Source: Polycladomyces zharkentensis | Lineage (GTDB): Bacteria > Bacillota > Bacilli > Thermoactinomycetales > JIR-001 | NCBI RefSeq assembly: GCF_016938855.1 | Contig: NZ_JAFHAP010000004.1 | Coordinates: forward strand, 434,001-498,000 | Length of the DNA: 64,000 bases | Reading direction: 5' to 3' | Shown: piece by piece, positions 1-64,000 of the stretch | Numbering within the stretch: position 1 is the stretch's first letter | How the letters are laid out: every line of letters starts with the position of its first letter | Notes under the pieces: model-generated | What the model saw: only the letters and a program-made list of their open reading frames with translations | Told to the model about the DNA's origin: nothing | Databases searched by the model: none | Position numbers and translations under genes: made by a program

Positions 1-1120
1 GGTAGACCACTCCCTCTTCCCGCGCTCCGACGAACGGATAACCGGACCTCCCGTACGTCCGGCGTTCCCGAATTGCCGGAACCTTGTACATCGGTTCCAC
101 ATATCCGGCACGTGCCGGCAACCCTTCCTGCTGAAGGGCATAGGCCAGCTCCTTCGTGCTCACGCCGAGCGATTCGGTATCGACATGCATCGGATACAGC
201 CAATAGCTCGCACGGTCACCCGGTCCGAGCCGGATCGGGCGCAATTCCGGTACATCCGACAATGCCAGCGTCAACTGACGGGCGCGCTCTTCCCGCCGAC
301 GTACCACATCGTCCAATTTTTTCAGTTGCGCCAGTCCAACAGCTCCCTGCAACTCCGTCATCCGGTAATTCGGTGACAAAAAGAGATGGGTGCGCAAATT
401 TCCTTCCCTCGGCCACCCCTTATCTTGAAACAATCGAATCCGCCAAGCAAGCTCCTCATCCTTGGTGATGGTCATGCCGCCGTCACCGCAACTCATGTGT
501 TTGGACTGTTGAAAACTGAAACAGCCAATATCCCCGATCGTGCCGACCAACCGTCCTTTGGATTCCGTCAAAAACGCTTGCGAACAGTCTTCGATCACCC
601 GTAATCCGTAACGGCGGGCGATGTCCAGGATCGGGTCCGGATCGGCCGGTCGTCCGAACAGATGCACGAGAATGATCGCGCGAGTGCGCTCGGTGATGCA
701 CCGCTCCACAGAGACGGGATCAAGACACCAGGTCTCCGGGTCGATGTCGGCGAAGACGGGAATCGCATTTTGCATCAGGATCGGGATGATGGTGCCGAAA
801 TCGGTGATGGGAGTGGTGATGATTTCATCGCCGGGATCAGGGTTGATCGCACCGATGGCCAAATGGAGAGCCGCTGTCCCCGACGTGGATGCAGTCGCAT
901 GCGGCACCCCCCACCGCCGTGAAAACGCCTGCTCAAACGCTTTGACTTTGGTTCCTTCGTTCCTGCCCAGACGCCCCGAGCGGATCACCTCAGTCAACTC
1001 CGCCAGTTCTTCCTCACCAAACGTCCTGCCGCTCGCATCCGAAACCGTCGGCAGACTCCCCGGCTCGATCACCGGCGTGCCGCCGTCCTTCGCCAAACGC
1101 CCCTCCCAAGCTTCCACCAT
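1..1120 (-). CDS. DegT/DnrJ/EryC1/StrS-family PLP aminotransferase (3' end outside window)
   Basis: Fold-type I PLP aminotransferase of the sugar aminotransferase family, which transfers an amino group from glutamate or glutamine to a keto-sugar or keto-cyclitol. The N-terminus MVEAWEGRLAKDGGTPVIEP, the GTAALHLAI block, the DPDDE-like GDEII region, the ED(C)SQA motif and SFQQSKHMSCGDGG with the Schiff-base lysine are all readable. About 373 residues are present and the frame runs off the left edge, so the C-terminus is missing. Start is the ATG at 1120 behind GGAGGGAT. It is transcribed away from the sugar importer from its own promoter (1158-1186), which carries a putative operator. Together with two Gfo/Idh dehydrogenases it suggests amino-sugar or aminocyclitol chemistry; the substrate is not readable. 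Confidence 0.9.
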   Translation of the reverse strand, partial: MVEAWEGRLAKDGGTPVIEPGSLPTVSDASGRTFGEEELAELTEVIRSGRLGRNEGTKVKAFEQAFSRRWGVPHATASTSGTAALHLAIGAINPDPGDEIITTPITDFGTIIPILMQNAIPVFADIDPETWCLDPVSVERCITERTRAIILVHLFGRPADPDPILDIARRYGLRVIEDCSQAFLTESKGRLVGTIGDIGCFSFQQSKHMSCGDGGMTITKDEELAWRIRLFQDKGWPREGNLRTHLFLSPNYRMTELQGAVGLAQLKKLDDVVRRREERARQLTLALSDVPELRPIRLGPGDRASYWLYPMHVDTESLGVSTKELAYALQQEGLPARAGYVEPMYKVPAIRERRTYGRSGYPFVGAREEGVVY

Positions 1121-1137
1121 ATCCCTCCTCAACCAAG

Positions 1138-1186
1138 TTGTATCTTACCTGTCTACAAATTTATCCAAACGCTCCCCGAGTGTCAA
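1138..1186 (-). promoter_or_regulatory. Promoter and putative operator of the aminotransferase gene
   Basis: On the minus strand TTGACA (1186-1181), a 17-bp spacer and TAAATT (1163-1158) form a sigma-A-like promoter. Directly downstream lies the imperfect inverted repeat TTGTAGACAGGT...ATACAA (1158-1138), so a bound repressor would cover the start point. The same arrangement recurs at 21808-21855. The 14-mer ACCTGTCTACAAAT inside it resembles GntR/HutC-type operators (outer AC.TGT / ACA..T symmetry), so the GntR fusion at 23.4-24.9 kb is the obvious candidate regulator; that link is inference. Confidence 0.6.
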
Positions 1187-1211
1187 TTGAATGTTCTGAA
1201 GTTTTCTGTGA

Positions 1212-1278
1212 TTGACGAAGTAGGAATGTTATGATAATTTTCCCATAGATGGCCATATACATGCAGGAGACAAGTGAA
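1212..1278 (+). promoter_or_regulatory. Putative promoter of the sugar importer genes
   Basis: TTGACG (1212-1217) is followed after 17 bp by TAATTT (1235-1240), or after 15 bp by GATAAT (1233-1238). Neither -10 is strong. Downstream, GGAGACAAGTGAA (1266-1278) resembles the core GGAGACAGGTGAA of the operator in front of the ceramidase-like gene, so this transcript may be under the same control. The evidence is weaker than for the two minus-strand promoters. Confidence 0.35.
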
Positions 1279-1378
1279 GGGAGAGGATGGACCAAAAGGG
1301 GGTCAATATGGTTTCATCGTCCACCAGCCTCACTTTCCGGTCAACGCATGGTCGATATGAAACGAAGGAGTGATGAGG

Positions 1379-2683
1379 GTGAAATCCTGGGTATCCCGGA
1401 TTGCGCTGTCCACAGTCCTCGTATTGTTGTTGGGCGCCCTCGCGGGCTGCGGCATCCCGAATAACGACGCTGCCAATCCGAAGAAGTCGGACGGTCCGAT
1501 CACGCTGGAATTTTGGACGATTAATTTGAAAAAGGATTTCTCCGATTATATTCAAGGTCTGATCCGGTCATACGAAAAGGCCCATCCCAATGTGAAAATC
1601 AAATGGGTGGACGTCCCCGGACAGGAAGTGGACCGCAAACTGCTGGCCGCCCTTGCCGCGGGTGAAGCTCCTGACGTCGTCAATCTGGACAGCATGAACC
1701 TTCCCAAATTCGTTGACCAAGACGCCCTTGCCCCCATTGACAAACTGCTCCAACCGAACGACCTGAACGCCTATTTCGCCAACCTGCGACAAGGCCTCAC
1801 CTTCAACGGAAAACTGATGGCCGTACCGTGGTATCACGCCGGTCCGTACATCGGCATGATCAACACCGCACTGTACAAAAAAGCCGGATTGGACCCGAAT
1901 AAACCGCCCGCCAATCTGGATGAAGCACTCCAACACGGCAAACTGATTCACCAGAAACTCCCCAACGTATACGGCTCCAACACGTTCCCCAACATCATGC
2001 TCATGGTCGCTGAAGGATTGCCGATCCTGAGTCCCGACAAGAAAAAAGCCGTCTTCAATTCCCCGCAACACGTCCAATTCGTCCAAAAATTCGTCGATGC
2101 CTACAAAACCGGTGCCATCTCCAGCGGCGTGATCGGCAAGGAAGAGCGTTCCCTGCCGCAAAACCTGGATAACGAACAAATCGCCATCGCCACGATGCAG
2201 GGAGCCTTCAACCTGACAAAACTTGAGAAAAACGCACCCAACGTCTTTCAAAACATCAAAGTGACCCCGCCGATGAAAGGAAAAGCAGGCATTATCCCGC
2301 TCAAGGGTATTCAGACCCTCGTCGTGCCCAAAGCGAGCGCCCATCCGAAAGAAGCGGCCGATTTCGCCAAGTTTGTCACCAGTCCGGAGAATCAGTTGGC
2401 ATTCTGCAAACTGGTCCCCATCTTCCCGTCAACCGAACAGACACTGAAAGATCCCTACTTTACCCAATTTGAAGTAAAGACCAAACAGGATGAAGCCCGA
2501 AAGATCATGGTTTCCTCCATGAAAGACGTCGTCAGCGATACCTTGGGCATCCAGAACGAACAAGAGTTGCGCGATGCATTTGATGAAGAGATGCGCGCAG
2601 TGTTGATGGGGAAAAAATCGGTCAAGCAAGGATTGGATGATGCCGTGAAGAAATGGAACGAAAGTTTGGCCCAGTCTCATTGA
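1379..2683 (+). CDS. ABC sugar transporter, substrate-binding lipoprotein
   Basis: Family 1 extracellular solute-binding protein (SBP_bac_1) of a CUT1-type carbohydrate importer. A signal peptide with a hydrophobic stretch ends in the lipobox LAGC, and the mature protein begins ITLEFWTINLKKDFSDYIQG, typical of the family. About 434 residues is the usual length. Start GTG at 1379 is preferred because AAGGAG (1365-1370) lies 8 nt upstream; ATG 1373 and GTG 1370 sit too close to that site. The two cognate permease genes follow, but a dispersed repeat of about 200 bp separates them. No ATPase gene is present, as is common for CUT1 systems that share an MsmX-like ATPase encoded elsewhere. Confidence 0.92.
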   Translation: MKSWVSRIALSTVLVLLLGALAGCGIPNNDAANPKKSDGPITLEFWTINLKKDFSDYIQGLIRSYEKAHPNVKIKWVDVPGQEVDRKLLAALAAGEAPDVVNLDSMNLPKFVDQDALAPIDKLLQPNDLNAYFANLRQGLTFNGKLMAVPWYHAGPYIGMINTALYKKAGLDPNKPPANLDEALQHGKLIHQKLPNVYGSNTFPNIMLMVAEGLPILSPDKKKAVFNSPQHVQFVQKFVDAYKTGAISSGVIGKEERSLPQNLDNEQIAIATMQGAFNLTKLEKNAPNVFQNIKVTPPMKGKAGIIPLKGIQTLVVPKASAHPKEAADFAKFVTSPENQLAFCKLVPIFPSTEQTLKDPYFTQFEVKTKQDEARKIMVSSMKDVVSDTLGIQNEQELRDAFDEEMRAVLMGKKSVKQGLDDAVKKWNESLAQSH

Positions 2684-3148
2684 TGTTTGGGTAGGTGAAA
2701 ACCACAGGGCCGATCATCCAGGGACGCGTTTTCCCGCCTTCCGTTCCGCAACTGTGCCGATGCACCCCGACGGGAAAACCGTCCCTTGTTTCATCAACCG
2801 TTCCGGAACGTGTCTGGTGAAAACTGTCCACATGGCTTTCCCGGATTGCTCCACCTGCGCCCTGCAGGAAAACGGATGATGACCGCTTTGACCCCGGTCA
2901 GTGCAGGACGCGGGCAAAGACGCTTCGCTTTGAGGAAATTGCCCATGAACTCAAGCCTGCACTTCCCGGATTTACGCTCAGTCGGGGCTTAGGTCTGCTT
3001 GCCTGGGATAACACTGCTTCCTTACGGAATGATCAGGATCGCCCGATCGAAACAGGAGCGAGCGGAAAAGAGGCTCGCCCGAATCAATTGCTTGGACCAG
3101 ACATACCCTTATCGACCGCTTTTCATCTTCGTACAAGGAGGCGATGTG
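2684..3148. other. Spacer between binding-protein and permease genes, with dispersed repeat
   Basis: No convincing coding sequence. Positions 2822-3037 are copy 1 of dispersed repeat family 1, described separately. The first 140 bases contain no clear terminator for the binding-protein gene. The last 110 bases lead to the ribosome-binding site of the first permease. Confidence 0.6.
2822..3037 (+). repeat. Dispersed repeat family 1, copy 1
   Basis: About 215 bp related to stretches at 6314-6507 (inverted), 52209-52386 and 59291-59466. Shared blocks in order: GCTCCACCTGCGCCC, a CGGTCAG/GCAGGACGCGGGCAAAG core, CGCTTCGCTTT, TTGCCC, a TTCCCGG-like block, and a terminal GCCTGGGATAACA. GCGGGCAA and the later TTGCCC can pair to form a stem-loop. 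It lies inside the sugar importer operon. I see no coding capacity conserved between copies. Confidence 0.75.
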
Positions 3149-4090
3149 ATGTCGATGCCCATACCGACACAACCGGCCCCGCAGTCGCAAGCCCCCCTTC
3201 GCCGCCGCACCCGCCTTGGCCTCCGCCGTTTTTCCTGGGTGCCGTATCTGTTTTTGCTGCCGGGGGTGGCGTTTTTCGTTATCTTTGACTACATCCCGGC
3301 ATTCAACGCTTTGTATCTCTCTTTCACAAAATACCACGTACTTTCTCCTCCAGAGTGGGTGGGGCTGGAGAACTATCACGACATGTTGAAAGATCCATCG
3401 TTCTGGAAGGCGCTGAAAAACTCGTTCGCCTACATGGTGATCATGGTTCCCATGTTGGTGGTGATCCCGCTGTTTCTCGCCATTCTGGTCAACCAAAAAC
3501 TGAAAGGCATCCATCTATTCCGCGTCGCCTATTACTTGCCCGTCGTCACGTCTATGGTCACGGTCTCGATCGCGTGGAACTATCTTTATCACGAAAACGG
3601 TCTGCTCAATTATCTGCTGATCACGTTGGGCATTTTGACCAAACCGATCAGCTGGCTGTTGGACGTGGACACGGCCATTTTTGCCGTGGCCCTCGTGGAA
3701 TCCTGGAAAGCGCTGGGGTTTTACATGATGATTTATCTTGCCGGGTTGCAATCCGTTCCGCAGGATCTGATCGAGGCGGCCCGGGTGGATGGTGCCAACC
3801 GCCTGCGCGTCATATGGCACGTCATCATCCCGATGTTGCGGCCGTTTGTCGCTTTGTGCGTGGTCATGGCCGGCAAGGGAGCAATAGAGGTATTCACCAG
3901 CGTATACATGCTGACCCAGGGCGGACCGCTGGACAGTACGACCAATTTGACCTACTACATTTACGATCTCGCCTTCCAAAAGCTGAACATGGGCTACGCC
4001 AGCGCGGTCGGCATGGTGCTGTGGGTGATTCTGTTGGTGTTGTCCATTTTGAATTACCGACTGTCTCACGGAGGTGACCGCCTGCAATGA
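3149..4090 (+). CDS. ABC sugar transporter permease, MalF-like
   Basis: Integral membrane subunit of a CUT1 carbohydrate importer. Hydrophobic helices start with WVPYLFLLPGVAFFVIFDYI, and the cytoplasmic EAA loop that contacts the ATPase is visible as EAARVDGANRLRVIWHVIIP. 313 residues, the usual length. Start ATG 3149 follows AAGGAGG (3135-3141) by 7 nt. The frame is open further upstream, but that part is repeat-derived and lacks a ribosome-binding site. The stop overlaps the start of the second permease by 4 nt, so the two are translationally coupled. Confidence 0.93.
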   Translation: MSMPIPTQPAPQSQAPLRRRTRLGLRRFSWVPYLFLLPGVAFFVIFDYIPAFNALYLSFTKYHVLSPPEWVGLENYHDMLKDPSFWKALKNSFAYMVIMVPMLVVIPLFLAILVNQKLKGIHLFRVAYYLPVVTSMVTVSIAWNYLYHENGLLNYLLITLGILTKPISWLLDVDTAIFAVALVESWKALGFYMMIYLAGLQSVPQDLIEAARVDGANRLRVIWHVIIPMLRPFVALCVVMAGKGAIEVFTSVYMLTQGGPLDSTTNLTYYIYDLAFQKLNMGYASAVGMVLWVILLVLSILNYRLSHGGDRLQ

Positions 4091-4941
4091 CCCACCAATC
4101 GATCCAAAGATGGAGCCGGTTGAAACGGATGGCGAAAACCACGGGGATGTATGTGTTGCTGACGGCGATCGCCTGTCTGTTCATCGGTCCGTTTATCCTG
4201 CTGGTCTCCACTGCCTTCAAATCGGACAGCCAGCCGGTGTTCAGCTTTCCGCCCCAGTGGCTTCCCGATCCGCCGGTATGGGACAATTTCCACCAGGCGT
4301 GGAACGATATCCCGTTCCCCCGTTACATGTTTAACTCATTTTTCCTGGTGGGCGTCATGGTACCGCTCCATCTCTTGCTCGCGTCCATCACTGCCTACCC
4401 GTTGGCGCGGATGCGTTTTTTCGGGCGAAACTTTATCTTTTACGGGATTATCGCCACGATGTTTATCCCGCCCGAAGTGATGTTGATTCCGCGTTTCCTC
4501 TTGGTTAAAACGTTGAACATGACCGACAGTTACTGGGGAATCATCATCCCCGGCCTGCTGGGGGGATTCGCCGTCTTTCTCATGAGACAGGCTTATCTCG
4601 CCATTCCCAGAGAGTTGGAGGAAGCGGCCATTATTGACGGATGCGGTCCTTTTCGCATGTGGTGGAGCATCATGTTACCGCTGACGGCTCCCACCACCGC
4701 CGCTCTTGGCGTCTTTTCGTTCATCTCGGTGTGGAATTCGTTTGTCTGGCCGCTGATCGTACTGAAATCACCCGAGCTTTATCCTTTGTCACTCGGCTTG
4801 GCCTACTTGGCAGGCACCTTCGGATTTGATGTCAAATCGTTGGCCGCCGGTGCCGTGATCTCGGCAACACCGATCATCATCTTTTTCTTGCTGATGCAAC
4901 GGTATTTCGTCTACGGGATGCAGGGTGCAGTGAAAAAATAG
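4087..4941 (+). CDS. ABC sugar transporter permease, MalG-like
   Basis: Second CUT1 permease, 284 residues with about six hydrophobic segments. The EAA loop reads ELEEAAIIDGCGPFRMWW, followed by the conserved IMLPLTAP. Start ATG 4087 overlaps the preceding stop (ATGA) and has GGAGGTGA just upstream inside the preceding gene. It completes the importer with the binding lipoprotein. No ATPase gene follows; a region of decayed repeats begins right after the stop. Confidence 0.93.
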   Translation: MTHQSIQRWSRLKRMAKTTGMYVLLTAIACLFIGPFILLVSTAFKSDSQPVFSFPPQWLPDPPVWDNFHQAWNDIPFPRYMFNSFFLVGVMVPLHLLLASITAYPLARMRFFGRNFIFYGIIATMFIPPEVMLIPRFLLVKTLNMTDSYWGIIIPGLLGGFAVFLMRQAYLAIPRELEEAAIIDGCGPFRMWWSIMLPLTAPTTAALGVFSFISVWNSFVWPLIVLKSPELYPLSLGLAYLAGTFGFDVKSLAAGAVISATPIIIFFLLMQRYFVYGMQGAVKK

Positions 4942-5027
4942 GAAGGTTGCAGAAATGACGCTACCTGAATCCTGTCCAATACCTGATGATAAAGTTGGCT
5001 ACTTTCAGAGAAATCCGCTCACAGCAA

Positions 5028-5060
5028 TTCACCCACCCTGTTTTGAGTCGGGTGGGTGAA
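5028..5060. repeat. Perfect inverted repeat with 11-bp arms
   Basis: TTCACCCACCC (5028-5038) and GGGTGGGTGAA (5050-5060) flank an 11-nt loop. No T-run follows on either strand, so it is not a canonical intrinsic terminator, although it lies 86 bp after the permease stop and could protect the transcript's 3' end. It could also be the subterminal hairpin of a decayed insertion sequence, because repeat family 2 begins right beside it. Confidence 0.6.
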
Positions 5061-5070
5061 ATCAACCATC

Positions 5071-5488
5071 TGTGACTTGCCCAACAAGGCTGAAGTACCA
5101 CAGACACTTCCTTCGGTCGCCGTGGGCTCCTCGCTTCATCCGGCGTGGTATCCCACTTCCATCCACGACGGCTTCGTCCAAGCCTGGGTGATTTTCATTT
5201 CACGAGTTTTTGCTCGCATATCAGTTTTCAATGTTTTCGTATCTCCACTTGATTACACCAAATGAGATCATGCTGTGCGAATCGCAGATGCGCATGTTGT
5301 TGGTCATGGAAAAAGGCCACGAAGAAGAAGTGAAGCGCGTGTTCGACCATTCTGTCGGACCAGCAAGAGGGACAAGGCCCTCCCGCGTCCGACGCTCGCT
5401 TTCACCCCAACCCTGATCTCGCTTGCTCTTTACAGAAACTGCCGCCTAAAAGCCCACGGCGACCATAGGAAGTACTCTTGGGGTATTT
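5071..5488. repeat. Dispersed repeat family 2, element A (inverted ends)
   Basis: The left end carries TGAAGTACCAC...CTTCGGTCGCCGTGGGC and the right end the reverse complement, CCCACGGCGACCATAGGAAG. Positions 5071-5217 align without gaps to 23157-23304 at roughly 80% identity by eye, and 5386-5441 matches 23351-23421, while the middle differs. The end sequence can fold as CCACGGC...GCCTGTGG. The inverted ends suggest a MITE or the remains of a larger mobile element; no transposase is visible. Confidence 0.65.
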
Positions 5489-5703
5489 TAATCGTGGGAT
5501 GAAAGGCGGGGTTGCTGGAATCCCCCTTGTGGGGATGGCAAGAGCAACTTGTCAATAGTATAATCGAACGTATGAGCGGTGCTCATCCCACTGGTTATGG
5601 GTTTCGTTCCTTGAAAACGTTATGGTATGGGGTTCCAGCGGCGAACCAGTCTCTCCCGCTGGGTAAAACCATAAGAGTGAAAAAAGGAACTGGGACACTG
5701 GTA

Positions 5704-5893
5704 ATACCACGGGCACTTCCGTTGGTCGCAGGTGTCCCGCCCATGCGGGTACATACAGCCCAGCTGTAGAACTGCATGGGATGGGCTGATGAGACAGCCC
5801 CGAACTTGGGAGTTGTCCGAAACAGAAATGGACTGAGGACGTGAACTACCCAAGAATCCCACGGCGACCATAGGGAGTGCCTGTGGTACTTCA
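5704..5893. repeat. Dispersed repeat family 2, element B (inverted ends)
   Basis: A shorter relative of the element at 5071-5488. The left end is TACCACGGGCACTTCCGTTG and the right end CCCACGGCGACCATAGGGAG followed by TGCCTGTGGTACTTCAG. It lies right next to the stop of the YciI-like gene and contains no gene. Confidence 0.6.
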
Positions 5894-5903
5894 GTGTGGA
5901 GTC

Positions 5904-6158
5904 TCAAATCTTCCACTCATGCAGTTCCAAATGCCGGACGCCATGGACCACGTACGGGTCGCGTTCCGCCATCTCTCTCGCTTCCTCCAGCGAATCGGCG
6001 ATGTAGACCACCATGCCTCCCGAACCGTCCGCAAACGGCCCTTTGACAAAAATCTTTCCCTGTTCAGCCAACTGATTCAGATACGCCAGGTGATCCGGCC
6101 GATACTTCTGATTCAGCTCCGGTTTCTTCATGTGCAAAATGGCCGCAAAATATGCCAT
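5904..6158 (-). CDS. YciI-family protein
   Basis: 84-residue YciI-like protein (ferredoxin-like alpha/beta fold, PF03795 type). The N-terminal strand MAYFAAILHM, the central HLAYLNQLAEQGKIFVKGPF with its conserved His and Gly-Pro, and the AREMAERDPYVVHGV segment match this family. Members are small cytosolic proteins thought to bind small ligands or act as simple hydrolases; the role here is unknown. It is a single gene, read toward the repeats on its 3' side, with GGGAGATCGATCGCG just before the ATG. Confidence 0.8.
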   Translation of the reverse strand: MAYFAAILHMKKPELNQKYRPDHLAYLNQLAEQGKIFVKGPFADGSGGMVVYIADSLEEAREMAERDPYVVHGVRHLELHEWKI

Positions 6159-6627
6159 CGCGATCGATCTCCCTTTCTTTTTACATCCATTTTACCATTT
6201 CAACCGGATTACCGGATGATCGTTCCAAGTGTGGAGTACCACCTCTTGTCTCCGCAAGCTCCAGCTCAAATCACTCGCAGGTACTGGCTTTTTCCCGTAA
6301 GTGTTTCTCGAATGCGTCTGGTCATCCCGTAAAGAGGCAATGTTTTCCCAGGCGAGCATCTTGCCAAGCCCGGCCGAGCGAAGGCCCGGAAAGCGCAGGA
6401 ATGAAATCGCGAACAGTTTCCTCTAAGCGAAGGGTACTTTGCCCGCGTCCTGCGCTCCGGTTCTGAAGCGGCCATATCTGTTTCCGGGGTGTGAGCCGGG
6501 AAAACAATCGGTCAATATCCACCAAACACGACCGAGCCAATTTTCGAAGTGAAGACAAAAATCTCAGCCGCAGGACTTCGCCGGCAACAGGTTCAAACCG
6601 CCTTCCGTGCTTGACAGCCAGAAGTTT
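6159..6627. other. Intergenic region containing repeat family 1, copy 2
   Basis: No gene seen. 6314-6507 is an inverted copy of repeat family 1. The rest (6159-6313 and 6508-6627) shows no terminator with a T-run for the large membrane-protein gene that ends at 6628. Confidence 0.55.
6314..6507 (-). repeat. Dispersed repeat family 1, copy 2
   Basis: Minus-strand reading contains GCGCAGGACGCGGGCAAAGT, CCTTCGCTTAGAGGAAAC, CGCTTTCCGGG and GCCTGGGAAAACATTGCC. Its 3' end (…CTTTACGGGATGACCAG) also matches copy 1 (CTTACGGAATGATCAG), so these two copies share a longer right end than the others. Confidence 0.75.
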
Positions 6628-9006
6628 TCATCCATCGATATGTTCTTTCTTTTCCCCTCCCAGTTGCAAAACGTCCTTGTACCGTTGATAGACAAACGAG
6701 ACGGCCAACAGAATCAGCCCCAGTCCGATGAAGGCGAAAATGCGATACAACGTATCGAGGAAGGACAAATCCAGAATGAAAATCTTCAGGATCGTGATGC
6801 CGAACAACACGATCGACGTGATCCGAACCGCCTGAACCCGGCGAATGATCCCGATCACCATCAGCGCGATCGAGTAAAGCAGCCATACGCCGGAAAGAGA
6901 GAGTTGTTGCAGGTTTTCATAGAGATGAATGGCGTCGGTATCGGATGAATCGGCCGAGACAATCAACCGGTCGAATCCATCCATCGTTTCACTGGACAAC
7001 AGTTCCCAAATCAACAGGAAAATCGCCGCATGCACCGTCAAAGGTATCCAACGCGCTACTGATGCGATACCGGGAGCGGTCCGCAACCACCGTCCCAACA
7101 GCCAGCCGCCGACGGCCAAACAGACAAATACCGCAAACCGAATATTGAATACCGGAACAAACGTATCCAAGTCAGGATACGATCCCCCTGTCAACATCGC
7201 CATCAAAACGGCCAGCACATACGCACCTGCTCCCGCCCAAACCGGTACCGCCAACCGGAACCGGGAGCCGATCCGGACCATCGCCAGCGCGTAGAGGAGC
7301 CAAGCGATCACAGTCCATAACGGTTGGTTTCCTGCCCATGTGTCATTCGTCACTTTTACAAGATAATCCGACCAAACATCTGCCTGAAACCAGCTCCAGT
7401 AGAACAGCGTGAACGCTCCCACCCCGTGCCACGCACGGGACAACACCGTTCCCGCTTTTCCCGGTAAATGGCGGGCCCACCAGCCTCCGATCGCAAGGGC
7501 CGCCGCCAATACCCCTGAATGCAACGTTTGCTGGTTCAACAGCGGCCATAACTGGGTACTATCGAGGGAATCACTCCGATCGACCCACATCAGAAATGCC
7601 AAGAAGGCCAGTCCGCTTGCGGCAACCCAGTCCATGCGCGACTGCCGTACTGCTCCCATCCGGGACACTGCGGCCGCTTCGATCGCCCAGATGATGCCCA
7701 GCGTCGCACCGGAGAAAAACATCGCCGTCGCCACAGCCGCATAGGTAAATGCCGACATCCGGTACTGAACCGCTTCGGCAATCCGCCATCCCCGTTTGGC
7801 AGCAATGTGCGACAGCCAGAAATACAACACACCTGCCGACAACAACAGCAGGCCGCCCCATATTTCGTAGTCCCGATAGGACGCCGCATAGGACAGGCTC
7901 AGGAACAATCCCGTATTCACCCCGGCGACGATACGCCCCACCATCTGCGCCGATTCGGACAGATGTGGGCCGCGATGGGCGCGGATGGTGTCGAACCAGG
8001 TAAACAACGCCCAATACAAGGTGAGGAACAGGATTTCCATCCACCACTGATCATGACGGGAAAGGAATGCGAACCACACGACATACAGGAGATAGGTGGC
8101 ACCTGCGGTCATCGGCAACAACCATGGCAGCCACGCCGTTTTTCTCCGGATTACCCACAGCAATCCAGCTGACAACAGGGCGATATAGCCCAGCAATCCC
8201 ATATCATTGGTATTCCCGGAGCTGAGCAGGAAGGGGGTCAGATAACCGCCGGCCCAACCCAGCACTGAAATGGCAAGCGAATCATAACGGATCGCCACCA
8301 AAAAAGAAATGACCGTCATGATCGACATCAGCAACAGCGCCACGGGTTGCGGTACCAGGTGATAAAAATTGAACGACGCATACACCGTCAAGTAACCGAT
8401 GGCCACTCCTGCTCCGAACAATCCCTGCGCGAAAATGGGCAGCCCCTTGTTGTGCCATCGCGAACCCAATCCCAGCAATGCGGCGGTCACCAACACACCG
8501 ATCCCCACGCGGGTCGTCTCATTCAGCCACTGGTGATCAAACGCATATTTGAGGAAAAAGCCCAATCCGATCATCAGTGCAATGGCACCGACCCGGTTCA
8601 GCCATTTCCCTCCGATCAGCAATTCCCACTCCGCACGTGTGCGCGACGGTTTGGCCGGGCGGGAAGGAGCGGGAGAGTCTCCGGCAACTCCGGGCGAAGC
8701 AGGAGCAGGAGTCGGTCGGGAGTGTGTGGGCGGTACCGTAACTGACGGGTCCCAAACCCGGCTCGGGGATTGAGGGACATCGGCAGGTGATGGTTGAGGT
8801 TCCGTTGCTTGTGCAGCTTCATGGCCAGGTTGCGACACCGCACGCAACCGATGCTCCAACTCCGCCATGCGCGACTGCAGCATTCGGACTTGTTTCCATA
8901 AACGAACCACCGCGAAAATCATGACAAAAAAAACGATGACCAGACCCAATAACGATAAAACAAGCAATCCGATCAGAAACTCTTTCAAAGCCTGCTTGCC
9001 CTCCAT
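6628..9006 (-). CDS. DUF2339 polytopic membrane protein
   Basis: 792-residue membrane protein. An N-terminal anchor (LIGLLVLSLLGLVIVFFVMI) is followed by a coiled segment (LWKQVRMLQSRMAELEHRLR), a Pro/Ser/Thr-rich linker to about residue 125, the conserved EWELLIGGKWLNRVGAIALM entry into the membrane domain, and some twenty hydrophobic helices. This layout is that of the DUF2339 family, whose function is not known. Single gene, cytoplasmic membrane. Its 3' side borders repeat family 1 copy 2, and it runs divergently from the dehydrogenase operon at 9179. Confidence 0.85.
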   Translation of the reverse strand: MEGKQALKEFLIGLLVLSLLGLVIVFFVMIFAVVRLWKQVRMLQSRMAELEHRLRAVSQPGHEAAQATEPQPSPADVPQSPSRVWDPSVTVPPTHSRPTPAPASPGVAGDSPAPSRPAKPSRTRAEWELLIGGKWLNRVGAIALMIGLGFFLKYAFDHQWLNETTRVGIGVLVTAALLGLGSRWHNKGLPIFAQGLFGAGVAIGYLTVYASFNFYHLVPQPVALLLMSIMTVISFLVAIRYDSLAISVLGWAGGYLTPFLLSSGNTNDMGLLGYIALLSAGLLWVIRRKTAWLPWLLPMTAGATYLLYVVWFAFLSRHDQWWMEILFLTLYWALFTWFDTIRAHRGPHLSESAQMVGRIVAGVNTGLFLSLSYAASYRDYEIWGGLLLLSAGVLYFWLSHIAAKRGWRIAEAVQYRMSAFTYAAVATAMFFSGATLGIIWAIEAAAVSRMGAVRQSRMDWVAASGLAFLAFLMWVDRSDSLDSTQLWPLLNQQTLHSGVLAAALAIGGWWARHLPGKAGTVLSRAWHGVGAFTLFYWSWFQADVWSDYLVKVTNDTWAGNQPLWTVIAWLLYALAMVRIGSRFRLAVPVWAGAGAYVLAVLMAMLTGGSYPDLDTFVPVFNIRFAVFVCLAVGGWLLGRWLRTAPGIASVARWIPLTVHAAIFLLIWELLSSETMDGFDRLIVSADSSDTDAIHLYENLQQLSLSGVWLLYSIALMVIGIIRRVQAVRITSIVLFGITILKIFILDLSFLDTLYRIFAFIGLGLILLAVSFVYQRYKDVLQLGGEKKEHIDG

Positions 9007-9107
9007 TCCCAGTTCTTTTCCTTTGGCCTTTTCATATTATGATGAAATTCTTCTATTTTCAACCACTTCCGACATATTTGTCGTTCCCGGTACAAAGGTT
9101 TTTGACT

Positions 9108-9136
9108 TGACAAACTTTTCTTTCAAGTGTTATTTT
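9108..9136 (+). promoter_or_regulatory. Sigma-A-like promoter of the first dehydrogenase operon
   Basis: TTGACA (9108-9113), 17-bp spacer, TATTTT (9131-9136); the ATG follows 43 bp later at 9179. The operator-like sequence seen at the other two promoters of the locus is not evident here, so regulation may differ. Confidence 0.5.
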
Positions 9137-9178
9137 TTCATTACACTCCGGTTTCCATGAATTAACACAAAGGAGGAG

Positions 9179-10228
9179 ATGACCACGAAACGGGTTCGAT
9201 ATGCTCTGGCCGGATGCGGCTCCGTTTCCCAATTTCACGTGCAGGCAATCCAATCCATTCCGCAGGCGGAACTGGTCGCCGTGTTCAACCGGACACCGGA
9301 GAAGGCCCGATCTGTCAGTAAACGGACGGGTGCGGCTTGGCATGCCGATTACCGGGAAATGCTGTCCCGTCCGGATGTGGATGCGGTGATTCTCTGCACC
9401 GCCAGCGGTATGCATGCACCGATGGCTATGGAGGCGATCGAGGCAGGCAAACACGTCGTTGTTGAAAAACCGCTCGCACTCACGTTGGAAGATGCCCGCG
9501 ATGTGATCCGCTCGGCCAAGGAAAAAGGGATCACATTATCTGTCATTTCCCAGCGTCGTTTTGAACCGGCTCACCAAGTCATCAAAAAGATGATCGACCA
9601 TGGTGAGTTCGGCAAGATCCTGAGCGGTGAGATACATGTCCGGTTTCACCGGACACCGCATTACTATGCCTCAGCCGATTGGCGGGGCACACCCGAGATG
9701 GACGGCGGAGTTCTGATGAACCAGGCGATTCATTCGATCGATCTGTTGTGCTGGTTGTTGGGACCGGTACAATCGGTTTCCGGGGTTGTGCACACGCGTG
9801 TACACGCGATCCGTGCCGAAGACACGGCTGTGGGGTGGGTTCAATTTATGGATGGTGCAGTCGGATTGATTCATGGCTCCACCGCCATGTATCCCGGATT
9901 CGCCCCGGAACTCCATATCTACGGGGAACGCGGGGCAGTCCGCATCGTGGGTACCGACATCGTCACCTGGACGTTTGAGGGAAATCAACCGCCCAAACCC
10001 GATCTCGCCACAGCCGACGGCTCGAGCGGAGCAAGCGACCCCCTGGCGATCGGTGCCTACTATCATGAACAACAGCTGCGGGATATCACGGAAGCCATAT
10101 TGCATGAAAGAGACCCGCTCATCACCGGAGAAGACGGTTTCCGCGCCCTGCAGGTCGTTCTGGGCATCTATGAATCGGCGAAAACAGGCCGGACGGTTGT
10201 TTTTTCACCCGAACCGGTGACAGGATAA
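9179..10228 (+). CDS. Gfo/Idh/MocA-family oxidoreductase
   Basis: NAD(P)-dependent dehydrogenase acting on sugars or cyclitols. The N-terminal Rossmann domain shows YALAGCGSVSQFH (G-x-G-x-x-x nucleotide-binding loop) and the family signature VVVEKPLALTLEDAR with the catalytic-region EKP. The C-terminal domain has the MDGGVLMNQAIHSIDLLCWL block containing the substrate-site His-x-x-Asp. 349 residues, normal length. ATG 9179 is preceded by AAGGAGGAG. First gene of a three-gene run with a TIM-barrel protein and a second dehydrogenase. The substrate is unknown; neighbours point to an amino sugar or cyclitol. Confidence 0.92.
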   Translation: MTTKRVRYALAGCGSVSQFHVQAIQSIPQAELVAVFNRTPEKARSVSKRTGAAWHADYREMLSRPDVDAVILCTASGMHAPMAMEAIEAGKHVVVEKPLALTLEDARDVIRSAKEKGITLSVISQRRFEPAHQVIKKMIDHGEFGKILSGEIHVRFHRTPHYYASADWRGTPEMDGGVLMNQAIHSIDLLCWLLGPVQSVSGVVHTRVHAIRAEDTAVGWVQFMDGAVGLIHGSTAMYPGFAPELHIYGERGAVRIVGTDIVTWTFEGNQPPKPDLATADGSSGASDPLAIGAYYHEQQLRDITEAILHERDPLITGEDGFRALQVVLGIYESAKTGRTVVFSPEPVTG

Positions 10229-10286
10229 AGAGAAACGGGATGCTGAGGGGGACCCATCCGAATCCGGCAGAAGGAGTGTGTAAAGG

Positions 10287-11888
10287 ATGTTGAAACCCTA
10301 TTACATCCGCGACATTTTGGGAGATTACGCCGGAGAACTGCGGGAAAGCCAGTTCCGTGCCGACGGCGTTCGCCATGTGGACACGCCCGGCATGATTCAA
10401 GCATTGCGGGAACTCAACGTCAATACGTACCTCTATTTGATTTGGCACGAAAAAACAGACTGGGACGACTTGCGCGAAGAATTCCTGCCGGCAGCCAAAC
10501 AAGCGGGTATCGACGTGTGGGTGTATCTGGTTCCCCCCAGCGAATCCACCACCAAACGATCAGAACCTTACGGTACGGATTACATCGCTTGGGCGGAAGC
10601 AATCGGTCGTCTCTCCCGACAATACGACAATCTGAAAGCATGGGCGATTGACGATTTCAGCCACAATCTCGATTTTTACACTCCCGAATACGTGCAAAAA
10701 ATGCAAAACGCCGCACGTGCACAAAACCCGTACCTGCAATTCCTGCCCCAGATGTATTTCCCCGACATCACACCGCAGTTTGTTGATCAGTATGCATCTT
10801 GTATTGACGGGATCATCATGGCCTACCGGGATGATCCCTACCGTAACACGCAACGAACAGACACCCTGGAGGACCAGTTGGATCATCTAAGTCGTTTGCT
10901 GAAACCCTATCAGCTGCCGTATGTATTGATGGTGTATGCCAGCAAGTTGTCCGCTACACCGGCCAACCCCACACCGCGCTATGTAGAGAAAGTGGTGCGC
11001 ACCGGATTGCATATGATGACACAGGACCGCGTCCAGGGAGTCGTCACGTATGTATTGAAAAAGGAGTTTGAACCGGAATCGTCCGATGATGTCGCTCCTT
11101 CCGGCAAGGGGTATTTCAGCTTCTTCGTTCCCGCGGGAGCACCCACGCGTGCCGGGGATCACGCAGAAATCCAGCAAGTGATCCATCCCTCCCCTGCCAC
11201 CGATCAGAAACTGACATTCTACCACTATGACACCTACAGCAACCTGCTGGGCGCCGGCTATCACTACAAACAAGTATTGATCGATACCCAGGTGGTGTGG
11301 GAACAAGATGTGGCCACGGACAGCGCCGAAACATGGAAAGAGGAGACGTTGGACCTCACTCCTTACCTGAAAGGAAAACAGGTGGCAACCCTGACATTCC
11401 GGCTTTACGACAAACGCGGCGTGCCCAATTTCTGGGTCAACATCGGATTTGATCGGATTCGCCCCGTCGGATTTACGCTGGAAGATCCCGATTTTGAGGA
11501 AGGTTACGGTTGGACCGTCCGAACCAGCACCCGAAGCATGATTGCGGAAAATCTCATATTCAATGCCCAGCGGCAGGCCGACACGTTCGCCGCCGTGCAG
11601 ACAGCCTATCTATTCTATGATTTGTATGCTTCGGCCGTCCGTTCGATTGACTCTTCGGTATGGGAACATATCCGATGTTTGATCGAGATGGCGGATTGCG
11701 CGTGGCACGGGCGGGATGAGGAGGCACGCAGGTGGTTGGAAGCATGGTTGTTCGCCTTGTCCCACAGCAGCGCCTGGTCGGAACACCATATTGAACACTT
11801 CCGCGCCAAAGGAGACAAATTGCGCCGGCTGCTGCTCAAAGCGAAAAGAAGAGAAACGGACCGCCATCTCTCCTCATTGCCAACATAG
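10287..11888 (+). CDS. TIM-barrel glycoside-hydrolase-like protein of unknown activity
   Basis: 533 residues, no signal peptide, so cytosolic. The first 270 residues read like a (beta/alpha)8 barrel: YYIRDILGDY, NVNTYLYLIWHEKTDW, GIDVWVYLVPP, LKAWAIDDFSHNLDFY and DGIIMAYRDDP sit where successive strands would be, with acidic residues (IDDF) at strand ends as in retaining glycosidases. Residues about 290-410 look like a beta-sandwich (LTFYHYDTYSNLLGAGY, VATLTFRLYDKRGV) and the last 120 are helical. I do not recognise the family. Ribosome-binding site AAGGAG lies 12 nt before the ATG. It sits between two Gfo/Idh dehydrogenase genes, so a role in breaking down or modifying the imported glycan is likely but inferred. 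Confidence 0.6.
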   Translation: MLKPYYIRDILGDYAGELRESQFRADGVRHVDTPGMIQALRELNVNTYLYLIWHEKTDWDDLREEFLPAAKQAGIDVWVYLVPPSESTTKRSEPYGTDYIAWAEAIGRLSRQYDNLKAWAIDDFSHNLDFYTPEYVQKMQNAARAQNPYLQFLPQMYFPDITPQFVDQYASCIDGIIMAYRDDPYRNTQRTDTLEDQLDHLSRLLKPYQLPYVLMVYASKLSATPANPTPRYVEKVVRTGLHMMTQDRVQGVVTYVLKKEFEPESSDDVAPSGKGYFSFFVPAGAPTRAGDHAEIQQVIHPSPATDQKLTFYHYDTYSNLLGAGYHYKQVLIDTQVVWEQDVATDSAETWKEETLDLTPYLKGKQVATLTFRLYDKRGVPNFWVNIGFDRIRPVGFTLEDPDFEEGYGWTVRTSTRSMIAENLIFNAQRQADTFAAVQTAYLFYDLYASAVRSIDSSVWEHIRCLIEMADCAWHGRDEEARRWLEAWLFALSHSSAWSEHHIEHFRAKGDKLRRLLLKAKRRETDRHLSSLPT

Positions 11889-12068
11889 TATCGTCTTAAA
11901 GGCCAGATGCAGGAATTGGACAACCATCTGCAGGATTGATTGTTGAAAAACCGTTGTCAACAGCAAAAGCCGTCTCCAGCCATGCGACTCTGTATGAACG
12001 GATACGGAGCAAAGGCGGGAGGCGGCTGTTCGCGTCATCAGTCTCGACTTTTGCGGGGAGCGATGCAT

Positions 12069-13205
12069 ATGAAAATGGGCGTGATCGGATACGGCCGTCG
12101 TATTCGCAACATGTTGGCGGAAATCCGGAAAGTGGACCCCGATTGCCGTGTCGTTGCGATCACCGACGTACGCAATGACGAAATCCTAGCGGCCGACCCA
12201 TCTCTGAAAGATGTTGCCTTTTACGAGGATTACCGTCTGATGCTGACCGAGAACAGATTGGACGGTCTTTTGATCGGTACCCGATGTTCCATGCACGCTG
12301 CCATTGCGGCGGATGTGTTGCCTTACGGCATCCCGCTTTTTCTGGAGAAACCGGTCGCCACCCGCATGGAGGACCTCATCCGGCTGAAAAGTGTGGCCGA
12401 CTCGACGAATACACCGGTGGTCGTCTCCTTTCCGCTCAGGACGGCCCCCATCGTGCAACTGGCCAAGGAAATCGTGGATTCGGGCAGGATCGGCACAGTT
12501 GAACACGTGCAAGCGATCAACAATGTACCCTACGGTGGCGTCTACTACCATCACTGGTACCGGGACGAGAACGAGACGGGCGGCCTTTTCCTGCAAAAGG
12601 CAACACACGATTTCGACTACATTCAGTATTTGCTGGGGGATCGAAAGCCTGTGCGCATCTGTGCGGTAACCTCCAAACAAATCTTCAAGGGGAACAAACC
12701 GGCCGGACTCAAATGCCGGGACTGCGACGAACGGGACACCTGCCCGGAAAGCATGTATCGGGTCGAACGGGCTGCTCACGAGACACCGGCCGGGGAATAC
12801 TGCTGCTTTGCCGTGGATACGGGCAACGAAGATTCCGGCAGTGCGATTATCCAATATGATACCGGCATGCATGTCTCCTATTCGCAAAACTTTGTTGTCC
12901 GTCACCGTGCGGGAACGCGTTCCTGCCGGCTGATCGGATTCCGCGGCACGCTGGAATTCGATTTCTATACCAACCGCATCACCGTTCATTTGCATCACAG
13001 CAAACGCGTGGAAACGCATCAGATCGGGGACGATGGCGAACATTTCGGCGGAGACGCCGTACTGGCCCGTAACTTTGTCGAGGTGATGAAGGGAACGGCC
13101 GCCTCCCTGTCGCCCCTGCAGGCCGGGATGGACAGTGCCCTGCTTTGCCTGAAAGCGCGGGAGTCTGCGCGCACCCACACGTTCCAGGAAGTGAAATGGG
13201 ATTGA
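12069..13205 (+). CDS. Gfo/Idh/MocA-family oxidoreductase with Cys-rich insertion
   Basis: Second NAD(P)-dependent sugar dehydrogenase of the locus, about 378 residues. MKMGVIGYGRRIRNML forms the nucleotide-binding loop, and LEKPVATRMEDLIRLK is the family EKP motif. Unlike the first one it carries a cysteine cluster around residue 220 (CRDCDERDTCPES, later YCCF) that could hold a metal or structural disulfide/zinc; this is seen in some family members. Start ATG 12069 is 8 nt after GGGGAG; ATG 12063 is too close to that site. The spacer of 180 bp to the upstream gene contains no other gene. Confidence 0.88.
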   Translation: MKMGVIGYGRRIRNMLAEIRKVDPDCRVVAITDVRNDEILAADPSLKDVAFYEDYRLMLTENRLDGLLIGTRCSMHAAIAADVLPYGIPLFLEKPVATRMEDLIRLKSVADSTNTPVVVSFPLRTAPIVQLAKEIVDSGRIGTVEHVQAINNVPYGGVYYHHWYRDENETGGLFLQKATHDFDYIQYLLGDRKPVRICAVTSKQIFKGNKPAGLKCRDCDERDTCPESMYRVERAAHETPAGEYCCFAVDTGNEDSGSAIIQYDTGMHVSYSQNFVVRHRAGTRSCRLIGFRGTLEFDFYTNRITVHLHHSKRVETHQIGDDGEHFGGDAVLARNFVEVMKGTAASLSPLQAGMDSALLCLKARESARTHTFQEVKWD

Positions 13206-13687
13206 ACCGGGTCAGAGATGATTCGGGAAATGTCGTAGCACAAAACATTTGACGTTAAGCCCAAATGTTCAATGAGTCAGTTTACGTGGACATGGACGCT
13301 TTACATTCGACTTTCCATACTATCGTGAGGTGTTGGGCGATGTCATCAAATCTCTCTGTACACATTGATCAATGCAGGATTATCCCACAGAAGGCACAAA
13401 AGCTGATTGATTTCAAACAGCAGCCATCCGCCAAATGAATAAGCGATTCCCAGATAAGGTATTTTCGGTACTTATTTTTGATAAAAAAGTAGGTTCGTGT
13501 TGCGATATCGAGCTGGATGAAGCAGTAGATTGGCAGTCTCCCTTGAAAAATAGATTTACAAACTCCTCGAGACAAAAGCAGGAAATAGCCCGAATACAAA
13601 ACCCAGCGGTTTTTCCGCTGGGTTTTTCAAAGCGGCAAGGTTGGCATGGTCACCTATCTTGGTTAGTTTGAGCTTTTTTCTAATCGA
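13206..13687. other. Intergenic junction into the low-GC island
   Basis: About 480 bp without a supported gene. The base composition drops from GC-rich to AT-rich along it. A short reading from 13266 (MFNESVYVDMDALHST) is not backed by a ribosome-binding site. An intrinsic terminator (13602-13627) closes the upstream operon. Confidence 0.5.
13602..13627 (+). terminator. Intrinsic terminator
   Basis: CCCAGCGG, a five-T loop, CCGCTGGG and then TTTTT. Strong on the plus strand, about 400 bp downstream of the second dehydrogenase gene and facing the AT-rich minus-strand pair. Confidence 0.8.
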
Positions 13688-14401
13688 CTATCCAGCTAAC
13701 ACAAAGCAAGGTTTATCGTTTTTCATCGTTAATTGGAACCTTTGAGGTTCTTTAACAAACTGACTTAATAAGTGATATGCTTCATCAACAGACAGTTCTT
13801 TCGGCAAAAAAATTCCCTCAAATTTTGCTTTGGATATATTCGCCTCAAATGAAAAATCAAATTCATCATCATAAAGATAACTCATTGCAATTTTTCCCTT
13901 CCACGAAATCGAAAACTCATCATGTGAAATTTGCCGATAAAAGTGAATATGATGGTCAGCTGCTGAATCGTGCCCTAACAAATAAATATGAAATGCAGGC
14001 TCCTCTGGGTTGTAAGTTTCTAATGGATCAACGATGATCTTCTTACCTACTAATCTATTGAAGTCTAGTTTATCCTCTTTTGTCCCGATCAAAAATCCTT
14101 TTTCCTCTTCCCAGTAAGTGGAGGAAAGAATACAACTATGATAGTTTCCCCAAGTGATTTTTGATTTCCAATCAATTAATTTCCAATTACTTTCATCTCC
14201 CTCTTCTTCCTCTTCAGCGTCTCCTTTAAAGTAATCCTCGTCTCCTTCATAGTAATCCTCAGTCTCCAAATGAAAATCAAACCAAACACCACTTTCCGGT
14301 TCAATTCGTCCACTCCAAACAAATTCTGTAATCTTATGTCCTTCAGGCCAAGGATTATCCTTGAAAATAATGATGTCTTTTATTTCTCTACCCACCTTCA
14401 C
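13688..14401 (-). CDS. Hypothetical protein, low-GC island
   Basis: 237-residue soluble protein that I do not recognise. It is rich in Trp, Tyr, Asp and Glu, with a very acidic stretch near residues 47-70 (YYEGDEDYFKGDAEEEEEGD) and a more ordered C-terminal half (ISWKGKIAMSYLYDDEFDFS, then ELSVDEAYHLLSQFVKEP). Its GTG start overlaps the upstream stop by one base (TAGTG), so it is translationally coupled to the upstream gene. Composition is clearly more AT-rich than the flanking sugar genes, suggesting transfer. Size, acidity and pairing recall immunity proteins of polymorphic toxin systems, but there is no motif to prove it. Confidence 0.6.
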   Translation of the reverse strand: MKVGREIKDIIIFKDNPWPEGHKITEFVWSGRIEPESGVWFDFHLETEDYYEGDEDYFKGDAEEEEEGDESNWKLIDWKSKITWGNYHSCILSSTYWEEEKGFLIGTKEDKLDFNRLVGKKIIVDPLETYNPEEPAFHIYLLGHDSAADHHIHFYRQISHDEFSISWKGKIAMSYLYDDEFDFSFEANISKAKFEGIFLPKELSVDEAYHLLSQFVKEPQRFQLTMKNDKPCFVLAG

Positions 14402-15099
14402 TACTCCCTCATCAAATAGATATCGATTGGAATCTTTTTATTCAAATCCTCTTTCGTCCACTCCATTAATCCTCGCCCATATCGAGACTTGAACAATATC
14501 TCCCAATCAGTCAAATCTCTCCAAACCTTCTCGCTTTTTTGGGGATCATAGCGATAGGCACTCAAACCAAATAGATTGTATATTGATTCCTCAAAGATGA
14601 TTAAGTCCTGTTTAATGCTCTCCGTGTTTCTTGGAGTATATGACCCTTCATTCGCGTGGTCAAATAAACGAGTCCAATCCTCATCATCGTCTGTTCGAAA
14701 TGTACGTACCAACCTTTTTACTTCTTGGGTAAGCTCATCAGTATCATCCGTACCCATAGATAATAGCAATACCCAACAAGGATCGCATTGAAATGTTCCT
14801 GTTGGATATCTCTTTATAAAGGAAAGCCAAGCGTCGTAGTACTCCATAAAGAAATCAGGCAGGCGCTTGAGAAACATCTCTCTTCGTTCGACTGTACGGC
14901 GAATTCCAACCTCTGCCTTTACTTCCAGGTATGGAAATACCTTTCTTCTCTCCGATTCTTCTTTCTTGTATTCAAAATGATATTCTTCCAACTTGATATC
15001 AGTCTCATCAAACAAACTCATCCACACGGCTGGGATAATGTTTGTGGCTTCCAAAACAAATTTCCCGTTAGAATCTGCTAATTCGATTTGCTCTCCCAT
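14401..15099 (-). CDS. Hypothetical protein, low-GC island
   Basis: 232-residue soluble protein, not recognised. It opens MGEQIELADSNGKFVLEATN and has charged helical segments later (DELTQEVKRLVRTFRTDDDE). ATG 15099 follows AAAGGAGAACTAGAT, a good ribosome-binding site. It forms a two-gene operon with the gene at 13688-14401, overlapping by one base. AT-rich like its partner. It may be the remnant of a toxin-immunity or defence cassette; that is only a guess from context. Confidence 0.6.
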   Translation of the reverse strand: MGEQIELADSNGKFVLEATNIIPAVWMSLFDETDIKLEEYHFEYKKEESERRKVFPYLEVKAEVGIRRTVERREMFLKRLPDFFMEYYDAWLSFIKRYPTGTFQCDPCWVLLLSMGTDDTDELTQEVKRLVRTFRTDDDEDWTRLFDHANEGSYTPRNTESIKQDLIIFEESIYNLFGLSAYRYDPQKSEKVWRDLTDWEILFKSRYGRGLMEWTKEDLNKKIPIDIYLMRE

Positions 15100-15187
15100 A
15101 TCTAGTTCTCCTTTCTAGAAAGGATAACGCTAATTTTCCTTGAGTTTACGCCAATCACCTGTTCTAATTACCCAAAAAATCCACCAA

Positions 15188-15319
15188 TCACAGAAACAAA
15201 TAGTGAGAAGAGACACGATCGCATATCTTTCCAAAAGACCACCTATGTTCCACTGCGGCTATTGTTAAAATAAGGACAATCGCATAAAAAAGACGTAATT
15301 TGCTTTGATCTTGAAACAT
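15188..15319 (-). CDS. Possible small membrane protein
   Basis: 43 residues, MFQDQSKLRLFYAIVLILTI at the start with a single hydrophobic helix, then a basic tail. GAGGTGATGAA stands 8 nt before the ATG. It lies upstream of, and in the same direction as, the AT-rich pair. Weakly supported because of its size. Confidence 0.35.
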   Translation of the reverse strand: MFQDQSKLRLFYAIVLILTIAAVEHRWSFGKICDRVSSHYLFL

Positions 15320-15534
15320 TTCATCACCTCTGAATAACAAACGCAGAAAGAAAAGAGTGAAGACCCGTCCAAAGTCTGTGACGAGTCTCCCATACACATA
15401 AACAGACTAATATCAGTATAGATCAGAAAATTCGTTCCAACAATGCCTGTTTCACCTGATCTTTTAAATGTACCTATTTGCAGGTATGCTAACCATAGAA
15501 AAATCCCAAGAGAAGCATACAAGGAGCCGAAGAT

Positions 15535-15939
15535 ATGGATTGGGCAACGATCATTGTGGCCTTATTTTTTGGGTGGCTGTTTATTGGCGTAGGATTTGTA
15601 ATTGTATTTTTGATATTCTCCACTAGAGAACGTCTTCGTCGAATTGGTTTACGGATTTTGAAAGTACACACCATCATTACGGGCATTTTCGCTACATTGG
15701 TATTGATGGATGCTTCCGGGAATAAGCAGGAATTCAACTCAAGTGTTATAGGTGTGGCGGTTCTTTTTGTCGCCCCTTTTCTATTTACGGCCTTTCCTTG
15801 GTTGATTTCAGGGGAACATACTGACTCTTATATAACCCCGAAAGAACGAAATCCACAGGCGGAGACTTTCGCAAAGAAAGTTTTGCTTATTTATAGTGCC
15901 GTTCTTACCCTTGCTTGGGCTTTTGTTCATATCCTTTGA
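15535..15939 (+). CDS. Small integral membrane protein, low-GC island
   Basis: 134 residues with four hydrophobic helices (IIVALFFGWLFIGVGFVIVF; TIITGIFATLVLM; VIGVAVLFVAPFLFTAFPWL; VLLIYSAVLTLAWAFVHIL) and short loops. ATG 15535 has AAGGAG 8 nt upstream. I do not recognise a family. It is AT-rich and transcribed divergently from the other island genes. Confidence 0.6.
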   Translation: MDWATIIVALFFGWLFIGVGFVIVFLIFSTRERLRRIGLRILKVHTIITGIFATLVLMDASGNKQEFNSSVIGVAVLFVAPFLFTAFPWLISGEHTDSYITPKERNPQAETFAKKVLLIYSAVLTLAWAFVHIL

Positions 15940-16027
15940 AAACGAAATCTAAAGCCGATTTCCGTTTTCACTTTTTGGGAAATCGTTTTTTGCCAGCAGA
16001 AAAGGGGGGCACTTTATTATTATTGAG

Positions 16028-16054
16028 AGGGGTCCTGAAAGCTCATACAGGCCC
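16028..16054. repeat. Inverted repeat downstream of the GH20 gene
   Basis: GGGG.CCTG (16028-16036) pairs with CAGGCCCC (16047-16054), with one unpaired base. No T-run follows in either direction, so its use as a terminator between convergent genes is doubtful. Confidence 0.4.
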
Positions 16055-16104
16055 CTGTGATGGGCTTTCTAAACAGCACCAAACAGAACGTCGCCTACCA
16101 TCCC

Positions 16105-17886
16105 TTATGCCCCGTCACCCTGCCACCTTTTCAGCGCATCACCCGCCTGCCGCCGGATCGGGTCCAGACGGGAAGCCAGCCATTCCTCGGCATCCTGCCG
16201 GCGGTAAAAAGAGGTGAAAACAGGCAGCGCCTCCTGTTCCCACTCATCGGCCATTCGCAACGCTTCTTTCACGTATCCGCACACGATGGCCGTTTCCGTG
16301 CGCGTACTCCATCCCCTGTCGATCCGGTATCCATGCTCCAATGCGTGCCGGGTCCACAACTGCAAATGACGCAGTTTGGCCATCAATCGGTACATTTCCG
16401 CTTCCCGCCGTCGGCGTACGGCTTGACTGACCAAAACCTCCATCGCTTCCGGATCATCGTACAGTCCGTTGGCATAATGGCCTGGATTGATGCGGTGAAA
16501 GGGGATGGTCGTCGCCGTCCCGAACAGCCGGCGGCTGACGAAATCGTCCACTTTCGTCAACTCCGGTGGTTGTCCCGTCCAGAAACATTCGGCCGCCAAC
16601 AGCGCTCCGTACCAGATCACCGGAAATGGTTCGGTGGGGGGATGGACACTTGTATACCGGGCCCATGCTGTCCCCACCGCCCCTTCCCACGACCCGCGTG
16701 CCAGGCGTCGTGCCCAATCCGCCAGGTTGTCCGCCCGCGACCGGTAGTTGGGCAAATGGAAGGCATGTTCGTCCGCCCCCTGGATGCAACCCGCACCGAA
16801 CAGATGAAACCCGAATGTCCGATACCGCTCGACATGCCGGTCAATCTGACGATGAATGCGGTCACCGGTATAATAACACCAAACCATCAAGCAAATGTCC
16901 CTGGACAATTGATCCAGTGACCGGTCGGACATGCCCCGTAACATATCGTCCCAGATAACCGGGATTTTCCCGTGGCGACGCACCAGCTCCGCCATCCGGT
17001 TGACATGATGCACGTAATTGGTTTCGCGGCCGCTCTCCCCCCACCGTTCGCGACACCGGGGACACGCGTGCAAATGGAAGGTTTCATCCGCTCCGAGGTG
17101 AATATGGCGGGATCGCGGGTGAGCCGCCGCCATCTGTTCAACCAGCTTTGCCACATAAGCGACGGCTTCGGGATGAGAGGGGCAGAGATCCCCGATCTGA
17201 TCCGGCAACTCGCGAAATCGCGCCCACCGGTCATGTCGCAAAATGTAGTGCAGGTGACCAAACGTTTGCTGCAACGGCATCACTTCGACGAAGTGATCGT
17301 GGGCGACTTGCTGCAGCCGTTCCAACTCGGTCAACGTCAACGCGTGAGGGTGCCGCCACCCTTCATCCCCCCAGGGAACGCGGTCCTCATACTCCACCAG
17401 CAACAGATTGATCTTGTAACGGGACAGTTCGATGATTGTTTCTTCCAAATATGCCATCGTCGGCACTCCGGCCTTGAAATCCAGGTGAATGCCGCGCAGG
17501 GAAACACACGGCTCGTCCTGAATCAAACATGCGGGAAACCCGTCGTCCTCCTCCCGTAACTGTTGCAGGGTGAGCCAACCATAGTACAACCCCCGGGCGG
17601 TGGGAGCGATCAGGCGAATTCCACCTTTATCCACCGACAAGGCGTACCCATCCGGATGGCGGGGGCGCTCCTCTTCCGTGATGGGTTCGGGATTTCCCCA
17701 CACCAGGGAAAAACCGGGTACAGCCTCCACCCGCACAGTGTCGGAGAGACCGCGCACCTTGCGCATCAGCCGCTCTTCACAGGCGGTATCCAGCGAAACC
17801 GCGGGTGGTTGGGAAGCGTCGGGCACAAACTTTCCCGCCCGCAAACGGATTCGTTTGGGTTCGGGCAGTAACCGCAATGTTTTCAT
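16105..17886 (-). CDS. Glycoside hydrolase family 20 (beta-N-acetylhexosaminidase-like)
   Basis: 593 residues, no signal peptide. Residues about 1-115 form the small alpha/beta domain 2 of GH20 (GYALSVDKGGIRLIAPTARG). The TIM barrel begins at RGIHLDFKAGVPTMAYLEET and contains HIHLGADETFHLHACPRC, whose Asp-Glu pair is the GH20 catalytic motif (substrate-assisted hydrolysis through the N-acetyl group). Expected activity: release of terminal N-acetylhexosamine from an imported oligosaccharide in the cytosol. It is the last gene of a four-gene minus-strand operon (21762 to 16105) in which each gene overlaps the next by 4 nt. Confidence 0.85.
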   Translation of the reverse strand: MKTLRLLPEPKRIRLRAGKFVPDASQPPAVSLDTACEERLMRKVRGLSDTVRVEAVPGFSLVWGNPEPITEEERPRHPDGYALSVDKGGIRLIAPTARGLYYGWLTLQQLREEDDGFPACLIQDEPCVSLRGIHLDFKAGVPTMAYLEETIIELSRYKINLLLVEYEDRVPWGDEGWRHPHALTLTELERLQQVAHDHFVEVMPLQQTFGHLHYILRHDRWARFRELPDQIGDLCPSHPEAVAYVAKLVEQMAAAHPRSRHIHLGADETFHLHACPRCRERWGESGRETNYVHHVNRMAELVRRHGKIPVIWDDMLRGMSDRSLDQLSRDICLMVWCYYTGDRIHRQIDRHVERYRTFGFHLFGAGCIQGADEHAFHLPNYRSRADNLADWARRLARGSWEGAVGTAWARYTSVHPPTEPFPVIWYGALLAAECFWTGQPPELTKVDDFVSRRLFGTATTIPFHRINPGHYANGLYDDPEAMEVLVSQAVRRRREAEMYRLMAKLRHLQLWTRHALEHGYRIDRGWSTRTETAIVCGYVKEALRMADEWEQEALPVFTSFYRRQDAEEWLASRLDPIRRQAGDALKRWQGDGA

Positions 17887-19619
17887 CCGCTATCGCCCCT
17901 CACTCGTACATGCGCGTCTCCCGCCCGAATCGTTCCCCTTACTTCGTAAAAGTCAAAACCGTCCATTCGTTTCAATCGAACGCGATCCGTCGTCAAACCG
18001 GAGAATGACAAGGGTGGAATCTCGCGTTCCCGACCGCCCGGAGCCAGAATCAGCAGGGTGGCATCCGGTACTTCACGAGGTGACCGGACGTGAATTTCCC
18101 ATCCGCCTGTCCCGATTTTGCGGCAAACCAAATCAACCTGACGACGGAGACGTTCCCAACGATCGATCTCCTCTGCCGTCCACCACGCCAGCCCCCATTC
18201 TCTCCCCACCTCGGTCAGTGCGATCACTGCCCGTGCCACCTCCGGCTTTGTGTGAATGTGATGAGGATGAAACAAAAAGTGGGCGACGCCGTGGTGTTGC
18301 ACGCATCGGTCCAACAAGGGACGACACACCTCAAAAGGTACAGTCCACACGAGGTCCTGCGTCAGCAAAGGAATTTCCAACACCGCCATACGGCGCATTC
18401 CGTCTCCGGTATCCTCGATGGGGAACCACGGATGGCAACTGCCGAACAAAAACCCGATATCTCCCTGTTTGGTCGGCCCTTTGGTCTGATCCACCCGAAT
18501 ACCCCTTCGTTCACACCACCGGTAAAATTCGGTTTCCCCTTCCCAACGCAAATAATGGTTTTTGTTGGTGACAATCGGCACACCCGAACGCTCCTGCAAC
18601 CAACGCCATTGAAAATCGAAATCATCCTCCCCCCAACGGGAGCGTGCATCATCTTTCATCGCATTGTAATGGAGGGCAAGCTCGTGGCCCTGCGAACGGA
18701 TGGCCGTGTAGGTCGCCGAACGGTAACCGCCCGGATACATCACGCACCATGTTGCCTTCACGTCAGCTTGGTCGAGCACCCGCAACGTCGTCATCGCCGC
18801 TTCGTCCTCGTTCAAATCCGAATCCAGCGACAGGTGACCCACCGCAGATAAACCGCCCGGCCAATACCACAACATGGGCAGTGGCACACCCTGACGTTCC
18901 GCTCCCCACAAGATGAAGCGGACCAACAGCTTCCGCCATTCATCCGCCACCGGCACTTGGAAAAACGGCGCTCCCCGGTCGAACGGTTGCCGGTCTCGTT
19001 CCCAATCCAGCACCAATCCGTCTTCCGCTTTGAGAATCCCGTCGTCAATCGGTGCGGTGCCATCGGGGGCAGGAGCTCCGTCCCGCTCGACCGGTATCCC
19101 TTGTTGAATACGGACGATCGTGGTGGCCACATCCGGTGCGATTGCCACAGCAATGCCATCACCCGCTTGCCGCACAGCGATCCCGTCTCCCACATTCGCT
19201 CCTTCCCGAGAGACGATCGCGCCCAGCGACATGGCGGTGATCGCCTTCATCCCAGTGATGGCGAAGGCATGAAGCGGCACATGACATTCCCGGGTGACCG
19301 GATGATCCGGAGCTCCCGTCCACCACCCTTCCTCTTCAAACGATCCCGTGTACCGAACGCCCAACACCTTGTCCAAGCCCGTGCCGTCCCCGATCTGAAT
19401 CAGCGTGCCGCCGGTCTGAACAAACCGTTCCAATTCCTCACATTCGGCCCTGGAACCCATCGGCCTGCCGATCGACAGCAGCACAGCCGGTCCATCCCGC
19501 ATCGCTCCCGCCACCGTTTCATGACGGGCAAAGGGTAATCCGGCATGAGACAGGATTTCTTCCAGATAAACAGAATACGACGACGCCCTTCCTCTGTCAT
19601 GTACAAGCAGCCCGATCAT
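17883..19619 (-). CDS. Polysaccharide-deacetylase-like protein with amidotransferase-like N-terminus
   Basis: 578 residues, cytosolic. The N-terminal 230 residues resemble a flavodoxin/glutamine-amidotransferase-like domain (MIGLLVHDRGRASSYSVYLE, then LERFVQTGGTLIQIGDGTGL) without an obvious catalytic Cys. The central part looks like a CE4/NodB-type barrel: HLSLDSDLNEDEAAMTTLRV supplies the Asp motif, GHELALHYNAM the His motif, and HFLFHPHHIHTKPE a C-terminal His cluster. The C-terminus is a small beta domain. Probable role: N-deacetylation or hydrolysis of an amino-sugar oligosaccharide. Coupled by a 4-nt overlap on both sides within the operon. Confidence 0.65.
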   Translation of the reverse strand: MIGLLVHDRGRASSYSVYLEEILSHAGLPFARHETVAGAMRDGPAVLLSIGRPMGSRAECEELERFVQTGGTLIQIGDGTGLDKVLGVRYTGSFEEEGWWTGAPDHPVTRECHVPLHAFAITGMKAITAMSLGAIVSREGANVGDGIAVRQAGDGIAVAIAPDVATTIVRIQQGIPVERDGAPAPDGTAPIDDGILKAEDGLVLDWERDRQPFDRGAPFFQVPVADEWRKLLVRFILWGAERQGVPLPMLWYWPGGLSAVGHLSLDSDLNEDEAAMTTLRVLDQADVKATWCVMYPGGYRSATYTAIRSQGHELALHYNAMKDDARSRWGEDDFDFQWRWLQERSGVPIVTNKNHYLRWEGETEFYRWCERRGIRVDQTKGPTKQGDIGFLFGSCHPWFPIEDTGDGMRRMAVLEIPLLTQDLVWTVPFEVCRPLLDRCVQHHGVAHFLFHPHHIHTKPEVARAVIALTEVGREWGLAWWTAEEIDRWERLRRQVDLVCRKIGTGGWEIHVRSPREVPDATLLILAPGGREREIPPLSFSGLTTDRVRLKRMDGFDFYEVRGTIRAGDAHVRVRGDSG

Positions 19620-20491
19620 CTGGCATTGGCCCTCTTTGCGGAGACTTGGTCAATGATTTCGCGCAATGCCTTGATATCCGCTTTGGCGCGTTCCACATCG
19701 GGCAGCGGCGCATGCGATTCAATCGACAGGTATCCCGTATAGCCGATCTCCATCAAACCCTCCACCACCGGACGGTGGTCCACATCTCCCTCTCCCAACA
19801 ACCGCTGTTGGAAATGTTCCATTCCGTGACGAGTCAGGTTTTGAAATCCGCCGGCAACGTCCGAAGAGGGTACCCGCGCCACATCTTTGACATGAACATG
19901 AAACAGATGATCTTTCAACTGGTGAATCGATGCTTTTCCAAAATCCGTATCGGTAATCGCCATATTCCCCGCGTCATGAATCAATCCGACATTGTCCCGG
20001 TCCACCAAGCGAAGGAAACGCAGCGCATCGTTAACCGTTTCCACCAGTGAACCGTTATGAATTTCGATCATCAGTTTGCATCCGTACATTGCGGCGCGAT
20101 CGGCGCACTTACGGATCCATTCCGCCCCTTTGAGAAAATGGTACTCGTGTGCGCGAAATGCGTGCGGACCGCCGCATCCCACACGGATAAGCGGACATTC
20201 CAACTCGGCGGCGTGTTCCAAAAAACGCTCCAATCGTTCCACGTCCCGTTGGCAATCCGCATCGTTGTCGGTCGAAAACCGGCCAATATACGTGCCGATT
20301 CCGATCACAGGCAGTCCGTATTCTTTTGACAATGCCTTGATCTCCTCCACCCTCAGAGCGGAAGTCTCCTCCGACAAATGCGGTTCTCTTCCGTACAGCT
20401 CCACCCCGTCAACGCCCAGGTCTGCACAGATGCGAAATGTCTGATGAATACTCCGGTCTTTAAACAACACCGTAAATACGGAGATCTTCAC
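19616..20491 (-). CDS. Sugar phosphate isomerase/epimerase-like protein
   Basis: 291-residue xylose-isomerase-like TIM barrel (AP endonuclease 2 superfamily). MKISVFTVLFKDRSIHQTFR, GVDGVELYGREPHL, VIGIGTYIGRF, LIRVGCGGP, KLMIEIHNGSLVET and VGLIHDAGNMAIT carry the Glu, His and Asp that usually bind the metal ion. Such enzymes isomerise or epimerise keto-sugars, or dehydrate inosose (IolE type). Member of the operon with the ceramidase-like, deacetylase-like and GH20 genes (4-nt overlaps). It fits after a dehydrogenase that makes a keto-sugar. Confidence 0.85.
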   Translation of the reverse strand: MKISVFTVLFKDRSIHQTFRICADLGVDGVELYGREPHLSEETSALRVEEIKALSKEYGLPVIGIGTYIGRFSTDNDADCQRDVERLERFLEHAAELECPLIRVGCGGPHAFRAHEYHFLKGAEWIRKCADRAAMYGCKLMIEIHNGSLVETVNDALRFLRLVDRDNVGLIHDAGNMAITDTDFGKASIHQLKDHLFHVHVKDVARVPSSDVAGGFQNLTRHGMEHFQQRLLGEGDVDHRPVVEGLMEIGYTGYLSIESHAPLPDVERAKADIKALREIIDQVSAKRANAR

Positions 20492-21762
20492 GATCCTGCC
20501 TCCTCTTTTCGCTCGTTCCGCAAACCGGGGAGCGCGGCAATTCCCCGTTTGATCCGTTCCTCCACTTCACGGGAAAACGGAGCGGGCAAACCGAAATACA
20601 AATACGATTCCTCCACTTCGTATCCGCCTTCATCCACGTAACGCGCCGGACAAAGATACCCCAGACATCCGTTCACATAACCGACGGGGATGATGCGGTG
20701 CCGGGGAAAGCGCCTTCTCAGCCACAGTCCATATTCCACCGCCATTTCCGCACTGAACCCGTACAGAACGACCCGCTCGCTGATCTGCAACCGCCCGAGA
20801 CGCAATTCCGGCCTCCACCCCGTCTTTTTCCGGGCCAACTCCCGCCATGCGGGGTACAGTCGGCTTGCTTCGATATCGGGCAGGAGAGGACGTGGAGCAA
20901 CTGTTTGCAAGGGCAGTTCCACCTTATGAGAATCGATTGCAAGATGCGGAACCTCGGTCTCCATTTCTGTCAGCAGGCGCACCACTTCCCGACCCAACAA
21001 ACGCCCCAACCGCTCCACTTCTGCCGGACCCCCGCGGTAGAAAGCACCACGCTCATCCACCAGGCGTGGTCGGATGTCCCCACAGCATCCCTGTAAAAAC
21101 ATCGCCTTGGCACCCGGGATGGCAGTCTCAATCCAACGACGTGCCGCCCCGGGGTAGTCGGCGGTAAAATGATATCCGCCTGCTGCCGTCGGATGACAAG
21201 TGTAATGAAACCAAAACGACTTCCAAGTTCCGTCGAGACGGCGAAAACCGACTACCGTGACGCAGTCGTCGCGCGGACCGCTCTCCTCCGGTTTCATCAC
21301 GACCCGACCGTCTTCCCGCCGGCGCCGGTTGACGCCGAAGGAACACCACCCTTGCGCAGAAAACAGCCTGACGTCTTCCAAATCGGCGGCGGCCTGATCC
21401 GCCAACCGGAGAACCGTCTGTCTCAACCGGTCCAGATACTGATCGGACGGTTTCCCCAACAGCGGGTGCATCCCCTTTGCCGTTTGCGGACCGCCATGTG
21501 TATGTGACGCGGCGAACCACACATCGGCCATTTGAGTGTCGGCCGCCATCCAGGTACGACGAACCTCATCGGACCACATGGCATCAAACCAAATCACATC
21601 CGCCGTGACCAGTCCCACACGCGTGCCGTCATGTTCGATCACCATCACCTGCATCGTCAACTCGTCCCATGTGCCTTCTGCCGGGCGATCCCGAAAGGCG
21701 TAACCCGCCATCTGGATCCCGGGCGGCGGAGTAATCGTCGCGGATGCCACCCCCACTCGCAT
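20488..21762 (-). CDS. Neutral/alkaline non-lysosomal ceramidase-like amidohydrolase
   Basis: 424 residues. It starts MRVGVASATITPPPGIQMAG, the characteristic opening of the neutral ceramidase N-terminal domain, and has AASHTHGGPQTAKGM (catalytic-region Ser-His-Thr-His) and FLQGCCGDIRPRL, which match the metal-binding elements of that family. No signal peptide, unlike secreted ceramidases. ATG 21762 follows GGAGGGGG by 8 nt; the frame is open further upstream but covers the promoter. In sugar catabolism loci such proteins are probably amidases for N-acyl sugars; the substrate here is unknown. First gene of its operon. Confidence 0.8.
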   Translation of the reverse strand: MRVGVASATITPPPGIQMAGYAFRDRPAEGTWDELTMQVMVIEHDGTRVGLVTADVIWFDAMWSDEVRRTWMAADTQMADVWFAASHTHGGPQTAKGMHPLLGKPSDQYLDRLRQTVLRLADQAAADLEDVRLFSAQGWCSFGVNRRRREDGRVVMKPEESGPRDDCVTVVGFRRLDGTWKSFWFHYTCHPTAAGGYHFTADYPGAARRWIETAIPGAKAMFLQGCCGDIRPRLVDERGAFYRGGPAEVERLGRLLGREVVRLLTEMETEVPHLAIDSHKVELPLQTVAPRPLLPDIEASRLYPAWRELARKKTGWRPELRLGRLQISERVVLYGFSAEMAVEYGLWLRRRFPRHRIIPVGYVNGCLGYLCPARYVDEGGYEVEESYLYFGLPAPFSREVEERIKRGIAALPGLRNERKEEAGS

Positions 21763-21807
21763 TCGCGTCCCCCTCCTTTCACGGTATGATGGAAATTTCC
21801 ATTTCAG

Positions 21808-21855
21808 TTGTATTTCACCTGTCTCCAATGTATCACCTCTATTTTGAATTGTCAA
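21808..21855 (-). promoter_or_regulatory. Promoter and putative operator of the ceramidase-like/GH20 operon
   Basis: Minus strand: TTGACA (21855-21850), 17-bp spacer, TACATT (21832-21827), then GGAGACAGGTGAAATACAA reaching 21808. Sequence and spacing match the promoter at 1138-1186 almost base for base over the GAGACAGGT...ATACAA part. This strongly suggests co-regulation of the two transcripts. Confidence 0.65.
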
Positions 21856-22007
21856 AAATATAAGGGGATAAATAAAGCGCGAATCACCGCCAACCGATCG
21901 TCTCTGTCGTACGTCTCATGATCCGCAAACGATCGTCTTCATCGACCCTGATCAACCCGATGTCAACGGGTACTTTCATCGGACTTTTGGAAGTGACAGC
22001 GTAAATG

Positions 22008-22039
22008 ATCACCGCCCTGACAGTACGCAGGGCGGTGAT
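22008..22039. terminator. Hairpin downstream of the lipoprotein deacetylase gene
   Basis: ATCACCGCCCTG and CAGGGCGGTGAT form perfect 12-bp arms with an 8-nt loop, 37 bp past the stop at 22076. There is no clear T-run, so it may act as a transcript-end hairpin rather than a full intrinsic terminator. The remaining bases of 21763-22075 hold the operon promoter and nothing else that I can support. Confidence 0.5.
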
Positions 22040-22075
22040 GGTTGCAATCCGGCAACGCTTTCGATCCCGAATCGG

Positions 22076-22954
22076 TCAAGAACGCAATTGACCCGCTACT
22101 TCTTGAAGAAGGACAAAACGATATCCCCGCTTTTTCAGCAGAGGAATCGCTTGGATCACTCCTTCAGCCGTGTCGCCGCGGGGCATGTTCATGTGCAATA
22201 GCACGATCGAACCGGGTTTGACGCTCAACAGTGCCCGCTTCACCTGAGCGGTATTGTAAGTCGCCCCGGCATCGCCCAGTACGTCGTAGTTGAGTGGCTT
22301 CAAACCCAACTGATGCACGATCTCAACTGCGACGTCGTCAAAATAGGCAGTCCCCGGACGGAAGAACATCGGCTTACGCCCGGTGAGCCGCTCGATTTTC
22401 CGTTCATTGATCATCACCTCGTCCACCACTTGCGCCACATCCCGGGTACCGGCTATTCCGTAGACCGATCGTCCATCCACCGACAATGGCTTGTGCAGAA
22501 AACCGTGATTTTCGATCTCAAACAGCGGGTTGCGAGCCAACGATTGAAAGAGTTCCGGATTGGCGTCGATCCAGCGGCTGTTGATAAACAGCGTTGCCGG
22601 AATGCGTTGTTGGATCAGAAAGTCAATCAGTTTTTTGTCATAGCCGCTCCCTTCCTTGCCACCGCAGGCATCGAAGGTAAGGGCGACGATTTTTTGCCGG
22701 GTATCAAACCGCTGGTAGATCCCCGGCATGTGTTCACCCCACCGTGCGGGATGCTTGTCGCCGTATGTTGTCAGCAGTGTTTGTTTTAGCAAGGCGTCCT
22801 GGGTGGCCTTGGCTGTATGCGTCTGCACGTGTAAACTGAGAGCGGGATGAGGACGGTTGGAAGAAGGCTGAGATCCTGCGGAATGCGAACACCCCGCGAG
22901 GATCGTCACCGACACGAACCATACTATCCACATGTACCATTTCCGATGATCCAT
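22076..22954 (-). CDS. Polysaccharide deacetylase lipoprotein (CE4)
   Basis: 292 residues. MDHRKWYMWIVWFVSVTILAGC is a lipoprotein signal ending in LAGC. The NodB domain shows ALTFDACGGKEGSGYD (motif 1, with the metal Asp but Cys-Gly instead of the usual Asp-Asp-Gly), EIENHGFLHKPL (motif 2, His), FFRPGTAYFDD (motif 3) and IVLLHMNMP (motif 5). Predicted to be tethered outside the membrane, acting on cell wall or exogenous polysaccharide. ATG 22954 has GGTGAG upstream; the longer frame to 23071 would put the signal peptide inside the protein. Single gene, not obviously part of the neighbouring operons. Confidence 0.85.
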   Translation of the reverse strand: MDHRKWYMWIVWFVSVTILAGCSHSAGSQPSSNRPHPALSLHVQTHTAKATQDALLKQTLLTTYGDKHPARWGEHMPGIYQRFDTRQKIVALTFDACGGKEGSGYDKKLIDFLIQQRIPATLFINSRWIDANPELFQSLARNPLFEIENHGFLHKPLSVDGRSVYGIAGTRDVAQVVDEVMINERKIERLTGRKPMFFRPGTAYFDDVAVEIVHQLGLKPLNYDVLGDAGATYNTAQVKRALLSVKPGSIVLLHMNMPRGDTAEGVIQAIPLLKKRGYRFVLLQEVAGQLRS

Positions 22955-23419
22955 TACGCTCACCGTCCGATCCTGATGGGATAAAACGGGCGTGTCCCCT
23001 TGAAAGACAGATCCGCCCATTCCCATTTTGACGGTTGGGACTCCCGTTGGATATGACGATTTGATGACCAAAAAAGCCGTTTACCCAACGGATCACAACA
23101 AATTGATCCGGTTGGGAAAACGGCTCCAAAACGAATGCACCAAGAAACAATGCGTTTGTGACTTGCCCCACACGGCGGAAGTACCGGAGGCACTCCCCTT
23201 GGTCGCCGTGGAATTCCCGCTTCATCCGGCGCGGTAGCCCACATCCATCCACGATGGCTTCATTCAAGCCCTGGTGATTTACGTTTCACGAGTTTTTGAT
23301 GGTAAAAGTAGTGTTTTCGAACTTTCCGGTCCGATTGTACCCCAATGCGGTCGGACTTGCCCGCGTCCGATGCTCGCTTTCATCCCCACCTCTAAGGATC
23401 GGGTTTTCCGGCTCACTCT
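22955..23419. other. Intergenic region with repeat family 2, element C
   Basis: No gene. 23157-23421 is a repeat family 2 element. It runs up to the stop codon of the regulator gene, so the repeat may have supplied or displaced the original 3' end and terminator of that gene. Confidence 0.5.
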
Positions 23420-23421
23420 TT
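23157..23421. repeat. Dispersed repeat family 2, element C
   Basis: Aligns with element A: TGTGACTTGCCC at the left, GGTCGCCGTGG core, CCATCCACGATGGCTTC, TTTCACGAGTTTTTG (to 23304), then a differing middle and a shared right block CCCGCGTCCGATGCTCGCTT. The inverted right-hand core seen in element A is not evident here. Confidence 0.65.
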
Positions 23422-24906
23422 ATAACGTCGGTAAAGCCGAACGGCGGTTCCACTCCTCCGTGATTCTGTGACACGCCACATCGGGCGCCTCCATGCGGGC
23501 CCACATCAAATGCAGTTCTTTTTCCAAAAAAGAGAACTGTTCCTCCGTAACCCCCAATTCCCGAATGGATCGCGCATAGGGCAACACGTCGACAAACACA
23601 TGATAATGTTCGGGGTGAACGTCAAACCGCCATAACGTACGATCTTCGGCTACATCTCTACGCGCCGGGATCGTACATGATTGCATCTTGATCTCACTTT
23701 GCGCCTCCCGACTCGTCAAAAAATCAACCAAAGCTTCGGCAGCTGCCCGGTTGGGGGAATTCGTATTGATGGCCAGACCGTTGCCCAACAACAATGTTGC
23801 CTCTTGCCGTCCCGTCGGAGGAGGCAAAAGATCCCAGTCCATCCCCTGATTTCGGAATTCGTTCATGAAATAATACGTCGTCAGGATCATCGCCGCACGC
23901 CCCCGCATAAACAGATCCTCGGCCAGACGGTCACTTCCGTGTGAAAAAACGGGAGCGACACGATGCTGATACATCAGGTCCACGCAAAAACGAAGCGCCT
24001 CGACGTTACGGGGATGATCCAAAAGAAGCCGGCCGTCGGCATCAGCCAACCGCCCCCCGTTTTGCAACAGGAACACCGGCCAACGATTGCGGGAAGCGGA
24101 GAAACAAAAACCGTACTGATCACATTTGCCGTCCGGCGACCGAACGGAACACCGGCGCGCCGTTTCCACCAGTCCCGTCCAATCACGAATCGGGTTGGTC
24201 TCCCGGATGCCCCCATCCGTCGATGGTAGCCGATCACCACCGGTGAAAAGACAAACGGTGTGGCATACTGCATCCCGTCATGCTGAAACATGCGCAACAA
24301 TTGGGGATAGGTCGATTGTTCCCGCTGCATCTCCTCAGGCAAATACGGATGGAGCTGATGCATCCAGCCTTGCTGAACCCACCGCAGAAAGAAAAAATCA
24401 GGGAGAACGAACACATCGATAACCGTTTCCGACGCATTCCACTCCATCAATGTCTCCACATACTCCGGGGTCGGAATCGGCACCAACTGAACACGTAACA
24501 TCGGATACCGCTCTTCAAATCGTTGCAGCAACTGACGGACCACAGGCAATTCATAGGAAGGGGAAAACCAACCCAGTTTGATCGTGGCCAGACGAACGTC
24601 GCCTTTTCGCGGGTAAGTCACCATGTTTCCCCTGCCGGCGATTTTGAGCAACAATCCCTCGGACACCAGCTCCGACAGCGCTTTTCTCACCGACCCGCGG
24701 CTCAGTTCGTACAGATCGGCCAATTCATGTTCAGACAGAATGAAATCTCCGGGCTTCAGTTGACCGGTCACGATTTGTTCCCGCAGCGAACGGACAAAAC
24801 GTTCATACCGTTGATCAAACGTACTGCGGCGCCGCAGATTCGTCACCTTTCTCACCCTCGTCATTTCGTCTATTGAGCCGGTTGGTCCCGTTGATCGGAT
24901 TTTCAT
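23420..24906 (-). pseudogene. GntR regulator fused to a solute-binding-protein-like domain, interrupted by an apparent frameshift
   Basis: Residues about 25-105 are a GntR-type winged helix (QLKPGDFILSEHELADLYEL, SRGSVRKALSELVSEGLLLK). Instead of a UTRA or FCD domain, the rest reads like a cytosolic family 1 sugar-binding protein: IKLGWFSPSYELPVVRQLLQ, ASETVIDVFVLPDFFFLRW, ATPFVFSPVVIGYHRR and, in another frame, QYGFCFSASRNRWPVFLLQN, SEIKMQSCTIPARRD. The first frame (from 24906) stops making sense after GYHRRMG near 24214; the continuation lies in the next frame down to 23420. One extra G in the run at 24210-24214 (5 instead of 6) restores a continuous protein of about 495 residues through GIRETNPIRDWTGLVETARR. 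Likely the repressor or activator of the locus, sensing the imported sugar. Last gene of an operon with ROK and SIS genes. Confidence 0.75.
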
Positions 24907-24918
24907 CCGTAATCCAAA

Positions 24919-25893
24919 TCAAGCCGTGGCGGGCGAATCCAAGGGCAAACCCGCCGCCTGGCGAGCCAACGCCAGCGCTCCCATCACGCCCGCCTCGTCC
25001 CCCAGCGCAGCCGGAACGATATCTACACCGTCACCCACACCTTTCAACACGCAGCGTTGAAACTCGCTCCGGACAAATCCGAACAGACGGTCACCCAACA
25101 GCGAAACACCGCCACCGATGATTACCCGCTCCACGTTCAACAAGTGCACGGCATTGGCCAGAGCAAAACCCAAATACTTCCCGGCGCGGCGGATTGCTTC
25201 CTGCGCCAGTGCATCCTGGACATCAAACGCTGAGCCGATGCGTTCCACCGTGAGCGGCTCACCATTGTCGAGACTTGTTGGCACCCCCTCCGTTATACGT
25301 TCCCGTACGAACCGGACCAATGACGGACCCGATGCGATCGTCTCCAGACAGCCGCGATTGCCGCACGTACACGGAAACCCTTCACGCTCCACCACCATAT
25401 GGCCAATTTCTCCCGCACTACCGGTTGCACCTGCATAGAGGCGACCATCCAAAAACATCCCTGATCCGATCCCTGTTCCCAGCGTCAAACATAAAAAATG
25501 GCGAAAACCCTTGCCGGCCCCAAACTGATACTCCCCCAACGCAGCTGACCGCACGTCGTTGTCCACGCGAACCGGCACACCGAAGTGACTGCGGAACACC
25601 TCAGACACCGCCACCTGGCGCCAATTTAAATTGACCGCCAACCGGACCACACCGCGCTCCGCGTCAACCAATCCCGGAACGCCCAAACCGATGCCACCCA
25701 ATCGGGAAAACGACGTACCCGTTTCCTCCAGCATGGTTTCGACCGCGTCGATGATCCGCTTGAGGACCCTGGCTGGCCCGTCCGCAGCCAGGGTGGGAAT
25801 CCGTTTTTTGACGAATGCGTTGCCATCCCCATCTCCCAATGCCATCACCACATTGGTGCCGCCGACATCGATGCCGAGCCAAACCGATTCCAT
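24919..25893 (-). CDS. ROK-family sugar kinase
   Basis: 324 residues. WLGIDVGGTNVVMALGD is the phosphate-1 ATP site, GIGLGVPGLVD and RVDNDVRSAALGE hold the catalytic Asp region, LTLGTGIGSGMFLDG is the phosphate-2 site, and GEIGHMVV with CTCGNRGCLE is the ROK zinc motif. No N-terminal DNA-binding domain, so it is an enzyme (glucokinase, N-acetylglucosamine or N-acetylmannosamine kinase type), not a repressor. It lies between the SIS gene (adjoining bases) and the GntR-fusion gene (12 bp). Predicted role: phosphorylation of the monosaccharide released by the cytosolic hydrolases. Confidence 0.92.
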   Translation of the reverse strand: MESVWLGIDVGGTNVVMALGDGDGNAFVKKRIPTLAADGPARVLKRIIDAVETMLEETGTSFSRLGGIGLGVPGLVDAERGVVRLAVNLNWRQVAVSEVFRSHFGVPVRVDNDVRSAALGEYQFGAGKGFRHFLCLTLGTGIGSGMFLDGRLYAGATGSAGEIGHMVVEREGFPCTCGNRGCLETIASGPSLVRFVRERITEGVPTSLDNGEPLTVERIGSAFDVQDALAQEAIRRAGKYLGFALANAVHLLNVERVIIGGGVSLLGDRLFGFVRSEFQRCVLKGVGDGVDIVPAALGDEAGVMGALALARQAAGLPLDSPATA

Positions 25894-26937
25894 CTACAAC
25901 TCCACCACCTGGGACAAATGACGCGGGCGATCCGGATCGTATCCACGCCGAATGGCATAATGCACGCCGAATTGTTGCACGGGTAAAAGGCCGAGCAGTC
26001 CACGCGTCCAATCCCCCACCGTTTCCTCCAGCGGCGTGTGACGATCCACGTCGGCATACAGATCGGCACTCCCTCCGATCACCCAAACACTACCGCCCAA
26101 TTGCTTCAATTCCCGGATCAACCGGGGTTCGTACTCCCGTCCTCTGTCGGAAGCAAACAGGATAATCAACGTTTGATCGTTCACGATCGATTTGGGACCA
26201 TGCCGGTATTCCAGCGGATGATATACTTCGGAAGGTTGAACGGCCATCTCTTTTACCTTCAATGCAGCTTCCTGGGCGATGCCGTACAACGGTCCCGCCC
26301 CCAAACAAACCACTGTCCGGTAATCTTCCCCGGATAATGCCTTCCCTTCCGCTTCCAGTTGCGACCATGCGGCCGCGCGATCGGGCAATCCCGCCAATTC
26401 AGCCTGGGCATGGCGATTTTCACCCAGCAAAGCGGCACTGACGAGCAGCAGGTACAGCATGCCGGTGAAAGATTTGGTCATCACGACGCTTTCTTCCCGT
26501 CCGGCGGCTACTGCCAGCGTATCGTCACAACGTTGAGCCAACGCGCTGTCGGGATGGCAGGTAACGGCCAAAGTACGCACACCCGGCATTTTTTCCGCCG
26601 CTTCCGCCGCCCACAGGCACTCGGTCGTCGTGCCGGACCGGGAGATGATCACCAACAGTGTGCGCTTGCCCGATGCGTGCTGATCCGGATACAATAGCCA
26701 CTCCGATGCGGGTACGCTTTTGACGGAGTAAGTCGTCCATTTGGAAAATGCGGCGACCGCCGAACTGGCAAGATAATAGGACGATCCGCAACCGATAAAT
26801 ACCAGCTCCTCGATCCGTCCCGCCGACAACAATCTGCGCCAAACAGCCTGCAACGAATCACGCGATTCCCATACCGTCCGCCATGTTTGAGCCTGCTCCG
26901 CCATCTCCTTCATGGTCACCTGTCCGGACAACAGCAT
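25894..26937 (-). CDS. SIS-domain sugar isomerase/deaminase (GlmS-C/AgaS/FrlB-like)
   Basis: 347 residues with two SIS domains. LVFIGCGSSYYLASSAVAAF and LLVIISRSGTTTECLWAAEA form the phosphosugar site of the first; VVCLGAGPLYGIAQEAALKV and EVYHPLEYRHGPKSIV the second, ending in the conserved C-terminal loop. No glutaminase domain, so it is a sugar-phosphate deaminase/isomerase or deglycase rather than GlmS. It would convert an amino-sugar phosphate to a glycolytic intermediate. GAGGAGG precedes ATG 26937 by only 2 nt; TTG 26931 (8 nt away) is an alternative start. Starts 7 bp after the upstream stop. Confidence 0.88.
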   Translation of the reverse strand: MLLSGQVTMKEMAEQAQTWRTVWESRDSLQAVWRRLLSAGRIEELVFIGCGSSYYLASSAVAAFSKWTTYSVKSVPASEWLLYPDQHASGKRTLLVIISRSGTTTECLWAAEAAEKMPGVRTLAVTCHPDSALAQRCDDTLAVAAGREESVVMTKSFTGMLYLLLVSAALLGENRHAQAELAGLPDRAAAWSQLEAEGKALSGEDYRTVVCLGAGPLYGIAQEAALKVKEMAVQPSEVYHPLEYRHGPKSIVNDQTLIILFASDRGREYEPRLIRELKQLGGSVWVIGGSADLYADVDRHTPLEETVGDWTRGLLGLLPVQQFGVHYAIRRGYDPDRPRHLSQVVEL

Positions 26938-26944
26938 CTCCTCC

Positions 26945-27487
26945 TCATTCCCGGATCGGCCATTCCATGCCGAACCGTTCTTTCCATTCCCTGATCAAAC
27001 GCCTGCAGTATGCGTCACTCAAATGCCGCCTGGCACCATTCATGATCAACCGGCAATACAATGGACTGGGGCGATATTCCCGATCTGCCTTGTTCACCAC
27101 CGTGTACGTCACCGCCTGGATCGTACGGTCGTCCCAGATGACGTCCACCTTCATCCGCCGATAAGTTCCCTGTGAGACCCCTTCCCGCTCATCCAACAGT
27201 GGCCATGCGGCCGGCTTCAACCGGTACAACACCCCCTCCATCTCACCGCCCGGGTCCGGGAAGATGTCGCCTACACCCCCACCTCCCCTGGATTGACTGT
27301 AAAGGGGAAATGCCAAACGATAATCCTTCAGCCGGGCACCACCCAGCAATTGATACTGCTCTTGTCCGACGGTTCCGGCAAAACTCGATTCATCCATACA
27401 CGACCCGTATGCAAAATAATACAGCAGCCGTCCCTCCTCTCTTTTGACTATTTCGATATTTTTCAAGATACAATAATTTTTCGCCAT
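26945..27487 (-). CDS. Gamma-glutamylcyclotransferase-like protein
   Basis: GGCT/AIG2-like fold: LLYYFAYGSCMDESSFAGTV (the YGS loop), EMEGVLYRLKPAAWPLLDER with the catalytic-type acidic residues, and VTYTVVNKADREYRPSPLY. Such proteins cyclise gamma-glutamyl peptides or amines. ATG 27487 has no ribosome-binding site and lies only about 9 bp from a TATAAT box (27501-27496). A strong GAGGAGGG occurs inside the frame and is followed 7 nt later by CTG (…ACGGCTG-CTG-TAT-TAT), just before the conserved YYFAYGS, so a CTG start near 27424 is possible and would give a normal family length. First gene of the SIS-ROK-GntR operon. Confidence 0.8.
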   Translation of the reverse strand: MAKNYCILKNIEIVKREEGRLLYYFAYGSCMDESSFAGTVGQEQYQLLGGARLKDYRLAFPLYSQSRGGGGVGDIFPDPGGEMEGVLYRLKPAAWPLLDEREGVSQGTYRRMKVDVIWDDRTIQAVTYTVVNKADREYRPSPLYCRLIMNGARRHLSDAYCRRLIREWKERFGMEWPIRE

Positions 27488-27537
27488 CCATGTTCATTAT
27501 AACAAAAACCGGGGTAAGATAGGAAAAAGGTGGTGAA

Positions 27538-27882
27538 ATGAATATGCAAACCACATCAATCGAAAATCGGGACAAAGTGTGGTCAGTGCTGTGCCATGCC
27601 AGTCTGGTGTTTTTTCCGTTGCTGTTGCCCCTCTTGGTATATTTGATCAAAGACAAATCTCCGTTCGTGGAACATCACGCCAAAGAGGCGTTTATGTTTC
27701 ATGTGGGGGTGTTGGTCGCGCTGTTTGCATCCAAAGTGCTGATGTTGGTGCTGATCGGATTCCTGCTGTTCCCGCTCGTGGCACTGTCCGCTTTCATCCT
27801 GACGGTTTGGGCGGTGATCCAAACCTGGAACGGACAGTGGTATTCCTACCCCGTTACGGGTCGGTGGGCACGAAAAATTTGA
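27538..27882 (+). CDS. DUF4870 small membrane protein
   Basis: 114 residues: SVLCHASLVFFPLLLPLLVY, a conserved polar turn KDKSPFVEHHAKEAFMFHVG, then two more hydrophobic helices. This is the DUF4870 pattern (Tic20-like), function unknown, in the cytoplasmic membrane. Start ATG 27538 behind AAAAGGTGGTGAA. Monocistronic, with its own terminator at 27913. Confidence 0.85.
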   Translation: MNMQTTSIENRDKVWSVLCHASLVFFPLLLPLLVYLIKDKSPFVEHHAKEAFMFHVGVLVALFASKVLMLVLIGFLLFPLVALSAFILTVWAVIQTWNGQWYSYPVTGRWARKI

Positions 27883-27912
27883 TCCCCTCCATCGGGCACC
27901 GATAATGAATCG

Positions 27913-27940
27913 CCCCGGCCAAATCGGCCGGGGTCTGTTT
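27913..27940 (+). terminator. Intrinsic terminator after the DUF4870 gene
   Basis: CCCCGGCC, loop AAATC, GGCCGGGG, then TCTGTTT. 30 bp downstream of the stop. Confidence 0.8.
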
Positions 27941-28018
27941 GATCCATAGGAATCCTTACCTGGTTGTGGTTGCCCCTGGTGCTGTAACGTCACTCTGCCG
28001 GAAAACCATTTCACGCGG

Positions 28019-29257
28019 TCAAGAGCTTCCGGGTTTCGGTTTGGTGGATATTGACAACGATGGCACGTGTCGCAGTGTCCACCAAACAACCATCTGGACA
28101 AAACCGATGATCAGCAACAGCCAGCGCAGCTGTTCCCAATCATTCGTTCTGCCCACCCACCATAAAAACATGGCGAGACTCAGTACCCTTCCCAGATTTA
28201 ACGCCAATTCCCGAGCCACCACATATTCGATCCGCAGACGGGCCGATGTCTTGTTTTCACCGATCACATCGAAGACCGTGGATGTCAGCGGCACCATATA
28301 CAGGGGATAAAACAGGGCCGCTCCCACCCCCAACAAAAACAATGACCATGTTTCCGCCTTCCAGACAAAGGGCAGGACGACCACCCCCATCATCAAGGTA
28401 CCGACAAACATGCTTTCATCGCGCCATTGCATGCGTAAAAACCGGCCCACCAACAAAAAAGCGATCAGGGAAACCAGTGAACTGATTGTCAGAAAACTGC
28501 CCAATACCATCTCGTTTTGGGTGGTGACATAAATGAGCAGTGCTACCAGAAATGCAAACACTCCTTCGCGTGCCCCTTGGGCCACACTGGCTGCCATCAC
28601 CCATCGCCACTGCTCTTTCACGCGAAAGGACTGCCGGAGTACGCTGACCAACTGGTATTCCCCTTCCACTTTGCGGCGTTTCAACAAAAAGCTGACCATG
28701 ACCGCCCCCAGAAAAATGGCCATGGAAAGACCGAAAACGATACGATAACCCGTCAACCTGTCCACGCGCGTAATGATCCATCCGGATAAAAGGGGTGCCA
28801 CGATTCCGGCTACCGACCCCAAAAATCCGTTCATCCCGTTGAACATATCCCGGTTGTTCCGTTCGGTGATCTCAAAGTACAAAACGTTGAAAGCCAACCA
28901 GAACAGCCCGGCTCCGACTCCGAGCAGGCTTCCCAACCAGGAAATGTATCGGGCCGATCCGTTCCCGAGCATCAGCACACATAGATAGAACAAAGCATGA
29001 ACGGCCACTCCCCAACGGATCACGATCACCCGATCCACACTTTTGGCCATGCGCCCGGCCACGATAAACGTGACCGCCATGGCTGCATACTGGAGCAGGT
29101 TAAACCAACCGATCAAGCCATAGTCCCGTTTCAGCTTCCACAGATACACATTGACAAACGTGTTGGACAACGCAGTGGAGACGGCAAACAATCCACTGAT
29201 CGCCAACAACAGCCAAGCTTGCCGATCCAGTCGATTCAATCGGTTGAGTATGCCCAT
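28019..29257 (-). CDS. MFS transporter
   Basis: 412 residues with twelve predicted helices (LLLAISGLFAVSTALSNTFV, MAVTFIVAGRMAKSVDRVIV with the loop between helices 2 and 3). The protein continues with GLFWLAFNVLYFEITERNNR, also seen in YwoG/YkuC-like permeases of Bacillus. Substrate unknown. ATG 29257 is preceded by GGGTGATTTGC; an in-frame GTG lies 9 bp upstream. Single gene. Confidence 0.85.
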   Translation of the reverse strand: MGILNRLNRLDRQAWLLLAISGLFAVSTALSNTFVNVYLWKLKRDYGLIGWFNLLQYAAMAVTFIVAGRMAKSVDRVIVIRWGVAVHALFYLCVLMLGNGSARYISWLGSLLGVGAGLFWLAFNVLYFEITERNNRDMFNGMNGFLGSVAGIVAPLLSGWIITRVDRLTGYRIVFGLSMAIFLGAVMVSFLLKRRKVEGEYQLVSVLRQSFRVKEQWRWVMAASVAQGAREGVFAFLVALLIYVTTQNEMVLGSFLTISSLVSLIAFLLVGRFLRMQWRDESMFVGTLMMGVVVLPFVWKAETWSLFLLGVGAALFYPLYMVPLTSTVFDVIGENKTSARLRIEYVVARELALNLGRVLSLAMFLWWVGRTNDWEQLRWLLLIIGFVQMVVWWTLRHVPSLSISTKPKPGSS

Positions 29258-29459
29258 GCAAATCACCCATTGATAGGGTAACCAGCATGCACAGCATTAA
29301 GCGATCTCCGCCAAGGTAAAAAATGTTGGGGATGGACGGGAGGGTGACGGTGGTGATACAGGGGAAGGGGTGTCCCTTTTCCGGCGAACGACCTTCAAAT
29401 CTGGAATATGGGCGAGAGGGAAAAAGGATCACCCGGGTGAATCGGAGTACAGTCACACC

Positions 29460-30056
29460 TTAGGAATGCCTGCGCAACCGCAACAAAGGTTCCGTCAGCA
29501 GAAAACCTGACAACAGACCGCCCAAATGCGCCGCCAGGTTGATATTGGGTTGAAACAGGCTGATCAGCAAATTGATCCCGACCAGCGCCACCAATCCCTT
29601 TCCGGTTTCCGGATCGATGGAACGTCGCCAGTACAGATACAGATAAACACCGAACAGACCGTATATGGACCCTGATGCCCCCGCCGTGATGACGGAATAA
29701 TCCAGCCAATGAGTGACCAGGTTCCCCATCGTCCCGCAAGCAAGATACAACAGCAAAAACCAGACCCGCCCCATCAACCATTCCAACTGCGGACCCAACA
29801 GATACAAGGCAAAACTGTTGAACAAAAAATGCATCCATCCGATGTGGAGAAACACGGGGATAACCAGCCGCCACCATTCACCTTCCGACACCAGCATGCT
29901 TTCGTAGGCACCGTAACGGATGAGCACTTCAGGGTCGGTCGTCCCGCCCTGCACGGTCATGATGGCGAACAACACCGTTTGCACCGCAAGGATGCCGGTG
30001 ACGACCGGGAAATAAGATGGAAATCGCTGCAACGGGATTTGTGTGTGCCCAAACAC
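29460..30056 (-). CDS. Rhomboid-family intramembrane serine protease
   Basis: 198 residues, six membrane segments. Family hallmarks are EWWRLVIPVFLHIGWMHFLF with the HxxxHxxxN-like WMHFLFNSFAL, the catalytic serine in TAGASGSIYGLFG, and the catalytic histidine in NINLAAHLGGLLSG. Cleaves membrane proteins within their transmembrane helix; substrate unknown. GTG 30056 has GAGGGGG 7 nt upstream; ATG 30092 is in frame but has no site. Ends 17 bp after… rather, lies just upstream (5') side next to psd, both on the minus strand, possibly co-transcribed. Confidence 0.88.
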   Translation of the reverse strand: MFGHTQIPLQRFPSYFPVVTGILAVQTVLFAIMTVQGGTTDPEVLIRYGAYESMLVSEGEWWRLVIPVFLHIGWMHFLFNSFALYLLGPQLEWLMGRVWFLLLYLACGTMGNLVTHWLDYSVITAGASGSIYGLFGVYLYLYWRRSIDPETGKGLVALVGINLLISLFQPNINLAAHLGGLLSGFLLTEPLLRLRRHS

Positions 30057-30108
30057 CGCCGTTCCCCCTCTTCTTAGGGTGTGTCCGTTCATGCGATTTT
30101 TCTTGCGC

Positions 30109-30978
30109 TTACTTTACGGTATGTTGGAGCCGTAAAGCCGCCTTTGCGATGGGTTGGCCCATTTGAACCGGATCTTCCGGACGCCAATCCCGACACCATT
30201 GTATCTTTCCTTTTTCAAACAACAAAATGACGGTGGAACCAAACTCAAACCGTCCCAACTCCTGCCCTTTTTCCAATTCCGGTTCGGGATCATACGATTT
30301 CTTTTCCAATTGGTTTTGCCGCGGTTGATTGGTGACGATTTCCGGATCATATGTCACTTTGACACTCCCCACGTTGGTCGCGCCCACTTTGATGACGGCC
30401 ACCGTTCCCAATGCCGGGGAAGTCAGATAGGTAATCAACCGTTCATTGCGCACAAACAATCCGCGAACGGTGCGAACGCCGAATGTATTGACCGGAAACA
30501 GCGTGCCGGGAATGTAGGTCAAACCCTGGATGCGCCCTTTTATCGGAGCGTGAATCCGATGATAGTCGCGCGGACTCAGATAAATGGTGACAAATGTTCC
30601 GTTTTCAAATTGCTTGGCCCGCTCCCGGTCTCCCCCCAACAGATCCTCCAACCGATAGTCCAATCCCTTTGCCTGGATCAGCGTGTCCCGGGTGATTGTA
30701 CCGAGCTGGGAAATGGTGCCGTCAACCGGGCTAACCACCGTATCAGGAGAAGGGTCGACCGGTCGCGCTCCCGGTTTCAGCCGCCGAACGAAAAACTCCA
30801 TCAGGCTTTCATATTCTTCCCATGGCTTTTCAACTTCCGACAGGTTGATATCAAATCGTTTGATGTAATAGGGAATGAAGCGTTTGCTTACCGGACTGCG
30901 GGCGAAACGCCCCATCCACCGGGAAATCGTTTTTTTGGGCAATGCATGCAACAAGGTCAACAGCATCCGGTCCTTCAT
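30109..30978 (-). CDS. psd: Phosphatidylserine decarboxylase proenzyme
   Basis: 289 residues. Converts phosphatidylserine to phosphatidylethanolamine at the membrane. Family blocks: VVSPVDGTISQLG, FVTIYLSPRDYHRIHAPIKG (conserved DYHR/H), GTLFPVN and the C-terminal RFEFGSTVILLFEKG, where cleavage before the serine of the (L/F)GST motif would give the pyruvoyl group. ATG 30978 follows GAGGAGGATATC; the longer frame to 31083 would cover the divergent SASP promoter. Confidence 0.93.
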   Translation of the reverse strand: MKDRMLLTLLHALPKKTISRWMGRFARSPVSKRFIPYYIKRFDINLSEVEKPWEEYESLMEFFVRRLKPGARPVDPSPDTVVSPVDGTISQLGTITRDTLIQAKGLDYRLEDLLGGDRERAKQFENGTFVTIYLSPRDYHRIHAPIKGRIQGLTYIPGTLFPVNTFGVRTVRGLFVRNERLITYLTSPALGTVAVIKVGATNVGSVKVTYDPEIVTNQPRQNQLEKKSYDPEPELEKGQELGRFEFGSTVILLFEKGKIQWCRDWRPEDPVQMGQPIAKAALRLQHTVK

Positions 30979-31085
30979 GATATCCTCCTCGAATCCCGTG
31001 ATGATTCCGTTTTTCACTTTTGGTTCGATATTCCATGTGTGAATCGCGTTTGGACGGGGAGAATACTGAACGGAGGTGATCATCC

Positions 31086-31280
31086 ATGTACCAAAAAGGT
31101 ACGCCGAAAACCAACGCTCAACAGGTCCGTCAGCAAAACCGTCAGTCTGCGGGCCGCCAAGCGTTCCAAACCGAGTTCGCTACTGAAACGGCCGGTGCTG
31201 CTGGTTCCCAAACGAACGCTCAACAAGTTCGTCAACAAAACCAACAGTCCCAATCCCGTAAACAGCAAAACCAACAGTAA
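31086..31280 (+). CDS. sspE: Gamma-type small acid-soluble spore protein
   Basis: 64 residues, extremely Gln/Asn/Ser/Thr-rich, with the two family repeats TNAQQVRQQN (residues 9-18 and 43-52) and TEFATETA, the spore-protease GPR cleavage region. Gamma SASPs are amino-acid stores in the spore core, degraded at germination. Ribosome-binding site GGAGGTG, 7 nt before the ATG. TGAATC...ATACTG upstream (around 31040-31065) resembles a sigma-G promoter; that is tentative. Confidence 0.9.
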   Translation: MYQKGTPKTNAQQVRQQNRQSAGRQAFQTEFATETAGAAGSQTNAQQVRQQNQQSQSRKQQNQQ

Positions 31281-31296
31281 GCGAAATGATCACCCA

Positions 31297-31331
31297 GCCC
31301 ATCCTGTCCTTGTGACAGGATGGGCTTCTTC
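31297..31331 (+). terminator. Intrinsic terminator after the gamma SASP gene
   Basis: GCCCATCCTGTC, loop CTTGT, GACAGGATGGGC, then TTCTTC. It may also end the minus-strand transcript arriving from DUF502. Confidence 0.8.
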
Positions 31332-31355
31332 ATCTTACCTGTTGTGAAGTCCCGC

Positions 31356-31937
31356 TTATTTGGATTTTCCTGCCACACCGGCCGACAACACCATACGAAG
31401 CGCTTCGTCAACGGGAAGATCCAACACCTCGATTTCACTCCGTTCAAACCAGTGCAAATCCCCGGCAAACTGAAGACTCTGGGGAAAATAGACACCGACA
31501 TACTCTTTTCCGTCCCGTGTGGTAAAGCAAGGTTCTTTCACGGTCAGGAAACCGATCCGCTTTGTTCCCGCCACAGTGACAAAGACCACCGTATCAAAGG
31601 ATTTCTTCTCACCAAAAAAGGAATGAATCGTATCCTTCAGTGTTCCGTAAATTCCCTTGATGAGCGGCAAACGTTGAATGATGGACTCCATCGCTTCCAG
31701 CAGCTTTTTCGTCACCCACAAACGGGCGAGGAACCCGACCAAAAGCACAAAGCCGATGACGACCAATATGCCCAGCCCCGGAAATTGCAGGCGCTCGGGC
31801 AGCCAAAACATTCCCCAGCCGTTCAGCAGCTGATATACATAGCGCAACAGGTAAACGGTACCTGCCAGCGGCAGCACCACCAACAATCCGTTTAGAAAAT
31901 AAACGGTCAGTCTTTTCATCACGCGCCACCGTTTCAT
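31356..31937 (-). CDS. DUF502 membrane protein
   Basis: 193 residues, two N-terminal membrane helices (YFLNGLLVVLPLAGTVYLLR and LGILVVIGFVLLVGFLARLW), then the conserved IQRLPLIKGIYGTLKDTIHS and VGVYFP blocks of DUF502. Function unknown. ATG 31937 follows GGAGGAGATATCG. It starts 15 bp after the PBP2 stop and is probably co-transcribed with it. Confidence 0.85.
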   Translation of the reverse strand: MKRWRVMKRLTVYFLNGLLVVLPLAGTVYLLRYVYQLLNGWGMFWLPERLQFPGLGILVVIGFVLLVGFLARLWVTKKLLEAMESIIQRLPLIKGIYGTLKDTIHSFFGEKKSFDTVVFVTVAGTKRIGFLTVKEPCFTTRDGKEYVGVYFPQSLQFAGDLHWFERSEIEVLDLPVDEALRMVLSAGVAGKSK

Positions 31938-31952
31938 CGATATCTCCTCCCG

Positions 31953-33944
31953 TCAACGGGCTTGGTTCTGCATGAACCGCTGGTAATACAGCTGAATCAT
32001 CTTCTCCGCAATCGGACCGGCCCCCACCGCACCGTATCCGCCTTCCGGCACGACGACGGCCACAGCGATCTGCGGATTGTCAGCAGGCGCAAAGGCGATG
32101 AATACGGAGTTCTCCACACGGCCGCGTCCCGGAATATCCTGTTCCGACGTTCCGGTTTTGGCGGCCACTTGAAACGGCAGGCCCTTGAACAGCTGAGAAG
32201 CAGTGCCGCCGGGCTGAGTGACCGCCACCATCCCCTGCGTCACCGTATCAAAGTACCGGGGATCGATCGCAGCCCGATTCAACACTTCCGGTTTCGTCTC
32301 TTTGATCACTTTGTTGTTTGCATCCACTATTCTTTCCACCAACTGCGGACGCAACCGCACCCCTTTGTTGGCCAATGTGGCCGTATACTGTGCCAGCTGT
32401 AACGTGGTATAGCGCTGGGCCTGACCGAATGAGGCAAGCGCCATCGCTCCCAGTCCGGAGAAACGCTTGGCGATCTTGCGATAGTCTTCCGTTCCGTCCT
32501 GTTCCCCTTTCAACCGGACACCTGTCGGAACACCCAACCCGAACTGGTGCGTGTATTCCATAAACTTTTTCAGTGCGTTGTCCTTGTCCCGCCGATACCA
32601 TTTCGTACCCAGCCAGGCCATGAAGGTGTTGGAGGACTTTTGCAGCGCCCGAATCGGATTCAGCACGCCGTAGTTGTGCCCGCCGGCATTGCGGATGGGT
32701 GGAGTCGCTTTGGCGTAGAAGAATTTTCCGGGGTCGGGCCAGAATGTCCACGGTGTAATCAGTTTTTCCTGAAGCCCCATCAAAACCATCAGCGGCTTAA
32801 ACGTAGACCCCAGCGGCAACACAGAAAACGGATGCCGGTTCACCACCCGGTCCGGGTCATCGTAACCGCTGGCATCAAACGGTGCTTCTTCGATCGTGCC
32901 GTTACGAATCATGAATCGCAGATTTTCATAGTCTTTGGTCGAAACGCGCCGATTCCAAATGCTCGGATCGTAGTCGGGATAGCTGACCATCGCCCGGATC
33001 TTGCCCGTTTTGACTTCCATCGCCACCGCATAGGCCGATTTGGCATACGGTGCCTGATTTTTTCCTCCCATTGTCCGCAAATGGCGCAAATGCTCCTCGA
33101 TGAACTTCTCCGTCTCCAACTGCATTTGTTCATCCAATGTCAAGTATAAGTTGTTACCCGGTCGAGGATTCACCTCTTTGAGCACCTGCACCACTTTGCC
33201 CGATGAATTTACCCTCACCAGGCGGTATCCGTGCTTGCCACGCAATTCGTCCTGGTAACTGTACTCAATTCCGTCCATCCCCACCTGTTCCCAATCCAGG
33301 TACCCCCCCTGATTCGGCTTTTCCGCCGCCGATTTGTATTTTTTCAGGGAGGATTTGGCTCCGGCAAACGGCCGGACATAGCCGATCGTCTGTACCGCAA
33401 ACGTATCATCACGATATTTGCGCAAGGGTTCCATGATCACGTTAATTCCGGGAAACAGGGACGGATTTTCCAACAGTTTGACCACTTCCCGCTCCGTCAG
33501 GCGGTCCTTGATCTTTTTCGGATAATAGGGAGGCTCTCGGCGGGGTACATCATTTCCTTTGGCATCCAGACCGACATCCATCGATTGAAGAACTTCCTCC
33601 AACGGCAGATGCAATACCTGGGCCAACCGTTTGGCAGTTGCCAGCTTCTGTTCTTTCGAGTCATCCGTTTCCAAATAAATGGCCGTATAAAGCGATTGGT
33701 TGGTCACAATCGGTTTGCCGTTCCGGTCGTAGATATTGCCCCTGGGAGCAAGAACGGGAATTTGCTTGAAATTGTTCTCGGCAGCGAGGCGATGATACCG
33801 TTCTCCCCCGCCCAACTGCACCCAACTCAATCTGAGCACCAACACCACAAAAAGCAGAAAAACAATCAACCACAACACATGCAACCGTTGAAAACTCATC
33901 TCTTTCGGTGTCATGTGATGCTTCGGTCTGATCATCCCGATCAT
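31953..33944 (-). CDS. mrdA: Penicillin-binding protein 2 (class B transpeptidase)
   Basis: 663 residues. One N-terminal anchor (LHVLWLIVFLLFVVLVLRLS), a dimerisation domain with PRGNIYDRNGKPIVTN and YPKKIKDRLTEREVV, then the transpeptidase domain with SxxK in LPLGSTFKPLMVLMG, SxN in LQKSSNTFMAWLG and KTG in VAAKTGTSEQDIPG. Cross-links peptidoglycan outside the membrane. Sequence style is the PBP2 group needed for elongation or for spore wall synthesis (MrdA/SpoVD-like without a PASTA domain). First gene of a two-gene operon with DUF502. Confidence 0.88.
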   Translation of the reverse strand: MIGMIRPKHHMTPKEMSFQRLHVLWLIVFLLFVVLVLRLSWVQLGGGERYHRLAAENNFKQIPVLAPRGNIYDRNGKPIVTNQSLYTAIYLETDDSKEQKLATAKRLAQVLHLPLEEVLQSMDVGLDAKGNDVPRREPPYYPKKIKDRLTEREVVKLLENPSLFPGINVIMEPLRKYRDDTFAVQTIGYVRPFAGAKSSLKKYKSAAEKPNQGGYLDWEQVGMDGIEYSYQDELRGKHGYRLVRVNSSGKVVQVLKEVNPRPGNNLYLTLDEQMQLETEKFIEEHLRHLRTMGGKNQAPYAKSAYAVAMEVKTGKIRAMVSYPDYDPSIWNRRVSTKDYENLRFMIRNGTIEEAPFDASGYDDPDRVVNRHPFSVLPLGSTFKPLMVLMGLQEKLITPWTFWPDPGKFFYAKATPPIRNAGGHNYGVLNPIRALQKSSNTFMAWLGTKWYRRDKDNALKKFMEYTHQFGLGVPTGVRLKGEQDGTEDYRKIAKRFSGLGAMALASFGQAQRYTTLQLAQYTATLANKGVRLRPQLVERIVDANNKVIKETKPEVLNRAAIDPRYFDTVTQGMVAVTQPGGTASQLFKGLPFQVAAKTGTSEQDIPGRGRVENSVFIAFAPADNPQIAVAVVVPEGGYGAVGAGPIAEKMIQLYYQRFMQNQAR

Positions 33945-34251
33945 CCCAACCCTTCTACGGTCAGGGTGTCTGGCAAATCCGCTTTTCCGGTGAACCTGTT
34001 TCCTCCTGTTTCGTTATCTTCATCAGTCATTGTGAGTAACAGGCCACCCTTTCTTGGGTTTACATGACCAGAGAGCCTGGCCAGACACTCCCAAAAATCC
34101 TTTGCAAAATCCGTCTTCTAGTTTAACACAAAACCTCGCGTCCAACGGGGATAAAAGCGCAACTTTGCGTGAAAAGGACAACGGTTGTGACCGCTTTTTC
34201 CTATCAATCATAGTGTAAAACTATACGAGATTGATTGGAAGGAGAATCATC

Positions 34252-35529
34252 GTGTACACATATGCCGCATGGATCCACAAACACGGCAAGCGAATGGATG
34301 CTGCTTTACGTACTTTTCTCATCCAACGGTATCAGAAGCTCCGCCGTGTCCCTTGTTTTTTGCACAATCTGACCAACCGAGTCATAAATGAACTGTCCCG
34401 TACCCGCGTACTGATCAAAATGTCCCACACCTCCACCGCCAGCCTGCAATGGGCTGAAGAGTGGATGAGTGAAACCAGCCGTCCCACCATGAAACATTTC
34501 CACAGTATCGGGGTATTCGCCGCCCGGTTGTCACTGTCGCAACTTCAGTCGATTCTGGAAATGCCGTCAGTGGAAAAAGTATATTTGGACCGCAAGGTGT
34601 ATGCACTGCTGGACACGGCCGTCCCCTCCGTCGGTGCCCCCCAAGTCTGGAGCGGGGGAAATGAGGGAGAAGGTGTCACCATCGCCGTTGTGGACACAGG
34701 CATTCATCCGCATCCCGACTTGACACAGCCAACCAACCGGATCATCGCCTTCAAGGACTTTGTCAAAGGAAAAACCGACCCGTACGATGATAACGGTCAC
34801 GGCACACATTGCGCCGGATGTGCTGCCGGCAACGGATACCGTTCCGACGGCAAGTACCGGGGCTCCGCCCCCAAAGCCCGTTTGGTGGGAGTCAAGGTAC
34901 TGGACAAAATGGGCTCCGGCAGCTTATCCTCCGTGATCGAAGGGATTCAGTGGTGCATCGATCATCGCGACAAATACGGCATTCGTGTGATCTCGTTGTC
35001 ACTGGGCAGCACCAGTCAACTTTCCTATAAAGACGACCCGGTATGCCAAGCAGTGGAGGCAGCCTGGAATCACGGCATCACCGTCGTGGTCGCCGCCGGA
35101 AATGAAGGACCCGAACCCCGAACCATCGCCAGTCCGGGCATCCATCCCCGGGTGATCACCGTCGGGGCCAGCGATGACCACAGCACAGTAGACAACAGGG
35201 ACAACACGATCGCCCAATTTTCCAGCCGAGGGCCTACCATCGACGGGATCGTCAAGCCCGATCTCGTCGCTCCGGGAACCCAAATCACTTCCTTGCGCGT
35301 GAAGCGTTCCTACCTGGACAAAACCGCTCCTGACAGCCAGGTGGATGGCGACTATACCTCCTTGTCCGGCACGTCGATGGCCACCCCCATCGTAGCCGGT
35401 ATCGCCGCCCTGCTTCTCACGTCCGATCCCACCCTCACACCCGACCAAGTGAAACAACGACTGCTCGAAAACGCACAAGATCTCAAGTTCCCGGAGAACG
35501 AACAAGGACGGGGTCAGGTCAGCGCCTGA
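34252..35529 (+). CDS. aprX: Subtilisin-like serine protease, AprX-like, no signal peptide
   Basis: About 425 residues. Catalytic triad: Asp in IAVVDTGIHPHPDL, His in DDNGHGTHCAGCA, Ser in SLSGTSMATPIVAG; oxyanion Asn in VVAAGNEGPE. The first 120 residues are a propeptide-like region without signal sequence, as in Bacillus AprX (about 440 residues), a cytosolic stationary-phase subtilase. GTG 34252 lies 7 nt behind AAGGAG. Convergent with the next subtilase gene, stops 15 bp apart. Confidence 0.9.
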   Translation: MYTYAAWIHKHGKRMDAALRTFLIQRYQKLRRVPCFLHNLTNRVINELSRTRVLIKMSHTSTASLQWAEEWMSETSRPTMKHFHSIGVFAARLSLSQLQSILEMPSVEKVYLDRKVYALLDTAVPSVGAPQVWSGGNEGEGVTIAVVDTGIHPHPDLTQPTNRIIAFKDFVKGKTDPYDDNGHGTHCAGCAAGNGYRSDGKYRGSAPKARLVGVKVLDKMGSGSLSSVIEGIQWCIDHRDKYGIRVISLSLGSTSQLSYKDDPVCQAVEAAWNHGITVVVAAGNEGPEPRTIASPGIHPRVITVGASDDHSTVDNRDNTIAQFSSRGPTIDGIVKPDLVAPGTQITSLRVKRSYLDKTAPDSQVDGDYTSLSGTSMATPIVAGIAALLLTSDPTLTPDQVKQRLLENAQDLKFPENEQGRGQVSA

Positions 35530-35544
35530 TCACCCGTCCCGATA

Positions 35545-36666
35545 TTAACGAACCAATACACGCACACAGCGATACGCATTCAACATCCCCAACTGTTCCG
35601 TTCCGTTGATCGGCCCACAAGTCCGGGTGAGGATTTTTCGCACCTGTTCGGGTGTCAAATCGGAACGCAAATATAACAGCAAGGCCACTGTACCGGCCAC
35701 ATGGGGCACCGCCATCGACGTTCCGCTCATCTCGCGCGTCGAACCGTTCAACCACGCGGACCGGATTTTGTCCCCCGGTGCCGCCAGATCCGTCCCGTCC
35801 CCCAGATTGCTGAAGGAAGCCAACTGCCCGTTTTTCCCTGTAGCCGTCACTGCGATCGTTTCCGGATAGCGGGCCGGATAGTCAATCATCGACCGATTGC
35901 CCTGATTGCCCGCCGCGGCCACCATCACGATGCCTTGCCTGTGTGCCATTTGGATCGCATGGCGGAGGGCCTCACTCTCCTTGTCCATTCCAAAGCTCAT
36001 GTTGACGACCTGCATCCGGTTTTCAATGCACCAATTGATCGCACTCAACAAGTCGGACAGATTGGCGCTGCCCTTTCGGTTGAATGCTTTGACCGCATAC
36101 AGATGGGCGCGCGGCGCCACCCCCAATATGCCCAACTCGTTGGATCGTCCGGCGATTGTTCCCGCGACGTGGGTACCGTGGCCATTGTAATCATACGGAG
36201 AAAAAATGGGAGACAAAATGTTGATGCCCCCCTGATAGTTGTTCCTGATCGCCGGATGATCATGAGCGATCCCTGTATCGATCACCGCCACTTTCACCGC
36301 CCGTCCCCTGCTGATGCTCCATACACGATTGGCCTCGATTTCCCGGACACCCCAGGGCACGGTATATGGCTGTTCAGAGATCACCGCTCCCACATAGGGA
36401 TCGGTGATCGTTACTTTGATGTCGGGTTCGATATATTCCAAGCCCACATAGCGTTCGGAATCGCGGAGATCATCATGAACAAACTCGCCGATCACGATGC
36501 CCAGCTTCGGCAACAACCGAACCGACCGACATCCCATTTGACGAAAATAGCGCATCAACGTGCGCGGATCGTTCCATTTCCTGACAAAAAATATCTTTCG
36601 AAACCGAATATGTCTCGGATCATGCCGGTGAGGAGGCGGGGAATCAAACCATCCCGACATCTTCAT
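35545..36666 (-). CDS. Subtilisin-like serine protease, no signal peptide
   Basis: 373 residues. Asp in VAVIDTGIAHDHPA, His in YNGHGTHVAGTIA, Ser in EMSGTSMAVPHVAG; oxyanion Asn in AAAGNQGNR. The N-terminal 110 residues (RKIFFVRKWNDPRTLMRYFR, LGIVIGEFVHDD) look like an I9-type propeptide. ATG 36666 is 8 nt after GGGGAG; the GTG 9 bp upstream is too close. Cytosolic or non-classically released. Convergent with the AprX-like gene. Confidence 0.88.
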   Translation of the reverse strand: MKMSGWFDSPPPHRHDPRHIRFRKIFFVRKWNDPRTLMRYFRQMGCRSVRLLPKLGIVIGEFVHDDLRDSERYVGLEYIEPDIKVTITDPYVGAVISEQPYTVPWGVREIEANRVWSISRGRAVKVAVIDTGIAHDHPAIRNNYQGGINILSPIFSPYDYNGHGTHVAGTIAGRSNELGILGVAPRAHLYAVKAFNRKGSANLSDLLSAINWCIENRMQVVNMSFGMDKESEALRHAIQMAHRQGIVMVAAAGNQGNRSMIDYPARYPETIAVTATGKNGQLASFSNLGDGTDLAAPGDKIRSAWLNGSTREMSGTSMAVPHVAGTVALLLYLRSDLTPEQVRKILTRTCGPINGTEQLGMLNAYRCVRVLVR

Positions 36667-36749
36667 CTTATTCACTCCCCATCATCACTTCTTCCACTGA
36701 ACCCGAATATATTGAGACCGAATGCGTGTACCACAGGAGGGTGGGTACC

Positions 36750-37142
36750 ATGCCAGCCAAACGGTCTTCCAATGACGATTCCGCCAATAAGCGGAACCTG
36801 ATTCAAGGAATGGAGAAAATGAACCTGTTGTCCAAAGAAATATCGTCGATGACTTCCCAAATGGAACAATGGATACAAGCCTTGACGAACCTCTCTTATG
36901 CCGCCAAAGACCGCGACCTGCTTCGCGACGTCATCTCCTCACTGTCCAAAATGCAACCCAAGTCGGAGCGAAAAAACACAAAACCGACCGCTTCCGAGCA
37001 ATCGTCTCCATCCAATCGTGACGGCAATTCCTCTTTTACGCCGGTCACCCGGGACGGGGACAGTTTGTTCGATATCATCAACTCACCGTCTTTTGAAAAA
37101 ATCGTCAGACATGTGATGGAGAAAAAGAAGAAAAAAGGGTGA
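36750..37142 (+). CDS. Hypothetical protein, spore-type composition
   Basis: About 130 residues. A helical N-terminal half (NLIQGMEKMNLLSKEISSMT, WIQALTNLSYAAKDRDLLRD) is followed by a Ser/Lys-rich linker and a basic C-terminus ending in KKKKKG. ATG 36750 is 9 nt after AGGAGG. I do not recognise a family. Divergent from the subtilase gene. Confidence 0.65.
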   Translation: MPAKRSSNDDSANKRNLIQGMEKMNLLSKEISSMTSQMEQWIQALTNLSYAAKDRDLLRDVISSLSKMQPKSERKNTKPTASEQSSPSNRDGNSSFTPVTRDGDSLFDIINSPSFEKIVRHVMEKKKKKG

Positions 37143-37214
37143 TGGGTTACACCTCACCATAGAAGGAATTCCATAGGGGTGGTATGGGGATGGTCGGCCG
37201 AAACCAGCTACACC

Positions 37215-37562
37215 TCAACGCCCCTTTTTTTTCTTTCGCGGGCGATGTTTCCGTTTTTTGGTCAACAGGTATGCAACCCGCCTGGCCTCCACCTCATCGG
37301 AGCCTGAATCGTCCTCCCCCCGTACCGGGGACACGGTTGCCGACTGAGCGGCTTGGATTTGGCGCAAGAGTTGCATGATCCGCTGTCGTCCCTGTTCTCC
37401 CTGTCCCTGTTCCGCAACCCATTCGAGCCAACCTTGGGAGCATTGATGGCGATACGATTCACGAAACCGATCCAGCTCGCTCCTGAGCCATCGGCTGTTG
37501 ACCAAACGGGAGACGGACTGATTCCATATAGCCTGTTGCTGTACCGATGAGACGTCGGTCAC
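37215..37562 (-). CDS. Hypothetical protein with very basic C-terminus
   Basis: 115 residues. Glutamine-rich helical part (WNQSVSRLVNSRWLRSELDR) and a tail of Lys/Arg (TKKRKHRPRKKKKGR). GTG 37562 behind GGAGGGTGCATC. No family recognised; the tail suggests nucleic-acid or spore-coat binding. It converges with the gene at 36750-37142. Confidence 0.6.
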   Translation of the reverse strand: MTDVSSVQQQAIWNQSVSRLVNSRWLRSELDRFRESYRHQCSQGWLEWVAEQGQGEQGRQRIMQLLRQIQAAQSATVSPVRGEDDSGSDEVEARRVAYLLTKKRKHRPRKKKKGR

Positions 37563-37773
37563 GATGCACCCTCCTCCTTGCAGATTGTATCGATATAGGT
37601 TTCAAAACATCCCCTGGTGCTTACACCATTACATGTATGTCTCGTCTGGGAGAATGCACACGTTATTCACCCAGCCCGTCAAAAAAGGGCCTGGGCCTAA
37701 CGGGCGGACAAAGTTGATCGATCGGTACACCAGTTCTTATATCGCCACCAAAGCCGTGAAACCCTTGTGACGC

Positions 37774-37811
37774 AAAAAACCCGCAAGCGAAACAACATCC
37801 GCTTGCGGGTT
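37774..37811 (-). terminator. Intrinsic terminator of the toxin-immunity operon
   Basis: Minus strand: AACCCGCAAGCG, 10-nt loop, CGCTTGCGGGTT followed by a run of T (37779-37774). 21 bp after the stop of the immunity gene. Confidence 0.85.
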
Positions 37812-37831
37812 ACATTTTGCGGAGTGAAGGG

Positions 37832-38381
37832 TCAGGTAGCAGATTCACTCGACCAGACTTCCTTGAAAATCAGCCCCGTTAATCCGTGTTCGTGATAGAT
37901 TTGAAGAAATGGATCCGTTACAAAAATCGATCCTTTTTCCTCAGGGATCCGAAACAGGACTTGGTTTCTGACTTGATCTTCTTTGAATGAATAGGTTCGA
38001 ACGTACATGATTCTGCCACTATGCGGGAATCGCACGACCTCTGATTGATTCTCATCTAGAGCAGGGATAAGATGTAGAGGATTAAACAAAAAAATAGCTT
38101 GGATTCTGATTAACTGTTACGGGTAGGAATTCTCCAAGAGCATGAAGTATATTCTGAAACAACTCCTTCGCTCTCCGACTGAATACAGGCGCGTTCGGTA
38201 AAAAACCAGGAAAATCGCTTGGGGGGAGTTCCTTTTTCTTTTCGGGTACCTTTAAATGCAAAGGTGTCCAACCGCGAGATAAAGGCTGACCGATACGATT
38301 CATAAAATGTACGGGTTTTTCATCTACCGTAACAAGTGATTGGTATCGAAAGTCATGATCCAACAAATAAATTTTCACCAT
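37832..38381 (-). pseudogene. DUF1629/Imm11-like immunity protein, split by an apparent frameshift
   Basis: The first frame (38381-38082) opens MVKIYLLDHDFRYQSLVTVD and ends NPSYFFV; the second (38089-37832) continues FNPLHLIPALDENQSEVVRF and ends HGLTGLIFKEVWSS, the typical end of this family. Removing one T from the 7-T run at 38094-38088 joins them into a normal protein of about 182 residues (…NPSYFLFNPLHLIPAL…). It starts 11 bp after the corrected stop of the AHH toxin gene. Immunity to the toxin upstream is the expected role. Confidence 0.7.
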
Positions 38382-38392
38382 CAACTCACCCT

Positions 38393-39082
38393 TTACTTGT
38401 ATGGAAAACGATTTTGTTGTAGTTCTAATCTGACTTGTTCTAAGACCGCAATTAAATCTTCCCTACTTTCACCCCCAAATCAGTATGGATTTCTGGATGA
38501 TAAGCTTCTGTACCAAGTCCTCTGCGCTGTGGAAGCCAGACTCCGTTAACCGCATCATTAATCGGATCATCAAGATGCGAATATGATCGGTTCGGATCAA
38601 GCATAAACTGATCAAAAATGGCCCGAGCTTGAACCGCATCAGCATTTTCTGTCTCATTCCCCGGAACAATGTGATGGGCGGCATACCAAGGACCCGGCTT
38701 GGGGTATCCGGCTTGGATAAGTCTCCTGGCCAACACACTGGATTGACCGCGTAAAATTTCCCCGCGGATTGCGCAGAAAAGTGCCAAACGCTTTTGCTGT
38801 CCCCAACAGATCCCCGGCAGTGAGTGCAAATGTCAAAGCTCCCCATGGTCCTGTGAACAACAACCCCAGTGCAAACAGGGTACCCATCACAGCCAGTTGA
38901 TCCACCGTATCCAACCCGTTCCACCAGTTGCCGATCCCTTCAAAGACACAGGCAAAGCAAGTGGAGATATCCATCGATTGAACGACGGATACCGTGATTC
39001 CCGTCATAGACATGACAAGAAGCAGGAAAATCGCCATCAGAGCAACGAGTTGTTTCTGAAACTCATGGGTCCGCTTGATCAA
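38393..39082 (-). pseudogene. AHH-nuclease polymorphic toxin remnant, two apparent frameshifts
   Basis: A hydrophobic segment (LVALMAIFLLLVMSMTGITV) and a second one (LGLLFTGPWGALTFAL) precede a C-terminal AHH nuclease domain: WYAAHHIVPG, AVQARAIFDQFMLD, NDAVNGVWLPQ and YHPEIHT carry the His pair and downstream His. The frame breaks in RNPRG at the C run 38763-38760 (one base too many) and again after HTDLG at 38476-38472 (one too few); correction gives an end GESREDLIAVLEQVRLELQQ…, stop at 38393. The 5' end has only a TTG (39082) without ribosome-binding site; in-frame sequence DPDDYHEFEKLIKR reads further upstream, so the toxin is probably also 5' truncated. Confidence 0.65.
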
Positions 39083-39141
39083 TTTTTCGAATTCATGGTA
39101 ATCGTCGGGGTCACCGTTTCATCAATTTTGATTGGAGGGAA

Positions 39142-39173
39142 CAAAAAAAGATCGAAGCATTCCACTTCGATCT
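39142..39173 (-). terminator. Intrinsic terminator
   Basis: Minus strand: AGATCGAAG, 7-nt loop, CTTCGATCT, then seven T. Ends the transcript of the hypothetical gene at 39225-39770, just upstream of the toxin remnant. Confidence 0.85.
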
Positions 39174-39224
39174 CTAGAACCTGCCCCGTCATTATTCGTA
39201 TATCATGGAACCTGTGTCCAAGCT

Positions 39225-39770
39225 TTAACACCCTCCCGCACAAGGCGGTGTGCGATCGGGTTTCCATAGGTTGGCGGCACAACCCACTTCGTCGAAGTTG
39301 ACGTCGCGTCCCACTTCATGCACCTGCAACCAAAACTCGGCCACACAATCCAACGGATGGGTGACCGCCTCCGGGTCGGTGAAGAAATAGGTGATCTCCT
39401 CATCTGTATCCTCACCGTCGGCAAAGGTGACATACAACACCTTACAAGGGACCGTCCCCTTGACCGGATCGTGAATATCGAACCGTGCCTCGTGGCTGAT
39501 CAACAACGCGGACAGGGGATGTTCCCTTTCCTCCGTTTCCCCGTCCTGCCGGCGGAAACGGAGGCTTACCCGCTCTTGTTCCTCCAAAACTTCAAAGTGT
39601 TCCGCCGTTCCAAACACATGCAATGCCTGCTGGGGGATACTGATCGTGCCCGCCATCAGATTTCCGCATTGGGATATTGCTTTTTTCAGCTTGGCGTCCA
39701 AGTCTTTCGGGTACATCTCCCGGGCAGAGGCCTGAAAATTGACTACATATCCGTGGGGAAACACCTTCAT
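39225..39770 (-). CDS. Hypothetical protein
   Basis: 181 residues. Soluble, mixed alpha/beta pattern (MKVFPHGYVVNFQASAREMY, CKVLYVTFADGEDTDEEITY), ending NLWKPDRTPPCAGGC with two Cys. ATG 39770 is 9 nt after AAGGAG; the in-frame TTG 24 bp upstream is less likely. No family recognised. Lies 58 bp after the acyl-CoA synthetase stop, probably the same operon. Confidence 0.65.
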   Translation of the reverse strand: MKVFPHGYVVNFQASAREMYPKDLDAKLKKAISQCGNLMAGTISIPQQALHVFGTAEHFEVLEEQERVSLRFRRQDGETEEREHPLSALLISHEARFDIHDPVKGTVPCKVLYVTFADGEDTDEEITYFFTDPEAVTHPLDCVAEFWLQVHEVGRDVNFDEVGCAANLWKPDRTPPCAGGC

Positions 39771-39828
39771 GGTTCCGGTCTCCTTCGTCTCCAACTGCCC
39801 TTGATTATACCGAAGGCGAGTACCAGGT

Positions 39829-41418
39829 TCAACTCGACTGTCGATGGGCTTTGCGTTTTTTTTCCAATTGTCTCAGCACTACCCGGCGAATCTTGCCGCT
39901 GGTCGTTTTGGGCAATTCCGTGACGAACTCGATTTCTCTGGGGTATTTATACGGAGCGGTCACCCGCTTCACATGTTCCTGCAGTTCCCGGATCAGCTCG
40001 TCGGAAGCGTCCTCCTGCCGTTTCAGGATGACGAACGCTTTGACGATCGAACCCCGGATCGGGTCCGGACTGGCCACCACTGCACATTCCTGCACCGCCG
40101 GATGTTTGACCAGGGCGTCCTCCACTTCAAACGGTCCAATCGTGTAGCCCGAACTGATAATGATGTCGTCGGAGCGGCCTTCAAACCAAAAATACCCGTC
40201 TTCATCCAGACGCGCCTGATCGCCGGTCAAGTACCAATCACCCCGAAAGGCTTTTTCCGTCCGCTCCGGATCGCGGAAATATCCCTTGAACAACGCTGGT
40301 GAATCCTTGTGAACGGCGATATCCCCCACCTGACCGACCGGTACCGGATTGCCCTCCTCGTCGATGATGGCCACGCGATTGCCCGGTGTGGGTTTGCCCA
40401 TCGATCCAGGCTTCACCTTCATTCCCTTGAGTGTTCCCACCAGAAGTGTGTTTTCCGTTTGCCCGTATCCATCCCGCACTTCGACATTGAAATGGCGGCG
40501 GAATGTGTCGATCACTTCCCGGTTCAGCGGCTCACCGGCACTGACGGCACTGCGTAACGACGACAGATCGTACCGATCCAACCCATCCACCTTGGCCATC
40601 AGTCGGTACTCGGTCGGCGTACAGCACAGGACGTTCACCTTGTACTGCTCCATCAGGGAGAGATACTTTTCAGCGGCAAACCTTCCTTGATACACAAATG
40701 CCGTGGCACCGGACCCCAGTGTGGAAATAAACGGACTCCACACCCATTTGGCCCATCCGGGACCCGCTGTCGCCCACACCACATCCGATGGACGGATATC
40801 CAGCCACAGCTTGGCCGCCACCGCCTGATGGGCAATCGCCCAACTGTGGTGATGGATCACACCTTTGGGACCACCGGTGGTACCGGATGTATAAGCCAAA
40901 AAAGCCACATCGTCACTGCGGGTGCGGGGAAGTTCCACCGGTTCCCGCTCCACCGAATCCAGCGGTTCCCAACCCTCTCTCCCGGTTGCACCCACCACCC
41001 ATCGATGCAACAGAAACGGACAGTCCCGGGCCGCCTCGTCCACCCGTTGTGTGAGCGACGCATCGGCAATCACCGCTTTGACTTGTGCATGTTGCAAACG
41101 GTAACGAATATCCGAAGGTTGCAACAGCTCGGAGCCGGGCAATACGACCAAACCCGCTTTCAATACGCCCAAATAGGAGATATAAGCGGCGGGATGGCGC
41201 GGCAACAAGATCATGACCGGGTCTCCTTTGGACAAACCTTTGGCAAGCAAACCGCCGGCCAAACGGTCGGAACGCTGTTTCAGCTCACCATAAGTGACGG
41301 TTTGACGCTCTCCTTTGTCATTTTCCCACAAAATGGCCGCTTTATCCGGGGAGTCAGCGTGTCGGTCCACGTCTTGCGCCAAGTTGTAATAGGTCGGAAT
41401 TTCCATCATACGATCCAT
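39829..41418 (-). CDS. Acyl-CoA synthetase (medium-chain/acetyl-CoA synthetase-like, ANL superfamily)
   Basis: 529 residues. A3 phosphate loop FLAYTSGTTGGPKGVIHHH, A5 DGYGQTENT, A7 YLTGDQARLDEDGYFWFEGR, A8 DDIIISSGYTIGPFEVE and the A10 lysine in LPKTTSGKIRRV. Activates a carboxylic acid to acyl-AMP and then acyl-CoA in the cytosol; the WATAGPGWAKWVWSPF region is like the MACS group that uses short or medium-chain acids. ATG 41418 follows GGGAGGCG; the frame extends to 41520 without a start signal. Confidence 0.9.
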   Translation of the reverse strand: MDRMMEIPTYYNLAQDVDRHADSPDKAAILWENDKGERQTVTYGELKQRSDRLAGGLLAKGLSKGDPVMILLPRHPAAYISYLGVLKAGLVVLPGSELLQPSDIRYRLQHAQVKAVIADASLTQRVDEAARDCPFLLHRWVVGATGREGWEPLDSVEREPVELPRTRSDDVAFLAYTSGTTGGPKGVIHHHSWAIAHQAVAAKLWLDIRPSDVVWATAGPGWAKWVWSPFISTLGSGATAFVYQGRFAAEKYLSLMEQYKVNVLCCTPTEYRLMAKVDGLDRYDLSSLRSAVSAGEPLNREVIDTFRRHFNVEVRDGYGQTENTLLVGTLKGMKVKPGSMGKPTPGNRVAIIDEEGNPVPVGQVGDIAVHKDSPALFKGYFRDPERTEKAFRGDWYLTGDQARLDEDGYFWFEGRSDDIIISSGYTIGPFEVEDALVKHPAVQECAVVASPDPIRGSIVKAFVILKRQEDASDELIRELQEHVKRVTAPYKYPREIEFVTELPKTTSGKIRRVVLRQLEKKRKAHRQSS

Positions 41419-41558
41419 CCAAACATCGCCTCCCGGGTAGTGGTAAACGCTTTCAATTATTACGACAGGTATGATTGTAAATCCTCTGAAAATTGCTGGA
41501 AATGAGAGGGGCAGCGACATGAGTCGCTGCCCGATACCAGATGATGAAATTGTTCAGG

Positions 41559-41771
41559 TTAAACCGTACGGCCCCCACCCAGTTGAGATTCAGCCAAGGC
41601 AACCAGGCGCTTCGTGATTTCACCACCGACAGAACCGTTGGCGCGAGAGGTCGTGTCCGGACCCAGTTGAACGCCGAACTCGGAAGCGATTTCATACTTC
41701 ATTTGTTCCAGCGCTTGGGCGGCACCTTGGACCAGCAGTTGGTTGTTGTTGCGGTCACGTTGTTGCGGCAT
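41559..41771 (-). CDS. Alpha/beta-type small acid-soluble spore protein
   Basis: 70 residues. [20 protein letters not shown] with the GPR cleavage region [12 protein letters not shown], then [20 protein letters not shown], both hallmarks of SspA/B-type proteins that coat and protect spore DNA. ATG 41771 with AAGGAGGTG upstream. GCATTGA...CAACATAA about 45 bp upstream could be a sigma-G promoter. Confidence 0.95.
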
Positions 41772-42033
41772 GATTTTCACCTCCTTGATTCTGTACCCTT
41801 ATGTTGCGGCTTTGTCGGAGGATCAATGCGTGTGAAATTATGGTGAAACTGTGAATCCATTCATTCCGACTTCGGGAAATCCGACGTTTTTTCACCTGCC
41901 GTCACGTCTTGGCCCCACATGCGTGGCGGTTTGTGTCCATCGACCGAAATGGGCGGTTCCTTGTCCGTTTTGTCCACGAAACGACTTCCTTTTTCCGGTT
42001 GTCCTTTCCGGTGTGTCACTCCTGATCCCTCCT

Positions 42034-42399
42034 TTACAAGCGGGCACCCATCGATGCCAGCAATGCTCTCATTTCTTCCAGCCGCGACTCATCCACCACG
42101 GCAGTGACCAACACATCCTCATCCGTTATCCTACTGCCATCCGCCATGCCGCTGGCGCTGGGATGGGCGGCCGCCAATACACCCGCATCAGGGCTGGAAA
42201 TGTAGGCGTCCATTACGTTCTGGGCCAAGGATGAAATCGGTTCTGCAATCGGGTTGTCCAAATCACGCTCCTCCGTTGAAGGAAAAACGGAAAAGCGATC
42301 CACCTGAACATTCTCGACTCCACGGCGTTTCAATTCTTCCGCTGCTTTATTCGCCTGTTCCTCCGTACGGAAATAGGCGAGGATTCCCTGTTCTTTCAT
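42034..42399 (-). CDS. Hypothetical protein, YflT/general-stress-like N-terminus
   Basis: 121 residues. ILAYFRTEEQANKAAEELKR is a short betaalpha unit like that of YflT/17M-type stress proteins; the C-terminal half ends in a second one (VLVTAVVDESRLEEMRALLA), with a low-complexity linker between. ATG 42399 after GGGGGTGAG. Assignment to YflT is weak. Divergent from the cotJ operon, so a spore or stress role is plausible. Confidence 0.55.
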   Translation of the reverse strand: MKEQGILAYFRTEEQANKAAEELKRRGVENVQVDRFSVFPSTEERDLDNPIAEPISSLAQNVMDAYISSPDAGVLAAAHPSASGMADGSRITDEDVLVTAVVDESRLEEMRALLASMGARL

Positions 42400-42516
42400 G
42401 ATCTCACCCCCAACCAAAGAGGTACGTCTCGTCTTAATATGACGATGGTTGGTATCCGGATATGCACCCGACGTTCATGACATTTTTTCCGCGACCGGAA
42501 ATGGGCGATGGGACCA

Positions 42517-42545
42517 GTCACATCTGCCCATGGGCTACATACTCT
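42517..42545 (+). promoter_or_regulatory. Candidate sigma-E promoter of cotJABC
   Basis: GTCACATC (42517-42524), 13-bp spacer, CATACTCT (42538-42545), compared with the sigma-E pattern GTCATATT-N13-15-CATACAAT. The operon is known to be sigma-E controlled in Bacillus subtilis; the match here is partial. Confidence 0.45.
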
Positions 42546-42592
42546 GACACTGAACAAATCACGCCAAATCACACGGTTAAGGTGAGGGAAAG

Positions 42593-42829
42593 ATGTGGAA
42601 TCCAATTGTGCATCAGGAGCGATATTGGCAACCCTACGTAAGTCCGTTTGACCCGTGTCGTCCCATTCGTGTCAAAAAATACGTCGTTCCACCCAACCAA
42701 TATATCCCGTTTCAACCCCCCTGTCTTCCGCAGTTTTCGCCCAAGGAGGCGCTGCGACGCGGCACGCTGTGGCCGCTGTTGTACAGTCCGTACCGGAAAA
42801 CACAGTTCGACGGGGGCAGTGAGAGATGA
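42593..42829 (+). CDS. cotJA: Spore coat-associated protein CotJA
   Basis: 78 residues. VVPPNQYIPFQPPCLPQFSP and KEALRRGTLWPLLYSPY match the CotJA consensus. First gene of cotJABC, expressed in the mother cell and deposited in the spore coat. Ribosome-binding site AGGTGAGGGAAAG. The stop overlaps the CotJB start by 4 nt. Confidence 0.93.
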   Translation: MWNPIVHQERYWQPYVSPFDPCRPIRVKKYVVPPNQYIPFQPPCLPQFSPKEALRRGTLWPLLYSPYRKTQFDGGSER

Positions 42830-43086
42830 GCAAAATGAGCAAGGAATATTACCAACTCCTGCATCAATTGCAGGAGGTCGATTTCGTCTTGGTGGAATTG
42901 AACCTGTATCTGGATACCCATCCCGGGGATAAACATGCGATTCAGCAGTACAACCATTATGCACAAAAACGATATCGGCTCAAAAAGGAGTTTGAGTCCC
43001 GGTTCGGCCCGCTGACTCATTTTGGTCACAGTTATAACCAGTATCCGGGCGGGTGGGACGAAGGCCCATGGCCTTGGGAAGTTTAG
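42826..43086 (+). CDS. cotJB: Spore coat protein CotJB
   Basis: 86 residues. YYQLLHQLQEVDFVLVELNL and LDTHPGDKHAIQQYNHYAQK are the CotJB hallmarks. Overlaps cotJA by 4 nt. A CotJA-CotJB-CotJC order as in Bacillus subtilis. Confidence 0.93.
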   Translation: MSKMSKEYYQLLHQLQEVDFVLVELNLYLDTHPGDKHAIQQYNHYAQKRYRLKKEFESRFGPLTHFGHSYNQYPGGWDEGPWPWEV

Positions 43087-43218
43087 ATTTTCCAAGCGCT
43101 TGGTATGCATGCTTTGCGGAGTGAGAGAACAAAACAGTCACCTGAAGACACCTGAAAACATAAAAGGCGCATGACGTCAGTTCAGTTAAAAAAAGAGACG
43201 GTAATGGAGGGAACTGAT

Positions 43219-43788
43219 GTGTGGATTTATGAAAAAAAATTGCAGTATCCGGTACGCGTCAGCCAATGCAATCCCAAATTGGCCAAATATCTGATCGAGC
43301 AATACGGGGGAGCCGACGGTGAATTGGCCGCCGCATTGCGCTATCTCAACCAACGGTACACTTTGCCCGACAAGGTCAAGGGACTGTTAACCGACATCGG
43401 CACGGAAGAATTGGCTCACTTGGAGATCATCGCCACCATGGTCTACAAACTGACCAAAGATGCCTCCCCCGAAGAGTTGAAAGAGGCAGGGTTGGGTGAC
43501 CACTATGCCGATCACGATCGCGCACTGTTTTACCATAACGCCGCCGGCAGTCCGTTTACTGCCACCTACATCCAGGCCAAAGGAGATCCCATCGCCGATT
43601 TGTACGAGGACATCGCCGCGGAGGAAAAAGCACGCGCCACCTATCAATGGCTGATCGACATGTCGGACGATCCGGATGTCAATGATGCCCTCAAATTCCT
43701 GAGGGAACGGGAAGTGGTCCATGCCCAGCGGTTCCGTGAAGCAGTGGAAATTCTGAAGGAACATCAGGCACAGAAGAAGTATTTTTGA
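43219..43788 (+). CDS. cotJC: Spore coat protein CotJC, manganese-catalase-like
   Basis: 189 residues. MWIYEKKLQYPVRVSQCNPK, IGTEELAHLEIIATMVYKLT and EDIAAEEKARATYQWLI contain the Glu and His residues that bind the two manganese ions. GTG 43219 is 7 nt after GGAGGG and gives the family's usual N-terminus; ATG 43207 would add four residues. Part of the coat; may remove peroxide or take part in oxidative cross-linking. Confidence 0.93.
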   Translation: MWIYEKKLQYPVRVSQCNPKLAKYLIEQYGGADGELAAALRYLNQRYTLPDKVKGLLTDIGTEELAHLEIIATMVYKLTKDASPEELKEAGLGDHYADHDRALFYHNAAGSPFTATYIQAKGDPIADLYEDIAAEEKARATYQWLIDMSDDPDVNDALKFLREREVVHAQRFREAVEILKEHQAQKKYF

Positions 43789-43796
43789 GCATAATA

Positions 43797-43822
43797 AAAG
43801 CTCCCCGCAGGGAGCTTTGACT
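43797..43822 (+). terminator. Intrinsic terminator of cotJABC
   Basis: AAAGCTCCC, loop CGCA, GGGAGCTTT. Eight bp after the CotJC stop; the A/T flank makes it usable from both sides. Confidence 0.75.
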
Positions 43823-43836
43823 TATTGTATCCAACC

Positions 43837-44004
43837 TCAACTGATCTGTCTCAACCTCAATTGATCCCGCTGTTTTTTCAGTTGCTGTATCTCTTCCCAC
43901 AAATCCGCTTGTGCCAAAAATTCGTGGCGTTGCACGGCCAACTTGTACTCCTGTTTGGCTCTTTCCAACTTTTCTTCAATTTCCCGCAACGGTTCCGCCG
44001 TCAT
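43837..44004 (-). CDS. Small coiled-coil protein with a UVR-motif-like sequence
   Basis: 55 residues starting MTAEPLREIEEKLERAKQEY; the rest (KLAVQRHEFLAQADLWEEIQ) fits the pattern of the UvrB/UvrC (UVR) helical-hairpin motif, with the conserved position of Phe, Ala, and …EIQQLKK. ATG 44004, GAGGTG 10 nt upstream. Convergent with cotJC; the terminator at 43797 may serve both. The function is not known; the motif usually mediates protein-protein contact. Confidence 0.65.
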   Translation of the reverse strand: MTAEPLREIEEKLERAKQEYKLAVQRHEFLAQADLWEEIQQLKKQRDQLRLRQIS

Positions 44005-44298
44005 CTTATGCAACACCTCTTTGCTGTAGAATGATCACAGCCCAAGGCGTGTGCCCAGAGGTTGATTACCCTTTTTTCCCGTTTGCGAAACCTGTTTTTC
44101 ATGACAAATAACGAATATTGTCGAGATCTTTCCGAATGCGGGAGCGAGAAGGCATGAGGATGGGAAAAAACGACATCGGCCGGGACAATCTGCACCTGAT
44201 CGTCATTGACCACCGACAGATTTCTGATACAATTAGAATTCCCTTGGACGAATCAAATGACCATATGCCGAAACGAATGACCGAAAGGAGTTATATTG

Positions 44299-44454
44299 AT
44301 GTCGGTTCATCCCCAGTACATCCCGTCATTTCTGGAGGAATTCCGTATGTTGAAGCTGGAAAGCATGATGCGGGACCTTCACAAGCTGAGTTCGGAAGAA
44401 TTGAAACGGATTCATGAAGAAATCGAACGCATCCTATCCTCACGTGAGGAGTAA
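44299..44454 (+). CDS. Small helical protein, 51 residues
   Basis: MSVHPQYIPSFLEEFRMLKL followed by a charged amphipathic helix (SSEELKRIHEEIERILSSRE). Perfect AAGGAG 8 nt before the ATG and coupling to the next small gene (8 bp) make it real. No family recognised. Confidence 0.7.
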   Translation: MSVHPQYIPSFLEEFRMLKLESMMRDLHKLSSEELKRIHEEIERILSSREE

Positions 44455-44462
44455 GCGAAGCA

Positions 44463-44690
44463 ATGAATCATCCGAGTCCCGCAGCCAAATTGTTGATTCA
44501 AGCCTACAAGCACATCGACGAAGCAAGAAACCTGCTGGAAGAAGTAATCAACCAAATGGGACAGCACCAGATCGCGATGTCTTCTCTGCCGGAAGATATT
44601 CAGCACCTGGTTCATGTCGCATTGCAATTGTCCCCCGAACAACGGAAGACCCTGCAACGTTTTCTGGAGTCCCTCAAAGACAGTCATTAA
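44463..44690 (+). CDS. Small helical protein, 75 residues
   Basis: MNHPSPAAKLLIQAYKHIDE, LLEEVINQMGQHQIAMSSLP, then QLSPEQRKTLQRFLESLKDS: two to three amphipathic helices. GAGGAG of the preceding gene's end serves as ribosome-binding site. Operon with the 51-residue protein. No family recognised; comparable small proteins occur in sporulation loci. Confidence 0.7.
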   Translation: MNHPSPAAKLLIQAYKHIDEARNLLEEVINQMGQHQIAMSSLPEDIQHLVHVALQLSPEQRKTLQRFLESLKDSH

Positions 44691-45002
44691 TACCCCCATA
44701 CGACTTAATTACTACACTTTTTCGGGTATTTCAGTCACTTTTTTTGGTTCGTCCCCTGCTTCCGTTCAACTTTTCCCATATCTTGATTGACAATTTCCCC
44801 GCCAGTCTGGCGCTGATGGTTTCCCATTACATCTCAGGCAACGCCTGTACCCCTTTGCGGAACATCAGCGCCTTTTCCCATTTCCAACAACAGAACGCAA
44901 GCCATGCTTCCATCCTGGATTGAAGACAGGATCACGGCTTTCATCAGCTTGAAAATTCAATTCGACAAATGTTGCCAGCGAGACGAAAATATTAAAATCT
45001 GA
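44691..45002. other. Intergenic region, nothing convincing
   Basis: 312 bp without a supported gene. Short frames exist on both strands, but none has a ribosome-binding site or a recognisable sequence. Confidence 0.5.
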
Positions 45003-45455
45003 TCACGAATTTTTGTTTCGGGGCGATTTCGTGGTAGTATGTAATTGTCGGACTAATACGGAGGTACGAAATAAGTCGTACATCTTGGCAGCATCGACGG
45101 CGGCGAACAATCTGGTGCCCGGTGTTACACGGTCGGGAGCCTGTATGCGGATGTAATCATGTTGGACAAACCGTTCCAACATTCTCCTCCATTGTTGCTC
45201 GCTTCCGAGATGTTCACGAAATGATGCGCGGAGTTGATTGATCGAAATGACGGGAGACGGTTGAAGCCGCATTTTCGGGTCCAAACGGGGATAGATCAAC
45301 AGTCCCCACAAAATGACCAAGGCTGCTTTGGAGGTGATGTCCCAATCGCGATGAACAGGCACATCAGCACTGTTCTCCTCATGACGGTTCCCGGGAAGCG
45401 GATAACGGGTAGTCAATAACGAACTGATTTCATTCACTCTCAATTCCAATTCCAC
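45003..45455 (-). CDS. Hypothetical protein
   Basis: 150 residues. SKAALVILWGLLIYPRLDPK suggests a helical core, and RRMLERFVQHDYIRIQAPDR with PGTRLFAAVDAAKMYDLFRT looks like a winged-helix-type segment. GTG 45455 stands 2-3 nt from AGGAGG, so TTG 45449 (8 nt) may be the true start. No family recognised. Divergent from the rsfA-like gene. Confidence 0.55.
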   Translation of the reverse strand: MELELRVNEISSLLTTRYPLPGNRHEENSADVPVHRDWDITSKAALVILWGLLIYPRLDPKMRLQPSPVISINQLRASFREHLGSEQQWRRMLERFVQHDYIRIQAPDRVTPGTRLFAAVDAAKMYDLFRTSVLVRQLHTTTKSPRNKNS

Positions 45456-45742
45456 GCCCTCCTTCCTGGGCTGACAGCCGATATTTGTCGTAAGTACTCG
45501 GATATGTATGACAATCCATATTCAGTATTTGTATGGGCAATTTGGTTGACAATTATACTTTTTTTGATCGTATTTTTGGTTAATGCTAGTGGTTGATTCC
45601 CTTTGTTATGCTGATTCTGGAGAAAAACATCATTTTACAAACTAAAATTTAGTCGAAAAAAAGGAGTATATTAGTGGAAAAGGTTGTTTCAATTTTGTTA
45701 TATTGAAATAGAGAAATTATTAAGGCTGAGAGGGGGAGTCGC

Positions 45743-46562
45743 ATGATCGACACAAAAAAAGGAAAATATACGGATGAAGAAAACGAAACGATCATAGAGG
45801 CGATCAACCAGGGATTGGCTCAAGGTCGCCGTGAGCGGGACATTCTAAAAGAACTTGCTGATACATTGAACCGCGGTTATGCCGGCATCATGTCCCACGT
45901 TCGCAAACTGCGGGCGGAATTCCCGGAACGATTTCCGTCAAATTACCGAGACGGCCATGCCCCCAACGGTCGAATGAACAGTTGGTCCGAAGAGGAAGAG
46001 GAAACGGTGATTCAAACCGTCAACCGCTACTTGAATGAAGGCAAATCTCTGTCGGCCGCCATATCGACATTGGAAAAGCAATTGTCCCGTACTCAAGGGG
46101 CTATCTACCAACGGATTTATACCTTGCGCAGAAAGTATCCAGACCGTTTCCAGCACCTGCCGGAACAACGTCCGCGCAGACGGCGCCGTCTGCAGGACTG
46201 GCAAATCCAGCGCCCGGAGATCCGTCCGTTGGACAGTACATTCTCCCGACAGCAGGAAGAGGATATCCGGCAGGAAATCGCCGCTTCCCATGAACAAGAG
46301 AGTCCCGTCAAAGACCAGACGAAGGAGTTCACATCCCCTCGTTATGAGCCTTCTTCTGAAGAGCAAATGATTTTAAAAGCTTTTGAAAAGAGATTCGGAA
46401 AACCCAACATCGCCGCTCGTGAAAAGTTGTTGTATCTGATGCGTAAGTTCGGTTGTACACGTGTTTCCATCGCTCTGTTTACGATTACCGAGGACAAAGC
46501 GTTTCCGTCTGTGGTTGTGGATTTTTTGGAGCAAAATATGGAAAAAAAATCACACGATCTAA
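45743..46562 (+). CDS. rsfA: RsfA-family prespore transcription factor (C-terminus affected by an apparent frameshift)
   Basis: Two tandem Myb/SANT-like motifs: YTDEENETIIEAINQGLAQG with SHVRKLRAEFPERF, and WSEEEEETVIQTVNRYLNEG with QRIYTLRRKYPDRF. This is the pattern of Bacillus RsfA (YlbO), which modulates sigma-F-dependent genes in the prespore. Literally the frame continues to 46936, running through a bidirectional terminator and antisense over minE. If the 8-A run at 46542-46549 were 7 A, the protein would end NMEKNHTI at 46562, right before that terminator; I take this as the true end. GAGGGGGAGTCGC precedes the ATG. Confidence 0.75.
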
Positions 46563-46611
46563 AAGTGAGCAACCATATGACAAAGGGATTACTTTGGATT
46601 TATGCAAAACA

Positions 46612-46688
46612 GGGCGCGTTTTCCCGCCATTGGTTCATCTTTCATTCCGATGGACCGGGCGGAAAAACGCGCCCTTCATTCAGTTTTT
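46612..46688. terminator. Bidirectional terminator between rsfA and minE
   Basis: 17-bp arms GGGCGCGTTTTCCCGCC (46612-46628) and GGCGGAAAAACGCGCCC (46658-46674) with one mismatch and a 29-nt loop. T-rich sequence follows on the plus strand (CAGTTTTTTT) and a shorter one on the minus strand. Confidence 0.85.
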
Positions 46689-46946
46689 TTGCTTCACTCG
46701 GACCGGGATACTGGCGCATAAAACCGTTGTTCGATCTCCACCCCTGGATTGGGGTCTCACTTCCACTTGACCGACCACATCAAAACCGAAATCATCGCAC
46801 AGCTCGATCAGGCGGATCCGAAATTGTTTCAATTTGGCCTCGTCGATTTCCGACCGTTGATAGCTCAAAACGAGAGACAAACGATCATCCGCCGTGGGTG
46901 CGGTGGGCTGATCCTTGTCTCTGCCAAACATATTGAGAAACGCCAC
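46680..46946 (-). CDS. minE: Cell division topological specificity factor MinE
   Basis: 88 residues. An N-terminal FLNMFGRD that may be the membrane/MinD-binding amphipathic helix, then DRLSLVLSYQRSEIDEAKLK, IELCDDFGFDVVGQVEV and VLCASIPVRV as in MinE of clostridia. MinE stimulates MinD ATPase and drives its movement off the membrane. GTG 46946 with TTGAGGTG upstream. Coupled closely behind minD (10 bp). MinE is absent from Bacillus subtilis, which uses DivIVA/MinJ instead. Confidence 0.8.
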   Translation of the reverse strand: MAFLNMFGRDKDQPTAPTADDRLSLVLSYQRSEIDEAKLKQFRIRLIELCDDFGFDVVGQVEVRPQSRGGDRTTVLCASIPVRVKQKN

Positions 46947-46956
46947 GGACTTCACC

Positions 46957-47769
46957 TCAATTTAACGCACTCGCGATATGGAACAACCGTTTGATCCGAG
47001 AGATCAACCCATTTTCCTCCAACTCCAGAAACGGGACCTCTTCTCCGTTAATCCTGCGGGCAATATTGGAAAACGCCTTGCCCGCCAACGACTTCTGATC
47101 CAAAATGACGGGTTCACCCGTGTTGGATGATCGAATGATGCGTTTGTCCTCAGGCACAATGCCCAGCAGGTTGATGGCCAGATGGTTTTGGACCCGTTCC
47201 ACACTCAACATATCGCCGTCACGTACCATTCCGGGTTGCACCCGGTTTACGATCAAATCGATCTGTTTGAGTTCCGCCGCTTCCAACAGGCCGATTACAC
47301 GGTCGGAATCGCGTACCGACGGAATTTCGGGATTAACCACCAAGATGGCACGGTCCGCCGCAGCGATGGCGTTCCGAAAACCGCCTTCGATTCCTGCCGG
47401 TGAGTCGATCAAGATGTAGTCAAACTCATTCCGCAGTTCATCCACCACTTGTTTGACCTGTGTCGGTGTGACCTCTTCCTTGTAGCGTGTTTGCGCTGCC
47501 GGCAACAGAGCCAAACCCGGATATTCCTTGTGGCGAACCAATGCTTGCCGCAGCTTTCCCGTACCTTCGATCACGTCAACCAAATCATAGACAATGCGGT
47601 TTTCCAATCCCAACATCAGATCCAGCTTGCGAAGACCGATATCGGTATCGACCAGACACACCTTTTTGCCGAGTTGCGCCAATCCCAAGCCGACCGAAGC
47701 GACGGTCGTCGATTTTCCCACACCGCCTTTACCACTTGTAATGGTAATCGCGACAGATTCGTGTTTCAT
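46957..47769 (-). CDS. minD: Septum-site-determining ATPase MinD
   Basis: 270 residues. The deviant Walker A TITSGKGGVGKSTTVASVGL, switch DTDIGLRKLDLMLGLENRIV, YILIDSPAGIEG and VVNPEIPSVRDSDRVIGLLE are all MinD signatures. The C-terminal amphipathic membrane-targeting helix is visible (LISRIKRLFHIAS). Places the Z ring by restricting MinC to the poles. First gene of minD-minE. Confidence 0.95.
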   Translation of the reverse strand: MKHESVAITITSGKGGVGKSTTVASVGLGLAQLGKKVCLVDTDIGLRKLDLMLGLENRIVYDLVDVIEGTGKLRQALVRHKEYPGLALLPAAQTRYKEEVTPTQVKQVVDELRNEFDYILIDSPAGIEGGFRNAIAAADRAILVVNPEIPSVRDSDRVIGLLEAAELKQIDLIVNRVQPGMVRDGDMLSVERVQNHLAINLLGIVPEDKRIIRSSNTGEPVILDQKSLAGKAFSNIARRINGEEVPFLELEENGLISRIKRLFHIASALN

Positions 47770-48204
47770 TACTCGTTACCCCTTTCCCCAACCCTCTGTC
47801 TCGATTCGACTGATCCCGCCTCCTGTCGGGTGTCTTGTCACCCATGCGGGGAATCTGTTTTCCGATCGCTGCTAGGGGTTGTGTCATCCAAACCCTCTTT
47901 GCGGCTCACACCGCAAAGATGTGTACCGCTTATGTACACGCGGGTAACGAGACCCGAGATCCTACGGCGATCACCCAAGCCTGAAACAACAAGAATCCTG
48001 CTGTTTATGACACACCCCTAAAGATTACCCATTATTTTACCAAACCTGGTATGGTGATAAAAGACAAATATTGTCTTAATAACGGGTCTTCCCTCCGCAT
48101 TTCCGGGACAGGTGTCGAAACGTGTTTCATTACCCACTTTTTTCTTTTCAAAGAAAGTTTTTCGTCAAGCACCGGCCCGTGTCCTGCCAAACCGCCACTC
48201 TTTC
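47770..48204. other. Intergenic region between minD and the zinc-ribbon gene
   Basis: No gene. It contains the MITE-like element and, to its right, AT-rich sequence that ends at the zinc-ribbon stop. No other structure that I can support. Confidence 0.5.
47875..48018. mobile_element. MITE-like element with TA duplication
   Basis: Terminal inverted repeats GGGGTTGTGTCAT (47875-47887) and ATGACACACCCC (48007-48018), one base difference, flanked by TA on both sides (47873-47874 and 48019-48020). Length 144 bp with internal hairpins (CTTTGCGG…CCGCAAAG; GTGTACC…GTACAC). TA target duplication is typical of the IS630/Tc1 group; no transposase inside. Confidence 0.65.
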
Positions 48205-48960
48205 TCAAACCGATTGGAAAAAAACTTCTCCGCATGTGTCGCATCGTGTCGCCTGCGGATTGATTTGAATACCGCATCCCGGACAAACCACGATTTCTTC
48301 AAAACCAGCAGCGTGTTTCTGCTGGGAATGAACAGCGGACGCAGCGTGAGCATCTGCGTTGCCCTCGGAACCGGTTTGAGGCGTGGAATGGGCGGTGTCA
48401 CCGGCTGATGACAAATCCAGGTTGATTTTGGGCAGGGTATATTGCCGAAAGTCCATGTCACTTCCGGTGCTTTGAGATTCGGCAGTCGTACGGGATGTCG
48501 GTTGCTCGACTGTTGGTTGTTCGACTTTGGGAGAATCCGGTTGGGGAGTGTGTACACGGTTATGTACCTGTTGTCCGGAATAAACATATTCTTGTACCGA
48601 GAATGTCTTCCCGCAACTCGGACATGTTTCCAAACTCTTGTCGATCACCGTTTGGCAACTCGGACACGCCCGTTTCCCTTTCACGTCCAACAATTCTTGT
48701 TCCAAAATCTCCACTTGTTGTTTGAGATCCCGTATCGCTTCCAACAATTCACGAATATGTGCATGTAACACCAACTCGGTCTGCGATTCCCACACTTCCG
48801 ATACCGCTTGTCCCAAACGGCGATACAATCGGTCGATGTCCTCTTTTTTTCCTTTGATTTTCATGCTCAACCGACTGATCTCCAACATCTGTTGCGATTT
48901 CTGTCCGGCCGTTTCCATCCCCTTTTCCAAACGGTCTTTCAACTCTTTAAACAGTTTCAC
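48205..48960 (-). CDS. Zinc-ribbon protein with coiled coil
   Basis: 251 residues. A long N-terminal coiled coil (LFKELKDRLEKGMETAGQKS, then DLKQQVEILEQELLDVK) is followed by a zinc ribbon CPSCQTVIDKSLETCPSCGK, a disordered Pro/Ser/Thr/Gln linker and a second zinc ribbon CPGCGIQINPQATRCDTCGE. No enzyme domain. GTG 48960 behind AAGGAGGG. Cytosolic; function unknown. Confidence 0.75.
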   Translation of the reverse strand: MKLFKELKDRLEKGMETAGQKSQQMLEISRLSMKIKGKKEDIDRLYRRLGQAVSEVWESQTELVLHAHIRELLEAIRDLKQQVEILEQELLDVKGKRACPSCQTVIDKSLETCPSCGKTFSVQEYVYSGQQVHNRVHTPQPDSPKVEQPTVEQPTSRTTAESQSTGSDMDFRQYTLPKINLDLSSAGDTAHSTPQTGSEGNADAHAASAVHSQQKHAAGFEEIVVCPGCGIQINPQATRCDTCGEVFFQSV

Positions 48961-49084
48961 GGGGTTCCCTCCTTTTATCCGTCAAATCCTCTAAGGACGT
49001 TGATCGTGTGTTTGTACAACTCTATTATAAATGTTTTTGCCATTGGTTTCCGGTTTATTTTTGATGGTTTTTCGCCAAACAAAA

Positions 49085-49111
49085 GAAAAAGCCTGAGCAG
49101 GTACGCTCAGG
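49085..49111 (-). terminator. Intrinsic terminator of the proline-rich gene
   Basis: Minus strand: CCTGAGC, loop, GCTCAGG, then CTTTTTCTTTT. 36 bp downstream of the stop at 49148. Confidence 0.85.
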
Positions 49112-49147
49112 GTCAATGACAAATTTCAGAAAGAACCGGACAACTCA

Positions 49148-49390
49148 TTAGTCCAGCCACTCTCCAGGTGGAAAAGGACCGGGAGGTCCATCAAAAAACA
49201 GTCCCGGGGGCGGTGGTGGCGGTGGCGGGGGTGGTGGGGGAGGCGGCGGCCCCAATACACCCGGTCCCGGAGGCAGTCCCCATCCTTTTTTGAATCCCGG
49301 CCCTTTTAAACCTTTGAATGGGAAGAACGGTCTCGGCACTCTTCTCCCAAACAATCCAAACAATGGCGCCACTCCTTTCTTCGTCAGCAA
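49148..49390 (-). CDS. Small proline-rich protein with polyproline run
   Basis: 80 residues or fewer. PRPFFPFKGLKGPGFKKGWG is followed by a run of 15 prolines and GLFFDGPPGPFPPGEWLD. The frame begins TTG 49390; AAAGGAG inside the frame points to a TTG start (…CCA-TTG-TTT-GGA) near 49363, which gives MFGLFGRRVPRPFFPF. It has its own terminator. The G/P-rich coding run is a GC-rich repeat and may slip. Coat- or surface-type protein by composition. Confidence 0.55.
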   Translation of the reverse strand: MLTKKGVAPLFGLFGRRVPRPFFPFKGLKGPGFKKGWGLPPGPGVLGPPPPPPPPPPPPPPPGLFFDGPPGPFPPGEWLD

Positions 49391-49541
49391 AAGCGAACCA
49401 ACGGGCCTGCTCCTATCCTATGAAAGGAGGGCACCATCCGACTGGTCTCCTGTTGAGGGCAGATATGGAATTGAGAGAGGATCCGGCTCAGTGAGTACGT
49501 TTACGTTGATCAGGTACGAATTTCCTTTCTGGCGACTCCTC

Positions 49542-50789
49542 TCACCTGATTGGAGGAGCGTGATCTCCCGTTGCATGTTTTTCTACCGGGGAATCATGCA
49601 TGGCGGAAGACGCAAATTTGAGACCCGTTTTCAACCACCACGCGCCAAGGAACAACAAAGCGGCAGTCACGTAAAATATGCCAGTAATGCCGATCCGCCC
49701 GGACAGGTAACCGCAAATGACGGGTCCCAGCATATTCCCCAAGGAAACGGCACTGGTACTGTATCCGTACGCGGTACTTTCTTTCCCTTTCGGCGCATAT
49801 TGACGCACCAATGTGTTGAGCGAAGGCAACAGCCCCCCTACGCACAGTCCCAACAAGAAACGCAACAGCAACAGTTGCCACACATGATGCACCCAGGCGT
49901 GCGGGATAAAGAGTACTGCCGCCCCGAGCATGGCGAAAAACAACACTTTTTCCGAACCATACCGGTCACCCAACCGACCCAAAACCGGAGATGCCAACAT
50001 GTTGGCCAAACCGGTGACAGCCGTCACCAGTCCGGCAAAGAAAGCCACATAGCCGCCGGGCGCTCCCAATTTCTGTACGTACCCCGGCATTTGCGGCATC
50101 GGCCCCAATACGGCGAACTGCAACAAAAAACCGACCGTAAACAGGATGACCAAGGGACGCTGGTGCAAGATGGCCGAACCCTCATCCCAAAACCCGGTCG
50201 ATTGGCTCGTCGGTTCAGGCCGCTTCACTTCTTTGACCGCCAACAATACGACCAGAGTGGCCAGTCCGAGCAGAATACCGGTCAAAAAAAAGATTTCGCG
50301 GAAACCGATCACTTCCGCCAAGACGCCGCCGATAAACGGCCCCATGATCGAACCGGCCACCGCTCCGGATTGCAACAAACCGAGCGCATATCCGGCATGT
50401 TCTTTGGGCGTATTGGTGGCCGTCAATGAAATGGAAGCGGGAATAAATCCGGAAATCGTACCGTTCAACATGCGTAACAACAACAATTGCAGCGGTGAAG
50501 TGGCCAATCCCATCAGCATGATCACAACCGACATGCCGAATCCCGAACGCAACACCATAATTTTACGCCCGTACCGGTCCGCCAGCGTGCCCCACACCGG
50601 GGCCATCAGACACGAAGTCAAGAAATTGGCGCCAAAGACCAATCCCGCCCACAGTTGTACTTCCGCAGGGTTCTTCATGCCCAATTCCTGCAGATACAAC
50701 GGCAGAAACGGGACGACCATCGACATCGCGCTCAAAACCAAAAACTGCGATACCATGAGAATGTACAAATTTCGTCGCCAAATGGGCAT
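49542..50789 (-). CDS. MFS drug exporter-like transporter
   Basis: 415 residues, twelve helices. APVWGTLADRYGRKIMVLRS between helices 2 and 3 (DHA1 motif A) and GYALGLLQSGAVAGSIMGPF of helix 5 (motif C, the antiporter motif) show a DHA1-type multidrug or metabolite exporter. ATG 50789 follows GGGAGAGG. Single gene. Confidence 0.88.
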   Translation of the reverse strand: MPIWRRNLYILMVSQFLVLSAMSMVVPFLPLYLQELGMKNPAEVQLWAGLVFGANFLTSCLMAPVWGTLADRYGRKIMVLRSGFGMSVVIMLMGLATSPLQLLLLRMLNGTISGFIPASISLTATNTPKEHAGYALGLLQSGAVAGSIMGPFIGGVLAEVIGFREIFFLTGILLGLATLVVLLAVKEVKRPEPTSQSTGFWDEGSAILHQRPLVILFTVGFLLQFAVLGPMPQMPGYVQKLGAPGGYVAFFAGLVTAVTGLANMLASPVLGRLGDRYGSEKVLFFAMLGAAVLFIPHAWVHHVWQLLLLRFLLGLCVGGLLPSLNTLVRQYAPKGKESTAYGYSTSAVSLGNMLGPVICGYLSGRIGITGIFYVTAALLFLGAWWLKTGLKFASSAMHDSPVEKHATGDHAPPIR

Positions 50790-50858
50790 AAAGGTCCTCT
50801 CCCGATGTTTTCGTCTTTCGCTTTCCTTCTATTTCGCCGAGCGAAATATTAAGATGAG

Positions 50859-50884
50859 AAAAAGCCGCCCTTGTGAGGGCAGCT
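50859..50884 (-). terminator. Intrinsic terminator of ylbG
   Basis: AGCTGCCCT, loop, AGGGCGGCT, then TTTTTC on the minus strand. It overlaps the stop codon. Confidence 0.8.
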
Positions 50885-51173
50885 ATTTTTCCGTCTTGAT
50901 TTCAACAGATGATCCATGCTTCGACTTTTCCAACGTACGTTGAAAATCGGTCGTCCATTCGCGCCGCAGGGAACGTTCCACGCGTGTGACATAGGGAAGG
51001 CGTTCAATTTTTCGGATCGTTTGATCTGATTTGCGGCCATCGATATAGAGGTACACATATTTCAACCGCTTGGAGACAAAATGGATGTTTCCCATACGCC
51101 GCAATGAACGCGCTGCCTTCAGATCCTTGACCCACACAGCCAAACCCAGCCGGTCAGAAAAAGGAAACGACAT
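50883..51173 (-). CDS. ylbG: YlbG-family protein (DUF2129/UPF0298)
   Basis: 96 residues. RLGLAVWVKDLKAARSLRRM, GNIHFVSKRLKYVYLYID and IRKIERLPYVTRVERS are the family blocks. A cytosolic protein of unknown function in Bacillus and relatives, usually next to ylbF as here. ATG 51173 with AAGGAG upstream. Confidence 0.9.
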   Translation of the reverse strand: MSFPFSDRLGLAVWVKDLKAARSLRRMGNIHFVSKRLKYVYLYIDGRKSDQTIRKIERLPYVTRVERSLRREWTTDFQRTLEKSKHGSSVEIKTEK

Positions 51174-51408
51174 GATCGGCTCTCCTTTTTGTGCCGTGTT
51201 GTGCAAAGGTTGTTTACCTTTTGGAAAGGCAGTGCATTACACTTTTATGGTAACATGTCAGCTCTGCCCAGATCAACCGCCGAACATTTCCTGCACCTAT
51301 ACCTTTTCCGATCGGATTTGGTACAATAGGAGAAATCCTGTCGCGGCAGACAACACCGCCAATCTGAAAATGGGAGTGTGACGAACAGGCGGTTTTCCGC
51401 CGGTTCTC

Positions 51409-51735
51409 ATGAAAACCACCACGCTGTACGAACGTTTTGCGACACAGTTGAAATCATCCCCTTTGTTGACCGATGTTCGGCTTCGAACGTTTGCCGGCGT
51501 TCATTTTCTGTATTTGCACCCGGCTGACGACCGTCATTCCCATGAACTGGACGGGCTGTTGGAACAGACGGCGTATGAGCTGGTCAAAGGGACGGAATGG
51601 TCATTTAACTGTCAATTCGTACGTTCCTCGGGAGGCACACGCGTATACCGACTTCAGTTCCGCGTGCCGGACGTCAAAAGTTTTTGCTGCGGCAATCAGT
51701 GTCCTCAGTGCGTCCTTCTCCGCCCTAAACAGTAA
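51409..51735 (+). CDS. Hypothetical protein
   Basis: 108 residues. TLYERFATQLKSSPLLTDVR, FLYLHPADDRHSHELDGLLE and a Cys-rich end FCCGNQCPQC. Weak ribosome-binding site; TACAAT (51327) may be its -10. The 3' end overlaps the end of the ylbF gene (convergent). Not recognised. Confidence 0.5.
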   Translation: MKTTTLYERFATQLKSSPLLTDVRLRTFAGVHFLYLHPADDRHSHELDGLLEQTAYELVKGTEWSFNCQFVRSSGGTRVYRLQFRVPDVKSFCCGNQCPQCVLLRPKQ

Positions 51736-52144
51736 AACCGCAGCGTTTTACCGACGTGTTCCCGTCAACCGGATCATTGGCGGGCACTTTGATCGACTCA
51801 GATACGGCATGGGCGATTGTCCGGCTCACTTGATACAGCAATCGGTCCAATGTCGATTCCGCTTCCAAGTAGGCTGCGATCAGCGGATGCTCCCGCAGGC
51901 GGCGTAGAAACACTTCGGCCTCTTCTTTGGCAGCATGATAATCGGGATGGTAATGCCCGAAACGCTGACATTCCTCAAAACGTTCCTTTTTCTTTTGAAA
52001 CTCCCGGATCAGCGCTTGTACCCGTGCATCCTCGCGGAGTTGTTTTTTCAATTGCAAATAACGGGTCACTTCCTCGGACTCGTTGATCTGATCAGCCAAA
52101 CGGTAGGTTTCCAGCAATATTTCAGTCATATCGAGCGATGCCAT
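51725..52144 (-). CDS. ylbF: YlbF-family regulator (RNase Y complex/competence and sporulation)
   Basis: 139 residues. MTEILLETYRLADQINESEE, REFQKKKERFEECQRFGHYH and HPLIAAYLEAESTLDRLLYQ are the Com_YlbF helices. In Bacillus subtilis YlbF acts with YmcA and YaaT to stimulate RNase Y processing and is needed for competence and sporulation. ATG 52144 is 8 nt from GGAGGG. Confidence 0.9.
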   Translation of the reverse strand: MASLDMTEILLETYRLADQINESEEVTRYLQLKKQLREDARVQALIREFQKKKERFEECQRFGHYHPDYHAAKEEAEVFLRRLREHPLIAAYLEAESTLDRLLYQVSRTIAHAVSESIKVPANDPVDGNTSVKRCGFTV

Positions 52145-52208
52145 CGCATCATCCCTCCATGCGTCCATTGTACCACAACCCCGTGCGTGCCGGGGGCTGT
52201 CTGGTAAA

Positions 52209-52386
52209 TAATGTCCACAATGCTTCCCCGGCTCGCTCCATCTGCACCCGGCAGGGAAGCGGATGATGACCGCTCCGCCCCGGTCAGCGCAGGACGCGGG
52301 GAAAGTACGCTTCGCTTTCAGAACATTGCCCGCGATCTCAATCTCGCGCTTACGAATCTTCGATCGCCTGAGAAAACATTGTTCCA
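52209..52386 (+). repeat. Dispersed repeat family 1, copy 3
   Basis: GCTCCATCTGCACCCGG, GCGCAGGACGCGG, AAAGTACGCTTCGCTTT, TTGCCCGCGATCTC and GCCTGAGAAAACATTG follow in the same order as in the other copies. It fills the space between ylbF and the helicase-associated gene. Confidence 0.75.
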
Positions 52387-52397
52387 TACTCTGGACA

Positions 52398-54302
52398 CTA
52401 CCCGCTCAATTCGTCCGGAATGAGGATCTGCACGGCGGACAGCTCTTCCAGTTTCCAGTGTTCCTCCTCGCCACGACGGTTTTGCCCCCGGATCAGCCAT
52501 TGACCACCGACATTGTCGACTTGCTGCGGGAAAAAGCGGACCGGCTCCGCTCCTTCCCACGTCGCCATCATCTCCAAATCCCATTTTGCCGCTTTTCGAA
52601 CCATATCCAAAACGGTGGTTCGATGATACGCACGCAAGCCCGACGTCCACATCCGGGGCAAATGCTGTATGCCGGGTACCGCCTCATTGATCTCCGGATA
52701 CGTATCAACCAAATGCGCGTCCTCTCTCATCGCCCTGTCAGAAAAACGACGACCCGTTGATCCGAGGGAGGGTGAAGGCGGCAGTCGCCACCATATTTGT
52801 TCTGTTTCTTCAACCAACCCCGGCAAGAAAGGATATCCTTGTCCGTCCAACAACTCCTGCAATTGTGCGAGCTCCATTCCGGCCACCCGGAAGACGGTGG
52901 GACCGATCCTTTTTTGCAACCTGGGGCCGATTTCCGGATGTTGTTCCAATTCATCGGCCAACCTCTCGTCCTGACATTCCAGCAATATACAGTTGTGAAA
53001 GGTAATGCGCCCCGCTTGATCCGCCCACTGGCTCACACCGATCCGTACGTTATCGGGCAATGGAGCGGCGCTGATCCGCTTCAGCTCGGAAAGAATTTCT
53101 CCGGTTGACATCCCCTGCGTTCTTCCTCGACGGACTGAATCGACCGTCAACAGATAGGTCAACATCCGGTCTCCGCCCACATAATCGGCAAATTGTGCCA
53201 ACCGCCACCGTTCAGCCAAGGGAAACGTGAAAGGGATCAGCACTTCAAAATCCGGTTTGACAAAGCCCTTGTCCGGTGTTTCCACCAAAGGGGCCGCAAA
53301 AGGCGAACAGCTGCTCCACCGCCAGTATGACCGATTTTCCTTCCGGCCCAGATCAACCCATCCCATCACCTGAAGGGTCCGCAGCCATCGTCGGATCAGA
53401 GAGCGGTTCGGCTTTTCCCCGTGAGGCAGCGGATTTTCTCCACCGTCAACCGGTGTCCAGTCCCTTCCCTTTTCCTCCAGCACCCACCACCATGCCTCCT
53501 TACCCGGATCATCCTGTAGCAGGCGCCGTTTCACCCAATCGTACAACCGACGTTGTGCGATCCGTTCCGATATGTGCAACCATTCCCTTACCACCGCCTC
53601 CCGCAGAACAAGCCGGTCCTCCACCACCTCAACCAGTTCCCAGTCGCGGGCCAGATCCCAGACCAATTTCAACGCAGACGGTTGATCATCCCCTTCACCG
53701 TTTGGGGTCCACGGGGTGTGGTTCAACGCTTCCGTTTCCATCTCCAATTCCGCGTTCCATTTTTGCGCGGTCCGCTTGTACAGCCGTCCGTCTTGCGTCA
53801 ACCGGGGTGATTGTTGGTGAATCAAGACCAAAAATTGAAACAGATCGTGGTACAAACCGCCTCCGGCCAGTTGTTCCGCTTGAACGTCGGGAATCGGACG
53901 GCTCGTCTGCTTCTCCTTCCATCTCAGACAAAACCATGCCCGGCGAACCTCTTCCGGGCACAGGTGACCCAACTGTCCGCCCGCACTGCGAACGGCATAG
54001 ACCAATCCCTTTTGCCTGAGCCGCAGCAGGGCGACACGCAGCGACACCGACGGCAAGAAGCGCGCTCCTTCCCGTTTTCCCAAATCCCGTCCGCCCCACA
54101 CGCCGCTGCCGACCACAAAAGTGAAATGATCCATCCACGCCTGTTCGGCCTCGTCCATGTGTTCCCGTAACTTCCGCAAATAATCAGCATCAGACAATCG
54201 TTCAGGCAGTCGCTCCGCTTCTTTACCCGCCAATCCGTGCCGTTCGGCGATCCGGGAACGAACGGACGGGGACAGGGATCGGTAACACGCCGTGATGTTC
54301 AC
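52398..54302 (-). CDS. XPB-associated protein with helicase-associated (winged-helix) domain
   Basis: About 634 residues. Mostly helical with winged-helix-like repeats (FLPSVSLRVALLRLRQKGLV, SLIRRWLRTLQVMGWVDLGR) and a C-terminal part with RITFHNCILLECQDERLADE, PTVFRVAGMELAQLQELLDG and AKWDLEMMATWEGAEPVRFF, as in the proteins that accompany bacterial XPB-type helicases. GTG 54302 follows GGGAGGTG and overlaps the XPB stop by 4 nt (GTGA), so the two are coupled. Role in DNA repair is likely but unproven. Confidence 0.7.
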   Translation of the reverse strand: MNITACYRSLSPSVRSRIAERHGLAGKEAERLPERLSDADYLRKLREHMDEAEQAWMDHFTFVVGSGVWGGRDLGKREGARFLPSVSLRVALLRLRQKGLVYAVRSAGGQLGHLCPEEVRRAWFCLRWKEKQTSRPIPDVQAEQLAGGGLYHDLFQFLVLIHQQSPRLTQDGRLYKRTAQKWNAELEMETEALNHTPWTPNGEGDDQPSALKLVWDLARDWELVEVVEDRLVLREAVVREWLHISERIAQRRLYDWVKRRLLQDDPGKEAWWWVLEEKGRDWTPVDGGENPLPHGEKPNRSLIRRWLRTLQVMGWVDLGRKENRSYWRWSSCSPFAAPLVETPDKGFVKPDFEVLIPFTFPLAERWRLAQFADYVGGDRMLTYLLTVDSVRRGRTQGMSTGEILSELKRISAAPLPDNVRIGVSQWADQAGRITFHNCILLECQDERLADELEQHPEIGPRLQKRIGPTVFRVAGMELAQLQELLDGQGYPFLPGLVEETEQIWWRLPPSPSLGSTGRRFSDRAMREDAHLVDTYPEINEAVPGIQHLPRMWTSGLRAYHRTTVLDMVRKAAKWDLEMMATWEGAEPVRFFPQQVDNVGGQWLIRGQNRRGEEEHWKLEELSAVQILIPDELSG

Positions 54303-55984
54303 TGTTCCACCTCCCATTGCTCGGCATCCCGGATGTTGTATCGGTATCCCTGTTCCACCAAAAAGAGCTGACGGTGCATGGCCATCTCCTGATCGACTGT
54401 ATCCCGGGAAACGATATGGTAAAAATGAGCCTGGTTCCTGCCCTGTTTGGGGCGCAGAATCCGGCCCAGCCGCTGGGCTTCTTCCTGCCTGGAACCAAAC
54501 GCCCCGGATACCTGAACTGCCACACCGGCATCTGGCAAATCGATCGCAAAATTGGCCACCTTGGAGACGACCAACACAGGAATTTCTCCTTTCCGAAACC
54601 GTTCGTACAGCCGATCCCTTTCCCGCTGCGCCAACCGTCCGGTAATCAGCGGCGCCGACAATTCCTGCGCAATCTCTTCCAACTGACTTAAGTATTCGCC
54701 GATGATCAATACCGACTCACCAGCATGCCGCCGCAGGATGGCTCTCAGCACCGCCACCTTGTTCGGATTTTCGGCGGCAATCCGGTACCGGTGCCGTTTT
54801 TGTGCGCATGCATACAGCTGCCGTATCTCCGGAGGCATCGGGGTGCGAATCTCGGTGCAAACCGCTTCTGCAATCCAGCCTTTCGACTCCAGCACTTTCC
54901 ACGGCACATCGTATTTTTTGGGACCGATCAAGCTGAATACATCCTCTTGGCGCCCGTCCTCTCGGACCAACGTCGCCGTCAACCCCAATCGCCGCTTGGC
55001 CTGTAAATCGGCTGTAGCCCGAAATACGGGCGCAGGCAACAGGTGAACCTCATCATAGATGATCAAACCCCAATCCCGTTCTTCAAACAACTGCATATGG
55101 GTAAACGGGGCGTTCTGGTTGGACCGGTGGGTCAAAATCTGATAAGTGGCCACTGTCACGGGGGCCACCCGTTTGATCTCCCCTGTATATTGCCCCACAC
55201 ACGTCTCGGGAAGATACGTTTTGTCCAGAATCTCGCGCACCCACTGCCGGACGGAGGTGGCATTGGGGGTCAGGATCAGCGTTTCCCGCTTCACCCTCGC
55301 CATCGCGGCCAACCCGACGATCGTTTTTCCCGCCCCGCACGGCAGAACCAATACGCCGTTCCCACCGTAAACCGATCCGGATCGATAAAAAGCATCGGCC
55401 GCATCCCGCTGATAGGATCGCAATGCAAACGATTCCCCCGACCGGCACCGGTCCCTGAGCGCAACATCCAATGCTTTTCCTTCGCTGTACCCGGCAATGT
55501 CTTCCACCGGATACCCCATGCGTAAAAACAATTGTTTCACTTTTCCTCGCCATGCAGGATCGATCACAACCGTTGTCTCATCCAACGTTTTCAATGCCAA
55601 CTCCCGCACTTCGGGCATCTGTATGAGCGCTTTCCACAACGATCGATCCCTGCATCCGAGTGTTAAATCGTTTCCGATCCGACGCAACTGGATCTTTCCG
55701 TACCGAGACATCCAATCCCGTACTTGGTCCAACAACGTGGATGGCAATTCAAATTTGCTGTAGCGCGTCAACACATCGGTCACTTCCTCCACAGTGACGC
55801 CGCTGGCTGCCGCATTCCAAAGAGACAAGGGTGTTAAACGGTATGTATGAATGTACTCCGGGTTTTTGACCAGCTCCGCAAATGACGCCAAACGATCCCG
55901 CACCTCGTCAAACAACGGATGCCTCACTTCCAGCAATAGCGTACGGTCCCTCTGTACGATCAATGGCAGATCGGGTCGATACAC
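54299..55984 (-). CDS. XPB/ERCC3-type DNA helicase
   Basis: 561 residues. N-terminal domain with YRPDLPLIVQRDRTLLLEV, then motif I VLVLPCGAGKTIVGLAAMAR, motif II IIYDEVHLLP (DEVH), motif III RLGLTATLVREDGRQED, motif V ILVVSKVANFAIDLPDAGVA and motif VI FGSRQEEAQRLGRILRPKQG. The RED triad characteristic of XPB (VREDG) is present. DNA translocase related to the eukaryotic TFIIH subunit. GTG 55984 after GGAAGGAGGGG. Operon with the gene above. Confidence 0.93.
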   Translation of the reverse strand: MYRPDLPLIVQRDRTLLLEVRHPLFDEVRDRLASFAELVKNPEYIHTYRLTPLSLWNAAASGVTVEEVTDVLTRYSKFELPSTLLDQVRDWMSRYGKIQLRRIGNDLTLGCRDRSLWKALIQMPEVRELALKTLDETTVVIDPAWRGKVKQLFLRMGYPVEDIAGYSEGKALDVALRDRCRSGESFALRSYQRDAADAFYRSGSVYGGNGVLVLPCGAGKTIVGLAAMARVKRETLILTPNATSVRQWVREILDKTYLPETCVGQYTGEIKRVAPVTVATYQILTHRSNQNAPFTHMQLFEERDWGLIIYDEVHLLPAPVFRATADLQAKRRLGLTATLVREDGRQEDVFSLIGPKKYDVPWKVLESKGWIAEAVCTEIRTPMPPEIRQLYACAQKRHRYRIAAENPNKVAVLRAILRRHAGESVLIIGEYLSQLEEIAQELSAPLITGRLAQRERDRLYERFRKGEIPVLVVSKVANFAIDLPDAGVAVQVSGAFGSRQEEAQRLGRILRPKQGRNQAHFYHIVSRDTVDQEMAMHRQLFLVEQGYRYNIRDAEQWEVEQ

Positions 55985-56152
55985 CCTTCACCCCTCCTTC
56001 CATCTACTGTTTATTTTGATCAAGAATACACAAAACATGACAAGGAGCCCATACCAGTTGGAAATTTGTTCAATCCATTGAAAACCGTTGAAACTTTTCC
56101 CAGACAAAAGGTGTCTATAAAAGAAAAGGAGAATGATACAGGAGGGTACCGC

Positions 56153-56632
56153 ATGAAAAAGCCATGGAAGGTGATCGTCATGCTGTCACTGGTCTTGATG
56201 ATGGGCATCACCGGTTGTGGCGGAGGGATGTCCCGCGATCACGGGACCCCGGAAGGAAAAACGCCCCAAGACGACGCGGACATCCCTTTTCGTCAAGAAT
56301 CGCCACAACAACTGCCCGTTGAAGTGAAGAAACGGTGGGAGGAGCTGCAAGCGACGGGCGAGCCAACCGGTGTCGCTGTTCATACGGATAAACACACCTA
56401 TGTGATCGCAACGTCAGGTATGCGACCAACAGGCGGCTATCGCCTCAATATCCAGCGTATTCACCGCCAAGGACATACGGTGGTTGTCTATGCCGAAGAG
56501 CAGGCTCCTCCTCCCGGATCACTCGTCACCCAAGTGATCACCTACCCGACAACGGTCGTCTCCATCCCCTTGCAGACGGACGTCACATTCCAATTCCAGA
56601 TCAAGACCGCCCGGCCTCCAGCCCAAACGTAA
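56153..56632 (+). CDS. PrcB-like lipoprotein
   Basis: 159 residues. MKKPWKVIVMLSLVLMMGIT with lipobox ITGC, then an acidic linker and a small beta domain HTYVIATSGMRPTGGYRLNI and VVVYAEEQAPPPGSLVTQVI, as in the PrcB C-terminal domain (family of protease-complex subunits and stand-alone lipoproteins). ATG 56153 behind CAGGAGG; the frame is open to 56066 without a start. Surface-anchored; role unknown. Confidence 0.75.
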   Translation: MKKPWKVIVMLSLVLMMGITGCGGGMSRDHGTPEGKTPQDDADIPFRQESPQQLPVEVKKRWEELQATGEPTGVAVHTDKHTYVIATSGMRPTGGYRLNIQRIHRQGHTVVVYAEEQAPPPGSLVTQVITYPTTVVSIPLQTDVTFQFQIKTARPPAQT

Positions 56633-56719
56633 AAGACCTGCCGCATGCCAACGTAACGGGGCTGGGCGATCAGCCTCTCCAACCGCCACTTAGTTCCGCC
56701 CATACAGGCTTTTCACGTG

Positions 56720-56875
56720 TCAACGTGCCGCTTCGTCCGCATGAATCGGACCCGGATCGCGAGGATGATCGGGACCTTTCGGAGACACGATCTCCGGCTG
56801 ATGCGGACTCGTGATCTCCGGTTCCCGGATGGCCGGCGGGATCTCGGGGACCCCTCTTTCCCGAATTTCCATCAT
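56720..56875 (-). CDS. Small proline/glutamate-rich protein
   Basis: 51 residues. MMEIRERGVPEIPPAIREPE, then repeats like EITSP/EIVSPKGPDHPRDPGP. AAAGGAGGG stands 6 nt before the ATG. No family recognised. Short gene too small for most predictors; it may belong to the same operon as the coat-like gene at 57038. Confidence 0.6.
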   Translation of the reverse strand: MMEIRERGVPEIPPAIREPEITSPHQPEIVSPKGPDHPRDPGPIHADEAAR

Positions 56876-57037
56876 TTTTTCCCTCCTTTCCTCTTTCATT
56901 TCATTGTTCCCCGCCATGCCGTTTTCCACAAAAAAACCCTTCGGAGGAAACCACCATCCGAAAGGCAACATGCAAGGAAGGGTGGAAACCATGAAAGGGT
57001 TCCAATGACAGGAATATGTGTCCAACAGGCTCCGGAT

Positions 57038-57616
57038 TCATCTGTTTTCATCCTGGTCCGCGAAATCTTCGGTATCTGCGTTTTCTGTCTCCGGCATTCG
57101 AATCCAGGGAGATTCCGGAGATGCCATCGATTCCCACAAAGGCTCCTCCGCTGGATCAAATTGGTGAAACGCGGCCGGTTGTTCCGAATCCGCTTCCCGC
57201 ACAGCATACGGTAATTCGCTGGGGGCGGTCGACTCCGGAAATGACCAACCCGGCACTTCATTGTACATGGGTGGAACTCCCCACCATGACGTCCACGGTG
57301 TCCATGGAGCAAAGGAAGGATAGGATTGGCAGCTCCGGCAATTCCCCGAACCCTCCCATCCTCGCGTCCATGCATAAGGCCAGCCCTGCTGGCCGCCAAG
57401 GGACGGCATCATGGACCATGGCCATCCCATCCATGTTCCCGTCCCCGGAAAGCCGGATGATCCCCCACACGGTTGAAATCCGGGATAACCGGGATAACCC
57501 GGCACTCCGGCCACTGTCCAAGGTGACATTTCCGTCTGTGTTGGGAAAATGGATTGCCACCACTGCCACGGGTAAGTCATGCCTGGGTAAGGTTGTCCGG
57601 TCGAATGGATATCCAT
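57038..57616 (-). CDS. Trp/Pro/Gly-rich coat-like protein
   Basis: 192 residues. Low-complexity composition rich in Trp, Pro, Gly, Ser and Met (VPGYPGYPGFQPCGGSSGFP; TWMGWPWSMMPSL; FAPWTPWTSWWGVPP), with an acidic C-terminus. AAAGGAGGG 6-8 nt before ATG 57616; the frame upstream of it is not coding-like. Such composition occurs in spore coat and exosporium proteins; that is inference. Confidence 0.6.
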   Translation of the reverse strand: MDIHSTGQPYPGMTYPWQWWQSIFPTQTEMSPWTVAGVPGYPGYPGFQPCGGSSGFPGTGTWMGWPWSMMPSLGGQQGWPYAWTRGWEGSGNCRSCQSYPSFAPWTPWTSWWGVPPMYNEVPGWSFPESTAPSELPYAVREADSEQPAAFHQFDPAEEPLWESMASPESPWIRMPETENADTEDFADQDENR

Positions 57617-57921
57617 GCCGTTTCCCTCCTTTGTTTCATCGAAATTGTATGAAAAGAATGCCTGTCTTAGACCGTCCCTTCCTTTTGCGGTAAAATAATA
57701 CGGACAGGAAATGTTCCCCATCACGCCAGGGCGACCTGACGATGAAAAGGAACAGATTGGACACAATAAGTGTGGTGGGTGTGTCATCAGTCCGGGATGT
57801 GTCTTGCGATTCGAAACGGCCCTTTTCGATCCGAATGCCATTGCGCTTTGCAAAAGCGGCGTGAGAGGGGAAACAGCACACAACGAAATGGATTACCAGA
57901 TACAGTCTCACCTGTGCCGAT
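57617..57921. other. Divergent promoter region between the coat-like gene and the CBS-domain gene
   Basis: No gene that I can support on either strand. No riboswitch recognised upstream of the CBS-domain gene. Confidence 0.45.
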
Positions 57922-59280
57922 GTGACGAACATCATGAACGGGGGGGTTCTTCTGCCGTTGGAATACGTGATCATCCTTTTGTTCAAATTCACACTCGTCT
58001 TTTTGCTCGTACTGGCGAACGGCTTTTTCGTCGCGGCGGAGTTCGCGATTGTCAAAGTGCGTTCCACACGGATTGCCCGGCTGACGGAGGAAGGAAACCG
58101 TCGGGCCAAAGCGGCGGAAAAAGTATTGGCCAATCTGGATGCTTATCTGTCAGCCACTCAGCTGGGCATCACATTGGCTTCGCTCGGTTTGGGTTGGATC
58201 AGCGAACCGGCTGTTGCCCGTGTGATTGATACGGCACTGCAATGGCTTCATCTGCCCGAGTGGATGATACATACGGTATCGTTTGCCATCACGTTTATCC
58301 TGATCACGTTTCTTCACATCGTGTTAGGAGAAATGGCGCCCAAATCACTGGCCATTCGGCGATCGGAGAATATCACCCTGTTCACCTCGCGTCCGCTGAT
58401 TTGGTTTTATCGCTTGTTTTATCCGTTTATCTGGGTGTTGAACAATGCCGCCAACCAAGTGTTGAAATGGCTGGGGATCGAACCCGTACCCGATCACCAG
58501 ACGGCACACGACGAAGAAGAAATTCGCATGTTGGTGGAGCAAAGCCACAAAAGCGGGTTGATCGACCAGACCGAACTGTCCTTGTTTGACAACATTTTTG
58601 ATTTCACCGACCGCGTGGCAAGGGAGATCATGGTTCCCCGGGTCGATATGGTCTGCTTGTACACCCATCTGTCATTCGAGGAAAACATGAAGATCGTCAA
58701 GGAAGCGCAATATACCCGGTTTCCCCTGTGCGGCAAAGACAAAGACGACATTCTCGGCATCATCCATATTCGCGATATCTATGAACGGCTGGCGGAAGGA
58801 GAGACACCTGATATCACCCAGTTGGTCCGCCCGACCATCTTGGTGCCGGAGACGATGGAAATCAAGGATATCCTGCGAATTCTGCAAAAAAACCGGGCCG
58901 GTATGGCCGTTGTCGTCGACGAATACGGCGGTACATCCGGCCTGGTGACCACAGAAGACATCATCGAAGAGATCGTCGGCGAAATTCAGGATGAATTTGA
59001 CGACGAACGGCCGTTTTTCCAACAAAAAGGAGACGAGACGTCGATCGACGCCCGTCTGCTCATCGAAGAAGTCAACAAACATTTCAACATTCACATCGAA
59101 GATCCTGACAACGATACGATCGGCGGATGGATCTTCTCGCAACTGCAGGAAGTACCCAAAGTGGGGGACCGTGTCACATACGACGGCCTTCTCTTCATCG
59201 TGCAGGAAATCGATCAGCGCAGCGTCACCCGTCTGCTTGTCAAACCGGCGCCGTCCGAAAACCGGAAGTCGTCATCATAA
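57922..59280 (+). CDS. CNNM/CBS-pair (TlyC/HlyC-like) membrane protein
   Basis: 452 residues. DUF21 membrane domain (LVFLLVLANGFFVAAEFAIV, SATQLGITLASLGLGWISEP, FLHIVLGEMAPKSLAIRRSE), a CBS pair (MVPRVDMVCLYTHLSFEENM, GMAVVVDEYGGTSGLVTTED) and the CorC-type C-terminal domain (SIDARLLIEEVNKHFNIHIE). Such proteins are linked to magnesium transport or homeostasis in the cytoplasmic membrane. GTG 57922 lacks a clear ribosome-binding site; ATG 57934 is an alternative. Ends in a terminator at 59503 after the repeat. Confidence 0.92.
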   Translation: MTNIMNGGVLLPLEYVIILLFKFTLVFLLVLANGFFVAAEFAIVKVRSTRIARLTEEGNRRAKAAEKVLANLDAYLSATQLGITLASLGLGWISEPAVARVIDTALQWLHLPEWMIHTVSFAITFILITFLHIVLGEMAPKSLAIRRSENITLFTSRPLIWFYRLFYPFIWVLNNAANQVLKWLGIEPVPDHQTAHDEEEIRMLVEQSHKSGLIDQTELSLFDNIFDFTDRVAREIMVPRVDMVCLYTHLSFEENMKIVKEAQYTRFPLCGKDKDDILGIIHIRDIYERLAEGETPDITQLVRPTILVPETMEIKDILRILQKNRAGMAVVVDEYGGTSGLVTTEDIIEEIVGEIQDEFDDERPFFQQKGDETSIDARLLIEEVNKHFNIHIEDPDNDTIGGWIFSQLQEVPKVGDRVTYDGLLFIVQEIDQRSVTRLLVKPAPSENRKSSS

Positions 59281-59290
59281 TCGGCGGATC

Positions 59291-59466
59291 TCCCGGGTTT
59301 GCTCCACCTGCGCCCTCAAAGAAGCAGGTCATGTCGCTCCGACCAGGAGCGCAGGACGCAGGCAAACTACGCTTGCTTTAAGGAAGTTGCCCGCGATTTC
59401 CTTCCTTCACTTTCCGTGTCTTCGCTCGGCTTGGCTTAGGTCTTCGCTCACCTGGGCTAGCATTTA
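59291..59466 (+). repeat. Dispersed repeat family 1, copy 4
   Basis: GCTCCACCTGCGCCC, GCGCAGGACGCAGGCAAAC, TACGCTTGCTTTAAGGAAG, TTGCCCGCGATTTCC, CTTCGCTCGGCTTGGCTTAG and CACCTGGGCTAGCATT. Lies between the CBS-domain gene and its terminator, so it would be transcribed as part of its 3' untranslated region. Confidence 0.75.
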
Positions 59467-59502
59467 CTCCATTGCGGATTCACCAAAAACGCCTTGCCTG
59501 CT

Positions 59503-59530
59503 GCCTCCCCCTACGGGGAGGCATTTTTTC
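59503..59530 (+). terminator. Intrinsic terminator of the CBS-domain gene
   Basis: GCCTCCCC, loop CTAC, GGGGAGGC, then ATTTTTTC. Confidence 0.85.
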
Positions 59531-59612
59531 ACCGAAACGAAGCTTTCCACATATGCTAAAGACCAAAACATACGTCGGTCTAACCGAACAGCAGCGACGT
59601 GGAGGAAGCCGA

Positions 59613-60428
59613 ATGTCCATCCTGTTCGATTTGCCGTGGGGAACGTTTGACCTGCATACGCATACAACCGCCTCTGACGGGGAGTATCCGCCCGCACAAC
59701 TCGTAGCGAAAGCGAAACAGGCCGGTTTGTCCACCATCGCCATCACGGATCACGATACATTGGCGGGAATCGAGGAAGCCCGGCATGCGGGTGAACGCGA
59801 GGGCATCCGGGTCATTCCGGGTGTGGAGATCACGACCCGCTTCCTGACGACCAGCGTGGATGTTCTGGGTTATGCGTTTGACCATCCTCTTCGGCTTCAT
59901 CAAAAACTGGCGGAATACAGGGAAGCCCGCCGAAAGCGGGCGGAACGCATCCTGGAAAAACTGGACGAACTGGGGATGAAGCTTTCAATGGAAGAAGTGT
60001 CGGCTTTCAGCGCCGACGGGGTAATCGCCCGCCCGCACATTGCCAAAGCGCTTGTACGAAAAGGATATGCACCGGATGTGCAAACCGTTTTCGATCTGTA
60101 CCTGGCGGACGGTCAACCGGCGTTTGTCAATAAACAGTCCTTATCAACCGAAGCATGCATTCATCTCATACGCAAAGAGGGCGGAAAAGCGGTATTGGCT
60201 CACCCCGGATTGATCCGGGATGACCGATATCTCGCCGATCTGTTGAATCTGGACTGGGACGGGATCGAAGTGTGGCATCCCGCCCACACGTCTGACCAAA
60301 TCCGTTTCTTTCAACATCTGGCTCAGGAAAGAGGACTTACTGTCACCGGAGGTTCCGATTTCCACAATGACGAGCGCCGGCTGGGGTGTTTCGGCAAAGG
60401 AATGATCAGTCCGGATGCCAAACAATGA
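59613..60428 (+). CDS. PHP-domain phosphoesterase (nucleoside/nucleotide phosphatase type)
   Basis: 271 residues. DLHTHTTASDGEYPPAQLVA (motif 1), AITDHDTLAGIEEA (motif 2), IPGVEITTR (motif 3), RPHIAKALVRKG (motif 4), GGKAVLAHPGLIRD and VTGGSDFHND carry the metal ligands of PHP phosphoesterases such as YciV/TrpH (3',5'-nucleoside bisphosphate phosphatase). ATG 59613 behind GGAGGAAGCCGA; the upstream frame is non-coding. The 3' end overlaps the convergent acidic gene by 23 bp. Confidence 0.88.
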   Translation: MSILFDLPWGTFDLHTHTTASDGEYPPAQLVAKAKQAGLSTIAITDHDTLAGIEEARHAGEREGIRVIPGVEITTRFLTTSVDVLGYAFDHPLRLHQKLAEYREARRKRAERILEKLDELGMKLSMEEVSAFSADGVIARPHIAKALVRKGYAPDVQTVFDLYLADGQPAFVNKQSLSTEACIHLIRKEGGKAVLAHPGLIRDDRYLADLLNLDWDGIEVWHPAHTSDQIRFFQHLAQERGLTVTGGSDFHNDERRLGCFGKGMISPDAKQ

Positions 60429-60915
60429 TTTTCATGCCCGTTCGACCGTTGTGCCGAATGGATTGCACCACCATGTACGGAAGACGTTTCACCGTTTTTC
60501 TTTTGGCTCCTGCAGGATACTTCCTATGATGGTTTTTCCTGTTCGAACGTGATTTCATTGATGACGGCAATGCCTTTTGTCCCGGTCGTTTCCCTTTCCC
60601 CTTCCCTTTCGCACCCTTTTTTGCCGGTCTTCCATTCCTTTGCTTTCCTTTTCTGCCCACGGGTCCCCCGGAGACTTGCCCGCCCTCTTCTACCTCCCAC
60701 GATTCGTCCGTGTCATCCGCTTTCCACTCCGTATCCTCATCGACATCATCTTCTTGATCGTCATCTTCATCTTCGTCTTCTTCATCATCTACCTCTATCT
60801 GGATACGAACAAGATGATCTTTCACGTGCTGCTTCTTTTCCGCCCGTTCCTCATCCTCTCCATCAAATTCCTCTTCCTCCCATTCTTCTTCCTGCCAGTC
60901 TTTCGGATGGTTCAT
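60406..60915 (-). CDS. Charge-segregated acidic/basic protein
   Basis: 169 residues. Residues about 6-78 are almost all Asp and Glu (EEEWEEEEFDGEDEERAEKK; DDEEDEDEDDDQEDDVDEDT), residues about 85-140 are Lys/Arg/Gly-rich (KKGAKGKGKGKRPGQK, KSRSNRKNHHRKYPAGAKRK), and a small ordered end follows (LPYMVVQSIRHNGRTGMKII). No family recognised. Weak ribosome-binding site. The sharp split of charge could drive phase separation or DNA/coat binding; inference. Confidence 0.6.
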   Translation of the reverse strand: MNHPKDWQEEEWEEEEFDGEDEERAEKKQHVKDHLVRIQIEVDDEEDEDEDDDQEDDVDEDTEWKADDTDESWEVEEGGQVSGGPVGRKGKQRNGRPAKKGAKGKGKGKRPGQKALPSSMKSRSNRKNHHRKYPAGAKRKTVKRLPYMVVQSIRHNGRTGMKIIVWHPD

Positions 60916-61317
60916 CGCCCTTTCCCACCCTTTCCAACAAAAGTCCTCTCTTTCGTTCTATGTCCCCATCACTCCATCGGTTTGGGCGAGCGGCGAAACC
61001 GAGGCGTTCATCCTGTGTTTTCACATTTCTCACCAGGCCAAAATTTCTTCAGACAGGGACGGTGCACATCCAGCCAGGATGTTGGAAAGGACAGCATCAC
61101 GCAGCAACAGTCCGATCCGCTGTCATTCCCCCGACCCTCCTTGCCATTCCTCTTCCCCGCGAGGCAAGATGCGGTTGCGAATGTCCGGGAACAGTTGTTC
61201 CACCATCCGGTCCCATGTCCACAATCCGCGCCGTCTCTATCACCTGTTTCGCCAGGATTTCCCTGAAGTATAAGGATAAGGTCCGAGGGCAATGATTGCG
61301 GTTGTATCAAGAGCCAG
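60916..61317. other. Intergenic region with a possible decayed coding fragment
   Basis: Minus strand 61300-61130 contains stretches that look like the C-terminus of a protein in two frames (YFREILAKQVIETAR, then RLWTWDRMVEQLFPDIRNRI ending at a stop). No start, no ribosome-binding site. Probably a gene remnant. Nothing else seen. Confidence 0.35.
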
Positions 61318-62400
61318 TCAACGGATTTGCACCAAACCGGCTCCCGTCAAACGGGAAACGCCGATGCGCCTGGCACGTCTGATCAATATTTGTTTCAGCG
61401 CCGGAAGGGACAAACCCGGGTTCAATTGTTTGAATACCGCCGCCGCCCCCGCCACATGCGGTGTCGCCTGTGACGTCCCGCTCAAAACGGCATAACGGCC
61501 ACCCGTAAAAGTACTCAAAATTCTTACACCAGGAGCGGCGATGGCCACTTCCGGCCCCGTCGAGGAAAATGGGGCACGGCGATTGTTTTTGGCTAATGCG
61601 GCCACGGCGATGGCACCGGGTATTTTCCCGGGAATTTCCACGTTATTGCCTTTGCCGTTGGCATTCCCGTTGTTGCCCGCTGCAGCAACCACGAGAATTC
61701 CACGATTGATCGCGGCATTGATCGCGGCAACCAGATTTCCGGGAACGGTTGTCCCGCCGCCGATACTGATGTTCAAAATGTGCATACCGTGATCGATGGC
61801 CCATTCAATTCCCCGGATCAATGTCGTCAACGTCCCCACGCCGCGACCGTTCAATACCTTGATGGCATACAATTGCGTAGCCGGTGCCACACCCACCACA
61901 CCTATCTGATTATTGATCGCGGCAATGATCCCGGCTACATGCGTCCCGTGTCCGTTATCATCCTGTGGGGAGGCACCCGGTTTAATCAGGTTGACCCCAC
62001 CCTTGATGTTGCCTCTGAGATCGGGGTGGGTCAAATCGATCCCGGTGTCGATCACACCCACGCGTACGCCCATGCCGGCGTTTTGTGCAGGTTTGCCGTT
62101 CCAAACACGACGGATGTTCCAGGGCAACACCTGTCGCGCAGAACGCGATGATTTCTGAAGGTTGCGAGCGCGGTAAATCTCTTCCACCCTCGGTGAAGGC
62201 AACTTTACCAAACGGTCTCGTTCGACCAAAACGAGATCAGTATCGCGTAATAGCGCTTTCAACGCTTTGGCCGAAGGTACGACGGCGGACACTGATCGAC
62301 TGTAGCGGCTGACATGATAGACTTTCCCTCCCCATTGTCGGATCTTTTCCGGTTTGGGGCGGGTACGAAACAGAAACGTATACCTTCGATCTTTCATCAT
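61318..62400 (-). CDS. Subtilisin-like serine protease, no signal peptide
   Basis: 360 residues. Propeptide-like start (RYTFLFRTRPKPEKIRQWGG), then Asp in VRVGVIDTGIDLTHPDLRG, His in DDNGHGTHVAGIIAA, oxyanion Asn in VVAAAGNNGNANG and Ser in LSGTSQATPHVAGAA (Gln instead of Met after the catalytic Ser). Third subtilase of this window, again without a signal peptide. ATG 62400 after GAGGTGATGAAAC. Could be spore-associated or act in the mother cell. Confidence 0.88.
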   Translation of the reverse strand: MMKDRRYTFLFRTRPKPEKIRQWGGKVYHVSRYSRSVSAVVPSAKALKALLRDTDLVLVERDRLVKLPSPRVEEIYRARNLQKSSRSARQVLPWNIRRVWNGKPAQNAGMGVRVGVIDTGIDLTHPDLRGNIKGGVNLIKPGASPQDDNGHGTHVAGIIAAINNQIGVVGVAPATQLYAIKVLNGRGVGTLTTLIRGIEWAIDHGMHILNISIGGGTTVPGNLVAAINAAINRGILVVAAAGNNGNANGKGNNVEIPGKIPGAIAVAALAKNNRRAPFSSTGPEVAIAAPGVRILSTFTGGRYAVLSGTSQATPHVAGAAAVFKQLNPGLSLPALKQILIRRARRIGVSRLTGAGLVQIR

Positions 62401-62529
62401 GTTTCATCACCTCATACGACAATGTATGAGGCAACTAGAATGAAAGATTGGACGAGACGCTTGAGCCATCGGTTGATTTTTAGCGGCTCAACCACGGTGA
62501 ACCTTTCATAACTTTTTGGTAGAACTCGT

Positions 62530-62643
62530 ATGCGAGAAACCGAAACATCCTTTCGCTATACGGTCACGTTTGAACGACCGGATGACCCTCAGTCACATCC
62601 GTTATTTCTTGTTGAAGAGATGGACAATCGGCAAACAAAATAA
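62530..62643 (+). CDS. Possible 37-residue protein
   Basis: MRETETSFRYTVTFERPDDP followed by QSHPLFLVEEMDNRQTK. Protein-like but with no good ribosome-binding site, directly followed by a hairpin. Could be real or a chance frame. Confidence 0.3.
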   Translation: MRETETSFRYTVTFERPDDPQSHPLFLVEEMDNRQTK

Positions 62644-62671
62644 GCCGGTCTCCCTATCGGGAGAAACCGGC
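62644..62671 (-). terminator. Terminator of aroF
   Basis: GCCGGT.CTCCC with GGGAG…ACCGGC and a TAT loop; on the minus strand TTATTTTGTTT follows. About 65 bp after the aroF stop. Confidence 0.65.
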
Positions 62672-62736
62672 CTGTGAGACTGCTTTCATCAGACACACCC
62701 CGGAGACGGGAGTCGCTCGGATCGAGAGAGCTTTCG

Positions 62737-63750
62737 TTAACTCACCGGCTCCAACCGCGGCGACAATGCATGCACCTGACGCATCAGCTCATCAAACTTG
62801 TCGAACGTGAGCTGCTGCGGTCCGTCTGACAACGCCTTTTCCGGCTGCGGATGCACTTCAATCATCAAGCCATCCGCACCGACTGCGATCGCCGCTTTGG
62901 CCAACGGCGTTACATAGCGCCATTTTCCGGCCGCATGGCTGGGATCGACGATGATCGGCAGATGACTCAAGTGTTTGACAACCGGAACGGCACTGATATC
63001 CAGCGTGTTCCGCGTGTATTGTTCAAACGTGCGAATTCCGCGTTCACACAGGATTACATGGGGATTGCCTTCGTTCAAAATATACTCGGCCGCCATCAGC
63101 CACTCTTCAATGGTGGCGGAGAGACCTCTTTTCAACATCACCGGTTTGTTGATCCGTCCCACCTTTTTGAGCAGATGGAAGTTTTGCATGTTGCGGGCGC
63201 CCAATTGCAGGATGTCGACGTATTCGGCCACCATCTCCAGATTTTCCGGATCCATCACTTCGGAGATGATCGGCATGCCGGTTTTTTCGCGCGCTTCGGC
63301 CAACAATTTCAGACCTTCCTCACCCAATCCCTGGAACGAGTAAGGAGACGACCTCGGTTTGAACGCCCCGCCGCGCAAAATATGCGCACCCGCTTTTTTC
63401 ACCGCTTCCGCCGTGGCCATCAACTGCTCCCGGCTCTCGACGGAACACGGTCCGGCAATCACCACCGGTTCCCCGCCGCCGATCACGACGTTGCCCACTT
63501 GAATGCGGCTCGGCTCCGGGTGAAAATGACGACTGGCCAATTTGAACGGTTCGCTGACATGTACCACTTTTTCCACGCCGGGAAGCCGTTCAACCGGCAG
63601 TTCTGAGATTTTCCGCTTATCGCCGATCAAGCCGAGAATCGTTTTGTCCACACCCCTGGAGTAATGAACCTGAATCCCTTTTTCCTCCAACTGACGGACA
63701 ATGTTCGCCACCTGCTCATCCGTTAAGTTCGGTTCCAATACCAGGATCAT
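62737..63750 (-). CDS. aroF: 3-deoxy-7-phosphoheptulonate synthase (DAHP synthase), AroF/KDSA-type
   Basis: 337 residues. An N-terminal ferredoxin-like regulatory domain ([20 protein letters not shown]), as in the Thermotoga/Bacillus-type enzyme, then [67 protein letters not shown] and [11 protein letters not shown]. Condenses phosphoenolpyruvate with erythrose 4-phosphate, the first step of aromatic amino acid synthesis. ATG 63750 follows AAGGAGG. Controlled by the T-box leader just upstream. Confidence 0.95.
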
Positions 63751-63786
63751 GACGTGCCGCCTCCTTGAATCGAATATCCATAATAA

Positions 63787-64000
63787 CAAAGCTCCCCATC
63801 CGTAAGGGACGAGGAGCTCGCGGTACCACCCTTATTGAATCCGAAGGATTCCACTCAGTCGCACGGAACGGTCGTCCGCACGATTCCCGATATCGGGGGA
63901 AAGCCGGTTTGACCTACTCCGTGGGGCTACTGATCAGCCTCAACGTTTCAGCCAACTGCTCCGAGGGGTAATTCGGTCAATGGGCCGATACCGGTTCGCA
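63787..64000 (-). promoter_or_regulatory. T-box riboswitch leader of aroF (5' end outside window)
   Basis: Minus strand: the T-box AAGGGTGGTACCGCGAGC (63833-63816) is followed by the terminator AGCTCC...GGAGCT (63818-63790) and TTTGTTATTATGG. The antiterminator side and part of stem I with GGAGTAGG (near 63920) are present. The leader senses an uncharged tRNA, presumably one for an aromatic amino acid; I could not identify the specifier codon because the sequence is cut at 64000. Confidence 0.9.

Follow-up and report, generated by a model that had tools for sequence, protein, structure and literature searches.

Dispersed repeats of Polycladomyces are very probably old copies of a MITE mobilised in trans by an IS5-family transposase

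We analysed a window of 64,000 nucleotides from Polycladomyces zharkentensis in order to understand a family of dispersed repeats with four copies in this stretch. The repeats are very probably old copies of a gene-less MITE that was mobilised in trans by an IS5-family transposase. The element is about 240 bp long, occurs in many copies and carries no transposase gene. We base this reading on terminal inverted repeats (TIRs) shared between copies, on insertion sequences (IS) of the IS5 family with matching TIRs in the same order and genus, on TA flanks and on nested copies with insertion inside another repeat, evidence that bears out one suggestion of an earlier note on this DNA, that the repeats may be non-autonomous mobile elements.

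The four repeat copies reported earlier in the window are real, as a profile search and a core model both recover exactly these four. The profile, built from 33 aligned copies with the four window copies included, matches at 2807-3043 (+), 6313-6531 (-), 52194-52424 (+) and 59288-59493 (+) with E-values from 8e-62 to 7e-50, and nothing else in the whole window reaches E 1e-5. The core model R1, built from 40 sequences with the four window copies among them, finds the same copies at E 8e-28 to 2e-16, the best remaining match in the window having an E-value of only 0.13. BLAST with copy 1 alone gives 41 matches in the own genome (136 initial candidates, 40 scored), a support independent of the profile and the core model. 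Copy 1 (2806..3044, + strand; profile E 8e-62) is full-length, with both ends recognisable by sequence reading, a degenerate right TIR and a core hairpin at 2889..2974 (+; R1, 69.4 bits); the ORFs on its two sides apparently belong to a sugar ABC-transporter operon, their names coming from reading of the sequence. Copy 2 (6310..6533, - strand; E 2.9e-56) is full-length with both TIRs recognisable, lies downstream of the ORF at 6628-9006(-), and has its core hairpin at 6381..6465 (-; R1, 95.2 bits). Copy 3 (52193..52424, + strand; E 7.1e-50) has a degenerate left TIR, a decayed right end and a core hairpin at 52275..52360 (+; R1, 60.1 bits). Copy 4 (59288..59494, + strand; E 5.9e-52), which starts 8 nt past the stop of the ORF at 57922-59280, has lost its left end and shows a degenerate right TIR, with its core hairpin at 59339..59422 (+; R1, 78.1 bits).

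Several details of the earlier description change with these limits. The coordinates first given lie inside the true elements but missed the TIRs at their ends. The pairing described between GCGGGCAA and TTGCCCGC is present, but at least one pair of the 9-bp core stem is broken in every window copy. Placement of all four copies between genes is nearly true, except that copy 3, by its profile limits, overlaps the last 27 nt of the ORF at 52398-54317(-). In a wider set, 15 of 74 copies share more than 60 nt with an ORF predicted mechanically, so the family as a whole is mostly, but perhaps not strictly, intergenic. Another TIR-like sequence, ACCAGACATACCC, lies at 3096-3112, about 60 nt past copy 1, and is also found in P. 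abyssicola; it is perhaps the remnant of another element. The window also holds a second dispersed element at 5064-5907, about 805-840 bp in length and with no ORF of at least 100 aa inside. Its 42-nt inverted arms (5090-5131 and 5853-5894) are 86% complementary, it is absent from the same site in P. abyssicola and in a further congener, G002, and many partial copies occur elsewhere, several of them at G002 contig starts.

A genome-wide model search showed that further copies are abundant. With stricter filters, the core model gave 105 matches in the own genome (3.32 Mb in 22 contigs; 107 candidates were scored, so the count is near its ceiling), 59 in P. abyssicola, 95 in G002, 11 in G035, a genome of another bacterial family, and one each in G004 and G033, whereas the remaining 36 of the 42 genomes of the order that were searched had no match. 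In the alignment of 33 copies the element is bounded by the TIRs GRGYGTGTCTGGT...ACCAGACACRCCC; the aligned ends read CTAGRGYGTGTCTGGTG on the left and ACCAGACACRCCCTAG on the right, their outer CTA/TAG being mostly target sequence. Copies with both ends recognisable are mostly 224-242 bp long, and two measure 303 and 323 bp because a second TIR-like site lies further out. Sites resembling the TIR with at most one mismatch number 109 in the own genome versus 0 for a reversed control pattern, and a tighter pattern gave 43 in P. abyssicola versus 2 for the control. All seven further TIR-bearing loci examined in the own genome match the profile, three of them split or partial. At one locus, L202 (contig C7, 61600-62100), a copy of the family is split by about 130 nt of unrelated sequence, either a nested insertion or a rearrangement. 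For the counts on 81 copies, the sequence set was cleaned of six duplicate locus entries and of all fragments below 100 bits, leaving 81 of 93 matches, and the copies of P. abyssicola and G002 were drawn from the best matches (20 regions each plus a few) out of their 59 and 95.

The TIRs of the element lead to a partner IS. Laceyella sacchari contains a complete IS of 932 bp that is bounded on either side by the perfect 17-bp TIR GGGCGTGTCTGGTGAAT, with TTA on its left flank and TAA on its right. In consensus the MITE ends equal the first 13 bp of these IS ends, and the left end of individual copies agrees at up to 16 of 17 positions (L005, L030). Both overlapping ORFs of the IS, which form a two-frame transposase, score above the cut-off of NF033580 (transpos_IS5_3), with E 3e-40 and 2e-47; matches to DUF4096 (PF13340) and DDE_Tnp_1 (PF01609) were also obtained. 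The partner IS thus belongs to the IS5 family, within which it may be of the IS427-type group. A related IS of about 951 bp, flanked by CTA and TAG and with TIRs alike at 13 to 15 of 17 positions, lies in G002 (contig C51, ~102929-103879), and similar IS ends are also present in G033. The MITE interior was not found in either of the two IS sequences tested.

The complete autonomous IS of the own genome is missing from the assembly, which holds pieces at contig ends only: a TIR stands no more than about 20 nt from the end of seven contigs (C1, C3, C5, C6, C10, C20 and C21), the first 77 nt of C16 are an IS end, and C8 opens inside an IS5-type transposase (88% identity over 50 aa). This is the signature expected of a collapsed multicopy IS. 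With the C16 IS end as query, matches occur in 9 of the 42 genomes of the order. P. abyssicola, despite its 59 MITE copies, has no match to the IS transposase at E 0.001 and carries one other DDE_Tnp_1 gene, at 1433047, so that mobility there would be past or would depend on another enzyme. Among contigs of other genomes, a search whose scope possibly left the own-genome records outside, the TIR pattern returned 14 stretches, 10 of them from Laceyella/Thermoactinomyces and four from an Amycolatopsis and MAGs of three other lineages, and the core pattern returned nothing. The exact TIR TAGGGCGTGTCTGGTGAAT occurs in an Actinomycetota MAG (L092), an Amycolatopsis (L094), a Thermomicrobiales MAG (L097) and a Zixiibacteriota MAG (L102); in L092 and L097 it is paired in inverted orientation across 584 and 1157 bp, with CTA before and TAG after. 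No matches were found in plasmids (both queries), phages (G004 element only) or viral contigs (one exact pattern).

We also examined the flanks, since target duplications had been proposed earlier as a check on mobility. The dinucleotide directly outside the TIR is TA in 24 of the 56 left and 24 of the 44 right ends, 14 to 18 times the flank background of 3.1%, and the next commonest dinucleotides, CA and TG, are one transition away from TA. The two flanking dinucleotides are identical in only 8 of the 30 copies with both ends scored, 7 of these being TA. Target duplication is therefore indicated mainly by the TA enrichment at both ends; its traces are present but mostly decayed, only 7 of the 30 copies being flanked by TA at both ends. 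Copy L006 interrupts another repeat, five P. abyssicola paralogues of which lack the element, the empty site reading GGGATTCTTGGGT and the occupied one GGGATTCTA-element-CAGAGT; L002 is a similar case with a poorer alignment. A clean orthologous empty site was not found at the sites compared. In P. abyssicola the site of copy 1 retains a deleted remnant. The sites that correspond to L007 and L014 exceed the length expected of an empty site by 15 to 57 nt. Copy 2 has an ortholog in G002 (flanks 84% identical) and is absent from the matching stretch of P. abyssicola, which differs across a wider stretch.

Other insertions are shared between species. L031 and L033 are found in all three, L005 in two, and L034 in two, the third keeping a remnant; copy 3 has a counterpart at the orthologous P. 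abyssicola site, the elements being 66% identical and the flanks 88%. Of 17 comparisons of orthologous elements, made at 12 sites, 15 show the elements to differ more than their flanks, or 14 of 16 once a probable mispaired neighbour (L003_1112 with L166) is left out, and since the flanks include genes, this gap speaks against strong constraint without giving an exact rate. At L031 (contig C6, 63420-63587) the window species holds, between the same flanks as L131 and L130, a copy of another subfamily: it is 95% identical to a conspecific copy, whereas both congeners hold a different one there (75-79%), so that gene conversion between dispersed copies or re-insertion is possible. On the MITE reading, an IS5-type transposase would recognise the TIRs and move the element in trans, insertion would take place at YTAR with duplication of the TA, and many insertions would be older than the species split and would have drifted since under little constraint.

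The other suggestion made earlier was that the repeats are structured RNAs. Over its whole length the consensus forms a single long hairpin that bears side hairpins (-105 kcal/mol), and we looked for compensatory changes between its arms. Within the genus they are not supported: 40 cores contain 7 double-change cells versus 6.8±2.4 in shuffles, with none of five measures standing out, and an alignment-free arm test, which asks whether the left arm of a copy pairs better with its own right arm than with right arms from elsewhere in the family, yields p 0.33 for the 47 copies, among 81, that have arms locatable by pattern. RNAalifold predicts zero pairs from the 81 copies, and when sequences are folded singly, copy 4 shows a weak signal (z -1.95) and copy 1 none (z 0.43). 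Rfam returned no family at gathering level in the window, and in nine loci searched up to E 5 it gave no credible match. Other measures lean towards structure. The 81 copies have 56 double changes versus 43.4±5.7, with subfamily structure uncontrolled, and 4772 paired cells versus 4755±9; the innermost 9-bp stem has 7 double changes versus 1.5±1.2, but also 49 broken cells, and pairing is lost in many genus copies. Variation is lower in paired than in unpaired columns (12.8% versus 16.4%), and the central bins are the most conserved. The 59 full copies fold at a mean of -86.3 kcal/mol, better than column-shuffled copies (-82.6, sd of means 0.7) and a randomly mutated consensus (-80.5). This folding excess goes against neutral decay, weakly so because shuffling scatters indels and mixes subfamilies. 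Some structural constraint within the genus is possible. The comparison of three species illustrates how likeness among paralogous copies can hint at an RNA structure for which a covariation test gives no support.

Outside the genus, a second core-model run at E 0.01 gave 11 matches in G035, five in G004 and one in G033. Every one of the 11 G035 loci is recovered by the sequence profile, one at E 1e-10 and the other ten with E-values of 5e-16 or below; these values refer to 52 kb of loci preselected by the core model, and reversed sequences used as a control in this comparison gave no match. The G035 matches are confined to model positions 23-219 of 239, that is, to all but the TIRs. When the core was masked, which reached 8 of the 11 loci and missed three, seven of the eight kept arm matches below E 1e-3 and L192 reached only 0.016. 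The G035 ends are different, resembling GAAGTCATTTCAAAA; by visual count, TA adjoins 6 of the 8 left ends and 6 of the 7 right ends that could be recognised. The G004 and G033 elements have only the core in common with the family; their ends resemble GGGAGGGATTTTTGA with no clear duplication, and it is the core model that relates them (E 2.7e-5 to 7.6e-3), the profile matching 0 of 6 loci at E 0.1. In G004 a T run follows the core stem, like an intrinsic terminator. Between the stems, short CGCT motifs seem to return at constant positions (7 versus 1.45 in mononucleotide shuffles, a weak control that makes this a lead only). The arms of the G035, G004 and G033 elements co-vary, with 53 double-change cells versus 19.1±4.0 and 18 pairs versus 9.3±1.7 (0 of 500 shuffles), in an alignment fitted to the model and comprising 17 sequences only. 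The alignment-free test agrees, own-arm pairing exceeding cross-arm pairing at p 0.0027 in G004 and G033 together (6 copies) and again at p 0.0027 in G035 (11 copies). The structured-RNA proposal thus gains no support from compensatory changes within the genus, although relatives outside it do have a conserved, co-varying hairpin, so the structure is not without meaning.

This mixed outcome bears on how the repeats are to be explained. The dispersed copies might be functional structured RNAs, regulators or riboswitch-like leaders lying between genes, with mobility incidental. The long consensus hairpin, the co-varying arms outside the genus, the folding, column variation and conserved centre of the genus copies and the double changes of the innermost stem would fit such a role, but we consider it very unlikely, given chance-level covariation within the genus, broken cells that far outnumber those double changes, a folding excess confounded by indels and subfamilies, the lack of a credible Rfam match in the window and the nine loci, and element ends that are transposon ends. 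Nor does placement favour it, as all four gene orientations occur (26/14/13/14 with orthologues removed). An apparent orientation bias of 33:12 antisense to sense in co-directional gene pairs shrank to 26 versus 13-14 (p 0.05-0.08) without orthologues and is not claimed. REP/BOX-type recombination or regulatory repeats, with no DDE transposase involved, would likewise be short, palindromic, mostly intergenic and present in about 100 copies; that the TIRs resemble those of IS5-family IS, with TA at the ends, and that one copy is inserted within another repeat make this extremely improbable.

A rival of another kind concerns only the covariation outside the genus, which could be mutational. In quasi-palindrome correction, template switching between the arms restores pairing, with no function or selection. 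The elements are long imperfect palindromes of the kind on which such correction could act, and the genus copies show a small excess of double changes in the innermost stem and, with subfamilies uncontrolled, overall. Correction should act on dead copies too, however, and the 40-copy set stands at chance despite about 20% divergence, so we regard this explanation as somewhat unlikely, while it is the main alternative to the hairpin mattering. We favour the MITE reading, on which the long hairpin would be a property of active master elements, retained over longer times, as the co-varying arms outside the genus suggest, and any effect on host transcripts would be only a side effect. This deeper conservation suggests that the hairpin matters to active elements. 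The shared interior of about 195 bp is more than a minimal MITE needs, which counts against a MITE-only reading. As a more speculative and on balance unlikely extension, the hairpin may be a transferable functional core that, in the form of RNA or of extruded single-stranded DNA, helps whichever transposon ends flank it to spread. The core would then, again with low confidence, have been re-packaged between two, perhaps three TIR pairs in the Thermoactinomycetales. The pairs in question, named here just as tentatively, would be GGGCGTGTCTGGT with TA in the window genus, a pair resembling GAAGTCATTTCAAAA, likewise next to TA, in G035 and, should the match of the core alone reflect homology, GGGAGGGATTTTTGA-like ends in G004 and G033. 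If true, this would be a parasite of transposases in which selection acts on the structure of the nucleic acid and neither on a protein nor on the ends.

As a rule, a MITE family is identified from its ends. The MITE itself is ordinary, one more tiny parasite of an insertion sequence; what would be new is an interior common to two bacterial families between different transposon ends. A shared interior of about 195 bp with differing ends raises a testable question, whether MITE interiors aid mobility through structure. No description of the element was found in the openly accessible part of the literature on MITEs, IS5/IS427, Polycladomyces and Thermoactinomycetaceae, and the P. abyssicola genome paper makes no mention of repeats (PMC8210696). 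The IS5-family IS (NF033580) shares at least the first 13 bp of its TIRs and the TA flank with the MITE and is its likely transposase source, whereas it encodes a transposase and, in the two IS tested, lacks the MITE interior. Among known systems, as far as the accessible text describes them, the Nezha MITE of cyanobacteria, proposed to be mobilised by ISNpu3-like elements, is likewise non-autonomous, and its TIRs resemble those of an autonomous IS, but its host and IS are different and the likeness is one of description, not sequence (PMC3049150). RUP of Streptococcus pneumoniae, 107 bp long with 110 copies in one strain and a proposed trans-mobilisation, resembles the present MITE, in the same accessible text, in its high copy number, in TIRs similar to a resident IS (IS630-Spn1 for RUP), in a tight hairpin that includes the TIRs and in slow present-day insertion (PMC3049150). 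It differs in its IS, in being AT-rich and in having under half the length, and is set apart by this description, not by sequence (PMC3049150). Compared with what that text reports of RUP, the present MITE also stands apart in having a related interior between different TIRs in another bacterial family.
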